A stretch of 64,000 bases of DNA from Mesaphorura yosii (lineage: Eukaryota; Arthropoda; Collembola; Poduromorpha; Tullbergiidae): positions 29,106 through 93,105 of the forward strand of contig WIXG01000312.1 in NCBI GenBank assembly GCA_009869945.1, written 5' to 3'. A program made the position numbers and the translations under genes. Below the pieces are notes generated by a model, which was not told the DNA's origin, ran no database searches, and saw only the letters and a program-made list of their open reading frames with translations. Every line of letters starts with the position of its first letter. Position 1 is the stretch's first letter. Below are positions 1 through 64,000 of the stretch, piece by piece.

Positions 1-954
1 GTCCTCGCAAGCGACCACGGCGCTCGCTGGGGCTCCATCCGGAATACGTACCAGGGCCGGCTTGAAGAACGGCTCCCAATGCTATATTTTCTGCTGCCAA
101 AGTGGTTCGAAGACAAATACTCGGTTGCAGTGCGCAATTTGCGGGAAAACAGCCACCGCCTCACGACACCGTTCGACTTGCACGAGACTCTCGTCGATTT
201 GCTGGACGTGCGAGAGAATTTGGGAAACGAAGCCTTGGTGAATGAAAGCGACAACTCTACTCAAGCTCGAACTCGAGGGCGGAGCTTATTTCGAAAAATC
301 CTACCGTCAAGAGCGTGCGCCGACGCTGAAGTGGACAATCACTACTGCATTTGCTTCCGGATGGTTCCAATCTCGACGACGCTGCGTATCGTGAGGCAGG
401 CCGCCCAGTTTGTCGTTCGCAAAGTCAATCAGCTCATATCAAATTACACAGAGCAAAATAATTTCAACAATTTGCTACCTGCGCCTGCTGAGAATCCGTG
501 TGCCAAACTGAGATTAGCGAAGGTTACGAGTGCAATGCGAAAAATTGACGATGACGCTCGTGCCACCCGTGACAATGGAAATGACGATTTTAGTGATCTG
601 TCCATCAAAAATGCTGCAACTGCAGTTGCGGACGAAGATTACGATTACAATTACGACCTTGAGCGGAAGTACGCCGTCGACATCGAACTGCAGCTGAGCA
701 TCACCGTCGAGCCGAGCAAAGCCGTGCTGGAGGCGACAGCGTACATGAGTCAGCTGACGAATTACGAATGGGAAGTGTCCGGCGAGATTAGCAGACTGAA
801 TTTGTACGGAGAGCAAAGCACGTGTGTGTCCGATCCGATTCTCCAGAAATATTGCTACTGCATAGATCCGAGTAGTGCGACGAATCAGAATGGAACTGGC
901 AGTGGCAGTTCTTTTGATTGGTACGAGAGTAAGCCTTTGACATTATCAATTTGA
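1..954 (+). CDS. DUF229 (alkaline-phosphatase-fold) protein, 3' part only
   Basis: The reading frame is open from base 1 to a TGA at 952-954, so this is the C-terminal 317 residues of a gene beginning outside the window. The first residues include ASDHGARWG, the metal-binding DHG motif of the DUF229/sulfatase-like fold, then GRLEERLPMLYF and LTTPFDLHETLVDLLD. All of these align with the complete paralogue at 10074-12799. The catalytic core is followed by a Cys-containing segment (SRACADAEVDNHYCICF), an acidic low-complexity linker, and the family tail GEISRLNLYGEQSTC...KYCYC. The protein runs about 17 residues past that tail, unlike the paralogue, which stops at KYCFCP. Substrate is unknown; DUF229 proteins in animals are typically membrane-anchored or extracellular with predicted phosphatase/sulfatase-like chemistry. 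No intron is seen in this part. Confidence 0.88.
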   Translation, partial: VLASDHGARWGSIRNTYQGRLEERLPMLYFLLPKWFEDKYSVAVRNLRENSHRLTTPFDLHETLVDLLDVRENLGNEALVNESDNSTQARTRGRSLFRKILPSRACADAEVDNHYCICFRMVPISTTLRIVRQAAQFVVRKVNQLISNYTEQNNFNNLLPAPAENPCAKLRLAKVTSAMRKIDDDARATRDNGNDDFSDLSIKNAATAVADEDYDYNYDLERKYAVDIELQLSITVEPSKAVLEATAYMSQLTNYEWEVSGEISRLNLYGEQSTCVSDPILQKYCYCIDPSSATNQNGTGSGSSFDWYESKPLTLSI

Positions 955-1023
955 ACTCTTGAACTCTGTGACGGCGAACAACGAGATTAAGAACGATTTT
1001 GTCCGATTTTCGTGAACTTGTCC

Positions 1024-1860
1024 TCATTCTTCCTTAATTCGATCAAATGTCCAGTGCTGGTTGACATTCTGCAGCAGGCATGACGCCAGTTCGATGCTGA
1101 TTCTCTTTCCGATTCTACAAAGTGTAAAATATAGTAATAATTAAGTTCTTTGACATGGAGCGGACAAATCAACGAATTGATTACCTGTACAAGCATTTTG
1201 ATTGATTATTCCCGATTGTCCAGATGTGATTCCAGTGATTCGGCCCGGCTCCACGCCCACGCGAAAACGCAGAATTTAAATTATGAAGAATCCATTCTCT
1301 TCTCTTTAACTTGCTTTCAGATTCTTCCCAATTTGTGGTGGTTGTAGGCGTTGACAAAATTAACATTGAAAGCTGGTTTGTGGGCACAACATCATTCAGA
1401 ATGAAGACTTTCTCCCTATGATTGATGAGCTTCCATTTTTGAAGCGCATTATTTTTCCAGGGCTTCATTCCCACGCCGGTCAGGGTCACTGGAGCCGGTC
1501 CATTGGGGCTAGTTGTTGTGGTGGTGGTCGTCGTCGTGCTGTTGGCATTGGCTGCCTTTTTTGTAGTCGAGTTTTGAATTATAACCGTCAGAACCTGTCA
1601 ATGAAGCTCCAGATAATCATTTCGGGCTTTTCGGGTACGAAGTACCATAAAGCTAACATTCTGTATCTTACTGCTTCCGATCCAAAAACGCCGATGCGAT
1701 AGATCCCATTGGAAAGGATACTCTCATTTTCATGCTCGCCACTGCTTCTACCATCGCCATCAGCAGTCCATTGACAAACTGCCACCACCGCCAAGCTGAA
1801 TAAAACAATCAATACGGTATGCATTTGCACGTGCAAGGACAAAAACGATCTACCACACAT
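1024..1860 (-). CDS. Small secreted beta-trefoil-like (ricin-B-like fold) protein, copy 1
   Basis: Three exons on the minus strand: 1672-1860, 1185-1594 and 1024-1114, giving 229 residues. Donors GCA|GTAAGA and ACAG|GTAATC and acceptors ATTGACAG and TTTGTAG keep the frame. The N-terminus is a signal peptide (MHTVLIVLFSLAVVAVCQ; the inner Met at 1824 is an alternative start). A Thr-rich stretch (about nine Thr in a row) precedes the core. The C-terminus (HIWTIGNNQSKCLYR, then SIELASCLLQNVNQHWTFDRI) aligns with the corresponding region of the protein at 7861-8640. The last intron falls at the same place in the same phase (2), so the two are paralogues. Repeated aromatic QxW-like triplets (QKW, HIW, QHW) suggest a beta-trefoil. 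Ligand and role are unknown. The long second exon could hide a further short intron. Confidence 0.62.
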
Positions 1861-2655
1861 GTTTGCGCTATTTCACTGCCTAATTGCTGCAATTACTACT
1901 GACTAATTTATCACTTTACGTGAAAGACGACAGAATTAGGTAATTAAGTTGAATTATTCAATTATACTGAATATTGTGAAACTATGCACACGAAACCCAA
2001 AGCCGAAGCTTCAAGAATCTTGTGAGCTGGCCAAGCCACCGATTGACTTTTGCAATGCAAACTAAATGAAGAGTATTGAACATATAAAAGATGTAAAACA
2101 GCTTCCGGTGTTTACGAAGGCCGCAAAATTAATTGACTTCTGTTTGCGATGTCGCACGCCAAGTCAAGCCAGGCCACTCATTAAGCAATCAATTCAAGAA
2201 TGATAATATTAATTATGCAATGAACGAGTTATTGCTATTGTTATTAAGTTGCTCTGCGATTTGTACGTACGCACGCGCTCGCGGCGGCACGCATGCAATG
2301 AGATCCAGTTTCCTTCAATAACATACACTCGATACCAGCACATTAGCGACCATAATTTATGAAGACTAATGATTACGTACCGTAATGAGCTTAAAAGGGC
2401 GTTGTTACAGTCCAAATTGGTCAAATTAAACGTACGCTCTACGCTGAGGGACTGTTACAGATTTTGGTCGGTGGGGCCAAGGATTTTCGGAAATCGAAAT
2501 AATGCATGTCAGCTTCGTTGTGAATTCGTTGTAGAGAATTATGGGCTTGTTTTTATTCTTAGGTTCATAAATTAAGAAACTACATAACAGTGCATGGCTA
2601 AAGGCCAGAGGTCAGCGATGGGGCACACGGGGCTCGTGGCTGGGCAGTGCAATGG
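1861..2655. other. Intergenic, between trefoil copy 1 and the Ig gene
   Basis: No coding exon is supported here. On the minus strand an AATAAA signal (read as TTTATT at 2552-2557) lies about 100 bp past the stop of the Ig-domain gene and probably ends its transcript. The rest would contain the promoter of the minus-strand trefoil gene. Confidence 0.5.
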
Positions 2656-5578
2656 CTAACCAGTTCCAGCTACTGCAGTCGCCAGCCTCGTCCTTCCCCG
2701 GGAGAGGCCCCTGGACAGCGATGGCCTCGTCGTCGTTGTGGTGGGGTCAATTGCCACGACGGGAATCGAAACATTCCGCCACTCGGACGACCCCGACAGT
2801 GGAGCGAAGCAGTGCACTCTTCGAGTCTGCTTTCCGATGCGAGTAGTGAGGACTGGCTCGTAAGGATCGGAGACGTCGACCAAATCTGAAACGACCAAAG
2901 TCACGATGAGCAGATCAGCGACAAGCAAATTTATAGTCGTGGTTCGCGGCTCTTTCTTACCTCGGCCGATGTACTCGAAGCTCCCGTCGACATTTTCCAG
3001 AGCGAACACGAGCGAGGTCGAGAAATAATACAGACTGCCTGAGCATTTTACTCTGAGGTCATTGTTGGCGGATTGGGAGATAACCACGATCTTTAAGATG
3101 AGGTCCGTGAGCGGAGGGTTCGTAGATTCTTCTTCAATCATGACTGGAATAGAAACGTTTAGAATAACATCATTGCCGGGCTTAATGAACCAAATTAGTT
3201 AAATTAGACGTGAAAGCACTCACGGACGTCGTTTCTCTCAATCGTCTCGACTACGGTCACAATTTTCGAGTACTCGCCCACGGAGCACTTGATCGCATGT
3301 GTCGGTACACGCTCCAAAAACTCCATCGCCGTGCAACCCGCCGGGGCATCGACGAATCGAGGTGGAAACGGATACTCACAGCGACCATTCTCGAAACACT
3401 TCTTCTTAATCTCGCAATCAGTCCTCGTCTCGCACTTGACAATCTCCTGAACGGTTGACAGCCCCGATGCACTGCAGCAAAGAATTCGGCGCTGGGCGAC
3501 ATCGAATTTTATGGCGAGATGCTCCGAACCTGCATACGAGAGGGAATTTTAAATTTGAATTTTGTCAAGCACGCTCTAATTCGTGCATCGTGCTGAATAC
3601 TGGCTAAATTACCGATATTTGAATATTCCCACGCATGAAGCACGCGTTTCGTCCGCTTCGAGACGCAGTTTATCTTGAAGTACTTGCTCAGGGCTGAGAG
3701 CGGTAAATTCGCGTCGATCGTGTGCACTCCTACGAAGGGGAACTCCGAAGAAGCGTCGTCAGTGACGTAGCTCGTGGTCCCGTGCCGAAGGCCCTGCGGG
3801 AAGGTCAGCTCCACCGGCTCCTTGGCTGCGCAGCTGAAGGTTTGGTTGGCAAAATTGGACTGCTGCACGATCAGCGTGGTCGGGGACACCATGACCTCAT
3901 CTTCTGCTCGAAAGTCGAAATTGCAGGCAATTCAATTATTCAATTAACATGTCACACGCACGGCAGACGGCCGACACGCGTGGCCAAAATTGCCTTTGAC
4001 TTACCTTTGCTTGGCACAAGGTCCATCTTCCAAAAGCTGTCGGCGTCATTCAGGCTACAGTAATAAGTGCCGTAAGACCGTTCTAATTGGCTAAGGTCCA
4101 TCCTAAACCCAGACTTGGCATCGTAAACGACTGCGCCGTGGCTCGTGAGATTGGCCGCTTCTTCCTACAAGGCATTGGACACGCAAAGCAAATGTCAAAA
4201 TACAAGGCGGTGGTTGTAAATCAGGTGCTACAGGTGCATTTTATCTTCCCACGACTCATCGCCTTCATTTCGTGCCGTTTCGTGGAGTTTTCTCATTATG
4301 CAATATGAATTATGATGTAATTCGTAATTGACCTAATCAAGTTCGAACTTTACCTTTGGGTATATTTTGTAGAGTGTCATTGGAAGCTTTGGATTCGTAG
4401 CCATGCAGGGCAGGCTCACGTGTGTGTCGTTCTTCGGCGGACGAATGACTCGGTTTCGGATCGTCGGAAAGCCGTAGCCACCTTCCAGGGAAGGGCAAAA
4501 TTCGGTTAGCCAGCGAGCCATGCCAGTATTGTGAGAAATGAAATATGATTACAAATCTTCGTACCTGGGAAATACAAATGATAGAAGACTCTACCCCGGT
4601 TCGGATACTCGGCGCCTTCGCACGTGTACGTGCCCGTCAGGTGCTCATTGTTCCGTTCTTGCATGAGGACGAGAGTCGTGAAGTACTCGTACGAGCTGGA
4701 GTTGTGAAAGTCTTCGAAGATGCGGAGTTCCGAAGAGTACATTCTGGTCGGAGCCTGTTTCAAATGCATAAACCATGAGGCTCCAGTCGCTCCAGGCTCA
4801 GGCTTCCTCAAACCAGATTGGGAAAACTTACCCCGTCTCCTTCGTAAATCCAACGAATCGGATACGCCGCAGTGCAGACGAGGACAATGTTGATAAATTC
4901 GGATCCGTTGAAAACGTACTTTCGGTCAATCAGTATTTCACTGTTCGAAGAGTTCGTCAGCAATGTGAGTTCGTCATTCACGCCCGCCAGGTAGATTTCC
5001 GCGACTGGAAGCACTTGCCCGGGTTCGGATTTCGGCGGGGTTGTGCTGATGATGTTCTCTGGCTCCAGACTGACGTCGATTGTGATTGGAATCACTGGCA
5101 ACGGGGAGATTAACTCGACGGTCGTGAATCTGGAGCTCGTCGTAGGACGCGGGCGCAGGTGTTGGCTTTCCTGTTTCTGCACTGGAGCTTCTGGAACTTG
5201 CACTTGCACTGGAACAGGAATATTGACAGGAACTGGAACTGGCACATTCGTATTAGGGCTTGAATGGCTATTGCTGTGGCTGTGGCCATGGCCGGTCGAA
5301 GTACTGACACTCGTGCTCACGTGTTCGTGCACCGATCGGGAAATGGACGTCGAAGATGAGATCGGTGCAAGTGTAAAAGAATCGGCGTCCAATTCGGACG
5401 GAGACGTGGACGTTGGCAGGGTAGTGGCAGTAGCTGCTTCTTCACTGCTGCTACTTCGCAGGTTGAGGCCATGACTTCTTTGTCCGTAAATCCCGCGCCC
5501 ACCGGCGCACAGCAAAAGCGCTGCGGAGATCAGCAATTTCGTTGACATTCTGACTTTTCTGGACATCTTCGTCGACAT
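2656..5578 (-). CDS. Secreted multi-Ig protein resembling a PDGF/VEGF-receptor (Pvr) ectodomain, no TM or kinase
   Basis: Eight exons on the minus strand keep one frame for 744 residues: 4832-5578, 4565-4754, 4354-4481, 4005-4164, 3613-3903, 3224-3529, 2961-3143, 2656-2885. Each boundary has GT and AG. A signal peptide (MSTKLLISAALLLCAGG; the start could be either of the nearby Mets) is followed by about 150 residues rich in Ser, Thr and His plus a PVPVPVNIPVPV run. Ig modules follow: VCTAAYPIRW to GTYTCEG; LPCMATNP to RSYGTYYCSL; TFSCAAKEP to KINCVS; then a Cys-dense segment (CETRTDCEIKKKCFENGRC) and two more Cys-pair blocks. Domain 1 running into a YHLYFPG strand and domain 2 with YDAKSGFRMDLSQLERSYGTYYC are typical of PDGFR/VEGFR-type receptors. 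The protein ends at TAG (2656-2658) after a Thr/Arg-rich tail with no hydrophobic span. It would be extracellular and could act as a ligand trap (inference). A further unseen 3' exon is possible. Confidence 0.72.
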
Positions 5579-7752
5579 CGTCGAAGTCGTCGATCAGTCG
5601 ATGTTCAGTGATCAGACACTTGCACAGAACTAAACTAATAACCAAAGCCAGAGCCAAGCAACAATTCAAGTCAGTCAGGCGACAGCATCAACATCAAATC
5701 ATATCACATCAGCCAAATACCACAGCATTGTTAAGCTTGCATTGATTTAACGTAAGTCAAGTCAAGTCAGTCAAAAGTGAATGGTAGATATTTTATATTT
5801 TAATCAGTTCAATGTGAATGTAAATGCAATCGCGATTCGATATTCGCCAGTGTTCTACGTCGGAATATTTGCATAATACTTGCCACTTGCCTGCCTGCCC
5901 TGCACGTAAGTATTGGCAAGCAGAATTCTCATAATGAGCAAGATAATGGCAGACACGGCACGAGACGCGGCTGCATTGCACACAAGACACAATGCAACGT
6001 TAATTGTTGCAATTACAACACAAACACCAAAGCACCAAGTACGTCTTCTTAAATGGTAAGGCCAAAAGGTTACCTGCTTAATGAAAGGGCAAACGGCAAT
6101 CTCACTGTTTACTGTTTACGTTGTATTTTGTATTTGGCTAGCGTAATTGCGATGCGATGGTTCCGCTGAGGGCAGAATTCAAGGGTGTGACTGCTGAGCA
6201 GTGTAAGTCGAGTCAGTTAGATTACAATAGGCTTTAATGAGATCCTGCCTGCAGTGGACCGAAGAGGTGACAGCCGTCATCTTCAATTTCTGCATGCACG
6301 CGTCCTCGTCCACGCGTATGTTGAATTCAACTTCGACACGCATGAGTAAGAAGATCTCAAGGCGAGGTCGGTTTAACTTGACAATTCCATTCCACTTCCA
6401 TTCTTCTCGTCTTTAATCCATAATTAAGGGACAAAAGAATTATGAATTACGTACGAACGTAGTACGATTACGATTACGAAGGATTTCGTCAGGTTTTACA
6501 TAAATGGACATCGAAAGTGCCAACTGCCAAGTGCATTTTGGGTACGTGATCGAGCCGATCGCGATCGTCCTTCTTTTAAAGATGCAAAACGCAGAATGCA
6601 ATTTTTGCAACTGCAAACTGCATGCATCGCTGTGAAATTACAAATAGACCATCCATCATAAGAATGATGCTTTTACTATTTGCTGGCACAGTCCACCGGT
6701 AGTGCTCCACTGACATATTTGCTATTTACATTGCTATTTGCATTAAAATTAGAATGGAATGTGGATTCTGATGCGATGCGCTGTTGTTTTCCGTCAGCGT
6801 CATCGAATTCATGTCAACTGTCGCTAGTCATTGCTGCTGTCACTCGAAACTCGAACTCGATTAATGACAACTTTCATTTTCGTTGACAAGAAACATGAAC
6901 AGAGCACAGAACAGAACATGACTCGATCTACTCAGATTAGATTAACGGATAGCTGATAAATCAGGTCTTGTCTACTTTCAAAATTCAAGTCATTTTATGC
7001 TAAATGTAACAAAATTAAGATAGTTTGACGGTTTGGCCTTTTGTGCTGCTATCCTGTTTACATTTTCAATCAAGTCCGTGCAAACGTGCATTTTGTCGCT
7101 TGTCATACAGGCGAGAAACGTCATACTGGGGAATTTAAGGCCAATACAATGCAAGGAGCAATGCCAAGGTGAAGTCAGCGCAATTCTTAATAAATTAATT
7201 AAGATTGGTGACATTCTCATCGTAGAAAAAGGCCCCAAAATATTTAATTACCACCAGTTCTATGCCATACAATACAAATTATTAATCAGAAATCATTAAA
7301 TGAGTGCTGCCTGGCTGGCCAAACAGGTTACATTTTGAAGAACAGGGTCAGCTTCCTCAAAAGTGAAACCTGAACAGCAGTAGCCAACAGCGAACAGGTT
7401 CAATGCTGCACTTTTAGATACGATATGATATGATGATTTCTCTATTATGTATTAACCACTCATTAAAATGCTGCTTGGGTATTTTCCTTTACATAATCAT
7501 CGCACCAGCCAACACAGCAAATGAGATCAAGTTACCTAATGGAAATGCATAACATATTATGTCGAATGCAGTGAAAACGAAATGGCATGCAGCGGAAACA
7601 CGTGGGCTGCCCAAAACTTTCACAGGCAGGCCGAGGCTGTGTAACGAGTAACTTTCAAGATCAATTAACTATCAGCTGCAGAATGAATGCGGTTCAGGTT
7701 CGCGCATTCGACTTTTATACCCAATAAATCAGATTAATCGCTTTATTTTCAG
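5579..7752. other. Intergenic, divergent promoter region
   Basis: No supported coding exon. It lies between the divergent Ig gene (minus) and trefoil copy 2 (plus). A good acceptor (TTTATTTTCAG, ending at 7752) just before the trefoil 2 start suggests that gene has an untranslated first exon somewhere in this stretch; its position could not be fixed. Confidence 0.45.
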
Positions 7753-7860
7753 ATTGGCTTCTGATGCAGACAGTTCATCGTCAGAAAAGTCAGAATAACG
7801 GCGACGGCGCGATTGGCGATTTCTCGATCTCAGTGGTGCTTGACGCAGTTTTCCTACGCA

Positions 7861-8640
7861 ATGAAATCAATTCCGGTTCCGGTTCCGGTGCTGGTGCTTC
7901 TGCTTGTGTTTGGTGTCATCGGAACCTGCGTCTCGCAGTCGACTCTTCGCGATGGAGGGACGTACACGATCAGAAACATCCACAACGAGAAGCTGCTGAC
8001 CGTCGACGACCAGGGCGTGATTGGTCTAGCGCCCGGAAGAGTGATAACCACGGACGATCGTCCTGATAGCACAGAACAGGCATGGGTCGTCAAATGGGAA
8101 CGTAAGTCAGCTTCAAAATTAGTGGTTTAAACCTGTAGCCATGTCGGATTTTGATTCTAACTTCGGTCCGGTAGCTGTCCAAAGTCCTGACCACCAAGGC
8201 TACTGGCTCCAGTCACGAAAGGACTTCCTGAACACAATCACGTCGTGGTACCCGCCAGGCAGGTCAACTCCAGTTATCAATGTCTGGATGCTCTCGTACC
8301 TTGGAGATGGGAAGTGGCATATTCGGAACATGAGGACAGACGGTTGCCTCCAACTTTCCAAGTAAGCCCCGACTATGCCCGAATTACTCTTCGGCAAGCC
8401 AGTCTTAGTGTTAAATTCTATATATGGCCCTATTTTCTGCCTGGCTCATGCAGAAATGGAGTCGACATCGAAGGCGCCGAGTGCTCGACCAAGAACAAGA
8501 AGCAGCAGTGGAGTTTCACGCGGATTATCAAGTACCCGATTGAGGACGATGAGCAGCACATTATCTACACATTTAAGAAGGCAGAGTTCGGACTGGCCAA
8601 GCCGCGATCGCGTTCGAGGCCGAAACCACTAAGATCCTAA
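7861..8640 (+). CDS. Small secreted beta-trefoil-like (ricin-B-like fold) protein, copy 2
   Basis: Three exons, 7861-8101, 8139-8361 and 8454-8640, encode 216 residues. The chosen ATG gives a clean signal peptide, MKSIPVPVPVLVLLLVFGVIG. Upstream in-frame codons lack that property and sit in the 5' untranslated part. The mature protein starts GGTYTIRNIHNEKLLTV and carries QAWVVKW, KWHIRNMRTDGCLQL and KKQQWSFTRI. These three aromatic repeats with QxW-like endings are the pattern of ricin-B-type beta-trefoils. The third intron-bounded block matches copy 1 (1024-1860), including the phase-2 intron after the GCLQL/KCLY strand. The C-terminus is a basic Arg/Ser/Pro tail (about PRSRSRPKPLRS). No enzyme motif is visible, so a secreted carbohydrate- or protein-binding role is only a guess. 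Confidence 0.72.
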
Positions 8641-8957
8641 TGGAAGCCCCTTCGTACCCACACGAGTGCGAGTGCGAAATCAACAATACCCAGTCGGCCT
8701 CCTTGATCTTTGTATTTTATTCTTGTTCCTGTTGCTTTGTTGTTCTGTTTCTTTTCGGTATTTTTATTCATTAGTCATAGTAATCACGTCAGCAGTGCCT
8801 TGGTGAGGTGACGATTTGTTACAAATATAGTCAAGTTTACGAATTTACGAATTTATTTTACTGCAATGGCAATTATTGACCTTCGTCATAAGCTATTTAC
8901 CTTGCCGCTTCGTTCAATTTCCGTTGAAGGAGTTCACAAACGGTTTTACCTTCCAAA

Positions 8958-9438
8958 ATGCGTGACATTTGTCCAAAATCTTTAAAGAACCACATAAAAC
9001 AGTGGCATAAAATGCGAACAGTTAAAACGATGGCATCTTCGTGTCCTCCTTTCCCTCCTGCCGGCCTTGTGCGTTCTGACACTCGTAATCATCGTCTGGA
9101 CAAGAGAATTCATCCTTCAGTCACTTACTTTGAATTTCAGTGAGAGTGCCTGGGAATCGGATCTTGATAATCTGGAACCAGACAAGTCAAAACGTAAATG
9201 ATTAGGTTAGGTCACATCGCTGCTATTTATTTTGGAGGGCCCGGCCACCAACAACGTTGACGGTGACATTCAAAACTGCACCCAGCGACACCATTTTCGA
9301 AGCGAGTGCGGTCGAAGCCGGGGCAGGGGCACGTGGAAATGGACGCTGTCTGGTGATATCAGTCGTGTGAATCTGTATGGAAATCAAAGCCGATGCGTGG
9401 ATGAGTTGATAATGAAAAAGTACTGCTATTGCCCATAA
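8958..9438 (+). pseudogene. Collapsed DUF229 paralogue: N-terminal anchor joined to C-terminal tail, catalytic core missing
   Basis: The left part (8958 to about 9190) reads like the start of the intact gene at 10074: a short basic N-terminus (PKSLKNHIKQWHK), then a transmembrane helix (about 9060-9110, ALCVLTLVIIVWTREFILQS) matching CVLTFLLIFCTGKYILRNS of the intact copy. The two halves of this segment are in different frames, with a break near 9010. The right part (about 9245-9438) matches only the last 65 codons of the family: TVTFKTAPSDTIFEAS, then, one frame away, SGDISRVNLYGNQSRC...KKYCYCP and a stop. AATAAA follows at 9465-9470. At least two frame breaks and loss of about 700 catalytic-domain codons argue for a relic, though a short spliced transcript is possible. 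Confidence 0.75.
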
Positions 9439-10073
9439 ATCTTGTGTCAGTTTTGATTTTGTTAAATAAATACCAACTACATTACAGTAAAAACCTATAA
9501 GCTTATCAGTGTATCACTGAATTCCTGACCATGCAGTATTCAAGTTTCGGAAGCGGGATTTGTGATCTGTGGGATCAAAGTAGAAGTAGAAGCAGTCGCG
9601 TTTGATAGTTTGTGAATATTTTACCCCATGTCACCTTGAAACACTTGAAAGTCCCCAATCCCAAACCAGAGGACAGAAACTGCGTTTGAAAACTGAAAAC
9701 TTGTGGATTATGTACAAATGTAAACGACTGCGCTACGCACGCAACAAAAGTCACAGCGCAGTAGTTAATACATTAATCGCTTTAAGTGCTTGGTAGTACA
9801 AAGACAAGCCAGTTGGATTTTGTGGATCTGGACGGACTCAACTTTCGTAGGTGCGGTGCGCAAATGATAAACAATCGTTGGTTACGGTTCAACTTGAACA
9901 GGTCCAATGTCAATGCCGTGTTGCGTACGTACTCACTGATAACGATTAGCAAGGCCTCCGTGCTGCTGATAAGGGCAAACCTCAAATCCCATTATTAAAC
10001 TCTTGATCCATGCATCCATGGTCAGTCATTCCGAGGATGGCAGCAATTCGATCAAGTCCAGGTCCACACTTGA
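9439..10073. other. Intergenic, upstream of the intact DUF229 gene
   Basis: The poly(A) signal of the relic (9465-9470) is here. Nothing else coding is supported. It presumably holds the promoter of the gene starting at 10074. Confidence 0.45.
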
Positions 10074-12799
10074 ATGCGTTTTAGCAAAATGCCACCGAAA
10101 TTCCAAGAATCTGTAAAGAAACTGATTAAAAAATGTTATCGTGGCACAGGCAGAGACAGGGATTACTCGATAATCGCACCGCCCGTAAAAAAGAGAAAGA
10201 CTCACGGCGGCGGTATTGAAATCAGGCGAAGTAACAACGCCAGCGCATGCAGATGTGGGACACGTTTAGTAGTCAGTTTCCTTTTGATTGGGATATGTGT
10301 CCTTACCTTCTTGCTTATCTTTTGTACTGGCAAATATATCCTTCGGAACAGTGAGCCTTTGGTTATCACAGAGTACAATGATGTGCATGAGCTGGAGTTT
10401 AGACCGACGACGACTGTTTATGACTCCACTCCAGTTCTCCAGAAGCAAAATGAAGATCAAGTCGAAGTCGAAATCGATGAAAATCTGCCAATGCTTAGCG
10501 AAATGAATGATCTTCTACCCGACTCCAAACCAAAAGTAGAAGGTAACTGATGAAAAATGATGTGCAAGTTTTATTATGTTAATCAATTTTCAGCAATTCC
10601 AGGCGGTTTTAAACTCCTAAACGAAGACATTCAGCCCACCGCTGGTGAGCATGAACGAGGAGCCTGTCAACTGCCAAAACTCGACCCGTTCGATGCGTCA
10701 ATTTTGGAGTTCGTCGACTTGGAGCCTTCTGGCATACTCGACTGTACCTTCAGGTACAATCGCCCAATTCTATTCACAACGGATTTCGGGTCGAATTTAA
10801 TTATGCTGGAGAACCCGGAAGACTACGACGTCCATGACTGCTGCTACACGCCGTTTGGAAGGCAGGACGAACAGGAAGTAATGTAAGTCCAAAAACTTCA
10901 AGCAAGGCGCTGGGAGCGCGTAGGGACACAAATTCGAATTTTCCCGACTGACCCTTTAACTCCGCCCACAGAATTTTGGATACCTGCTCTCCCATCGAAG
11001 ATAAGGTCACTCCAATCCCTCCAGAATACGAATTCATCATTGTCAACTGTCGCCTTCCAGGAAACTCGACAAAGAAGAATCCAGTTGACATGTTCAGTTT
11101 CGTGCACGAAGACTCTGACCGCTTGGCGCTCTCGCCGCATGCCGCATTGTATTCGAAGCTAAAACCGTCGCAGCCACTGAACGTTGTCATGATCGGAATC
11201 GATGCCGTATCCCATATGAACTTCATTCGCACCATGCCGCAGACGTACAGCTTCCTCCGGAATGCGTCCGCGATCGGGATGAACGGGTACACCAAAGTGG
11301 GAGACAACACCTTCCCAAATGTGACGCCAATTCTGACTGGGCTCAACGTAACTGAAGTGGAAGGCGAGGACGGCTGCTGGCGTGGCGAATACTTCGACGA
11401 TTGCCCCTTCATATGGAAGAATTACTCCCAGGCCGGCTACATGACGTCTTACGCCGAAGACGAGCAGTGGATGGCCGCATTCAATTATGGAAAGGCAGGA
11501 TTTTGGGAGCAGCCAACAGATTTCTATCTGCGACCGTTCATGATGACACTCGGCGACCGGCTTGGGCATATCAGCACAGGAAATGCGAACCTCTGCTACG
11601 GACCGCGGCTGGCTTTCAATGTGTTGCTTGACCACGTTCAAAAAATCGCGGTTACGATGGCGCGCCCTACCGTTCAGCGAAATTACTTTACATTCATGTG
11701 GACGAACTCGTTAAGCCACGACGAGCTGGACACGCCCAAGTATGGGGACACGGACCTCGTGAGCATGCTCCGCTGGTTTGAAGACTCCGACGGCGATATC
11801 AATCAGGACGACACGATCCTCGTTCTCCTCAGCGATCACGGAATGCGATGGGGCGATATTCGAACTACATTTCAAGGGCGCATCGAGGAACGGATGCCTT
11901 TTCTGTACTTCGTTTTTCCAGAACCGTTCAAGGCCAAATACACCCGGGCGGTGAAGAACATGGAGGTCAATAGCGCCAGGCTCACGACACCATTCGACTT
12001 GCACGAAACGCTTCTGGATTTGGTGGACGTTGAAAAGTTTATTTCGAATGAGGTGCTTGAGAGCAAGCGCCATCGGCACAGTGATTTGGATAGCAAATCA
12101 AAGTCTTTGCCGCTGCCCCGAGGAATCAGCCTCTTCGCCCCAATCCCGCCTTCCCGAACATGCGCCGACGCGTCCATCGAGAGTCACTGGTGTGTCTGCC
12201 ACTCGATGGAAGCGATTCCCAACCCGGCAGACAATGAACGAGTTCAGAAAGCAACCAGCGCCGTGTTGGCTGCCCTGAATGAAATGCTGGGTGAGTACCC
12301 GCAGTGCTCGCAACTGCAACTGACGTCCGTGCTGAATGCGCAGGAGCTCGTGCATCCTGAGCTCACAAATTTCGAAGACGAGGAGGACGGCCAACCCGAT
12401 TCGGAGACCGAACCGCCACCGCCGGCTGACGACTATCAACTTGCGCCAGAATTAGAGCAAAACGAGAGCGTGGGCGGTGCAGATGCAGATGAAGCCATGA
12501 ATTTGAATTTGAATTCCCCGCTCTCCCCGGATGCTGAGGACGGGTATGGCAACGACGACGGCGATGACGAAGCTGTTCAAGTAAGGCCAGCATCAAAATT
12601 AACGGTGACATTCAAAACATCGCCGAGCGACGCCATTTTCGAGGCGAGCGTCGTCGAACTGCCGACTGCAAACGGCGATCGTGGTCTTGGCGGTACAACG
12701 TGGGGCCTGTCGGGCGAAATCAGCCGTGTGAATCTATACGGAGACCAGAGTCGATGCGTGGACGAGTACAAGATGAAAAAATACTGCTTTTGTCCATAA
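10074..12799 (+). CDS. DUF229 protein, type II membrane-anchored, complete
   Basis: Three exons, 10074-10542, 10594-10882 and 10972-12799, encode 861 residues. The N-terminus is cytosolic and basic. One transmembrane helix (about residues 65-83, VVSFLLIGICVLTFLLIFC) anchors a large lumenal or extracellular part. The fold signature begins with VVMIGIDAVSHMNFIRTMPQT (Asp about residue 330) and DNTFPNVTPILTGLN (likely nucleophile Thr region). It continues with SLSHDELDTPKYGD and LLSDHGMRWGDIR (about residue 540), which supply the metal-binding Asp/His set of the alkaline-phosphatase superfamily. After the core come TTPFDLHETLLDLVD, a Cys pair block, an acidic linker and the conserved tail GEISRVNLYGDQSRCV...KKYCFCP. 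AATAAA is at 12895-12900. Substrate is unknown for this family. It lies 155 bp from the convergent gustatory receptor. Confidence 0.93.
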
Positions 12800-12953
12800 A
12801 TTATGTTGCCGCCAGCTGTAGCTGCAAGTTCGAAGTTCCTGTTGACTCATTACTGTGATATTAGAATAGTATTTAGTCAATTAAGTAAGAACACAATAAA
12901 TGACATTATTGACTGATTACAAAATCGATTTCGGCCTCCTCGCTAAGTACGAA

Positions 12954-14832
12954 TTACGAATTGCTCGTTCTTGCACTTGAATTTGAGTCATTCGTGTTGA
13001 ATTGCATAATGATGACTGAATACGTGACGATGGTGCTCACAACCTTGAACAAAATAGAACAGCAACAAAACAAAATTACTCACCCACCTAATTAATTACG
13101 GTCGCACATCCTGTACTTTGCTCACCGTTCCGAGAAACGAGTACGAAAGCGTGAAGAATCCATGGCCCTTCAACCCAATCGCTGATGACGCGACGTCCGA
13201 GTTGATGATGCTGATTGACTGCGTGACGATGTTCGATTGGAGGATGTCTGCGACAGAAACTGTGTGGGCGTGGGCCGCATGCTTACTCAAACTGCTGCAG
13301 GAGTTTTGAAACAGGATTTTGATGAAGAGTGAAATGGAACTTCCCTGCAATCACAATCGTCCGACTCATTGAACACAACTTCATGTTGATTTTCGCATAA
13401 CAGTATTTTACCAAATTATTAACATCGGCGGCGAGAAGCAAGCTTGACGTGAACAACAAGTACGCGACGACCACAATGGAATTTACCAAAATCGGGCCCA
13501 CCGACACTGACACGTCTGACACACTGTTGATCACCGTCCAGATGTTGACTGTGATGAAGAGTGTGCACGTCAGAACGATCGTGAAGATATTAAGTCCGAA
13601 AATGTCGTTGAATTTGTCGAGGAGGGTCGTTATTTCGTTGAAGGTCTTCAGTGCCTAGAAAATTGAAGTCCAAATATCAAAGTTGACAAGTTTCTACAAT
13701 TTCTACAAGTGCTTCGATGCTTCTGAGTACTGATCAACCAAAGTCGTTTACTTATCGCTCTAATAATGAAGTGTACCACCTTGCTGATCAGCTGTTTTGC
13801 TTACCTCAATTAAAGTATCAGTTTCCTGCTTCTCCTCTAGCTCCGAATTCGTAAAGAACTGTACGAGAATAAGACGAAAGGTGTAACTCCAGAAAAAAAT
13901 GGACGCACAGGAGGTGCTCCAGACGAGGATATTGTAAAGTATCGCCAAGAGCCAACAGGACGCCATACTGGCCAAGTACACCACTTTTCCAGGTGGTACG
14001 GACTCAAAGTGTCCTACCGGGTCAGGTTCGAACTGCACAAAGCCTCCAGTAAGCCATGACAGAAATTCTTCCGCTTGAACCGCTGGAATTTCCAGGAATG
14101 CGGTTCTTGACTGGATGAATGCCGAAAAATTACCGCGGTAAATTACTAGAATGATGGCGTATAGCACTCCTTGGATAAGGAACGCGAAGCCTGACACCCA
14201 TTTGACTAGGGAAGTCTGGAAAAAAACCAGTCGGGGCATAAACCTTCGTTCTTTACCAGCGCGAAAATTGAAAATGGGCTTGCCTTCCTTTTCCACCTTG
14301 TTTCCGCTTCAGGCGTAGCAGTTGCATTAATTTTATTTCCCACCCTTCGCATTTCGTTCAGGAGCATCACGATTTTGTCCTCGCTCACCCACGCAATGCG
14401 ATGGAACGTGACCCCAGCGAACAGAAACATGAAGTACAACAGGCGAAAGGACAATTTCAATGTCGGAGTGTCTCCTTCTGATGGCCGTTGCATTGCACGA
14501 AAGAAAATCGCAACGTCCAGCAGATGCAAGAGCACCACGGCCACTCTGCGAGGTAATGAAGCCTTGGTTCGCTGAAATTCGTCGGTGTCCACGTCGTAGC
14601 TGATTTTGGACGGGAAATAGCAGAACCAGTAAAGCAAGCTGAGGTACGAGCGTAAGGGATCAAAGACGTAGTTGCAATTGCAAGTAGACCGGGCCCGGCC
14701 GGACGCGGACGTGGTTCCTGACGTCGGATATTGAATTGACGGCCCAATTCGTGACTGGACATCGTCAATGAACCAGTTATAGTTAATTTTGCCCTGTGGA
14801 AATGAGAGCCGGGTACTGCTCGGAGTTTCCAT
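12954..14832 (-). CDS. Gustatory receptor (7-TM insect-type chemoreceptor)
   Basis: Five minus-strand exons, 14257-14832, 13805-14215, 13341-13654, 13126-13294 and 12954-13043, keep frame for 519 residues. Introns are as short as 41 and 46 bp. Several hydrophobic segments are visible: SFRLLYFMFLFAGVTF, VSGFAFLIQGVLYAIILVIY, VVYLASMASCWLLAILYNIL, FTIVLTCTLFITVNI and ILVNSIVVVAYLLF. The C-terminus has the family hallmark: a penultimate exon ending GLKGHGFFTLSYSFLGT, then a 30-codon last exon with STIVTYSVIIMQF, which is the TYxxxxxQF motif at the usual exon position. Family knowledge: these proteins form ligand-gated cation channels in chemosensory neurons. The start is the first in-frame ATG; a further 5' exon is possible because the N-terminus lacks a close comparison. 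Ligand is unknown. Confidence 0.9.
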
Positions 14833-16071
14833 CTTTCTTTCTGGAGCGATGATGCGTTCGACGCGTGAGCTTTCGGCCAATTAGGCAGAATTTTGGACAG
14901 CGTGTACAGTTTTGACCCTCTCAGAGCCGCTCGAATCGATTCAGCCATGCAATATTGCTTCATTGCAAATAAAGCAAATTAGTGAATTCATTCGACCATA
15001 TCGATAGTCGATCGTCGAGACTGGCATGGCGTGGCAAGTCTGGCTCAGCGAAGAAGACAACGACGAAGACAGCCTTCGCCCAGCCCCAAATTTCGAAACT
15101 TCATCATTAATCTTACAATTTATGGGCAATTTGTCATCAGAAAGGGCGCGGACTTTCATTTGCACTGAATTCCAAATCAATTTGCCAACCTTGAACTTGA
15201 AATTGGTCGAGTCTTTGTCAAATTTTCCGTGCCGACGTACTTTTCCAAGCGATGAATGCAAAAGATGCAATATGCCAACATGCGTTTTGCGTAAATAACT
15301 AGTCGCATTCCTTGATTTTTGCATGTGGCAGGTGGCAACTGGCAAGGCTTTGCTGGTGCTCTGTGCTATTTTGTTTTGTCACGTACGTCACGTAGGCAGG
15401 CAAGGCATTAAAGACAGCAGCCTGCAGAGTAAAATTCGCAATGTTTTGCGTGTTGGGTTCGTTTTTGTGATGGTTTGCTGTTTTGATTCTTCGAGCCCGA
15501 GTCCCCCTGCCCGAGCTCAAACAGAAAACAGTTGACGTGACCTTCAACTGCACTGGTCCGACCAAACAGTAATTAAATTGAGCCACAAACTGCAGTTTAA
15601 TTGACAAAATAATGTTTAGTTATACTGTCTTCGATTGATTTGACTAGTTTAAGGTGGATTTGGATTTCAAAATCCTTTCTTCTGTTGGAAGTTTATCTGA
15701 TTTATCTCTACCACCGATTTTATGATCGATCATTTGGTGATCATTTACTGAAATAGGATAATTACCAACTCCAGCCAGCCGGCAGAGCAAGTGAATGGTG
15801 AAGTATAACCTCCAAAGTTCCTTGGAATCGTCAAAATTGTGAGTGATTACAGTTTTATCGAATCTAATTTATGAGTGGTATCTAAATCGAAGATTCAGTT
15901 CCACAGCACTGAGTCGTAAAAACTAAAGCCCCAAAACGGCTGCTGCATTCGGAGAGACGGCTGTAAGTATGCAATTAATATCAATTAATCGTCATGTGAT
16001 GTGGAATGGTGATTATGACTGAATTTCAGGACTTTGCTAAGCAAATTATCTGTTTAACGTAGGCTTATTTC
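14833..16071. other. Intergenic between divergent gustatory receptor and DCAF11
   Basis: About 1.2 kb with promoters for both neighbours. The end of a 5' untranslated exon for DCAF11 is plausible (acceptor GAATTTCAG at about 16021-16029). A short minus-strand frame at 14941-14963 (MKQYCMAESIRAALRG) sits just upstream of the receptor but could not be joined to it with a good splice. Confidence 0.4.
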
Positions 16072-18463
16072 ATGGGCTCAAACTCAAGCACCTCATCAGC
16101 TGGTCGAGGCGAGGCTGATGACGGAGAAGACTTGAGGCACGTCGATATGGACGAGTCGGACGACTCCGTGGAAGATGATTCTGATGTCTCCCTTCATCCG
16201 GAGCCTCGAAGTGCCGAAGACTTAATTTCAGTGTTCCAAGTATTAATCAGAAAGTAAGCGACACAAAAAAAGCAAATTACTTGAAGGCCAGCTACCTAAC
16301 TCTTTGCCCTTTGTTTTGATAGTGGGCAAATTCACATCGTGTCTTCAGGTGAAGAGTCCGATACCGAATCGAGGTTTACGGAATACCGAGTCCCAAAACC
16401 ACCAAAATGTGAATACGTTTCTGACGTTGCCCGGATTCAGGTAATGCTTGCTGCCATAAACATATTATCTAATCGAAACAGAAAGTAACAAAAATTTAAG
16501 TGTTTCATCCGTTTCTTGTCGCTTACAGAAAAACGACCTGAGTGTCACTCTTCGACAAGAAATTGGCTTAAACTCTACAATAAAGAATAATATGCCTAGT
16601 TTCATTTCTGCTCGGGAGGTAAGTTTGGCTGTGAACTAGATAAAGGATGACAAGTGACAGTGAACATTTCCTATCGATTTTCAGTTGGGAGTTGTTTCGC
16701 CAAATATAGGATATGACAAACCGCACAGGAATCTGATTACTACTCGATTTCTTCCAAATTCTATACGAAAAGTCGCTAATTATGGTCACAAGGCATTTTG
16801 TGGGACTTACTCTAAATCCGGTGATATTTTCCTAAGCGCGTCGCAAGGTAAATGCCTGAAATACGTTATTGAGTGAATTGAGTTGCATTTGCCAGGGCTT
16901 AAATATTTTGTTTTTCTCCTTCCAGATCGCTTAATGCGAGTTTACGATTCGTCCAGGGACTTCTTTAGAGAGTTTAAGAAGATTCACTGTCGTGATGTGG
17001 GCTGGTCCGTTCTTGACACAGCATTCAGCCCCGACGGCCAGCACATGGTTTATTCTAGTTGGTCAGAATCTCGTAAGTTTGTGGCACATTTAATTATTGC
17101 TAACAGTTGACGTTGACGGTATGAAGTTTGATGCTTAAGAAGAATTTGCATTTTCTTTTTCTAGTTCACATATGCAATGTTTATGGTGATACTGAAAACC
17201 ACGAGGCCCTAAACTTATGTCCGGAGTCGAGAAGATTTTGCATCTTCTCCGTCGTCTTCTCTGAAGACGGCAACGAAATCTTAGGAGGAGCGAACGACGG
17301 ATACCTTTACATTTACGACCGAAGTGCTAATCAGCGAGTTCTGAAGGTGTTTATTCACCAGTAGATCAACTAAGCCAATTATGTGTATTTTTCAAGAGCC
17401 ATCTCTAAATTCTTGCCTGAAATGTTGCAATTTAGATAAACGCACACGAAGACGACGTGAACAGCGTGTCATTCGCCGACGAGACCTCCCATATTTTATT
17501 TAGCGCAGCTGACGATGGTCTGTGCAAGGTAAGCTATCACTGTCGACCTTCATTCCCGGGTCCTGGGCGATTGCGAGAAGTTCGAGTAGAATTTAAAGTG
17601 CCACATTTGTTTTTAGGTTTGGGATCGCAGAACTTTAAGCGAATCACACCCAAAGCCTGTTGGAGTCTTCGCTGGTCACATAGACGGAATCACATTCATA
17701 GACTCGAAAAATGATGGACGCTACTTGATTACCAATTCGAAGGATCAATCCATTAAGTTGTGGGATATGCGAATATTCTCAAGTAACGATACGGTTTCCA
17801 ACACGAAGAAGACAGTCAATGAGCAGAATTGGGATTATCGTTGGCAAAGAGTTCCAAAGAAATGTGAGTTGACCCAATCGACATAATGTGCATGAGAATT
17901 GACTCCCGAATCCCGAAATTGATTTGTCTGGCTTTTAGTGTGCGTTCCACGATCGCCGATGGAGGGCGATACATCAATCATGACATATCGAGGTCACAGC
18001 GTTTTAAACACTCTCATCCGGTGCCGATTCTCTCCTTCCTTCTCCACTGGACAACGGTACATTTATACTGGATGCGCAGCTGGGCGAGTTGTTATCTACG
18101 ATGTCCTGACTGGAAAAATTGAACGAGTTTTAAAGGGTCACCGCTCCTGCGTTCGTGACGTGTCCTGGCACCCGTACAAGCCTGAGCTTGTGAGCACATC
18201 GGTAAGATTTAGAAAATAATGCACACACGAGCAAAATTATTAACACTGAGCAATTCTACTTCGCTTTCTAGTGGGACAATACAATCGGCCTCTGGACGTA
18301 CATTGGCCGACACGCCATTGATAAGCTGGAAGAAAGTGTGCTTGGAATTGAACCAAGCGATGATCGGGCTCCGAAAAGACAGAATCTTCGAAGAAGTTCA
18401 AGACTGCGCGAGAAGCAAAGCCGTACGACGTCGACGAGTTTAAGCGACACCAACGCTGAATAG
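16072..18463 (+). CDS. DCAF11: DDB1- and CUL4-associated factor 11 (WD40 substrate receptor)
   Basis: Ten exons encode 558 residues, near the usual length of DCAF11/WDR23: 16072-16253, 16323-16440, 16529-16618, 16685-16847, 16926-17072, 17165-17346, 17436-17528, 17617-17863, 17939-18201 and 18272-18463. The N-terminus is acidic (DMDESDDSVEDDSDVS). A linker with LRQEIGLN precedes a beta-propeller with blades such as SASQDRLMRVYDSS, GGANDGYLYIYDRS, AADDGLCKVWDRR, NSKDQSIKLWDMR, GCAAGRVVIYD and a final WDNTIGLW. The WDRR and WDMR motifs are DWD-type boxes that contact DDB1. Family knowledge: this receptor brings substrates, including the SKN-1/NRF2 stress regulator, to the CUL4-DDB1 ubiquitin ligase. 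The tail is basic and Ser-rich. AATAAA lies at 19060-19065. Confidence 0.95.
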
Positions 18464-19304
18464 CCGATTTGATCATAGTACAATCAACCTCCAATTAACA
18501 AAAACTTATTAACTTAATGTCTGATGTCTACCTAGCTTGCGATGTTAAATTGAAAAATCTACGATTAGAATTGCCTTGCCTTGGTTGTACCTGTCAACTA
18601 TTTTACTGGGGAGTCGTCGTTCTTCGCCTTCGCTGGTTTGGTTAGCTTTGTTTTCGTTAAAGCGAGATTTATTTTATGTTTTGACATTTTTCTAATCCAC
18701 GCCACGGTCGAAATTACTCTGCCTCGATGTGATTGACAACTCATTTCGATTTCCTTCCTTCATGCAAACGTAGTACGCGTACGTAACAGACAGATTTTGA
18801 AATAGTTAACGCGGATATACAGTTGAATTACGAACTAGCGTTATTAATGTTGTTGTAAGATTATTCTAAGCACGATACGTGATACATTTACGGGACTATA
18901 ACTAAGAGTTAAGTGTCTGTTTAGATTACTGGTTAAGGAAACGGACGCGACGCCGCAACTCGCGCGATTACAAGATAACGTTAAGTGTTTTGCTGTCTGT
19001 TAGTATGAAGCAACGAAGCATCAGCATAGCATTATGCAAGCAACGGCAATTAATTACGAAATAAACCAATCTATTACTATTAACCCGTCGTCGTCGTTTG
19101 TGTAGCTTCTTCGGTGTGGGTTGCGTAAGAAGTTGCTTTTATTTTGTGGTTCATTTTATTGACTTGCCTCGGTGCGCCTTACGTAATTATTTGCATATTC
19201 ACACACGAAAACATTTTCCATTTCCCATTCGGTGAAAACCGGCTCCAATTTCTTTCCAGTGCAATTTTAGGCTAATTCCGTCGTTTTTAGGTCGAAAAGG
19301 CGAA
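18464..19304. other. DCAF11 3' UTR, then short promoter of the first tan-like gene
   Basis: About 600 bp of 3' UTR ends near AATAAA at 19060-19065. The remaining 240 bp must contain the promoter and a 5' untranslated exon of the next gene; a splice acceptor (CGTTTTTAG, ending at 19290) lies 14 bp before its ATG. Confidence 0.5.
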
Positions 19305-20795
19305 ATGTCTCCACCAAAACAGATTCCTGTTCTTTTCGTACGTGGAACTCACTACGAAGTCGGTTACGAAGTCGTAAGTCAAACTGCAAACTGGTCAACT
19401 GGAAAGGGTGGATAATTTTTCCAGAACCAGAACCCAATTCTTTACGTCTTTACAGGGCAGGCAATTTAAGGAAATGATCACCAGCCTAATTTCCAGCTGG
19501 GTCTTCTTCAACAAAGTGATTCTACCGAAATATGCGACTGACGAAGGACGGAAGGTGTACGAGACAACCCTGAAACTGTGCCAAGCCAAGTTTCCGCAGT
19601 ACGTGAAGGAGCTCGAAGGAATTTCAGCCGGATCTGGAGTGCCGTTCGACAAAATATTTCTCCTCCACATTGATTCGTTGCTCGCTCCACCTAACTCGAG
19701 CACTTCTGACGACGCAGGCTGCACGACCATAATTTCTGCTGACCCGAAGCACGTAAGTGGCGCAAAGTCAAATTTTTATTCTGAAGTAGTGCAGAAATTG
19801 GTAGTCGGGTACTTTCTGTGTTTTTGCACGCAGCCAATTCTGGGACACACCGAAGACGCGCCGACGGAGTTCCTGAACCATATTTACATCGTTGACGCGG
19901 AGATTCTCGATGAAAAGCAGGAGCGGCTCGAGAAATTCTGTTCGCTCGCGTACGCTGGACATTTGCCTGGCTACACGATGGGTTACAATTCGTCTGGATT
20001 GGTCTACACAATAAATACGCTGTACCCGGCGGAGACGACCCCAACAAAAACTCGTGCGCAATTCCCTATCACTGCTTAATTAACTGTCCAATCGCCAATC
20101 ACCAGGAGGGAGGTACAATTTCGCTAATCTCGGGTGTCTTTTTGCCTTTCCCGCCCACAGCCAGGAACTTTCTAACCCGCGCCCTCCTGGCGGCCGACTC
20201 CCTGGACGAAACGCTGACCATTTTGAGAGACACGGGCACCGGGACTTCAGATGGCTTCAGCATAAATCTAATTGTTTGCAAAGGGCAAGCCGAAGAGCCA
20301 GAGCAGTCGAACTTTTACAATATTGAAGTGGCACCAGTCGCACCAGGCCAAAATGAGTTCGCGTCCGAGTCAGACGTGAATTTGGTCAACATTACGAATA
20401 CGGGCCTTTACGCACATTGCAACCGATTCCTACGAATTTCCATTCCCGAGATCCGTTCCACAGTAAACGGAAGCAGTTTACACCGGCATAAAGCCATTGA
20501 CAGCCTCCGAGCCTCTAGCGCTGACACTAGAGCGCTGGAGCAGATCAAAATGATCCTCAGCGACACGAGCGACGGAAAGTTTCCAATTTATCGGAGAGGA
20601 GCGAAGCCGGACTCTTGCGCGACGCTTGCCGTCGGTAAATAAGTAATTTCCCAGATTCTGATCTCGGGAATGAAATCACATATCTTTCTAGGTATTTTCG
20701 ACGTGCGGGAGCAGACGTGGTCCATCTACCTTGACGCACCATGTAGCAGTTCACCAGCTTTAATTTTGCCATTGTATTTAGACAGTTTTTGCTGA
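19305..20795 (+). CDS. Tan-like Ntn hydrolase (peptidase C45 / acyl-CoA:6-APA acyltransferase family), copy 1
   Basis: Five exons, 19305-19373, 19456-19752, 19834-20053, 20161-20634 and 20692-20795, give 387 residues. Family landmarks in order: VLFVRGTHYEVGYEVGRQF, KELEGISAGSGVPFDKIFLLHID, then DAGCTT. Here Gly-Cys (Cys about residue 112) is the autoprocessing site whose Cys becomes the N-terminal nucleophile of the beta subunit. Next come GHTEDAP, YAGHLPGYTMGYNSSGLVYTIN, NFLTRALLAADSLDE, DGFSIN, YAHCNRFL and a closing strand IFDVREQTWSIYLD. The insect Tan enzyme cleaves N-beta-alanyl-dopamine and carcinine; fungal relatives acylate 6-aminopenicillanic acid. Which substrate applies here cannot be told from sequence. 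It is in tandem with a second copy 450 bp downstream. Confidence 0.9.
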
Positions 20796-21075
20796 GATTC
20801 AGTTCCCGAATTGTCTAACTGCTGTTTGTATTAAATAATTGAATGAACGAAACGAGAACGAATTGGTGTTGAGTTCATTTCATTGCTTGGCTTGGCCTGG
20901 CCAAGAGCTTTCACACTTGACTTGAAATTTGACCTTGGTTTACAGTGGCATTACGCAATTAACTGTACTGGCTATACTCGGCCAATTATCTTGAATCGCA
21001 ATCAGCAGTGCATTGGTATATTCGTGACTGAAACGTATTAATGATTCGTTAATCAACCATGGGTCACCGATATGC

Positions 21076-21111
21076 TATAAAAGCTACTCTCCTTCAAACG
21101 GCTTCAAACGG
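21076..21111 (+). promoter_or_regulatory. TATA box and probable start region of tan-like copy 2
   Basis: TATAAAAG sits at 21076-21083, followed at 21092-21111 by a direct repeat of CTTCAAACGG, where transcription would begin about 25-30 bp downstream of the TATA element. The coding ATG is at 21246 with no intron needed between. This is the clearest core promoter noticed in the window. Confidence 0.5.
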
Positions 21112-21245
21112 CAAGTCGCTTGCTAGAATCATCTTCGTGCGGCTCTTTTTTCCGCGTGTGGTTTGCGTTATTTGTTTTTGACCACTGTCAAAAACTGCCA
21201 ATTGGCCCATCGCGTTCGCTTCATCTGACACCGGTATCGGGCATC

Positions 21246-22873
21246 ATGTCGACGATTTCTGTGAACGTGGACGCAGACTTGGAGCGCTTGGAATCTGAGC
21301 TCCTGAATCACATTCCCATTCTTCACGTGAAGGGCACACATTTTTCAGTCGGCTACTCTATGGTAAGCAAATACCACTAAATTAAATCATCATGGACGCA
21401 ATTAAGCTCATGTCGTGGTTCAACGGTTCGATCATCTTTCACCTCACCAGGGACGCACGTTCAAGAATTTGGTACACGACCATCTGAAAAAAGCAGGCTA
21501 TCTCAGCGATCTACTGGCTGCCTACACCAGCGCCGAGGGAAAGCAGATTTACGACAAGTGCTTGGAAATATGCATGAGAAAGTATCCATTGCTCGTGAAG
21601 GAGTTGGAAGGAATTGCAAAGGGAGCTGATGTGCCCTTCTATAAAGTGAGTTAACTCATTCGGTGAGTTCAGGTGTTCATATTCAAAATTCTTCGATGGA
21701 TTAACTTCTGTTATTCTTTTCTTGTTTCTTCAGCTGTTTTTACTCCACATCGACACAATCATCATACCACCACAGAAGGCTAAAGTCCTTCACGACTCGA
21801 AAGGAGCAGGTGACAATGGATGCAGCGACCTCATTAGTTACGATTCCAAGAGGGTGAGCTATTTTTCTCTGAAGGAATTCCAGTTTCTGTTTGATTTTGA
21901 TCCGCCCTGATTCGACGCCGCAGAACATCCTACTTCTCGGGCATACCGAAGACGCCTCTCAGGCAATGAAGAACAACATGTTTATAGTCGTTGCGCAAAT
22001 CTACGACGAAGCAGGCACCCAGAAACTGGAGCACTTTGCAGCCATCACATACGCTGGCTTCTTGCCAGGCGCGACAATGGGATTTAATTACCAGGGGCTA
22101 TTAAACAGTAACAACACACTTCTGTCGCCGGTCACGTTTCCGTCTAGAATCCGTAAGGACTCAACTTCCACATGTGCCAGGTTATCTGGAGCCCTGGAGC
22201 CTTAGCTTAATTGATGCTTTTATTTTGAGCAGCAATCCTGTTTATGAACCGAGCACTCCTTGGCGCAAGGAATTTAGAAGAATCGATCCAAATTGTCGAA
22301 GGAAAGCCTGAAGGGGCTGCGGATGGGTTCAATCTTAACCTGATCTATGCTCCTGAGCTGAGATCGGCGATGGCGATGGCAGCGTCTTCGACGGTTTACA
22401 GCATTGAGGTCGTGCCAAACTTGAACGGGGACAGCAGCAACTCACCCGACACGAGCACAGTTTACGACGTTCAGCACGTCAAAGACAATTCAAGCTACGC
22501 CCATTGCAACAAGTGAGCCTTTTGATACTGAAATTAATGCCAAATTGTCTTGAGTTGAACGAATTTACGCAGGTACCTTCGCCTGAATGTGGTCGAGACG
22601 CATGGGAGATCGAAATCAAGTGAGTGCCGCATGGAAGTGATTCAGGCACATACGAAGTCAATGTCAGCGCCCACTTACGACTTGGAGACCATGAAACGGA
22701 TTCTGAGCGATCAGACAAACGCCGAGTACCCTGTCTTCAGAAATGGAGGGAAATGCGGAGGCTGGACTGCAATGGTGGGAATTTTTGACATCCCAAACAG
22801 AAAGTGGTACCTTTACAAAGAGCGGCCAGTGGACGCAAAACCGACTGCTGTGATTTCTTTGGATTTAGAATAA
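21246..22873 (+). CDS. Tan-like Ntn hydrolase (peptidase C45 family), copy 2
   Basis: Six exons, 21246-21362, 21451-21645, 21734-21853, 21924-22152, 22233-22512 and 22573-22873, encode 413 residues. The order of motifs is the same as in copy 1: ILHVKGTHFSVGYSMGRTF, KELEGIAKGADVPFYKLFLLHID, DNGCSDL (nucleophile Cys about residue 134, Gly-Cys kept), GHTEDAS, YAGFLPGATMGFNYQG, FMNRALLGARNLEE, DGFNLN, YAHCNKYLRL, MVGIFDIPNRKWYLYKE. Compared with copy 1 it has two extra intron positions: LFLLHID is split off by an intron, and the third large exon is divided after YAHCNK. So the duplication is old. AATAAA lies at 23017-23022, very close to the end of the convergent minus-strand gene. Confidence 0.92.
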
Positions 22874-23032
22874 ATTGTCGTACTTTTGTGGAATCGAAGC
22901 CATTTCATTTTCACAGATTCACGCCCATATTTTATTCGGCGGTTCTTGCAGGCGCTGCGTCAGATGTACACATACAATACTAATTTTGGCATTTATACGC
23001 AGTTCAGCGTACTTAAAATAAAACGTGGACGT

Positions 23033-23989
23033 TCATTTGAGATCTTCGTACTCGACATGTTCTCCACTGACAAATCCACGATTCTCCAGTACATTAATCA
23101 ACTTGTCCACGCTTTGCTCAGGAGTGATGACTTTGCCTTGTTCCGTGATTTCCTTAACATAATCGTGAAGATCCGTTTCCTTTGATGTTCGCAGGATGTC
23201 CATGTGAAGATCCAGCGGTCCAGGATTGCAGTTGAGAACCAGTATGGAAGGTTCTTCTTTGGCAGTGACACACCTACGGCAAATCACAAATTGGCAAATT
23301 AATTACCGGATCAGCATAAAGTTAATCAGTGGATTGTGGATGACTTACATGAACGCTTCTCTTGCCATACTCGCAGCGCAAAAAGTAACTGAGTGAATTG
23401 TACGGGCGAAGAGCGCCGTCAGACGTGGTGTTCAGGACAGTCCGCATCTTCTTGTCGTCCTTGAAGACGTTCATGAAGTGTGCGTTGAGGACTACCGGAG
23501 CAAATGTGTTGATACTGAAGTAGCGCTGCAGTTCTTCGACGTTGCGAATCCCAAGAGTGTGGCGAGTCATGCTGCCCAGCGTCATGGCTCCATGAACAAT
23601 CAGCGCGTGTTCAAAATCTGACGCTTTGGCTCCGGCTTCTTTTAAAACCTTCTCCACCTTCTCTTCCAGCATGAAACCTTCGGGTTTTGACAGATCATGC
23701 GACAAAGTACTGATCTTAATCTGGGTTTTGTTCAGGATTGATTTCTTTGTCTGAGCTAATCCTTCGTCATTTCTTCCTACGAGGACACCCATGGAGTCAG
23801 GAGCCACCTTTTCAGCAAACTTCATAGCGCATGTCTTCCCAAAACCGCGTCCGGCGCTAGTGATCACAAAAAACGTCTGGAAGAAGGTAGGTTTTTTACT
23901 TGGGGGCAGTTCAACTAATACTAACATTTAAATGGCAATCTTCCAAGCAGGGTGCTATCAAATCTGACCTTAAGGTTCCAGAATTTCAT
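23033..23989 (-). pseudogene. Sepiapterin-reductase-like SDR with frameshift and lost YxxxK pair
   Basis: Likely exons are 23969-23989 (MKFWNLK), 23349-23876 and 23033-23273. An alternative start without the first exon is Met at 23927. The Rossmann start reads FFVITSAGRGFGK, where sepiapterin reductases have TGASRGFGR. Family landmarks follow: GVLVGRNDEGL, LSHDLSK, VHGAMTLGSMT (normally NNAG), VLNTTSDGALRPY, then NPGPLDLHMDIL and the C-terminal GFVSGEHVEYEDL. Between SLSY and the exon end the homologous frame (FCAASMAREAFM) is one base out of register with the exon start, at a run of five T on the minus strand (23380-23384). In that homologous frame the active-site Tyr and Lys are Phe and Ser. 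It is therefore either a pseudogene, or a non-catalytic paralogue with a one-base assembly error. Minus-strand AATAAA is at 22931-22936. Confidence 0.75.
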
Positions 23990-24540
23990 GGTCAATCTAT
24001 CACACAAGACAAATACTCAAATGAACCACAAATTACTCTGAAACCTGGGTGTCAATCGTCAAGACTTATCGCTTACCTTCAGCATTGGATACAGGAAGGG
24101 TCACTTAATCAAATCCGATGTGAGTTCATGTCCAATCTGTGGAACTCCAATATCTTATTCTGTTCTTCCAGCCTCCAAACTTAACAGACTAAAATGACTA
24201 AAAAGGTAATGTTAATGGTTGCCAATACTTTACTTTCCCAATTCAAGCTAGTCATCAAAATTACCTCTCTCAGCCGACAAATAGTCCCAGCAGCAGCTTA
24301 GTGCCAGTGATATTTTTCCTGTCTTGTTCTTTTACGTGCTTTGTAAAAACAAATTTTATTGACCAGTGAAGAAGTGAGCTCCATTGGAGCTCAAGAAGAA
24401 AATCTATGACTTTTTGGGCTTCACATAAAGAGTGTCCGGGATTCGACGCCAAAATAAATAAATTGCTGCACTTCCTTGCCACTTTCGAATAATTTTATTA
24501 AAAATACACAAACATTAACAAATGCATTACATGAATTGAT

Positions 24541-27500
24541 TTAATTCTCTCTAAACCAATTCGTCATGCGACCCACGTACGCTGCCCTCCAGTCGACGTT
24601 CTTTTGAAGCTTCTGCAAGGAACTTCGAAGCGTTTCCGAAGTCGAGCCAAACTCTTCCTGATTGTCATTTATGAATACTCTGACGTCCGCAAGTTCTTCA
24701 GGCGTTGCCATATTCAAGCAGATCGTGTTCACAATTTTGGAAATGCCGGCCATGCCAAATCGATCAATGATCGTGTCCAAGTTCGACCTCAAGAAATTTA
24801 GTGTCAGCGTCCTTCCCAACACGTTTGTGGCAATCTTTTGAATAGCCACGACTCGGTCAGACTCGTCAAACGTCGAATTTTCGTGAATGGCTTCGTCCAG
24901 TAAACTGTTTCAGAAAATGTCGACGTCACATTAATTTGGGAGGCCCACGCCGCCACGCCCACATAATTTTACAGCAATCAGGCATTGAAGTACCTTTGAA
25001 GTGTGGCAATCTGCTTCGAGCAGGCCAGAGCGCTCAAAAGTCTCGGTTTTTGCACCTCGCTTCCAATTTCGTACTGTCCCCAGATGAAATCCACGTTAGT
25101 TTGATTTCCATGCTCAATCGCGTTGCAGTAAATGACGGCTTGAAGATCCGGTGGAATTCTGAGCAAGATCAAGATCAACATTGCTAATTAGCCGAGTACT
25201 AATCAGTGTGTAAATCTTGCTCTTACGGATTTTGGTTTGGATTCGCTTTCCATCGAGCAATGAAGTCATTCGTGTACGCGTTGCAATCTTCGGATCCCAT
25301 TCTGCAAACCCATTCGAGCAGCATGGAGCGGAGAATCACGTTTGCTCCTGGACAAGGCGATAAGCATGATTCATTTCCCATTAAGCATTATCTTTGTGCA
25401 AATTTATTTTGCCCACCTTTGTGATGTGCTTCTTGCCTGAATCCGATAATGGACATTGCCGAAAGAATTTTGGGTAGAAAGTATTTCTAAACGTCCACAC
25501 GATTCATCACTCTATAGCTTAATTCACTGGCCAGATTTGGCGACTTTTCTGCTAGTGCTAACTAACTTCCGTACCTTGAATTCAGGAAATGCGGGCGTTC
25601 CCATCAACTGATAGAAAGTGCTTTTCAAGTTTAAGACCAAAGTTTCCCAAACAATCCGGTCGTATTCTTTTCCAAGATATTTTGTGAAGCCGAGCGCCGT
25701 TTCAATATCGGCAAAATCTGCTCGACAGGAAATTTCATAAACAGATGCTTCGCCGAATTGTTAAATAAGGCTAACCTGTCGCGTTCTGGAACGCAGTCAT
25801 GAAATAATCGTCAATCAATTGACTCCTGCTCTGTGGACAGATTGTCGTATGTGCGCTCGCCAAAACTCTCCAAATCTGCCGTGTTATGTGGGCGTTGTAC
25901 ACAACTCGATAGTATCCTCTCGCGCAGGGGTTGACGATCACCCATTTCGTAAGATTCGCGACGGCGAACGTCGCCTCCGTCTGCAGCGGCCTCATCCAAA
26001 GCAGGGGCTTCGTACCTTCGAAATTCGGGTCGTCCTCCGTCGCGATTGCGATCGGAATGTACCAGCCAGCCGAGTCTTCTTGAGATGAGTTGATGCCACG
26101 GTATTGTTGCTAAAAATGGGCGGATTCAGCGCGAATTAAAAAAATTACACAGGGAAACTTTACAATTATTGCAAAGCTACCTGGCGAATGTGAATTGTTG
26201 TGTCATCCCCGGTCACATTGTAAACGTACAGAATTGGGAACCCTCGATTGTTCGTCCACGTGTCCATAATGTCCTTGACCGTCAGTCCCTCTGGCAGTGT
26301 GCCGTCAGCCTCGGCTTGTGCGCTCAAATGCGCGAAGAAGTCATCTTGCGTCGCTCCTTGATACGATCTGCAATTCGGAGATTCTGTAGTGATTGTGTAA
26401 ATCAAAGCTTGTGGAAGTTTCTTACAGCCCTTGCAAATAGTTGACGATGCTTCTTCGAACCGTTTCTGGTCCGAGGAAGCTGTCCATCATTTTCACGAGG
26501 CAAGAGCCTTTCCGCGCTGTGACATCATTAAAATTGTCTATGATCTTCATGGAACCATTGTTTTCGAGATGCTTTCCGACGGAAGAACCATACTCTTCGG
26601 TCAGGAGGGAATTTTGGAAGGCGTTAACGTGAAAGTACTTCAGCGGCTCAAATTCTGGCTGCGTGTGCTGCCAAGCGATGACGCTGGCGTAAGTCGTGAG
26701 GCCTTCGTTCAGCCTGCGAAGTATCGGCATCGGCTAATTAAATATATTGAATTCCAACTAACTTAGAGCTCAAAGACGTACCAAATGTCGTTCCACCACG
26801 CGCAGGTCACTAAATAGAAAAGCAATGAGTCGTTATCGTAATGCGTTTCCGAAAACGTTGAATCTTGACTGCATTGAATTACCCAAGTTTCCAAACCACT
26901 GGTGGCCCAATTCATGGGCCAACGTGTGACTGATGACTCCACGCTCTTTCTCCGTTGTCACATTAGCCGTATACAGCAAGAAAATCGGCCTGTACGTGTT
27001 GAGGCCCCAGTTTTCCATTGCACCGTACAGGAAATCGGGAATGGCTGCCGTGTCCATTTTTGGCATCGAGTATTCAGTCTCATAATAATCTTCGTAAAAT
27101 GCCAGCATTCTGGCGGTAGTTTCCGCCGCGTATTGTCCGTCTCCATTTGCAATTTGGTGTGGCACGCCATAAATCTGAAATAGTAGAAATAGAAATGCTG
27201 CCATTTTCGAACGACAACGATATGGTCAAGGCGAACGGCAATTTCTTACGCGGACAGGCTTTCGATACAATCCAGGCGGAGCTTCGGCGTATGTGAAGTC
27301 GCTCACCAGCAGGGCTATTAAGTATGAGCTCATAACAACCGTTCGTCGATAATGGTCCCAGAGCCAGCCTTGGAATTCGGGAGATTCACTGAAATATCAA
27401 GAAGTTGAAAGGTCACACCTTAATAATGAAATCAAGGATGCTAGTCAATCAGATTGGCTAGCTATCGGCCGGCAGGAGCGACACTTACATTTGGGAAGTC

Positions 27501-28463
27501 GAGACGACATCGGTGTTCGATAGCGTATTGTATTGAGCGGGAAGATAGCCGATGCTGATGTCCTTCGTGGCAAAATAATTATTAGCACTCGTTTTTCTTT
27601 AAGTAAATTTAAATCAAGACCAACTTACAAAAGTAGCCTTTAAACCAGGTTCATCAAAGCCCGGCGCCATTTGTCGAAATGAAAACATTTGAAATTGAGT
27701 CGCAGCAGAATATCTGTAGGTAAGCATATGCTGCATTTATTTCTAACTCATTTAGCATGTTCAATAGGCCACACTTACGAAACTTCATTTGTCTCCGGCT
27801 TTAGATAAGTGCTCAGATACAACCCATTCAGGACGTCTCTCGCAATGGGAGCCACGAATTCGACATAAATCTGGTAGGCCGCACTCGATTGCAGTCGCTG
27901 CCCAAACCTAACGACGAAGAAGTCCAGAATCTCATCGCGTTCGAAGCCGAGGATCGGGATCGAAGTGTTTGACGAGTCCGAGACCTGGGATATCATCGCT
28001 GATAAGCCTCGTTGGGGTAAATTCGAAGTGCGCATTAAACTTGGGCTCTTGGACTTACGCGAATGGAGCTTTCCAGAATTTCCAGGTTTGGCGATGCATG
28101 CAGCGTGATGTTGTCGGTTGGCTCCACGCAATTCACATCGATGCGCACTGAGCCCGGCGCAGTGAACCGGTCGTAGTCTCCGACTTGACTCTCCAAAATG
28201 GGAATTATCTTCAGGTCGTAATGCACGGGTACGACAGACTTTGGGAGCCTGTAACTCGGCGCATGACTCCAGTGGTTGTCGGGCAAAGGGCGTGGGTTCG
28301 CCTTGAATTTGGCAACGTCAACGGCGGCTGCGATTCTGTCGACGTGACCCGCGGCCGTAGATTTTGCGCGGGCTCCAGCTCGGAGGCGTGGGCGAAATAA
28401 ATTCGAATCAGCGAAGCTGATAAGGACGGATAAAACAATAAGCGCAGGAAGAAGCCGACCCAT
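24541..28463 (-). CDS. Secreted M1-family zinc aminopeptidase (aminopeptidase N-like)
   Basis: Fifteen minus-strand exons keep frame for 966 residues: 28059-28463, 27779-27984, 27629-27713, 27489-27562, 27250-27388, 26883-27174, 26782-26809, 26426-26713, 26181-26367, 25776-26109, 25575-25717, 25417-25486, 25227-25347, 24994-25158 and 24541-24904. A signal peptide (LLPALIVLSVLISFADS) precedes the YRLPKSVVPVHYDLKI start of the M1 fold. GAMEN (about 354-358) is intact, HELGH (about 390-394) is the HExxH zinc site, and the third ligand lies 18 residues on in WLNEG. The 28-nt exon 26782-26809 encodes VTCAWWNDI between these. The C-terminal ERAP1-like helical domain is present. No GPI-type hydrophobic tail is seen, so a secreted form is likely. 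It removes N-terminal residues from peptides. Minus-strand AATAAA is at 24494-24499. Confidence 0.95.
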
Positions 28464-29654
28464 TATTGAGCTGGAGGATTGCTTCGGCCTTGGCGTCTCT
28501 CCAGTTTCGAACTAACTGAACGCTCATTCGCGATTCGCGTTTCACTCACTCTTCTTGCGAGTATGAACAGCAAGTAGCAGAGTTTCATTCTCCTTTGACA
28601 TCGGCTGACCCCAGCTTCAACTCAAAACAGAGCGTGAGGACTGAATCAATGACTGGACTGGAAAGGATTACATTACGATACAGATTAACGGAATAATTAA
28701 TGCGTGTAGTGTGTGCTGTGGTGCAAGAGGGCAATGACAGCAAGTCAAAGAAATAAATAGAGAAAAGCACCGAATAACGGCAATTGTCTCCAGTAATTCG
28801 ATTCGTTATTTAATTAACAGGTGCTCGGTAGGCGGTTGTCAGTTTTATTAACCTAATTAACTGATAATGAAGAAGAGGAGCCGTAGCCTGATGAACTCCT
28901 AGAATGTTTTTCATGCGAATTGCGAATGCAATTGGACATGACCACGAAAAAGAAGACACGACGACGCTGACAGTTGTTAACTCAATTATCCAATATTGAC
29001 TCTTGACGTCGCAGGTGTCAAATGTCAACGTTGTGTAGGTCGGCGGCGTGCGTGCTGGAAGTGAGCTTGGAGTTCAGCAGATAATTATAATGGTATTTCA
29101 TCTCAAGTCGAAAGCGAAATCTGCGAATCGCGAATGCCATCAAATTTCTGTCTACCATTCTTTTAGACTCGACGTCTGCTACCAACGTCCAATGTAAATG
29201 CACGAGGCTACAGAAACCAATGTTTCTGCATGAAAATAACTGAAATCTGTTCTTATCACGCAGGTCTTCGAGCCAAACAGTTACGATAAATGATGGTTTA
29301 ACCATAACTGACTTGTAACCCAACAAAGTAACCTGTGAACAAAGCGTATATGAAGTTGCTTCAAGGATCTTGCTATATGTAAATAAAGCAGAATAGAACA
29401 TGTGATTTCAGAGTTCTCTTTCACTCAATCTGCGAAGAATCTTATTGGCCGTGAAGAAGTCAGTCAGTCCGAAACACGGTACTTTTCTAAAGATTTCATG
29501 TCGTGCAGTGCACCATTATTTCTAACTGTATTTAATTAATTATGGTAGACTAACTGGCTTAACGCTTAATAGAAGGGCTCGACGCTCGAGCTCATTTTTT
29601 TTCAGGCCGTAGGGCTGGGGGTTCTGCGTGCGGTTGTAACGTGATATTAGTGGT
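28464..29654. other. Intergenic between divergent aminopeptidase and TBC1D7
   Basis: About 1.2 kb, with promoters for both neighbours inferred from orientation only. A pyrimidine-rich TTTTTTTTCAG around 29596-29605 would suit the acceptor of a 5' untranslated exon of TBC1D7. No coding exon is supported. Confidence 0.4.
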
Positions 29655-31038
29655 ATGGATCGCAATTTTCGGTCGTACTACTATGAGAAGGTGGGTTTTC
29701 GGGTTGTGGAGGAGAAGAAGTCATTCGAGATACTCCTGAAGGATCGGCCACTGGACAAGACCCGTCTGGCACAGTTTGCGTTAAGGTTTCCCGTACCTGC
29801 CGTGCACCGCATGCTGCTCTGGAAAATACTCCTGGGTAAGTTTAAGTCTGAGTTCATTTATTGGTGCTAGAAAAGTGGTCGGAATATTTATCTGTATTTG
29901 TATCACTTCGCTTCAGATATTCTGCCAGTGTACTTGGATCAGCATGAATTTGTCGGTCAACAACGGAAGGAGCAATGCGAAGACCTTTCCAGCACTTTGC
30001 GGGTACTGCAAATTAACACCAACAATCAAAAATCGCATGTGTTTCTGTACATGAGAGCACTGGAAATGGGACGGCTTAGACTAAATTATCAGCAGGAGGT
30101 AACCATTTAGACGATTAACGATTACCCTTAAGTAATCTTTTGTCAAATGCATTTCTTTCGTTTCGCATCGCAGGCTCTTTCTCAGGACGGTCAAGTGTTC
30201 TTGAGGATCTGTGAAGCTTTAAGTGATATCGTTGCTAGTGATGCGGACACTTACTGGTTAGCAAAGCGATTTTGTCGCTTGCTCAAGTCATTCAAACCAA
30301 CGTTTCCAGCACTGATTTCGTACACGGAGAAGATGCTCATGAAGCAGGATGCAGCCTTACACAAGTAAGTTAATAGCGTTAATTTATCTTTCATGTGACC
30401 TCAATTATATGATAAAATCTTCTCCAGGTACGTGATGCAGCACAATTTCTTCGAAGCGTTGCCGTTGGAAAGATGGCTGGAAAAGTGTTTTGCCAATATG
30501 TTGCCAATCATCGCCCTTCAGAGGTATGTCAGTATTTACATATATACCAAATCAAAGTTAATTGCCAGAAAATTAGGAAGGTTCCTTCAGCCGTACCGTT
30601 CGTGGCTTGATTAATGATTTCAGGATCTGGGACAAAGTGATGGGCGGATCTTCGATCATAATGGTCTTCCTCCTGATTTCGATATTCACAAGGTTTAAGC
30701 AAACAATCATGAAAACAGAGTCCTCGCTCACGTTGGTAGAATTTATAAAATCGGTAATTAAAGATGCAACTCGATTCTTTTCAAGACCTGCTGACGCATT
30801 AACCAGTAATTGAAATTTTTCTGCTTCTTCTTCTCAGACATCTCCAGAAGTTGCAGAGCTCATCGTCACTGAAGCTATCGAAGTGTGGCAGAGTAACGGA
30901 AGCCCATTGACGGCTGGCTCAAATACTGATTGCTTCAAAGACCAGAGTCAAAAACAGGCCAGCTTAGCCAACAAGAATCACAGGAATTCTAATGCTAATC
31001 AGAACCACATGCATCCACGCAGCATGACAATCTCATGA
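29655..31038 (+). CDS. TBC1D7: TBC1 domain family member 7 (TSC complex subunit)
   Basis: Six exons, 29655-29835, 29917-30098, 30174-30364, 30428-30523, 30624-30753 and 30838-31038, encode 326 residues, slightly longer than the roughly 290 of vertebrate TBC1D7. The start [20 protein letters not shown] and the TBC segments [40 protein letters not shown] and [21 protein letters not shown] are characteristic. [21 protein letters not shown] follows. The last exon ends in a Gln/Asn/Ser-rich tail not expected from the vertebrate protein. Family knowledge: TBC1D7 stabilises the TSC1-TSC2 complex that turns off Rheb and mTORC1. AATAAA signals at 31263-31268 and 31337-31342 lie inside the 3' UTR region of the convergent selenoprotein gene. 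Confidence 0.93.
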
Positions 31039-31411
31039 GGACAATCGACACGATTGCAAAAGTTGTGAAAGAAACTGATATTTTAGTCCGCATTCCCGAA
31101 TTGAGTGCTACTCCAACTTACCCAAAGTGAACATTTCGACGTGTGCTATTTGCTAATCTCTAGAATAAGCTCAAAGTTCTTGTTCTTGATGGACAAGTCA
31201 TTTTTATTGTTGTGTTCGTTCGAATTCGTTCTAATCATAAAACTTATTACGTATACGTATGTAATAAATAGCTTATCTTATGATTAATCATATAAATATT
31301 TGCAAAGTGTTGCTATTTTTGGTATTCTGTGTTATGAATAAACTTGAACATGATTGTTACTGAAATTAAGCACTTTTTGGAAAAGGTTCTGGCAAACATT
31401 TCGGGAAAGGT

Positions 31412-31458
31412 ATCAGCTTTTCCTCCCTTCTTTACGAAGTTTTACGGAAAGGCGTCAT
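31412..31458 (-). promoter_or_regulatory. SECIS element (type 2) in the selenoprotein K 3' UTR
   Basis: Read on the minus strand, ATGA (31455-31458) is followed 11 nt later by AAAA (31440-31443) and then TGAT (31412-31415), the SECIS quartet and apical-A signature. GCCTTTCC on the 5' side pairs with GGAAAAGC on the 3' side (7 of 8 pairs), giving helix II. Above it CTTC-GTAAA-GAAG forms the small extra helix that marks type 2 SECIS. It lies about 230 nt past the stop codon. SECIS directs UGA to be read as selenocysteine. Pairing of the basal helix I was not obvious by eye. Confidence 0.85.
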
Positions 31459-31685
31459 AAAATCAAGTAATTGATTTCATCACGAAATGCTACACCAAAA
31501 ATTAAGAATGTACTGGACATGGACGTTAATTTCTAGTAACAAGGCGAGAGTTAGGAATTCGGGGAAAAGAAAGAATGTCAAGCGGCAGTATAGATCTCTT
31601 AACAGGAATTATGCGATAAGACGGTGATTGCGATAATTGAAAATTGCGACCCAAGACCCCCTGTGCGGTGAATCCTGGGCTGAGC

Positions 31686-32283
31686 TTAACCTCATCCTCC
31701 TCCAGGTGCGCATGGCGGCGGTGCGGGCGCGCTCCCACTGGTGAAACCTCCCATCCTCCTAATTATCGGAATTCGAAGCAGGTTAGGCGATAGGTTGGTT
31801 AAAGTTTAATTGGAAATTGGGTACTAAGAATCAGAAGTTACCTCCGCGGCCACGCTTGTGGAAAGGCTCGTCCATTACTGTTACTGTTCCTATTTCCATT
31901 TCCATACTGACCTCTTGACGATGGATCGTCGAGGTGAAATAATGAGCGAAAGCTAAGGAAAGAAAATCGGAAAATCGCATTATTATTGGAGGCAATTAGT
32001 TGGAACACATGTTGGCAAGATAAAATAACACCAATTTTTGCACTCACAAGAATACAAAGAAGCCAATAAAGCCCCAGAAGAGGTCCACCACGTAGCTTAC
32101 TCCAAAGGGTCTGGATTCTTGAAGTCTTCCGTCTACGAAACAATAAGTACGAATTAATTGCCCAACTCACTGATTCGCAAATAACAATCACGGAAATTAA
32201 CAATCAGCGTCATTGACGCTGATTTACATTCACGCTCTAGTAAACATTAATTTAATTGGCTCACCTTGGCCGACGTAAACCAT
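31686..32283 (-). CDS. SELENOK: Selenoprotein K, with in-frame UGA (Sec) codon
   Basis: Four minus-strand exons, 32265-32283, 32048-32132, 31842-31952 and 31686-31737, encode 88 residues when TGA at 31692-31694 is read as selenocysteine. The protein starts MVYVGQDGRLQESRPF, has one transmembrane helix (VDLFWGFIGFFVFLF), then a Gly/Asn/Ser-rich arm (SSRGQYGNGNRNSNSNG) and ends APGGG-Sec-Gly before TAA. All of this is the SelK plan (MVYVGQG..., FFWG, Gly-rich tail, GG-U-G-R). Splice phases (1,2,2) keep the frame up to the UGA and the real stop two codons later. The matching SECIS is at 31412-31458. SelK is an ER membrane protein in ER-associated degradation and protein palmitoylation. A standard gene finder would truncate it. 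Confidence 0.93.
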
Positions 32284-32963
32284 TTTGTTTGGCGTTCGTC
32301 CGTCAGCCTCCTCCTTTCTAAGCAGTGGAGCGAGCACAAGGGCAATTTGTTGAAGAAGTTTATTAATTATCTACTTGATACTTGATTGAATTCAGCAACT
32401 GATTTGGATTTTGGCTAGAATTAATGAATTAAATTCTATTACAATTACGTGTTAGTGCAGAAATTTACACCACACAATAAATGAAAAATATTGCGTTAAA
32501 TTGCTTACAAGGTAAAAGGCGCACTGTAATTTCTTGTGTTCAGCTGACGTGTGTGTATTTGCAAGAGAAGTGACGAAACTTCGAAACGAAACTGAAAGTT
32601 TTGAATAAAATGCAACAGTGACAGTGCAAAATCACACTGTGAAAGAATTCTAAGGCCAGTTGCTTCCGCGGCTTTAGAATTAAGATTAATTGTCCATGAT
32701 TTGCCTGCACTCAAGTTAATATTCTGGAAACTTAAAAGGTAAGAACAATTTTCCGCACTTGCCAAAAAATCAAGCTGCAAGTAAAAAATTTGGAAATTTC
32801 TTGTGTGACTAGCACAAGAGGGACAATGCAATGTGTAAAAACAAATTCTTGGGGGAGATAAGAAACTCCAGTCATTTTGGTAAGGCACGAATCATTTTGA
32901 CGAAATCGCAACTCTAAGCTCAGAGGATATCGTGTTTATTTTGTCAGCTGTTCGGCCACAGAA
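32284..32963. promoter_or_regulatory. Shared divergent region between SELENOK and SECISBP2
   Basis: Exactly 680 bp separate the two start codons, which point in opposite directions. No coding exon is supported inside. Any promoter and 5' UTRs for both genes must fit here, so a bidirectional promoter is likely by position; no TATA box stands out. Confidence 0.5.
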
Positions 32964-35364
32964 ATGGGTACCCCCAACCAATCAATGAATACGGACAGTG
33001 GAAATGGTGATGGGTTTAAGCTAGTCACAAGGCGGAGGCTCGCCCATGAATTTAAGACGCGGTCCCACGACGACGTTGGTCCATTTGATACAAGTTCAGG
33101 CAGAAGCAGCTCATTCAAGGCACGAACACATTCCATTGGCAACCCAGTGAAGAGCACCGGCACACACGAAAGCCCAACATTGCCGTCCCCATCTTCGGGT
33201 CCGACTACAGGACCTTCGAATGCTTCTGCGCCAAATGTCGCGGCCGAAAATGCACCTGCAAAAAAAAGTAAGAAAAAGAAAGAATCCAAGGAGGCGAGGT
33301 TACGTCGGAGAGAAGAGGAGAGATTCAAAGCAATTTATGGACCGAAGGATTCACGAATTCAAGTCATGAGTCCGGCCGTTTTCTCCAGGCTTCAAGGAAA
33401 TCAGCAAGCGTCCAGTCACCCCGTAGTAAGGGCCGTCCAGCAAAATACGCGAATAGATTCTCCCATGCCTGCGACAACGTCTGATAATGGACGCGTTAGC
33501 TTTCCTGAACCGCAATGGGGTAAAACTTTGAACTTTTTGTCTCCTGACATGAAAAGTGAGTTTCCAGAGCTTGGAGCTGATCCTTCGAGGCCAAGCAAGC
33601 CAATTCAGCTGTCTCCTGAAAGTTTAGCCACGCCTTCGACAAGTGCGAATGCGAATTCAATCGCTGCATCAAAATCGAAATCAGAGTCTGAGCCTGGTTT
33701 AAATGCCAGTGTGGCGACTCCCAGTAACGATCCGTCATTTAGTAACGCTGTGAAAACTGAAAATGTTGGAACTTCAACTACTTTGACACCGACCACAGAT
33801 CTGAATTTGAATTCGAATTCGCCGAGTCCTTCAAAGCCCGAAACCCCGAAAACGAACAAGAAGAAGCCCTCGAAGGCTCCCTTAATCGTCAATCTTGAAG
33901 CTCTTTTGTCTGCGAAGAAAGACGCAGCAACGCCGAAACGGTCAACTCAAGCCTTGGCAAAAGCCGCAAGAAAATCAGCGCGTATCAGCATTAACGAAAA
34001 GACGCTGCAACCGGCTGGTAATATTCTGGACTCGTCAGGAATTAAAGTCATGCACAGAGGCAAAATGAGGGAGACGCCAAAGAAGAAGAAACCGTCAAGG
34101 TTAAAAAGGGCAATTCTGTTGTCGAGGCAATTAAGAAAGCAGCTGACAATCTCCGAAAACCTCAACCGAAAAAACTCGGGCGTGGGCGACCAGGAAAGCG
34201 TCGCGGATTTACAAGGGTTATCTAAATTAACGCTGAACTTGTCGCTGGAGAATTCACCGACGGCGGCGACCGTCAATTTACCTGTGACAAATGCCAATGA
34301 CCCCTACCTCAGTCTAGTCAAGCATGAGCCAGGATCAAAGATTTCCCGGTCACAGTCACCGCCTGAAGACATTCATCAGGAAATTGTTTCTCAAGGTAAA
34401 AAGAAATCGCCGGAAATAGAAATCAAGCAAGAGCAAAGCTTCGACGACGATTCTGATTCTGAGTGCAAGCTGGCAACTGCCGCAGTCGTCTTGCAGCCTG
34501 ATTACTTTCATAATTTGGTCGAAGGCGCCATTGCCACTGCCATAAAACCAGATCCTGAACCGTCTGAGCCCCAGCCAGCATCTGAAGAGGTCAAGTCTAT
34601 GAATTTGTCTCCAGAAATGATAGAAGCAGTGAAGGCTCAAATGCACAATCGAAAATTTCGAAAATACTGTGATATGTATACGAGCAAAGAGCTCCACGGC
34701 CTTGTTATCAGTTTGCTTAAGCAATTACATCATTTTCAAGATAAACTCTACAAGACAGACAAGCTCAAATACAAACTGAAGAAGCGGTACGTCCACGGAA
34801 CTCGAGAGATTATGAATTTCATGAGCATCAACAAAGTGCAGATGATCATCCTGGCGCCGGACATTGAATCGAATAAAAACGTGAAAGGTGAGTACAAAAT
34901 CAAAGTTCGTCTAATTTTGCCGCGCGGTGGTGGAAGGCATGTGTTCTTGTGAATCGTGGATCTTGTGCTTTCGCAGGTGGATTGGACGACGTCCTCGAAT
35001 CCATGCTGGCCACAGCCAAATCCAAGAACGTGCCCGTCGTTTTCAGTGGAAATCGTTACGTGCTTGGGATTCCGATAAAGATAAAAACTCCGATAAGCGC
35101 CATTGGAATTCTGGACCATCAAGGAGCTGAGGTTCATAGAAACTCTAAACTTCTTAGCGTGTCCTCCTCTCATGCCTGCCTTCCTTGTGGCTTAAATGCA
35201 CTGTGTACTTTAATTTTCAGGATCCGTACCGCAAAGTGCTGGACACAGCGGCGCAGCTTCGATTGAATTATCAAACAGAATTTGTTAATATAGTCCAAGC
35301 CTTGGCCTTGACACCGACTTCGACATCAACGACGGCGGCAACAGAAGTAGCGTCCAAAGAATAA
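32964..35364 (+). CDS. SECISBP2: SECIS-binding protein 2
   Basis: Three exons, 32964-34887, 34977-35131 and 35221-35364, encode 740 residues. A huge first exon carries a low-complexity, Ser/Lys-rich N-terminal region (KKSKKKKESKEARLRRREEERFKAIYG, then several Lys-rich blocks). The C-terminal part is the functional core: KLKKRYVHGTREIMNFMSINK, then the L7Ae RNA-binding fold (VQMIILAPDIESNKNVKGGLDDVLESM, VPVVFSGNRYVLGIPI, AIGILDHQGAEDPYRKVL). These match SBP2 landmarks (KRRLVLGLREV, GGLDD, FALNRKALG). SBP2 binds the SECIS element and recruits the selenocysteine-specific elongation factor. Its adjacency to SELENOK is notable. AATAAA is at 35494-35499. Confidence 0.92.
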
Positions 35365-38300
35365 TTTAGTCGTAGTTGAAGTAATTCGTTTAGAAACCGG
35401 TTGATACCAGCTTTACAAGCGGAAGCTGAAGTTGACCTATCAGAGCTTTCGTTTCAAAAGAAATTCTATTTTTGTACCGAATTCGAATATTCGAATAAAA
35501 CGCAATATCAATCAAAATGTGCTGTGCTCGAGCCCGCCGCGAGTCAGAGCCGAGGTCGTTGACAAGCTCTGTGCCGTGCCGTGACGCGGCACCATCTTAA
35601 AATGTAATGCAGCAATTAGCAATAATAATAAAATCCGCCGTGCTGAAAGCCAATGGCTATTGCCAAGCGGAACCATAAAAATTAATGCTTTGTGCCTCGA
35701 TTCACTCAAAGTTCGCTGTCGCTGTTTTACGAGAAAGGAAATCAATTGCCAGTAATTAAGAACTTCACGACTGACGACAGGCGACTGGCGTGACGCGTGA
35801 CATAACAAATAATTTTAATGACTGCACTGTACTGCACTGCACTAGCACTAATTAAGAGCAGGTGTTGATGTTTAGTGTTTATGCCATGCTGGCGTTGGCG
35901 TGCTCTGACGTGCGCGACTTTGATTTTCTAGGCTCGCGAGCGCGGATGTGAACGCCTTTGTCTTGGACTTCTATTTCGCTTTCGACATGGCTCCTTATGC
36001 ATTCATAAGTTAATGAGTCGTCCCACACATTTCCAACCTAAATTATACCTTATTGGGGTATTTGCATAGTTACATCAGTTTGACTTGAGTGTACGCAAAG
36101 AAATGCCCAGTCCAATGATGAGTTCACTTAACGGAGTTTGAGTATTCGGTATTAATGCAGTAAATTATGCCAGCGTCAATTTCTGAACATTCGGAGAGGA
36201 GCCGATCTGAATAAAATAGTGCTCACATTCTGGGCTGCCGTCATTTAATAATTCAAAGTATGTTTCGAGTTTCGGCTCCAGGATGAATACACGACGGAAG
36301 GAATACATTTCTTGTGATTATGCTTATACACTATCACTATCAATTAGTTGTCATTTTCATGTTGACACGCAGCATAAAGCATGGCGCATTATGACATAAT
36401 TTCAGGACGCAGGAAACTGAATTCCTCAATCTCTTCACAACACGAACACGAACAAAAGCTAATGACCAAAGAAGAGGAAGACAATAGGAAACTGGGGTTC
36501 TGTAAAGGATATTTTAGATTTTGTCTTTTTATGAAAGACATGCATTTCTTGCACGTGAAAGACGTAAGACGCAGGCGAAGGCGAAGCGAGATGTCATTTA
36601 GCATGTAAAATGGATCGGAACGAATGTAAACGGCAAGCATGGAAAAATGCGGGCTGTTGACGTGCAGGAATTCGTGCGAGGTAGAACAAAAGAAAGGAAA
36701 GTTTGGAACGTGAAAGGCAAATGAATGGCTGGCATGGCATTATGTTGCCTGGCTTTGCCCGTAATCTTGCTTGTCGGCTTGTGTTTGTAAATAATTAGCA
36801 TTAGCGAGTGGAGAGCGTTTTACATTTCACGCGTGAGTTCCGCGAAGTGAAGTGAACAACTGTTTTGCTGTCTGCTGTTTAGCTGTTTTGTTTAGCTAAT
36901 GAACATCTTACTTTTACTTTTGCTCTTGTTCTTGCGAATCATTGAAAAATGATGCTCGAATCGGAGTAATGAAGTGGAAATCTGAAAAATTGTCCGCCTA
37001 ACACTTAACTGAATGTGTTTTTAAGTTTCTTCGCTCTTCGCTCTAGTTTGCTCGCTCGAATGTCACGAACATAATTTAAAATGTGCGGATTAAGGCTCGG
37101 CTCAAGGCTGGTTGGATTGGGATTAATTTCGGAAATTCAGAACTGGAAATTCACGCAAATTCTTCCAGGCCAAGGTTCCAAGTTTCGTGGTTGGAGCCTT
37201 CCACGCACGGGCCCGCGCACGTGGCTTGGTGACTTTCCGGTTCTTTCCATACCCAAACTGTTGGCGGCGTTTTATTGCTCGCTTGGTCGCCTCAAAACCA
37301 AATTTCCGGATAGCATCCGGAAAAAGTATGCGGGACACGCGTGCGCGTAGCCAAATTAATGTCATGTCGCCCGTCTGTTTTGAGTCCTTCGCCTTGGTTT
37401 GCCTGAGTAACTGACATATTGAAAGCTGGACAAGCGTGGGCAGGGTAAGACAGGACATATATGCCATTATGCTTTATATTTACGTTTGCAAATTCAATCT
37501 TTGCAAATATTGGTAATTCATAATATATTTGCAGTGAATTTCCAGTTTATCCAGCTAAAATGCTCAATGAATTTGATGAGTTTGCGAGAATGAAAACCTC
37601 GAGGCGAAACTGAGCCGAAAACACTCGAATTACGAGCCGAGGAATCTTCCACTTTCCGCTTAATTTGCATTAGCATTGAGTGTACAGGAAAAGTGTACAC
37701 AAGTTAATTGCTTTCTCGTGTTTCGTATAAATCAATCACCCACTTGAATTTGGCAGACAAGAAAAGTGCGGTAGGAAGAGAGCGAATTCTCCGTTTTCCA
37801 CTCTGCACCGCTGAAACTGTACGTCATTATCATTATTGCCTTTCGCTGAATTCTGTTTCGATTAAAAGTGGAGTTCAATTCGCAGTTCTGAGGAATTTAA
37901 AAGCCAAGCTCTGGCAAATGTCGGCAGCACCCTCGCATTCACATTCTCATTTTGCTTTTGCGTGCTTGGATTGGCATGTTGGCAGTTGGCAGTGAAACTG
38001 AGAACGCTGGAGGCTGAATGTCTGAAAGCCTGATGAATGATTTTGTCGAAATAGAAAACGAAAAGGTAAACAAATCAAATCCGAAATCATGAATTGCTGA
38101 CAGATCGCTGAAGTCAAGGGATGGGTCGACTGAAGTGGTCAGTGAGGAATGAGCATATCAACGCTTCGAGAAATGAAGTTAGTGAAGGAACCCGTAACAT
38201 CCAACAGTCTCTTTCCCATGTCGCGACAGTTCGGTGGAATGTTTTGTGTGTAATGTTTTCTGTTGAATATTTTCACTTTTCAAGCGGCACGAAAGGTGAA

Positions 38301-40486
38301 AAGTTGAACTGCATTTGAACTGGCTTTACTTGAGCATTGAGCAAGGTTTGAATTTTGAATCTCCTCTGATTAGAAACTGGAATTCGGATCCACAAAGCCT
38401 CTTCCTCCTTCCGCGTCTGTAACTTAATAAATGCTGCAAATAGTAAACTGATACCGCAAATAATTCATCTGTGCTCGAGTCACAAGACATCAAGATTCAC
38501 GATACACGAAAAAAAAAATCAGTCAGCCCAGAGCAAGCAAATTGAGGTTCGCCTAATAACGAATGCCTCGCCGAGTCTTGTGTGTTGTCGTGTTGTTATT
38601 TGCATTTTGCATCCGAATCCTGAATTTTCGTGGCTGATGCCATCGCATTGCCATGCATCGTGCAAAGTATTTCGTTTGTGACGGGAACCGGCAACGGCAC
38701 TGGGAAGCCACGCCATGCCATGCATTATTTAAGCGTGAGCGTGACGCGTCGCGTCTCATCGCATCGCACTAGATTCTAAACGAATTTTCCTATTTATAAA
38801 AGATTCATTGATCTTTACAGTGGAAGAGTGAATCTGCCTGCCTGCCTTCACCGCACCGCACATTGACGGGAGCACGCCTCATTTTTCTCATTTTCTCACT
38901 CCAAAATGCTTCTCGAGAGTGAAATCTCATCTCAATTTGGGTCCGTCGCGGTCGGTGCAATCATTTTGGTGTAAGCGAACGAAGATTTATTGCCTACACT
39001 GCTCGCTCCACTCGAGAGCAAAATCTGCGTCTGCAATGTCTTCGGGGTTTGTGGGCCTACGCGGACGCGTCCGCGGCTGGCTGATTTTTAAGCCATTTTG
39101 GGGTTGCAGTGGCTTGATTTTATTGCAAACGAGAGAAAACTCTATTAGCCATTATTGTTATTACCTCCTGAGCGTCCTGAAATGAAGTTTCTGTGCCCAG
39201 CCTTCTTTCTTTTACAGGTCACGAAATAATCTGCCATGCCATGATTCGAAATCGCAACTGGCAATTCGCAATAAGTCATTACTCGCTGGACTCGCTTCGC
39301 TTGCTGCCGAGGGGCACGGGGCAGTGGGCTTCTCGGTTCAGTTCGTTTTCGGACACTCATGATTTCGTGCTCATCAGAGACTTTCTGCACCGAAAGCGTC
39401 ACGCCGTGCCTGCCGATAAGACCAAGCAGACAGCAGGCCAGAAATGAAAAGCGTAGCGGCATCGGCAACGCAAACGAACGAAAACCATGTAAAGCATGGC
39501 AATGCCTCTGGCTTCACAAACTTACAAGTCGACTAGGGCTGGCTTTGGCCTGAGCTTTCTCAATGTAGCGCAGCACAAACTAAAACATGGCTTGGCTTGG
39601 CTTCTGCCTTTCTAAAACGGGCCGTCTCACATTTTCTTCATATCATTCGAATTTTTTCGATCGGAGCGTCAACAACGAATCGAGTCTTGAAACGAAACGG
39701 ATTTCTGTTAATAGCGTTCAGATTTCCAGGTAACCTGTTTTCTCCACCCGGGATCTGAAGTTCTAGTGTGGTTTATTGAGAAGAAGTTAATTTTATCGGC
39801 GTGCGCGTACGCGTACATTCGAGAAAGGTAGAAAAGTGTGGCATGACTTTCTCGTGTTTTGTCTCACTTTCCCCACGCCCAAATTGCCCGTGAAACACCG
39901 TGAAAGCGTTGGCTTCAGCGTCTCGTCATCGTCATCGTCGAAGTTTACAGAACCTTAGAACCTCCACGTCTTCGTCTTGAAGTGCATGTTTATTATTCCA
40001 GCTAGCTCCAAAGTGTCCAACGCAAACTATTAATGGATATTCAGCCCTTTAATGCGACGATGCCGATTCTGGTTCGATTACGTATTTTCCCGTGTCAAAG
40101 TTTATTTTCATTTCCGCCTAATTAAGACAGTCTGCGTGTTTATTTTCTGGGAGCCGCGTGCGGGGACAAAATTGACGTTGATTCAAACGACTGAACAATG
40201 AATGGGCTGGATCTGCCAAATGGAGTATCAAATTGCGTACGTGAACTTTAATTACGGCTCTCACGCTACGGTTTTGAAAGTGTTTTGGATTTGAGTGTTG
40301 ATTTAACGTTCAGTGGTCGGATCTCATTAATTTCACTGCGAATTACGAATTGTGCACCGACAAGCTTCAGTTTTGGATCAGAATTCGCATGGCAAGGCGC
40401 AGTGAATTTCGGCTTTCGGATTTGTCGTTCTGATTGACTGCTCATCGATCAAATCAAGGCACCGCACCTCAGGCTTCGACTTTGAC
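35365..40486. other. Intergenic, 5.1 kb, no gene seen
   Basis: After the SECISBP2 3' end (35494-35499) no stretch has both a credible frame and flanking splice signals. Open frames of 60-115 codons occur on both strands but overlap each other and show no family motif. The GPCR promoter and any 5' untranslated exons probably lie in its right half. Confidence 0.5.
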
Positions 40487-43400
40487 ATGGGCGACAGCGA
40501 CAGTGACAGCATTCCTTCATATTTACCTACCAACAACGTTGAAGCGGCTGCAGAAGGTATCGGCATTGTCAACAGCACCGATTGTGTAGCAGCAGCCGAC
40601 ACTTTCAACCAAGATAAATGGGCTAACCAATCATGCAACAACTCCGCCGCTGCTGGCGTTGGGACGTCAGAGAACAGAACGGAAGCGGATATTTTCTACT
40701 TTTATGAAGTAAGATCAGGTTTCATGTTTACGTAGCATCTGTTTCATAGTTTCTTTGCTCTTGCTGTTCAGCCGCGCTGTGAGCGAATAAAGTGAATAAC
40801 CTCGCTGCTAGCCTGCTAGAACAGTGATAATTGTTTGTTGGTCTGCAAATCTGGCATTCTGGGTTCCATCAGCACTATTTTGCGATGGGCGGCCCACTTT
40901 CATACTGTTTCATGTGGCGAATGCCGAATAAATCTGCATTGATCATTGATTGTGTGTGTCATTAGTAAATTAGCACTTGCAAAGTGTAAATTTCCACTTC
41001 CAATTCGAATTCCCAATGCCTTCCAAAACTAGAGTGTATTTCCAAGAGCGAATGTTAAGTCAATGTTTTGCTCTTGGCACGGCCCTGAATAATTAATCTG
41101 CAAGTGCCCAAGTGCAAATGACAGATAAGCCAAAACACTTCACAGTTGATGGAAATTCGCACTTACTTTTAATTACTATAACCGACGCTTCCGAAAGATT
41201 CGGCTTTAATCAGCCAATTCCACGCGTGCGCGTGTACAATTTGCGTTCTCGTTTCGTAATACTCGAGAATGTCAAGAATAGATATCTCTGTGCAAAGTAA
41301 TTTGCAGTAAAGTAATCCAAAGTAAAGTAAACGTAATCTATGTACTTATGCGCGTTACACGAGAAAATTACATGTAAAATATTCATGCGCGCACGAGAGC
41401 CTTGCTTATTAAAAATTATCTTGACAGTTTCTGAGAGAGTGTAATATTTCCGAGGCATATTAAATGAGATTGCGTCTATTTTTGTCCCGAGATTGAGATT
41501 AATACGAAATAACGAAGCACGCTGCTGCTCTCCGCTCGGAGACACACTAAAATTTGTTCACCTCATCCAAATCCAAGTCTGAGCCAAGGCAAGCCATGCA
41601 ATTCACTCTCACTGCACAGTGCACATTTGGTCCATGTCAAGTCAACTAAAATGCGTCGTGTCGTGGGCCGTGACAAAGCGACCTAGTCAATTTCCCTGCG
41701 AGCCAAATGAATCATCGTGAATTAAGTGAATTTGACCGTACGATACTTTTAAACGTACCGTCTCAGATGTTCATTCACTTCATTCATTTAAAGTAATCTC
41801 GTATCCAGCATGCTTGAGTGTTAAGAGCAAGATTTCATCCGAAATGACAAAAGTTGATAGTTGACGACTACGCTGCATAATTCCGCCAGCGACGTGTGGC
41901 AGGCATGGCGAACCGCACGCAAAATGGCCGCGTACTGCGTCGCATCTGTTCGAGAATATCAAGATTCAAGATTGAATAGGGCTTTTAATCTCAGCCAATT
42001 ACGGTCTTCCTGTTCCTGTGTCTCAGCTCTTCATTCAAATTCAGATTCCGATCCGACCTTTAATCCACTCATAATTTTAATCTACACGCACTGCTGCTCA
42101 TGTCACGTCGCATTTCGTTCCAGTCAAAATCTGGAAAATTTCCATCCCGTGGCCACGTAAACCACACGCGGGCGGCTTGCCTTCTTCTTTTGCATATGTG
42201 CGTTGTGCCCTTATTTTGCTGGATAATGCGGTTTTTATATGAGTTTTGCAGGAAGCGGGGAACCCCCTTGCACAATATTGTTAATTGTGCCCTTTACCTT
42301 CATATTAATCAACCGAGAACCGCAAAGGCCGTGTTTTTCCAACGAATTTCAACAAACCGGAAAACGCTGTGAGGCACGCCAGAATCGGATTTCAGAATGA
42401 AAACAGTCATTATTCAGTGTTAAGTGGGTTGCTAAGTCCACAATTCACAAGTACACATCTTCATTAGTAGAAACCTTGAGTGTACGACGACATGGCGGAT
42501 GCTCCGGGTGCGGGCCGTTGTTTATCCATTTGGATAAACACTTAAACATTTGGATTATTAAATCAAAAGCTGCTGCTCGCAGAAAATGACGCCTTTCTTT
42601 CGCCAGTCGCCAGGATTCGCTTTTGGCTGATTTAAACAAACAAGGCAAGGCGCAGATTCACATCGCAAATTACGTCGGAAATTTACATTCATTCCAATCA
42701 GGAGTGCCAATGCTAATCATTCATGGCTTGATTGTCTCTAGTAATTATTAATAATTGGTGAAGGTGACTGGACGACTCAGTGAAGGTGAACAGCGAGACA
42801 AATCTACGAGCCTTCGTCAATTATTACTGTGCTAAATTAATAACGGATGACTTAATCCTGTTTTGTGCCAGCGTCGTGAATGAATATGAAAGTATTACAT
42901 TAATATTACAATGCCGTGCATGCAATTGCAACTGTAATTTGTAATTTGTGCTCTTGTCTGGGCTTGGCTTATATGGTGTGAGACAATTATGTTGTCAGCT
43001 CAGCTGAAATAATGACAAAGGACCAGCCGTAATTAAAACCAAGCCAAGTCAATTCAAAACACATCGTAGAAAGGCTGGCCTGGCACTGGCACGCCAGAGA
43101 AAGAAAGACCACCACAATGAACTACAAATATGAACATGTGTTTAATTAACAATTTCGTTTCGAGTAGCCATCGAATTTGAGCATTTTTAATATTAATATC
43201 CCCTCAACTCTTCTCTTCTTCGTTGTTTTCCTGCGCTTGGTTCCTATCTTTGGTCTTGCGCATGAATTCTCGTGAGACAGAAGATTCGTTAAAGTTAATT
43301 CACTTGAGTCTGTAAAGTTCTGCCACACGTAAATGTGAGTGCGATTGGAAATTTCTTTGTTGACGCTGATGCTTCTTACGAGCAGCCCTTTGCGGCGGTG

Positions 43401-46400
43401 AGGTAGGCATTAATTTGATCCATTACACATCGTATCGCCATCACCATCACAAATGAGCAAATCAGGAACAGCAAATACAGAGTACGATACGAGTACAGAC
43501 GCACATTTCTTATGCACGAAAGAGAAAAGATGCGCTTTCCGTAGAAGGACTTGATGGACGACTATTTTGGGAGTCGCGCCGTTTTTTGCTGCTCTGCTCT
43601 GCTCTTGCATTCTGTTCTTCGTTCGTCGTGCTGTGGATGTGATTTCTGAATGAATGATAATGATGGGAGTCAATCGTGGGAAAAGAGTTCCTGATAAAGG
43701 AATGAGGCAAGATAAACGAATCTTGAAGACGTGAGGACACGAAGACAGATTGACTTACCAAACGAAGACTCGAAGACCAAATATTTGAGTAAGCAAGATT
43801 TTCATACACAATCATTTAATTAGTTGTGTTCTTGAGAAGCAGTCGCAGCAGTTCCGTCAAGAAGAAAAGTCGGAAGACAAAATCTGTATAGTAAATGGCA
43901 AATACAATGCATCATTAATCATTTTGATGTGAGCGCGGACCGACAAACCAGAAACCAAGATTTGTCTCGCGCGTATCCACAAAGCCACAAACTACAAACG
44001 TGATCTGGAGAGGAAGGAACAAAAAGAAGAGAGATGGCCGGCCAGACAAATGATCTCGTTCTGGTACTTGAACCAGAAACTTGAATCTTATCTTATTTAC
44101 TCTCTTTTGAGTTTGATTGAAGTGCGCCACGAAACCATTTACGAAAGATGCACGAGCGCGAGCACGAGCCACTTTAAACAATCGCAGTTTCCAGTGCCAG
44201 TGTCTTCTTCTGCAATAAAGATAATAACCAAATGCATTATTTTTCTGTCCTCTCCGACTCCATCTCCGTCCGGATCTGGATCAACTTGTATTTGATGACA
44301 TTAATACTATACTTTTACATTTTACTTGTCTTGTTTACATTGTCCGCAGTCATTTCCTTCTTCAAGCACAGCAGAAGCAGGAAGGAATAACTTAATTTGC
44401 AGAACAGCCGAATAAAGTACAACAATGGACATGTTGACTCATTTCCTTTCAGTTCTTGCCTCACTAGAGCCCACTTTTTTTTCGCAGTGAGCAGTTCTTT
44501 TATTCATTTCGCGTAGCGCGAGCGCGTCTCCATAAAAGCGCCCCGCTCATTGAATTTATTAGTTTTTTATTGGAATCGGCTTTGCTTTCACTTTCATTTC
44601 AACATTCAACTTTGGTTTGACGAGTCTTCGTCGAGTTCTTTGGCTCTGCTTTGGCATGGACTTCTTTTCTGGTTGGTAGTTCTCGTCGGCCGTTGGCACG
44701 GCGTGAATGAAATCTGCCAGCTAAATTTACATTGGCTTGACGTGGACACGCCAGCCACGCCATGCAACATTCACATCATCGACTGACCGACATCAAGTCA
44801 CCTTCCCCATTCTTTTGTTTGTGATGGTATTCAATTTGAGAGCGCGGGCGGTTTTGTAGCCAGAAGTAATTTGTCGAGGCAGTTTCGATTGCGAGTTGTG
44901 GAAAATTTGCACTTCTTTCTCTTGCCTTACGCTGGCACTGGAATAAAAATAGACAGGCGTAGTGGACTGCTGGAGCCCCACACATTTTTCTCTCCATGTA
45001 ATGCGAGCTAAGCTTTAAATAATGCCTGACCTACATTACTATTACTCATACGCAGTAGACACCATGTGCGATTCCACTGCAAGTGCGAGGGTTGAGTTGA
45101 CTTTTGGTGGTATTTGTGCTGTAAATAATGTTCATTGTTCTTATCGGATTTGCTGTGAAACGAACAACCAAAAACCAACTCAACTCGTGTCGGTCGGTAG
45201 TCGGTGGTGGCTCTTGTCCGTACGTGGTTCTTGTCTCTTGAGGATCGGGCGACGTGACGGGCGATGTGATGCGATCTCTTATCAGTTCAGCAGCTCCACT
45301 TGGCTGGCGCTTTAAACTTGCCCACTGTCGGGCCAGGCCACTTCACGGCGTGGTTTGGCGTGATTCGTACTTACCCGAACTGCGAACGGTCGGCCGGTCA
45401 TTCGTCTTCTTAGGCAAAGGCTCCTTTTCTTCATTACATTCATTTATTCTCGGATGCAATGCCAAGGAATTTCACGAGTCACAGTCACGACTTAAGGCAG
45501 GGCTGGATTTCTTTGTGACCATTGACAATCTTCTTTCGTTTCTTTTTTTTCTACGACGTACTTTCGCGACTGCGACATCGACTTTTGTACTGTGAAGATG
45601 TTGATTCTGGCAAATTGCCACTCCAGCAGCTATCGCCAGCCCTCCAGTTGTTGATTGTTGTTGACAATCGTCACTCAAGTCCCGTTTTCAATAAATGAAA
45701 TCGAAAAACTCATTGAAAACTTAATCTCCTACGTTCGACAACTCGACACTCGAGTCGATCGAAGCTCGATTGCAATTCGAGGACGGATTCGCATCAGTTT
45801 CGTATCTTGGAAGATGTAATACGCAAATTAATCGAGAGATAAATCTTCGCCTCCTTTCCTTCTTAGCTTCGCTCTCGCTCGTAATCTGACGCCAATTAAA
45901 AGTAGCGGACCGCCAGCGCCACGCCGCTTCACATAAAAACTTTTAATGCTCGTCTCCGCATTTTAATCTTATCAGTTTGTTCTCTTTGTATGGAATGCCA
46001 GTCAAACTTTTTAACTGAGAGCACGAGCACGCGTCACGTCACGCGCGCCATACGTCGGAATCACTGGAATGATGAGTAATAAAATCCGCACGCTAATTTA
46101 ACGGGAGTTTAACGGCAGTTTTCAACTTGTGTCATTACCGACGAGATGGCCAGGCCAATTTTGTACTTTATAAAAGCCAGCCAGCCAGCCAACCAGACTG
46201 GCATTTTCAAGCAAAATTGCGAAATCTGCAGAATTCATACGGGCGTAATGTGGCGAATTTTTTATTTGAAGGAGCTCGCATTCCCATTCGATGGGAACAA
46301 ATTAGGCAAATCCGGCCTCCAAAATTTAAATCCCTCATAAAGGGATAAGGCAAGGGAAAGTTTTCGCTGTGGATAGTGGACTTAGTAACATGTCATTCGC

Positions 46401-49400
46401 GAAGGCAAAAATACGGTGAAGCTCGAGCCCCAGCCTGATACGAATATGAAACTCTCCGCGATCCGGGAAGACAAAAAGATTTTGTCCTCTTACCTGAGAT
46501 TTCACGGCCCATCTTCTGGAAATATTTTCTTTGGAAGCGGTGCGCGCGTGATAAATTCCAGTAACGCATTTCATTGAAAGATCCGAGCCAAGGCGTAGAC
46601 GTTAGAATTTGCATTTGCAATTCTGCAAATTGCTAAACGACTGAGTAGGGACACAGAACAATACGAATTTGGCATAGGCAAAGGATTTGCCATTGTAGTT
46701 CGCCGTTTTGCACGCTGTACTGCGTAAAGGTTAAGCCCGGCCTGGTTAATTTATGCAAATTGCTCTTTTGTTGCTATAATTCAAGCCTGGCACTCGAATT
46801 TTTGCCAGGCTGCCGAATCCAAAACAACAACAGCGTACTTGAGAGCCGTGCTCCATTGAAAGGCGCGGCGAGCACTAAAACTCGGATCCAAAACTATTAT
46901 ATGGGAAATTTAGAGCACTTTTGGGAAGAACATGCATAATTTTCAAGTATTTTCATCCCGGATCATGAATACTTGAAACGATGGCGGTGGTGTGCAAGCG
47001 TGGATTTTACTCAGGCTTGGCTCGCTCATGATCGAGTTCATCATTCTGATGATGATGGTGGTTGCTTTCACTTTGCATGCATAAAATAGCCGTGCTTCTG
47101 ACTGCATTTTATTGTTATATGGCGTAATGTCATCTTTATTTGATTATGAGTCGCAGTCTGCAATCCGAGATTTGAGAAAGCAGTTCAGTTCAGCGAAGCG
47201 TGGCTGAGCTTTAAACCAGAATCTTTTCATTACTCAGCGCAGCGAGTCGGGACTTTCACTTGCCTGCTCAACTATCAACTTTCACTTGTTTGCGTGCCTA
47301 CTCGACCGAGCAGTGAAAGCAGCAGCACGGACGCGGAATCGGGCCGACCGCCTCTGAATTGGAGTCATCATCATTAGCGTCCGTCGAATCTCACCCTTTA
47401 AATAATAAGGCCATCCCTTCGCATCGCAGCATCGCAAGAAGAAGAATAAATGAAAGATGAACCGAGAATCAAACAAAATTCTTGGAATTCGCGCATCGCG
47501 CTGCACGCGTCATTTGTCTTTTATTCGCGTGCGCGCGGGCGTGCACAAAATCACAGTGGAGAAGCTCTAAAATGTAATCCCTTCCTTTTCTACTTTTTTA
47601 GCAGCCATTCTCGAAATTCTCGAGTCTTGTTTCTCGATTCTCGAGTATTATGCCACTTTAAAATTTTATCTCCCGTTGTTAAATGAAGCAGTAAAGAAAA
47701 GATTCGTACTCATGCTGGTTCAGTAAGTGAGTGGCTTCGTCTGTGACACGACATACGAAGCAGAAGCATCCAGCGAGCATAGCAGAATGACCGGCTTGGC
47801 TTTTCTTGTCCAGGCACAGGCCGGGCAATTTCTTGCGACTTGGGACGTGATGAGATGAGTTTTGAAGTTGTAATTGCAATTTCAGCAGCAGCAGCAGACG
47901 CAGTAAATTGAATTTAAGTTTTCTTGTTACGACTTTCTCGTTTCTCCACATTCTTGTTTCTTTCTTTACTGCTGTCGCCTTCGCTTTGGCGTCAGCAGCA
48001 GCAGCTTGGCCACCCAGAAACGATTAAAGTGGAACATATGCACGTAATGTTGTTGTACCGCACTCATAGTCGAGCTCGCATTAATGTAGTGCGAAAGTTT
48101 ACCGAGTAAACAAGTACCAAGTAACAAGTGTAGTGTAATGCGTAATGTGTAAGTGACTTAACCACACATGCTCGTCTCATCGCAGCAGCAGGGAAAGTTG
48201 GTCTACTAGTCTCCTTCCGCTTCGATAAGCAGCTTACTCATTTGAGTGAGAGTCAGAGTGAAAGCAGGCAGGCAAGGCAAGACAAGGCAATGAACGGAGA
48301 TAACCGGCACTTGCCGCACTCGCACTAAGAACGGGATTTCCTTACAAATATCTCAACTTCGGCTTCGTTTCACGCGGTGGAGATAAAAAAAAAAGTTTAC
48401 CAGACTCGCCTGATTGCCCGGAAGCTGGGTAGTTGCAGTTTAATGGCTTGTGCAATGTTGGATGAGGTCAGGCGAGTGCGGACCGAGCAAAAGACAAATT
48501 ATAGACGATCGCCCGGGCTGAGCACGAGTAGCAATTTTTACATGGAAAATGCAAACGCTCACTGCTGCTTTATAATAATAGCCGTCCGAGGTCGCAGTTC
48601 AGGAATATTTCGGTCAATAAGCAATTTTGTACGCAAATTCGCCACGGGACACGAGTTTCATCAAAGATTTCTGAGAATTGTGAATTCTATTCTATTCTAT
48701 TTTTAACCCGGTCCTTCCCAGCCAGGCTCAGTTGTCTCGATTGTTTGTTCTTTCCGTACACGCTTTAAAGACGCTTTGAAGGCTTTGATGTCTGTAAAGA
48801 GTCGCATGGCTGCTAGCTCATAAAACTGTTGGTACCACATTTGTTTCAATATTACGAATGTAAACGGCAATGGCAAGTAGGCATGGAAGATCTGAGAAAG
48901 TGCGTTCTAATGGCTCATGGACGCAGACTCCAGCGCGTTTATTTATTTCACCCATCGGAGCACTTTCTCTGACTCTAACTTTGACTGCACTTGTTAATAG
49001 GCTTGGCCTGACTTGACTTTGGCTTTCGATTAAGAAGGCAACAAAGTCAAATATTAGTATTACTCTTCTGAACTTGTTACTTTCCTATCCTATTGAGTTC
49101 CAAATGCACGGCCCCAGAAGAGGTATCTTAGTGGACCAGTTTCATAAAAATAGAGCTAATGAGAGAAGAAACGGCCCGTGGCCGAAATTTTTGCAATGCT
49201 AATTTTTATTATTCATTTGCAAAGAAGAATCTAATGTTTTGTGATATGTGATATTCCACGAATTGATTTCACGATGATCGATGGCGAGGTGATTTATTCG
49301 CCCATGATTATCGCAAAGGCAAAAAGCAATGGACGCCGGCCCGGTGATAAAATTCAATACAATGCCAATGCGCAATGCCAATGCGAGTCGTACCTCGTGA

Positions 49401-52400
49401 ATATTGAATCTTTAATAGTTTACAAGACGTTAAGCAATTTAAAGCAATAATATTTGACCAGTCGACCATTTTCTTAACCAAATGGGGCTTCTGCCCGCAA
49501 TGACTTGTGAAACGACAAGAAGACACACGAAATACATTTTCGCAATGAAAATTCTTTGCAAGGCGGAAGTACTGGTCATTTGCGGGTATCAAATGAAGTG
49601 TGAAAGCAATAAAATAAATAAGGCAGGGAAAGTAAACAGCAAAATGGTTCGGTGGACGCTGGGCGCTTGACTCGCAAACTACACGTTCGCGTTGTAAAAT
49701 AGTTTATAGTTTATATTTATGGAGAACGATAAAATAAATTGATAGTTTTAAACTTCGCGTGCACGCGCATGCGTGAAGAAAATTTTGGTCTGTAAACCAG
49801 AAATGGAAATAAAACTTGGTCGGGCAGTGATCGGGCTCCTTTCCACTTGATTTATTGGTGGGCCGTGCCGCCGCGTGCCAATCCAATTAGGAAAATGCAA
49901 ACAGTTTGCAAATAAATTACTGTGCATGCAAAATACTACTAATGAGCATTGAGTTCGGGTTACAAATTGGTGCGTGGCTTGTTGTGGGCCCTCGCGCTAG
50001 CCACCCAAAGCGTGACAGGCAAAATGGAAGGCTTTTACGATCCTACGATGTCAAAATATCGTACCTGCCCATGAAAATATCGTGTAAGCCCTTAAAAGAG
50101 CTTTTGCCTTAATTAGAAAGGGCAATTAAATGCTTAATTGAATAATTAGCATCGCTTCTGCCTCGAATTTCGTATTTTATATTTCGCGTGTAGGGTTTAT
50201 TCATATTCGCTACTCGTCATCGCGAAATTGAAATTTTCCCAGAAATTTTCCCAGAAACTTTTCCGTAATTCCCGGATTTCAGGCTCTAATTCCAATTTTC
50301 TAATTCGCAACTCATGTATTTCTTTGTTCTGTCTCCAGTTTGAGCAACTGACATTCCTCTGGATTCTGTTTTTCGTCATTGTCGTCGGAAACCTCGCCGT
50401 ACTCGCGGCCATCGTCCTCGGAAAATCACAGCGCAAGTCTCGGATGAACTTTTTCATCATGCATCTGGCTCTCGCAGGTAAACAGCAACAGTAACAGTGC
50501 ACATGTCATTGCTACTTTGCTACTTTCAATGCCATTTCGTGCAAACATAATACTGTATAAATAGCAAATGGGAGCTTAAAATAAGCCCCCGCCTTTGCCC
50601 GGACATTTTCCATTTGAAAAGAAAGTATTCACTTCCATTTGTGCGTCTTTCGTTCGTAAAATCTCTTTCGAGATCACATTTCGGGCTGCTTTTTCTTCAA
50701 TTCTTGCCAAATAGTCAAATAATGAATGAATCTTCTTAAATGGGATGATAAAAGGCGGTGGAACCTTCGAAAAGATGAAGATGAAGCGACGAGCAAAGAA
50801 GACAATAGATTACACGAGGCAGGAGTAGAAATTTCCGGTCCCTCAGGAAAATTCACGGGCTGTATATATTTACCAGACTCTTACAGGTTAAGGCCACGAC
50901 TGACTGGCAGAGAACAAGTGTAGAAGCAGTTGACGTTAAATTACAACCTTGAAATGGGATCAAATCATCGCCGTAGCGCAGCGCAGCATGAATAGTTCCT
51001 TCTTCATTCTCTCATTCTTGTTTTTTTCACATCACAGATTTGTCAGTGGGGCTAATCACTGTGCTGACTGACGTCATTTGGAAGATGACAGTACACTGGT
51101 ACTTGGGAAATTTCGCCTGCAAAGCAGTCAAGTACTTTCAAGTAAGTTTCTAACAAAATTAATAAATAAAGTCAAATTCATTAAATTCATTTCAATTTCT
51201 CTCGGGATTTGTTGGACATGGAAAAATTTTGTGTGTGTGACCCAAAAATGGCGTGGCCGTCTGAAAAGGCTTGTTTTTATTTTTCACGCTCGTGCATTAC
51301 GTAACAATGGAACTTTGATCTGAATTATGAGTTTTGCTCTCTCATTGAGTCATTCGTCATATTCACTTCATTTCATTCATTCACGCGCTTCTCGTCAGCC
51401 AAGTACATCGCTCGCAGCTCATTCATTGTAAACTCCAAAGTTCTTAATTAGGTTTTTCTCCTTAACAGTAGTCTCATAAAAGCCTGGAAAAGTCTCCCAC
51501 GACGCGTGGATTAATTAGAGAACGAGTGTCCAGTGAATTTCCTCAGCTGTCGTTGCTGCGAACCGACAATAAGCAATGAGCGTAGGTGCAAAAGAAAGTA
51601 GTGTCACTCTCGTCGTAATACGAATACGATGAGATTTGCCATTTGATATTCGTTATTCGTTTCTGCTGCATTTATGGTGCCGTGCCCGGATAAAACTCGA
51701 TTCAGTTCATGATTCTCGTCTCTTCTTGTCTTGTGATGTTATGGCTAATGGGATGCTAATCCATCCTGCAATTTCCATGGACTCATGGACCATGGCTCCA
51801 TGGCTAAGCTCTGGCCTGTGCCTTGCCTTTGCTGAGACATCATCGTCGTAATGGAAATGCAAATAAAATTCACCCAAACGTAAATGACGAAAGGCGAATG
51901 GCGAATTTGAGAATGTGAACTACCCTCATGGCCGCATCACGTAGAGTAGACTTTCATCACTTTCACAGTCGCTGCTTTCTCTATTCTATTTTCTCTGAAC
52001 GAAATGCAGGCAATCATCTTCATCGAATGCATGCAGGCAAGCAGGTCGAGCTGTTCAAATATGAATGAATTTGTCAGATCATTTACTTTTATTGACACGA
52101 AAATGAAATCTGGGCTCGGGCTCAGTTTTCTGGGAAAGGAACTTCACAGTTTGTGGTTTGATTTGCAAAGCGCCGAAAGAGAGAGCGAAGGCCATTTCGC
52201 CATTGCCATTTGCTGGCAAGCCATCCTTTGCGTGTTTATTGATGGAATTATTGCACCGATTATCGTGTCCGTGTCGCAAAAGGATCGAGAATGGTGAATT
52301 ATCACGAAGAAATTTGCGTGCGCGTACGCCTGCAAAACTGCAAACATCGCGTGTATGTAAATGAGAAGGAAGGCAGCCAAAGTCCTGAAAGCCAACAGCT

Positions 52401-55400
52401 ATTTATGCTGTGACAATAGGAGATTACGAAGAAGACGTGAAGAAATGGGCCGCAAAAGCGAAATGGAGCATCGCATCACTCTCACCCAATTCGCATTCGC
52501 ACTGCACTTGTACGTCTTCAAATTCCAATTCCAATTTCAATTTCGACCGACGAAGGAGTCAAAGTCAAATTGACTGACAAATGAGCATTGCTTGGCTTGG
52601 CTTGGCTTTGTGCGAAGTGTGAATCCAAAACGAAGGAAGGCCCTGATAAGGACGAAAATAGTTTACACGGTATGGTGGATTCATCTTCGTCTTTGAATAA
52701 GAGAGGATAAAGAGGATTCTTTTCTTTCCTTCCCTTGAGCCTTCCCTTGGTGAGGTACATCCAGCATCTCCGGCAGGGCCGGGCCACTCTAATATATCAC
52801 TCAGGCCATGATTTGCCATTGTCACCGGCCAGCTACCAGTCGCCAGTTGCCTATTTGCTATTTAAGCCATTGTACAAGATAAATTGAAAATTAATAGCAG
52901 GCTGTCGTCATCTGTGCACGCTAAATTCCTCCTGCTTATGCTTGTTTCGTGTTTCCAGACGGTGGCTCTTTACTCCTCCAATTACGTGCTGGTGGCGCTT
53001 AGCATCGATCGGTACGACGCAATCACTCATCCCCTCAAATTCCATTCCGGAAGCTGTAAGTGCCAAATCTCCTGTCTTTCCTGTCTTGCCTTGACTGAGG
53101 ACAGGATAGTGACACTAACGACGACAACTGATAGTAAGTAAAGTAATCTCAATCCTCCTTCACATTGTCTGCCACAGGGAGAAGAGCTCGTGTCCTCGTC
53201 GCTGCGGCGTGGATCCTTTCATTCTTCTTCTCCACGCCAGCAATCTTCATCTTTCAGGAAGTGAACGACCTCAAGGGCACTCACGGTGAGTATTTGCTTT
53301 AATTAAATGTAATCTCGAAATGTGACGGGCAACGAGACGAAACGGCAAATAATTCCGAGGCGAGGAAGTAGACACGACGACACGAGGCGTCCAATTCCAA
53401 GTCCAGTGAACCCGACGCCCGCGCCTGCGCCTGGCCAGGATTCAAATCTTATCTGCATATTCCGATTTGCATACGGAAAATACGGACGCATTTTCCATTC
53501 ATTGTATTCCAGTGACTCAGTGCTGGGCCGAGATGGGTCAGCGGGAGTGGCAGATCTACATCACGATCGTGTTTCTGATTCTGTTCATGGTGCCAGCCAT
53601 CATCATCGCCGTCTGCTACACGATCATGGTCCACACGATCTGGACACAGTCGAGGATCCTTACGCCCACTGGAAAGGGCAAGGCTGCTGGTGGTGGCAGT
53701 GGCGGAGCAACAAGTAAGCAGTTCAGTTTTCATTTGGGATTTAGGGAGTATTCCAGTCGCCAGTCATATTTACTCTTTCTGTTGTCAAGATGGAATTCTC
53801 CGGAAATCAACCTCCCGAAACAAGCAAGCCACCCAGGCGCTTGTGTACTGTAACGACGACGATTCCAGACGGGCCTCCTCAAGAGGTCTGATTCCAAAAG
53901 CCAAGATTAAGTCGGTCAAGATGACTCTCGTCATTGTTTTCGGTAAGTTGGCTGGCAGACACCCTCGATTCCACTCGACGCGCCACGCGCTACTTGAAAT
54001 TAGTAGATTGTCGATTAGTTTTGAGCCGTGTTGCAATTATCACCTTCGTCCAAGTCTCCAAGCTGGAGTCGTAGAGCTTTAAGCCTCATTTTAATCAATT
54101 TCCCGTAAATTGCTGCTGTTCCAGCACTCTTCAGCGCACTTTCCCTCTCGCTGCTCCATTTTCATCTCCACTTGGTTGGATTTATTTGACGTGCCATTGT
54201 CTTTTTCTCTTTGCAGTGTTTATTTTCTGCTCGTCTCCGTTCTTTGTCTTTTCGCTCCTGCAACTGTACGGAGTCCTCCCAGCTATATTTACCTCGGCTA
54301 CAATCAACGCTCTGGGCACACTCTTCCAAAGCCTGACTCCTCTCAACTCGGCAGCAAATCCAATTATTTACTGTCTGTTTTCCACACATATCTGCAGAAA
54401 CTTAAGGTAAGGCTCCAATGCTCGTGCTCAAGTGTTTCAGGAAGTTTGCGTGTTATTTTTGCTATTGCCATTGCCATTTCGATTTATATCACCAAATTTA
54501 AGCTATCAACTCGAAATTAATTTCGCTGCCACGACTTCGCGAATCGCGACTGCGACTCCATGAAAGTCCTCGTTACTGTTCCATTTCTGTACGTTGACTG
54601 ACGCAGGATGACAGTTTTTAATTCACCCGGCTTTCACAAATGCAATTAGCCTCGTTCAGCAACAAATTAAAATGTCAGTTCGTGTCAGGATGTGGAAAAG
54701 TTCCGGAGCTCTCCAGCTCGGCCCAAACTACACCAAACGGAACCAAAAAGGAAACAACTTTTAACCTGGCGTTGTTTTCTGTAGGAAAATCAAATTTATC
54801 AATTGGCTTACACTCAAGTTCTGCCCCAGCTGGGTTAAAAGCGAGCGGCCGGGCAGCAGACGCAAATTCGGACCGTCAAACTTCCATCATCCACATGACG
54901 CGTCTGCAAAAACGACGAGATCCGATTTCACCACGTCAATGACGGACTCACGGTCCGTGAAGTCTGGAAGATTCACCGTGCGGCATGCGGATTCGAACGG
55001 GAGCCTCGTCGGCAAAGGTGCGTACCCGTCCGAAGTGAATTCGAGCAGAATTGAAAGATGATACTTGATTAGCTCATTAAACTAGAATGCTAGAATTCGA
55101 ATCCACGTGGAGGACTTGCCTTTGCTGCTCCGTCGGTCTTGCTGCATGGATGCAGGAAAAGTTTTTGTAGTGAAAGTTGCGCGGGCATGGCGGGCGAGTG
55201 CATGGCACCTGTAGCTTGTAGCCTACGGCACGCCATTGCAATTAAAATGACGAGTTTCATGAGTAAACTTTGCAAATTACACTTGTTCGGGTTTCATATC
55301 TTTGTTAGCATTAATAACAAATTACTAATTAGTCTCAATAATTGCCGAACAAAAGTTGGAATGCAACTTTTCATAACTGTTGGTATTCACATTGGGTTTT

Positions 55401-55590
55401 TGGGCTAATTAGCGGCGAAATACAATCGCGCCTTGTTGGTTGTTCAATAAATTTAGTTATCGGCGACCCTGCCCTTTTCTTCTTCTGCATTTCAGGTGTG
55501 CATTTCAACAATCCAAACCTACCAAATCAGAAGAAGCTCGCTGGAGTCGCTGGCATCGGTGTTCCGCCGAATTCTGTAACTGACTCCTGA
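40487..55590 (+). CDS. Neuropeptide GPCR, CCAP receptor / neuropeptide S receptor-like
   Basis: Ten exons keep frame for 513 residues: 40487-40708, 50339-50477, 51038-51141, 52959-53055, 53178-53285, 53513-53713, 53790-53942, 54217-54406, 54785-55017 and 55496-55590. Exon 1 is a 74-residue extracellular tail with several N-glycosylation sites (NST, NQS, NNS, NRT). TM1 is FLWILFFVIVVGNLAVLAAIV. TM3 ends SIDRY. TM4 is VLVAAAWILSFFFSTPAIFIF. Loop 2 has TQCWAEM, TM5 IYITIVFLILFMVPAIIIAVCY, and TM7 NSAANPIIYCLF. Loop 3 with SRGLIPKAKIKSVKMTLVIVF matches the CCAP/NPS receptor group strongly. The usual CWxP of TM6 is CSSP. The last two exons (cytoplasmic tail) are the least certain; an alternative is a stop near 55062. 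AATAAA is at 57264-57269. Confidence 0.88.
40709..50338 (+). other. 9.6-kb first intron of the GPCR gene
   Basis: Donor GAA|GTAAGATC follows the N-tail exon and acceptor GTCTCCAG precedes the TM1 exon. It is more than 100 times longer than most introns here and holds no recognised gene or transposon on either strand. Small CAG-type repeats occur near 47885-47897 and 47995-48004. Enhancers or nested noncoding RNAs could lie here, but no signal identifies one. Confidence 0.7.
47883..47897 (+). repeat. Short CAG microsatellite inside GPCR intron 1
   Basis: Five CAG units in a row, with a second short CAG run about 100 bp further on near 47995. Small and probably neutral. Confidence 0.6.
51142..52958 (+). 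other. 1.8-kb intron between the TM2 and TM3 exons of the GPCR gene
   Basis: Donor CAA|GTAAGT and acceptor GTTTCCAG bound the intron. Nothing coding or repetitive was recognised inside. Confidence 0.7.
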
Positions 55591-57290
55591 CAGCAGAATT
55601 CCAAGTACAAATTGAGCTTGACGGAAGTGGAAAGTATTGAGCTTACAGCCGTAAGCGCAAATTTTGCGCAGGCACAAAAGGTAACCAGACTTTCGCATTT
55701 GCTTACACGCTGCCGACATTTCACACATGTCTTTCTGTTGAAGTGCTTACGCGTAAAGTTCCAAGTTCCAGGAACTTAGCCTGAAAGAGTCTGGAACTGG
55801 CAATTCACGAATTCGTACATTTTCTCTTGTTATTGCTGAGAATGCGCATCATTTTTCTAATTAGCAGAAACAGGAGGCTGCGGTTACTGCAGCAGACAAT
55901 GGCAATGGAAAAGATGCGAACGTGAGCCTAAACTGCGCCGAACGCGAGCACGAACGTCAAAACGGGATTTTGAAGCTGCAACAGCGAGCAGGCGTAGGAG
56001 AAGGATAATATCTCACTTCAAATAACGCCATCCCCATTCCCGTTCAGAGAATTAACAATTAACACGAGCCATGGGCCGCGCGTGAACAAACACGCGCTCT
56101 AAAAGAAGCAATTTCGACGAACTCTGACTACGACGCGCCTCAAGCCACTTTAAAGAAATGAGGTACCTGGAAAAGGAGTTAGAAATTAGTTCTGTAGTTC
56201 TTATTCCACGCATGGAAAAGGTATCGAAAGTCGAAGGAATGAATGGAACTTTTCCACATGTACCGTACCTAGTTACTTGATGTCAGTATTAAGTACGTAT
56301 TATTAGGAAATCTGGCATTTGATACCAGAAACTCATCATTCAAATGAAATGTGAGGGCTCACAATTCTGAGATTCTAGAAACAAGTCACCATAAAGTCAT
56401 GAGATTTTGAGCCTCGGACGGCTTTGATTTAAATTCAGAGCAGTAATTCGTAATTTGCGGAGCGAGAGTCGTGTCGAGAGTTTAGAATATTCGAGACCAA
56501 TTCCTGGAACCCAACAGAGTACTTGATCTTAGAGAGCTTGGTAGTTAATTACTATTGTAAGTAAAATGATGAGCTGAGCTTAGGCTTAGGCTTTATCAGT
56601 CTCCAGTGTCAGCTTCCTTCTGAATGCATTGAGTAGAATTTAATTCAGCATTTGCAGATTAATAATCCCTATATTCAGCAATTCATGTACCTCAAGCTAA
56701 CTGATAACCTGAACATGGCACAGCACCAGCAGCACTCTTTGATCATTGTGGTGATTTAACTTTAGACGTACGTACGTATAATGTCGTCTTGCATTTTAAT
56801 ATTAATTCCTAACTTAGTATTATTATACTAGCATGTAGGAGGATCATTGTGGTAATAATTTATTTTTAGATGATATTACAAAGAGAAAAGTACCAAAGTT
56901 TGGATCTCTGGCGCGGCAGCGGCAGCGCATCAGCGGTGCTGCCGTAGTTTTACAAATTAGTGCTGTAGTTTGCCCATTAACGGACTCCTAATGTAATTTT
57001 ACTTAGTGTATGCACACCCGTCATGCCATATTGTTGTCTAGTACAAAAGTAGCACTAGGAGTAGCATTAGCAAGCATTTAGAGCCTAGTTTCCTAATCTA
57101 TTTGTGATTGTACTCGTGATTCGTGATTCTTGTACCGTGATTGTCATTTATTTTTGTAATTCCAACGTGCGCGTGGCGCGTGGAGGCAGAGTTTTAATTC
57201 ACATTCAGGGATTGGATTTGGAATTTATCGTACGTGTTATTGTAAACAATTCAGAATATGTATAATAAAGTGTGTACTCGTTATTTATGT
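55591..57290 (+). other. Long 3' UTR of the GPCR gene
   Basis: No further coding is supported and the first strong plus-strand AATAAA is at 57264-57269, implying a 3' UTR of about 1.7 kb. It is A+T-rich with many ATTTA-like stretches. Confidence 0.5.
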
Positions 57291-60200
57291 GAAACCGTGT
57301 TTGCAAGAGTTTATTAGGGCAGGTCAAATCTTACGCTATTTGTATGGGAGCTGGCGCGACGGCCTGAAACAGATACTTGACTTGCTTTTATTTTTGGCAA
57401 ATCTCCGTCCCGGGCCTGGCTTCTTTATTTCACCGCACCGCAGCGATTCCGAGAATTTTACGTCCACGCGAGAACGCCACGCCACGATGCATTTAATACA
57501 CATGCACACGGCCTCCCGTAAATTGAAAATGAAAGTTCTCATTAATCTTGTGTACATGTGTTTGTCTGCTACGGCTCGATTGGATAATAGCCAAAATTTA
57601 TTGCTTACACACTTTTCATGTGATTATCGACCACAAGCACGTCGTCGTCGGGTAAGCGGGCAGGCAGAAAATTTCTTTGGTTGGCACTGGAAAGACCGGC
57701 AAATTTACTGGCATGATGACTCAACGAAAACCAAATGCAAACCAGACTGACGATGATGCTGGCCTGAATTGCGACTCAAATGCGCATCATCACCAAAATC
57801 GCAAATCGCAACCGCAAGAAAGTTTAGGAAAGTGCACCCAAATTGAAGAGAAAGTGCCAAATTTGATTACAGGACACGCTCCACTCCGCTCCACGTGATG
57901 CAAAGCGGCAGTCGCACAGGGAAGGAAAGGAAAGGTACGAGACAAAGTCCGCGTTCGTCCCGCACCCGACATGAGATGAGAAAGTATCACGCAACGCTCG
58001 CACCGTCGGTCGCATCCTCGTGTCCTGAAGTTGATGATGTGATGATGACAATGGCGAAAAGAAAGTTTTCCTCTTATCTCCTCTACTTTAATCAAAAATA
58101 TTTGTCTTTCGCTTCCTTATCCGAACTGACACGACATGGCACACTTTTGTGCCTTGTCGGAAGAAAATGATGCTTGAGAATTTAGATCAAGTGAGCATCT
58201 TTCCGTTCGTGGCCCTGTCTGACTGATTGAGCCCGAGATGATTAAAATTATTGCGCGCACCGCGTGAGCAAACGCACGAAGCACGAGTGCGAATCATAAA
58301 TCCCATTTTGGGTCAATTCCTTGTCATTGTCATCATCTTGAGTTAATGCCACTTGCAATTTGCAATTGTGTTTTCTTTCGCCTTTCTCGATGCTCAGTGC
58401 GACAGCCGCTCACGGTCATTAAAGTAATGCCGGGCTCATTGACCACACGCTGACAGGCTGTGGCCACACGCTGAGGGATTTATTTTTATTATCTTGTTTT
58501 GATCTTGTTTGTTTCTGCTTCTGCTTCATTCATCCTCGCCTTTACCTCCATCGACTTGTGTGGCAACTTGTAAACAAGTGCCATCAAATTCTCACTTTCA
58601 CCTCTCCTCACGTCGTGTCTCGAAAAGAAAGTGGAGAAAGCCAAGAATTTCCAGCGTTCACGTCAGCGTCAGCTTCTGTCATCGCCATTCGTCATCGCTG
58701 CATTTTACATTCGCTGACTTCACAAAGAATGCGATTTAATTCGATTGATTTCGTGGATGAAGTGAATGAGGAAATTGAATATCTTGAAGCCTATTTGGTT
58801 ATTTCCAAACACATATACTTACTGCAACAAGTACAACTAAAAATGAAAAATATCCCGTTTCTCGACTCGGCTCAATTGTCGTCAAACGAATTTAAAAATA
58901 CTCAAATGCAGAGTGCAGGTACGAATACTTTATTCGCATCCAATTGGATGCGAATAAAGTAAAGGTCAGGGCTGACGGGTCGGTGGCCTGGTAAAATCGT
59001 AAAATACAAATATCGCATCCACGAATTCTCATGAGAAAAGAAGCCCGACAAGACCAGGCACGCCAGGCAAACAACCTGTACGGCACAGTGTTGACTTTGA
59101 CGTTTTATCGGTTTAATTATCTTCGGGCGAATATTTTCTTCTTTTTGTTTAGAATTTTCCAATGTAAAATAAAATGACAGACGACTCGGCTCATTGCACT
59201 TGATTTGAACCTGAGTTGACGTTGACGTTGACGTTGGTTCGAATGAACTGAACTTTTCTCGCATTTTCCAGTTGTGACTGTCAAATTCGAGAAGTGAGCC
59301 TGTCTTCGTATTTCGTAATCGTTGTCGTATTTCAGTTCATTGACAAGTAAACTTTCGACAGGGCGAGCGAGCAATCTACGCCGAAACCCAAAGAAATTTG
59401 AACCCAGGCTCAAGAATCCCAAATCTAAATTCCTGCAAGCAAGTTGTGAATTCTCTACTCACAATTTACAAATTGTAAATTACAAAGTACTTTTTCACAC
59501 GTGCGATGCGTCGTCGTGCGCAGTCGGTTGCAATCGCAGTCTCCTTTGGGAATTCGAGTTTCAAGTTTGAATTCGGTGTTGACTAATAAAAAGCGAAGTA
59601 TCCGAAAATAAGACAAATGAGAGGACTCGACGTCATTCTCGCTCACGTGTGCTGAAGTTTCTCTCAATCATCGCCTCAGCCTCAGCCGCAGGTGCGTCGA
59701 AACGGAAACCTGAAATCAACCAAAACCAAGCCAGAAAAATTGACCTGAAAATAGAACCAATTCGCCATTCATCGTGTCGTGTCGTAAGAGTAATTAACCT
59801 ACAATCCGAAGCCACAGATGTGTTTTTGCGTGTGTGTAGTGTGTAGTTTGTTGACACCGGAAACAAGAACCGACACCTGGTCGGCCGAGGACGTGCGCGC
59901 TGCGAAGAGGAAAACACGTACGCAATCACCAAAACATACAACCTCCATGTCAAAGCCGAAATGGGATCATCCAAATGTAAAATATCCCGATTTCTTTACA
60001 CGCAATGACCACAACAAATACTGAAAATACCGAAAATGGGACTCGGATTTCTTTGAAAGTGCGGCTGCGGCTGAGACTCTTTGATTTTCATTTGCTATTC
60101 GCGAATTTGACTGATTTGGATCTGGATTTGGGTCATTGACGCTTTGCTTTGTCAGTCAGTGGCCCCATGGACATAGAAACAAGAGCTAAAATTGCTAAAA

Positions 60201-63200
60201 TTAAACGAAACCACTTTGGAACATTCGCCGCTCGCTCAAATTACTTCTGTGGTTTGCGCCTTTCGGCGTCTGATCTCTCTGATCGTTGCGCGTCCCGCTG
60301 ATTAATACAAGTACTCGCGTAACCAATATCTGAATCCGAATCTTTTGTTTTCCGAGAAATCGTAAGAATTGGGACAGGACAGCAAAATAGAAAATAGAAA
60401 TACGATATGAGACTAACGAGACCAATCTGTTATCGTTATCTGGTTCATCTGTAAAAGAAACGGGATTTGACTTTGAAATACGGGCGACAGGCGAAAACAA
60501 ATACAGCCAAAGAGAAATATTATTTTTGGAAACCAAACTACAACTCAACTACAAGCATCATTATTCGAATCCCGCAGGCTGTGCGGCAAAACGGCAAAAC
60601 CGAAACAAAGGTTACACAAAAAGCGAACATTCGCACTCGATTGCTTCCAAACTAGCTGAATTGAAGTGTGCTAGAAATCGTCTTAAAATTAAGCAGATTT
60701 TAATTAACGCACGGGAGAATATGAAAGGAGCATAATTCATCATCGGTGAGGTTCTTCATTCAAGTCTTCCAAATAAGTTCTGATTTACGTACGGTTGTGA
60801 CTTCTTGTTCTAGTTCACGACCTTGACTGACATCTTTCATTCATTCATTCTACTGTAAATTCGTCTACGTCGTAGGAGTAATTAAATTCAAGTTAATTAG
60901 CATCCGTCGGCGTCGAGTCCGATGGTCTTTCACAGAATCCTCGGGTCGAGTGTGGAACTCTTCTGCTCTGCGCTGCCAACTTATGCATGCACGCAAAGAA
61001 ATCTGTAATGGAAATGTGTGTCTTTGAGCTCGTCTCGGCTCGATACGAGTCTCATAAATTATTTCCGAGTAAATTCGAGTTTGACACCAAGAACAGCGAC
61101 TTGGACTCGACTGCTATCTTCTTTTCTTTTCTGCTGTCTTTTTTCGTCTTGTTTTATGAACTTCCACGAAGTCACTAGAGTTTGTACGCGCGCGCGGTCG
61201 AGATGAAGCTGAATCCGAAGCCGCGGCCGCAAGAAAGTTTCTTGTCTTGTCTATACGAAGTTCAACTTTTAAAGTTATTTGATGTCTGTGCATGATAGTT
61301 CAGTTCAAGAATCCTGAATCGTATGCATGCGAATTCATGCATCGGAATTTAATTAAATGATTAAGATATTTAAAGTTACCGCCCGCAGACAGCGTAGCGG
61401 TAGCAAGCGTCGGCAAAGAACAGATTTCGAGTATTCGAACTTGAAGAATTTCTTAGCCGCCACACTCGTGTTAATATTCGCTGGACACACCCGGAGAACA
61501 ATCGGAAGAATGTGCAAGCAAGAATGTGCGAGACGAAGAAGAATCTTGGAGGAATTCTTCATTACGCGGTAGAACGCATAGCGTAATAGATTCATCTTGA
61601 TTTTATTCATTACTTTCTTGGAACAACGAATTCTGTGGCTGACTGCAGAAGGAAGATTTGTTGACTCAAGCCAAGCATGCAAGAACGGCAAGAAGAAGCA
61701 ACTTCGACAACACATGATCGAGTTCTTGTTCTTCTAGGCATAATTTCAAGTCCGGTAGTCAAATATTTGCTGATTCGGATCCAAGCCCGTGTGGTGTAAT
61801 CTGATTTCTGAAGGGCACTGGCGCAGGATGTTGATTTTGTCCTCCCGAAGACTCATTCAGAAAATTAATCTAGGGTGCGGAAGCGAAGGAGAAACAATCA
61901 AGACGATGGCTATGGCGATGACGCAGGCAACCATTGTAAATATTATTCAAGGCCAAGGCCCAATTTTCTAATAATAATTTTCTTAATCTTGCAGCTCGCA
62001 ATTCGCAGTTTCTTCATTCGCAGTCTTTCATTTGTCTACAGCGAAGCGATCCACGACGACGACGACGCTAATAAAAGACAAGCAGTAAAGGCAGTAATTC
62101 AAATTCCAACAGCCAATTTTCCGTTTCCAACTTCCAATCGGTCGCAATTTGATTCTTTGAACCGCAAAAAGTGCAAGTCGACGCTTTCAGCTACAAAGCT
62201 CGAAGATGGATGATTTCTTTTGATGCTGCTCAACGCGGCGTGCGCGTGCCGTGACGCTTTCCTTTTCGCTTTCTTCTTGCTCCGCAGATGAATTGGTTTT
62301 ATTTGTCAGTCTGGAACCAAACACCTAAGCACAATGCAATGCAATGAAATCGTGGCATACATGGGCACAATTCATGTCCGAATCAGGGACAGGCCCTTTG
62401 TGATCATGGAACGACGAACAGCGAATTCCGAATGGTGAATAACGCGAGTGAAAAGTTGAGATAGCGAAAGAAGAAAGAAACGAAGAACGAAGAGGAAGTC
62501 AAGAAGTGGGAAATTTTTTGTAGTTCAGGATCCGAATCCGAACCTAAAGTTTTGTAGTTTGTATTTGTTGCCCATGAATCGTGAAGCCTTTTCCTTTGCT
62601 GACTGTTGGTGGTTTCCAATTTTCTGTTGTTACTGATCGTGTGTTCAACGTTCAGTGTTCAGTTTGACAATATTTTTATCAAGTTTATAACTTGCAAAAG
62701 TGAAAAAGCCGTAAATCACAAAGCTGTTGCAATTTATACTTTATGGCCTGGCCTGCCTTCGCGTCCGATTTCCTATTCCTATTTCGCTATTTCCCATTTG
62801 CTATTTGCCATTTGCGATTTCATCGTGCATGACTCAACCAAGTTGAAAGATGGAAGTTTATGACTTTCATTTTCATTTCGGGACATTGCCCATTTGAAAT
62901 ATTATTCAAACTCAAACACACTGCCAGTTTCTGCTTTAAAATAGCAAATTGCAAATAGGCGATATCCAATTTACAAACTTACTACATCTAAGCATACGCA
63001 GATAACAAATTGCAATTGCAAATCGAGCAGTGTGTCATTTTCTTTCTATTCTGGCCGTGAGGTCAGTGCACTCACCGTTGAAGCCTCCAATCAATTTCCA
63101 ATCGCCTAGGACATGGAACCAATCGCGAATCGCGTTGTTGAACCACTTGCTATACTATTCTATGCTATTTAACTAGTCCGAGCGCGTTGTCAGGCAATTA

Positions 63201-63344
63201 TCACTACATTTACGAAGAGGAAAGCTCGCTCAGCCGGATGTTTCGCATTGGGCGAAGCGAAAACAGAAAATAAGCCTATTTTATGATGAATTTGCAGAAT
63301 TCCAAAATAAGACATATATTTCTTTCTTTGTCTGCATTTTTCAG
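57291..63344. other. Intergenic, 6 kb, no gene seen
   Basis: The longest open frames (such as one of about 150 codons at 57289-57750 and ones of about 110-120 codons near 59650 and 61360-61715) carry no family motif, signal peptide or splice context and overlap open frames on the other strand. A long perfect palindrome lies at 58926-58961. Confidence 0.5.
58926..58961. repeat. 36-bp perfect palindrome
   Basis: The arm TACTTTATTCGCATCC is followed by AATT and its exact reverse complement, so all 36 bases are self-complementary with no loop spacer. Pairing stops at both ends. No gene is adjacent. Confidence 0.9.
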
Positions 63345-63445
63345 AAGAACAAATACGTATTAAATTTTCCTAACACAAACAGCTTATTGACAGGCGAATA
63401 CGAACGCGAATTCAGAGAAGCCACGAGTCAAGAGCTCCTCAGCCA
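63345..63445 (+). CDS. Candidate internal exon of an unknown gene
   Basis: A strong acceptor (GCATTTTTCAG) and donor (CCA|GTAAGT) flank 101 bp that stay open in one frame. They encode KNKYVLNFPNTNSLL followed by a charged stretch, TGEYEREFREATSQELLS. The composition looks protein-coding, but no family is recognised and no partner exon was found before the window end. It may belong to a gene continuing to the right. It could also be an untranslated exon or chance. Confidence 0.35.
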
Positions 63446-63738
63446 GTAAGTAGCTTGTTTGCACGTCTTCTGGATTAGCTGGAGAACGAAACGAATAAAA
63501 ATCGAATTCATGGCGCTTTCAGCTTTCGAGAAGTGAAGAATTTGTGGCTTGTCGAATGTTTATTTACAATTTCAGCCGATATTATGACAATACTTCGATA
63601 CAGAGTAGCAAATACGAAATACGCCTAATGCCCTTTAGAAGCGAATGACGAAAAATGTAAAGTCAGCAAAATCTTTGCTCCAGCACTCCAGCTTCCAGCT
63701 GTTGCAAGTGATTACTTAGACAACCCGAGACACCACCA

Positions 63739-63845
63739 GTTTAGACTCTTGAAGGCAGACACGCGACTTTAGACTCATGAGGTTAGACGCGTGAAGGCGG
63801 AGAAACACATTATTAGACAAGCTTCAGTTTAGACAACAATGAACG
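63739..63845. repeat. Degenerate TTTAGACTC-type short repeats
   Basis: The words TTTAGACTC(T/A)TGA and (T)TAGACGCGTGAAGGC recur four to five times with variation, directly before the next repeat array. Confidence 0.45.
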
Positions 63846-63880
63846 CAGACATGCAAGAAGGTAGAAATGCACCGTAACAC

Positions 63881-64000
63881 GACAAAATCCACCCGACAAA
63901 ACCCACCCGTACCAAAACCCACCGGTCAATACCCACCTACGACAAAACCCACCCATGACAGAATCCACCCATGTCAAAATCCACCCATGTCAAAATCCAC
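63881..64000. repeat. Degenerate minisatellite, unit about GACAAAA(C/T)CCACCCAT
   Basis: Seven or so imperfect copies of a 13-18-bp unit (for example GACAAAACCCACCCAT, GTCAAAATCCACCCAT) fill the last 120 bp and run off the window, so the full array length is unknown. The last three copies are nearly identical, suggesting recent expansion. Confidence 0.8.

Follow-up and report, generated by a model that had tools for sequence, protein, structure and literature searches.

Head-to-head genes for selenoprotein K and SECIS-binding protein 2 in the genome of the springtail Mesaphorura yosii

The gene for selenoprotein K (SELENOK, minus strand) and the gene for SECIS-binding protein 2 (SBP2, plus strand) stand head to head in this genome, with 680 bases between the two start codons (Table 1). 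The reading that we favor, at a probability of about 0.72, is that of an ordinary divergent pair, in which two intact genes have become adjacent by the chance of lineage and possibly have a common open promoter region. The window, that is, the whole stretch of 64,000 nucleotides that was analyzed, takes up contig C312 on its right-hand side as far as the contig end, in a draft genome of 93.0 Mb and 1127 contigs. A search of this assembly for COX1 gave no match. The gene identities, the divergent orientation and the distance were already part of the initial annotation, and gene models, Pfam and phmmer searches have borne out all three.

Table 1. Coordinates of the features discussed (positions in the window)
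Feature	Position	Strand	Remarks
SELENOK coding region	31686..32283	-	4 exons: 32283-32265, 32132-32048, 31952-31842, 31758-31686; 95 residues including Sec
Predicted Sec codon of SELENOK	31692..31694	-	in-frame TGA, penultimate residue; context GGA GGA TGA GGT TAA
SECIS-like element, SELENOK 3' UTR	31398..31468	-	form 2 by short apical helix; Rfam SECIS_1, 20.3 bits
Candidate SELENOK poly(A) signal	31203..31208	-	AATAAA; pattern only
Spacer between start codons	32284..32963	.	possible shared promoter region; 680 bases, 36.9% G+C, no TATAWA
SBP2 coding region	32964..35364	+	exons 32964-34886, 34976-35131, 35221-35364; 740 aa
Candidate SBP2 poly(A) signal	35494..35499	+	AATAAA; pattern only; 2 further at 35627, 36210

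The two genes and the SECIS-like element

The SELENOK model contains three introns, all of them GT-AG (132, 95, and 83 bases), is preceded by in-frame stops upstream of the start codon, and predicts a protein that starts with MVYVGQDGRL and ends in APGGG-UGA-G-stop. With Sec entered as Cys in the query, the product matches the Pfam family SelK_SelG over profile positions 1-84 of 86 (1.3e-18; 67.9 bits against a cut-off of 23.3). In the genome search the SelK match falls at one locus, on the second exon of SELENOK, and scores 21.9 bits, slightly below the family cut-off because the introns split the gene. The in-frame UGA described in the initial annotation is present, directly before the final glycine and the stop codon, and its assignment to selenocysteine is inferred from the GGUG-type C-terminus, which also occurs in selenoprotein S of the same genome. 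The gene thus shares with the animal SelK_SelG family the profile match, the C-terminal Gly-Gly-Sec-Gly and a SECIS-like element in the 3' UTR; it differs from animal selenoprotein K in the weak score of its SECIS and is otherwise typical.

That element lies about 220 bases downstream of the UGA. The Rfam model aligned to it in full, with AUGA, AAAA, and UGAU placed as expected and a short apical helix, and yet its score of 20.3 bits stays under the Rfam cut-off of 35 bits; the E-value is 0.35 for 4227 families and 701 bases, or about 8e-5 by our own arithmetic if SECIS alone is asked for. Neither the scan of the window at the gathering cut-off nor the genome-wide SECIS scan at E<=10 returned it, and a strict self-made SECIS descriptor failed to pick it up. 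When the sequence is folded without constraints, the AUGA is paired in a competing upstream hairpin, and a fold that leaves both AUGA and UGAU free is 3.9 kcal/mol less favorable, while it retains the UUUCC/GGAAA and CUUC/GAAG helices. Since the AUGA can join this strong upstream hairpin (31430-31480, minus strand), the element may alternate between two folds. Such a low score seems acceptable to us because in this genome the UGA-bearing glutathione peroxidase (GPx) gene is followed by a SECIS-like match of 21.8 bits, likewise below the cut-off, and because the SECIS of tick selenoK, graded A, is reported with an Infernal score of 19.62, albeit from another program and model (PMC6555942). Of the well-formed type-2 SECIS that had been claimed, the core motifs and the short apical helix therefore stand, whereas the score and the competing fold speak against "well-formed"; on its sequence, we regard the element as credible, not strong.

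The SBP2 coding region is likewise preceded by in-frame stops upstream of its start codon. Residues 595-693 of the product match the Pfam L7Ae family (2.5e-8), which gives it the L7Ae-type RNA-binding domain, and residues 535-726 match the SBP2 chain 7zjw_B (phmmer, 1.7e-37). A second stretch matching 7zjw_B, at residues 203-399 (NILDSS...KMRETPKKKKPSRLKRAILLSRQLRKQ), corresponds to the Sec-incorporation region and is weak when taken alone (i-Evalue 0.15). Both the Sec-incorporation region and the L7Ae RNA-binding domain are shared with protostome SBP2 (PMC2746813), from which we noticed no notable difference. The name SBP2, as opposed to SBP2L, is a provisional one based on these domain and chain matches, with one such gene found in the genome. 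A scan of viral contigs with the protein returned zero relatives.

It could be argued that the pair is an artifact, the two genes having been misjoined in assembly or one of them being a dead copy, in view of a draft of 1127 contigs and a window extending to a contig end. Against this, the pair lies within one gap-free stretch, the exons of both genes are open and correctly spliced with ends typical of their families, the spacer occurs in single copy in the genome, the SBP2 exons were found at one locus only, and the searches turned up neither gene a second time; we consider such an error very improbable. The window also encodes a long open reading frame assigned to DUF229 on the plus strand (10952-12799; 3.7e-125), apparently two adjacent genes with similarity to penicillin acyltransferase-type enzymes (AAT) on the plus strand (19378-22873), the first of which matched at 3.6e-14 in a scan that covered the first only, and a Peptidase M1 (aminopeptidase) gene on the minus strand (24541-28511), on the far side of SELENOK.

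Selenocysteine decoding in the rest of the genome

The genome search recovered a tRNA-Sec (74.6 bits, anticodon TCA), SEPSECS (five matches on C190) and PSTK, whose 128.5 bits fall short of the strict NCBIfam cut-off. SPS2 is represented by three matches, again under the NCBIfam cut-off, and its active site contains an in-frame TGA (ELKG-UGA-GCKVPQ; C589, position 29956). Rfam searches of the 9.2-kb SPS2 locus, and of its downstream portion, gave no SECIS, which either counts against SPS2 being decoded or reflects the limits of the model. Selenoprotein S, which PMC6555942 describes as working with selenoprotein K in ER-associated degradation, runs on C322 from about 14547 down to 13387, ends in GGRQGG-UGA-G and has a SECIS of 35 bits, equal to the Rfam cut-off. 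The UGA-bearing GPx (C426, 2091-2982) has its TGA at the active site (NVASK-UGA-GKT); it is one of five GPx matches in the genome, of which a second has Cys, and the scan for the active-site motif found none on the C141 and C1052 matches. There are also two SelT-like loci, one of which apparently has Cys at the Sec position when read across an intron. Taken together, most of the selenocysteine pathway is present, and the animal very probably makes selenoproteins. The proposal that this lineage kept the pathway thus holds, with tRNA-Sec, SEPSECS, PSTK, selenoprotein S and UGA-bearing SPS2 and GPx all found. A UGA-bearing GPx contrasts with holometabolous insects, for all of which GPx and TrxR are described in cysteine forms only (PMC4244043); outside that group, the Paraneoptera are reported to have selenoproteins (PMC7376646).

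Whether the pathway as a whole is clustered can be judged as far as the contigs show. Eight genes were located (SELENOK, SBP2, selenoprotein S, SPS2, the UGA-bearing GPx, tRNA-Sec, SEPSECS, and PSTK), and only SELENOK and SBP2, two of the eight, share a contig. The tRNA-Sec, SEPSECS, PSTK, SPS2, selenoprotein S and GPx genes lie on C32, C190, C5, C589, C322, and C426, respectively, and none on C312, so that clustering of the whole pathway was rejected on this scale, at which different contigs may still belong to the same chromosome.

Spacer, chance and conservation

The spacer was searched with a panel of 16 promoter motifs, the expectation for each being taken from 200 letter shuffles. No match to TATA, DRE, CCAAT, CCACG, CACGTG or SP1 was found in it. 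Counts exceeded expectation for CAGCTG (4 against 0.17, from two sites that each register on either strand), the Inr-like TCAKTY (5 against 2.06), TGACGTG (1 against 0.06), the MRE-like TGCRCNC (1 against 0.20) and ARE-like sites (2 against 0.92); we do not build upon these counts because 16 motifs were tried on a small spacer. By pattern only, a possible intron in the SBP2 5' UTR would have its splice donor at 32739 and its acceptor near 32948. The TGACGTG at 32545 is an XBP1-like core, of the kind expected in an unfolded-protein-response element, and it was tried as a shared stress element. Across the 64-kb window there are 14 copies of the motif against 8.1 expected by shuffling, about one per 4.6 kb, so a single copy in 680 bases means little; the 7.5 kb surrounding selenoprotein S contained none, and the 9-kb SPS2 and SEPSECS loci each contain a single copy, in neither case at a promoter that was noted. 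As a shared stress element the motif was rejected on the window count and the selenoprotein S locus.

These observations bear on the idea of a true bidirectional promoter, which would couple SELENOK to SBP2 through one shared element, such as one of the unfolded-protein response, and would raise decoding capacity when the ER selenoprotein is needed. It is tempting to entertain it, given start codons facing each other at so short a distance, a putative 5' UTR intron that would bring the start of SBP2 nearer to SELENOK, the XBP1-like core itself, and the precedent of CRELD2-ALG12, an ER-stress bidirectional pair (PMC3091781). This mouse pair is comparable in being head to head, within 1 kb, and with one gene of ER-stress kind; however, its ER stress element was tested, whereas the single core in our spacer occurs at chance-level frequency. 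The distribution of the motif at the other selenocysteine loci and the want of CCAAT, CCACG, E-box and SP1 matches likewise weigh against the coupling, which we consider unlikely. A promoter shared in the looser sense is plausible on the sequence, with no stress element in the spacer convincingly prominent, and the promoters of the two genes presumably overlap.

How far is the arrangement to be expected by chance? Assuming 24 pairs (four selenoproteins by six factors) and 12,000-20,000 genes, a head-to-head pair of a selenoprotein and a factor would be expected in about 0.06-0.1% of genomes. Pure coincidence is therefore unlikely for this genome taken alone; the same does not hold for a scan across numerous genomes and types of pair, in which any striking pair in any window would be picked up. 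Close divergent pairs are themselves common in compact genomes: in D. melanogaster, 31.6% of the genes belong to pairs within 1 kb, for the most part housekeeping genes that lack a TATA box (PMC2670823). Our pair resembles those described there for Drosophila and vertebrates in having opposite-strand neighbors within 1 kb and a TATA-less spacer, although the published distances are between transcription start sites and ours is between start codons. Divergent and close pairs of D. melanogaster are reported to tend to more, not less, rearrangement (PMC3129673).

Another possibility is an old linkage, conserved in the wider arthropod or ecdysozoan lineage and unreported since the gene order of the factors is rarely examined. 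The initial annotation knew of no description of a SELENOK-SBP2 linkage, and our literature search, which left most subscription papers outside its scope, found none either, in line with such a history. In human the two genes are unlinked, SELENOK being at 3p21 and SECISBP2 at 9q22, and in D. melanogaster we take the accession block of AAF48111.2 to belong to X and that of AAF50448.2 to 3L, that is, to different chromosomes; both comparisons argue against conservation. These two accessions are those given for SelK and SBP2 of D. melanogaster by Chapple and Guigo (PMC2500217), whose syntenic regions are confined to Drosophila and are described as not feasible for other insects, which leaves some room for a conserved linkage. 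All in all, we regard it as quite improbable.

Meaning of the arrangement

Under the ordinary divergent pair that we favor, translation of SELENOK would insert selenocysteine as the last residue but one, and the SBP2 product would bind the SECIS of all selenoprotein mRNAs, that of SELENOK among them; we infer that the UGA is decoded as selenocysteine and that both genes are expressed. The two 5' UTRs would fall within the 680-base spacer, together with one or two promoters lacking a TATA box, in an open chromatin region probably common to both genes, and weak co-expression of two broadly expressed genes would be possible. The neighborhood would then most likely be a chance arrangement of the lineage and not the product of selection for control by selenium or stress. 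Selection for joint regulation is possible, though we would not expect it. In its most far-reaching version the pair would be conserved and bidirectional, and a shared promoter, probably responsive to ER stress, would act as a single switch for SBP2 and SELENOK, that is, for decoding capacity and one of its main clients, and make the two genes tend to be lost jointly; this appears improbable to us.

At present, the value of the observation is that of one divergent pair in one genome, together with a partial inventory of a selenocysteine-using animal. We know of no earlier case of a selenoprotein linked by its promoter to its own decoding factor. Should the linkage turn out to be conserved and the two genes co-regulated, a selenoprotein would be wired at the promoter level to the factor that decodes it, and this would offer a handle on how the loss of selenoproteins starts in arthropods.
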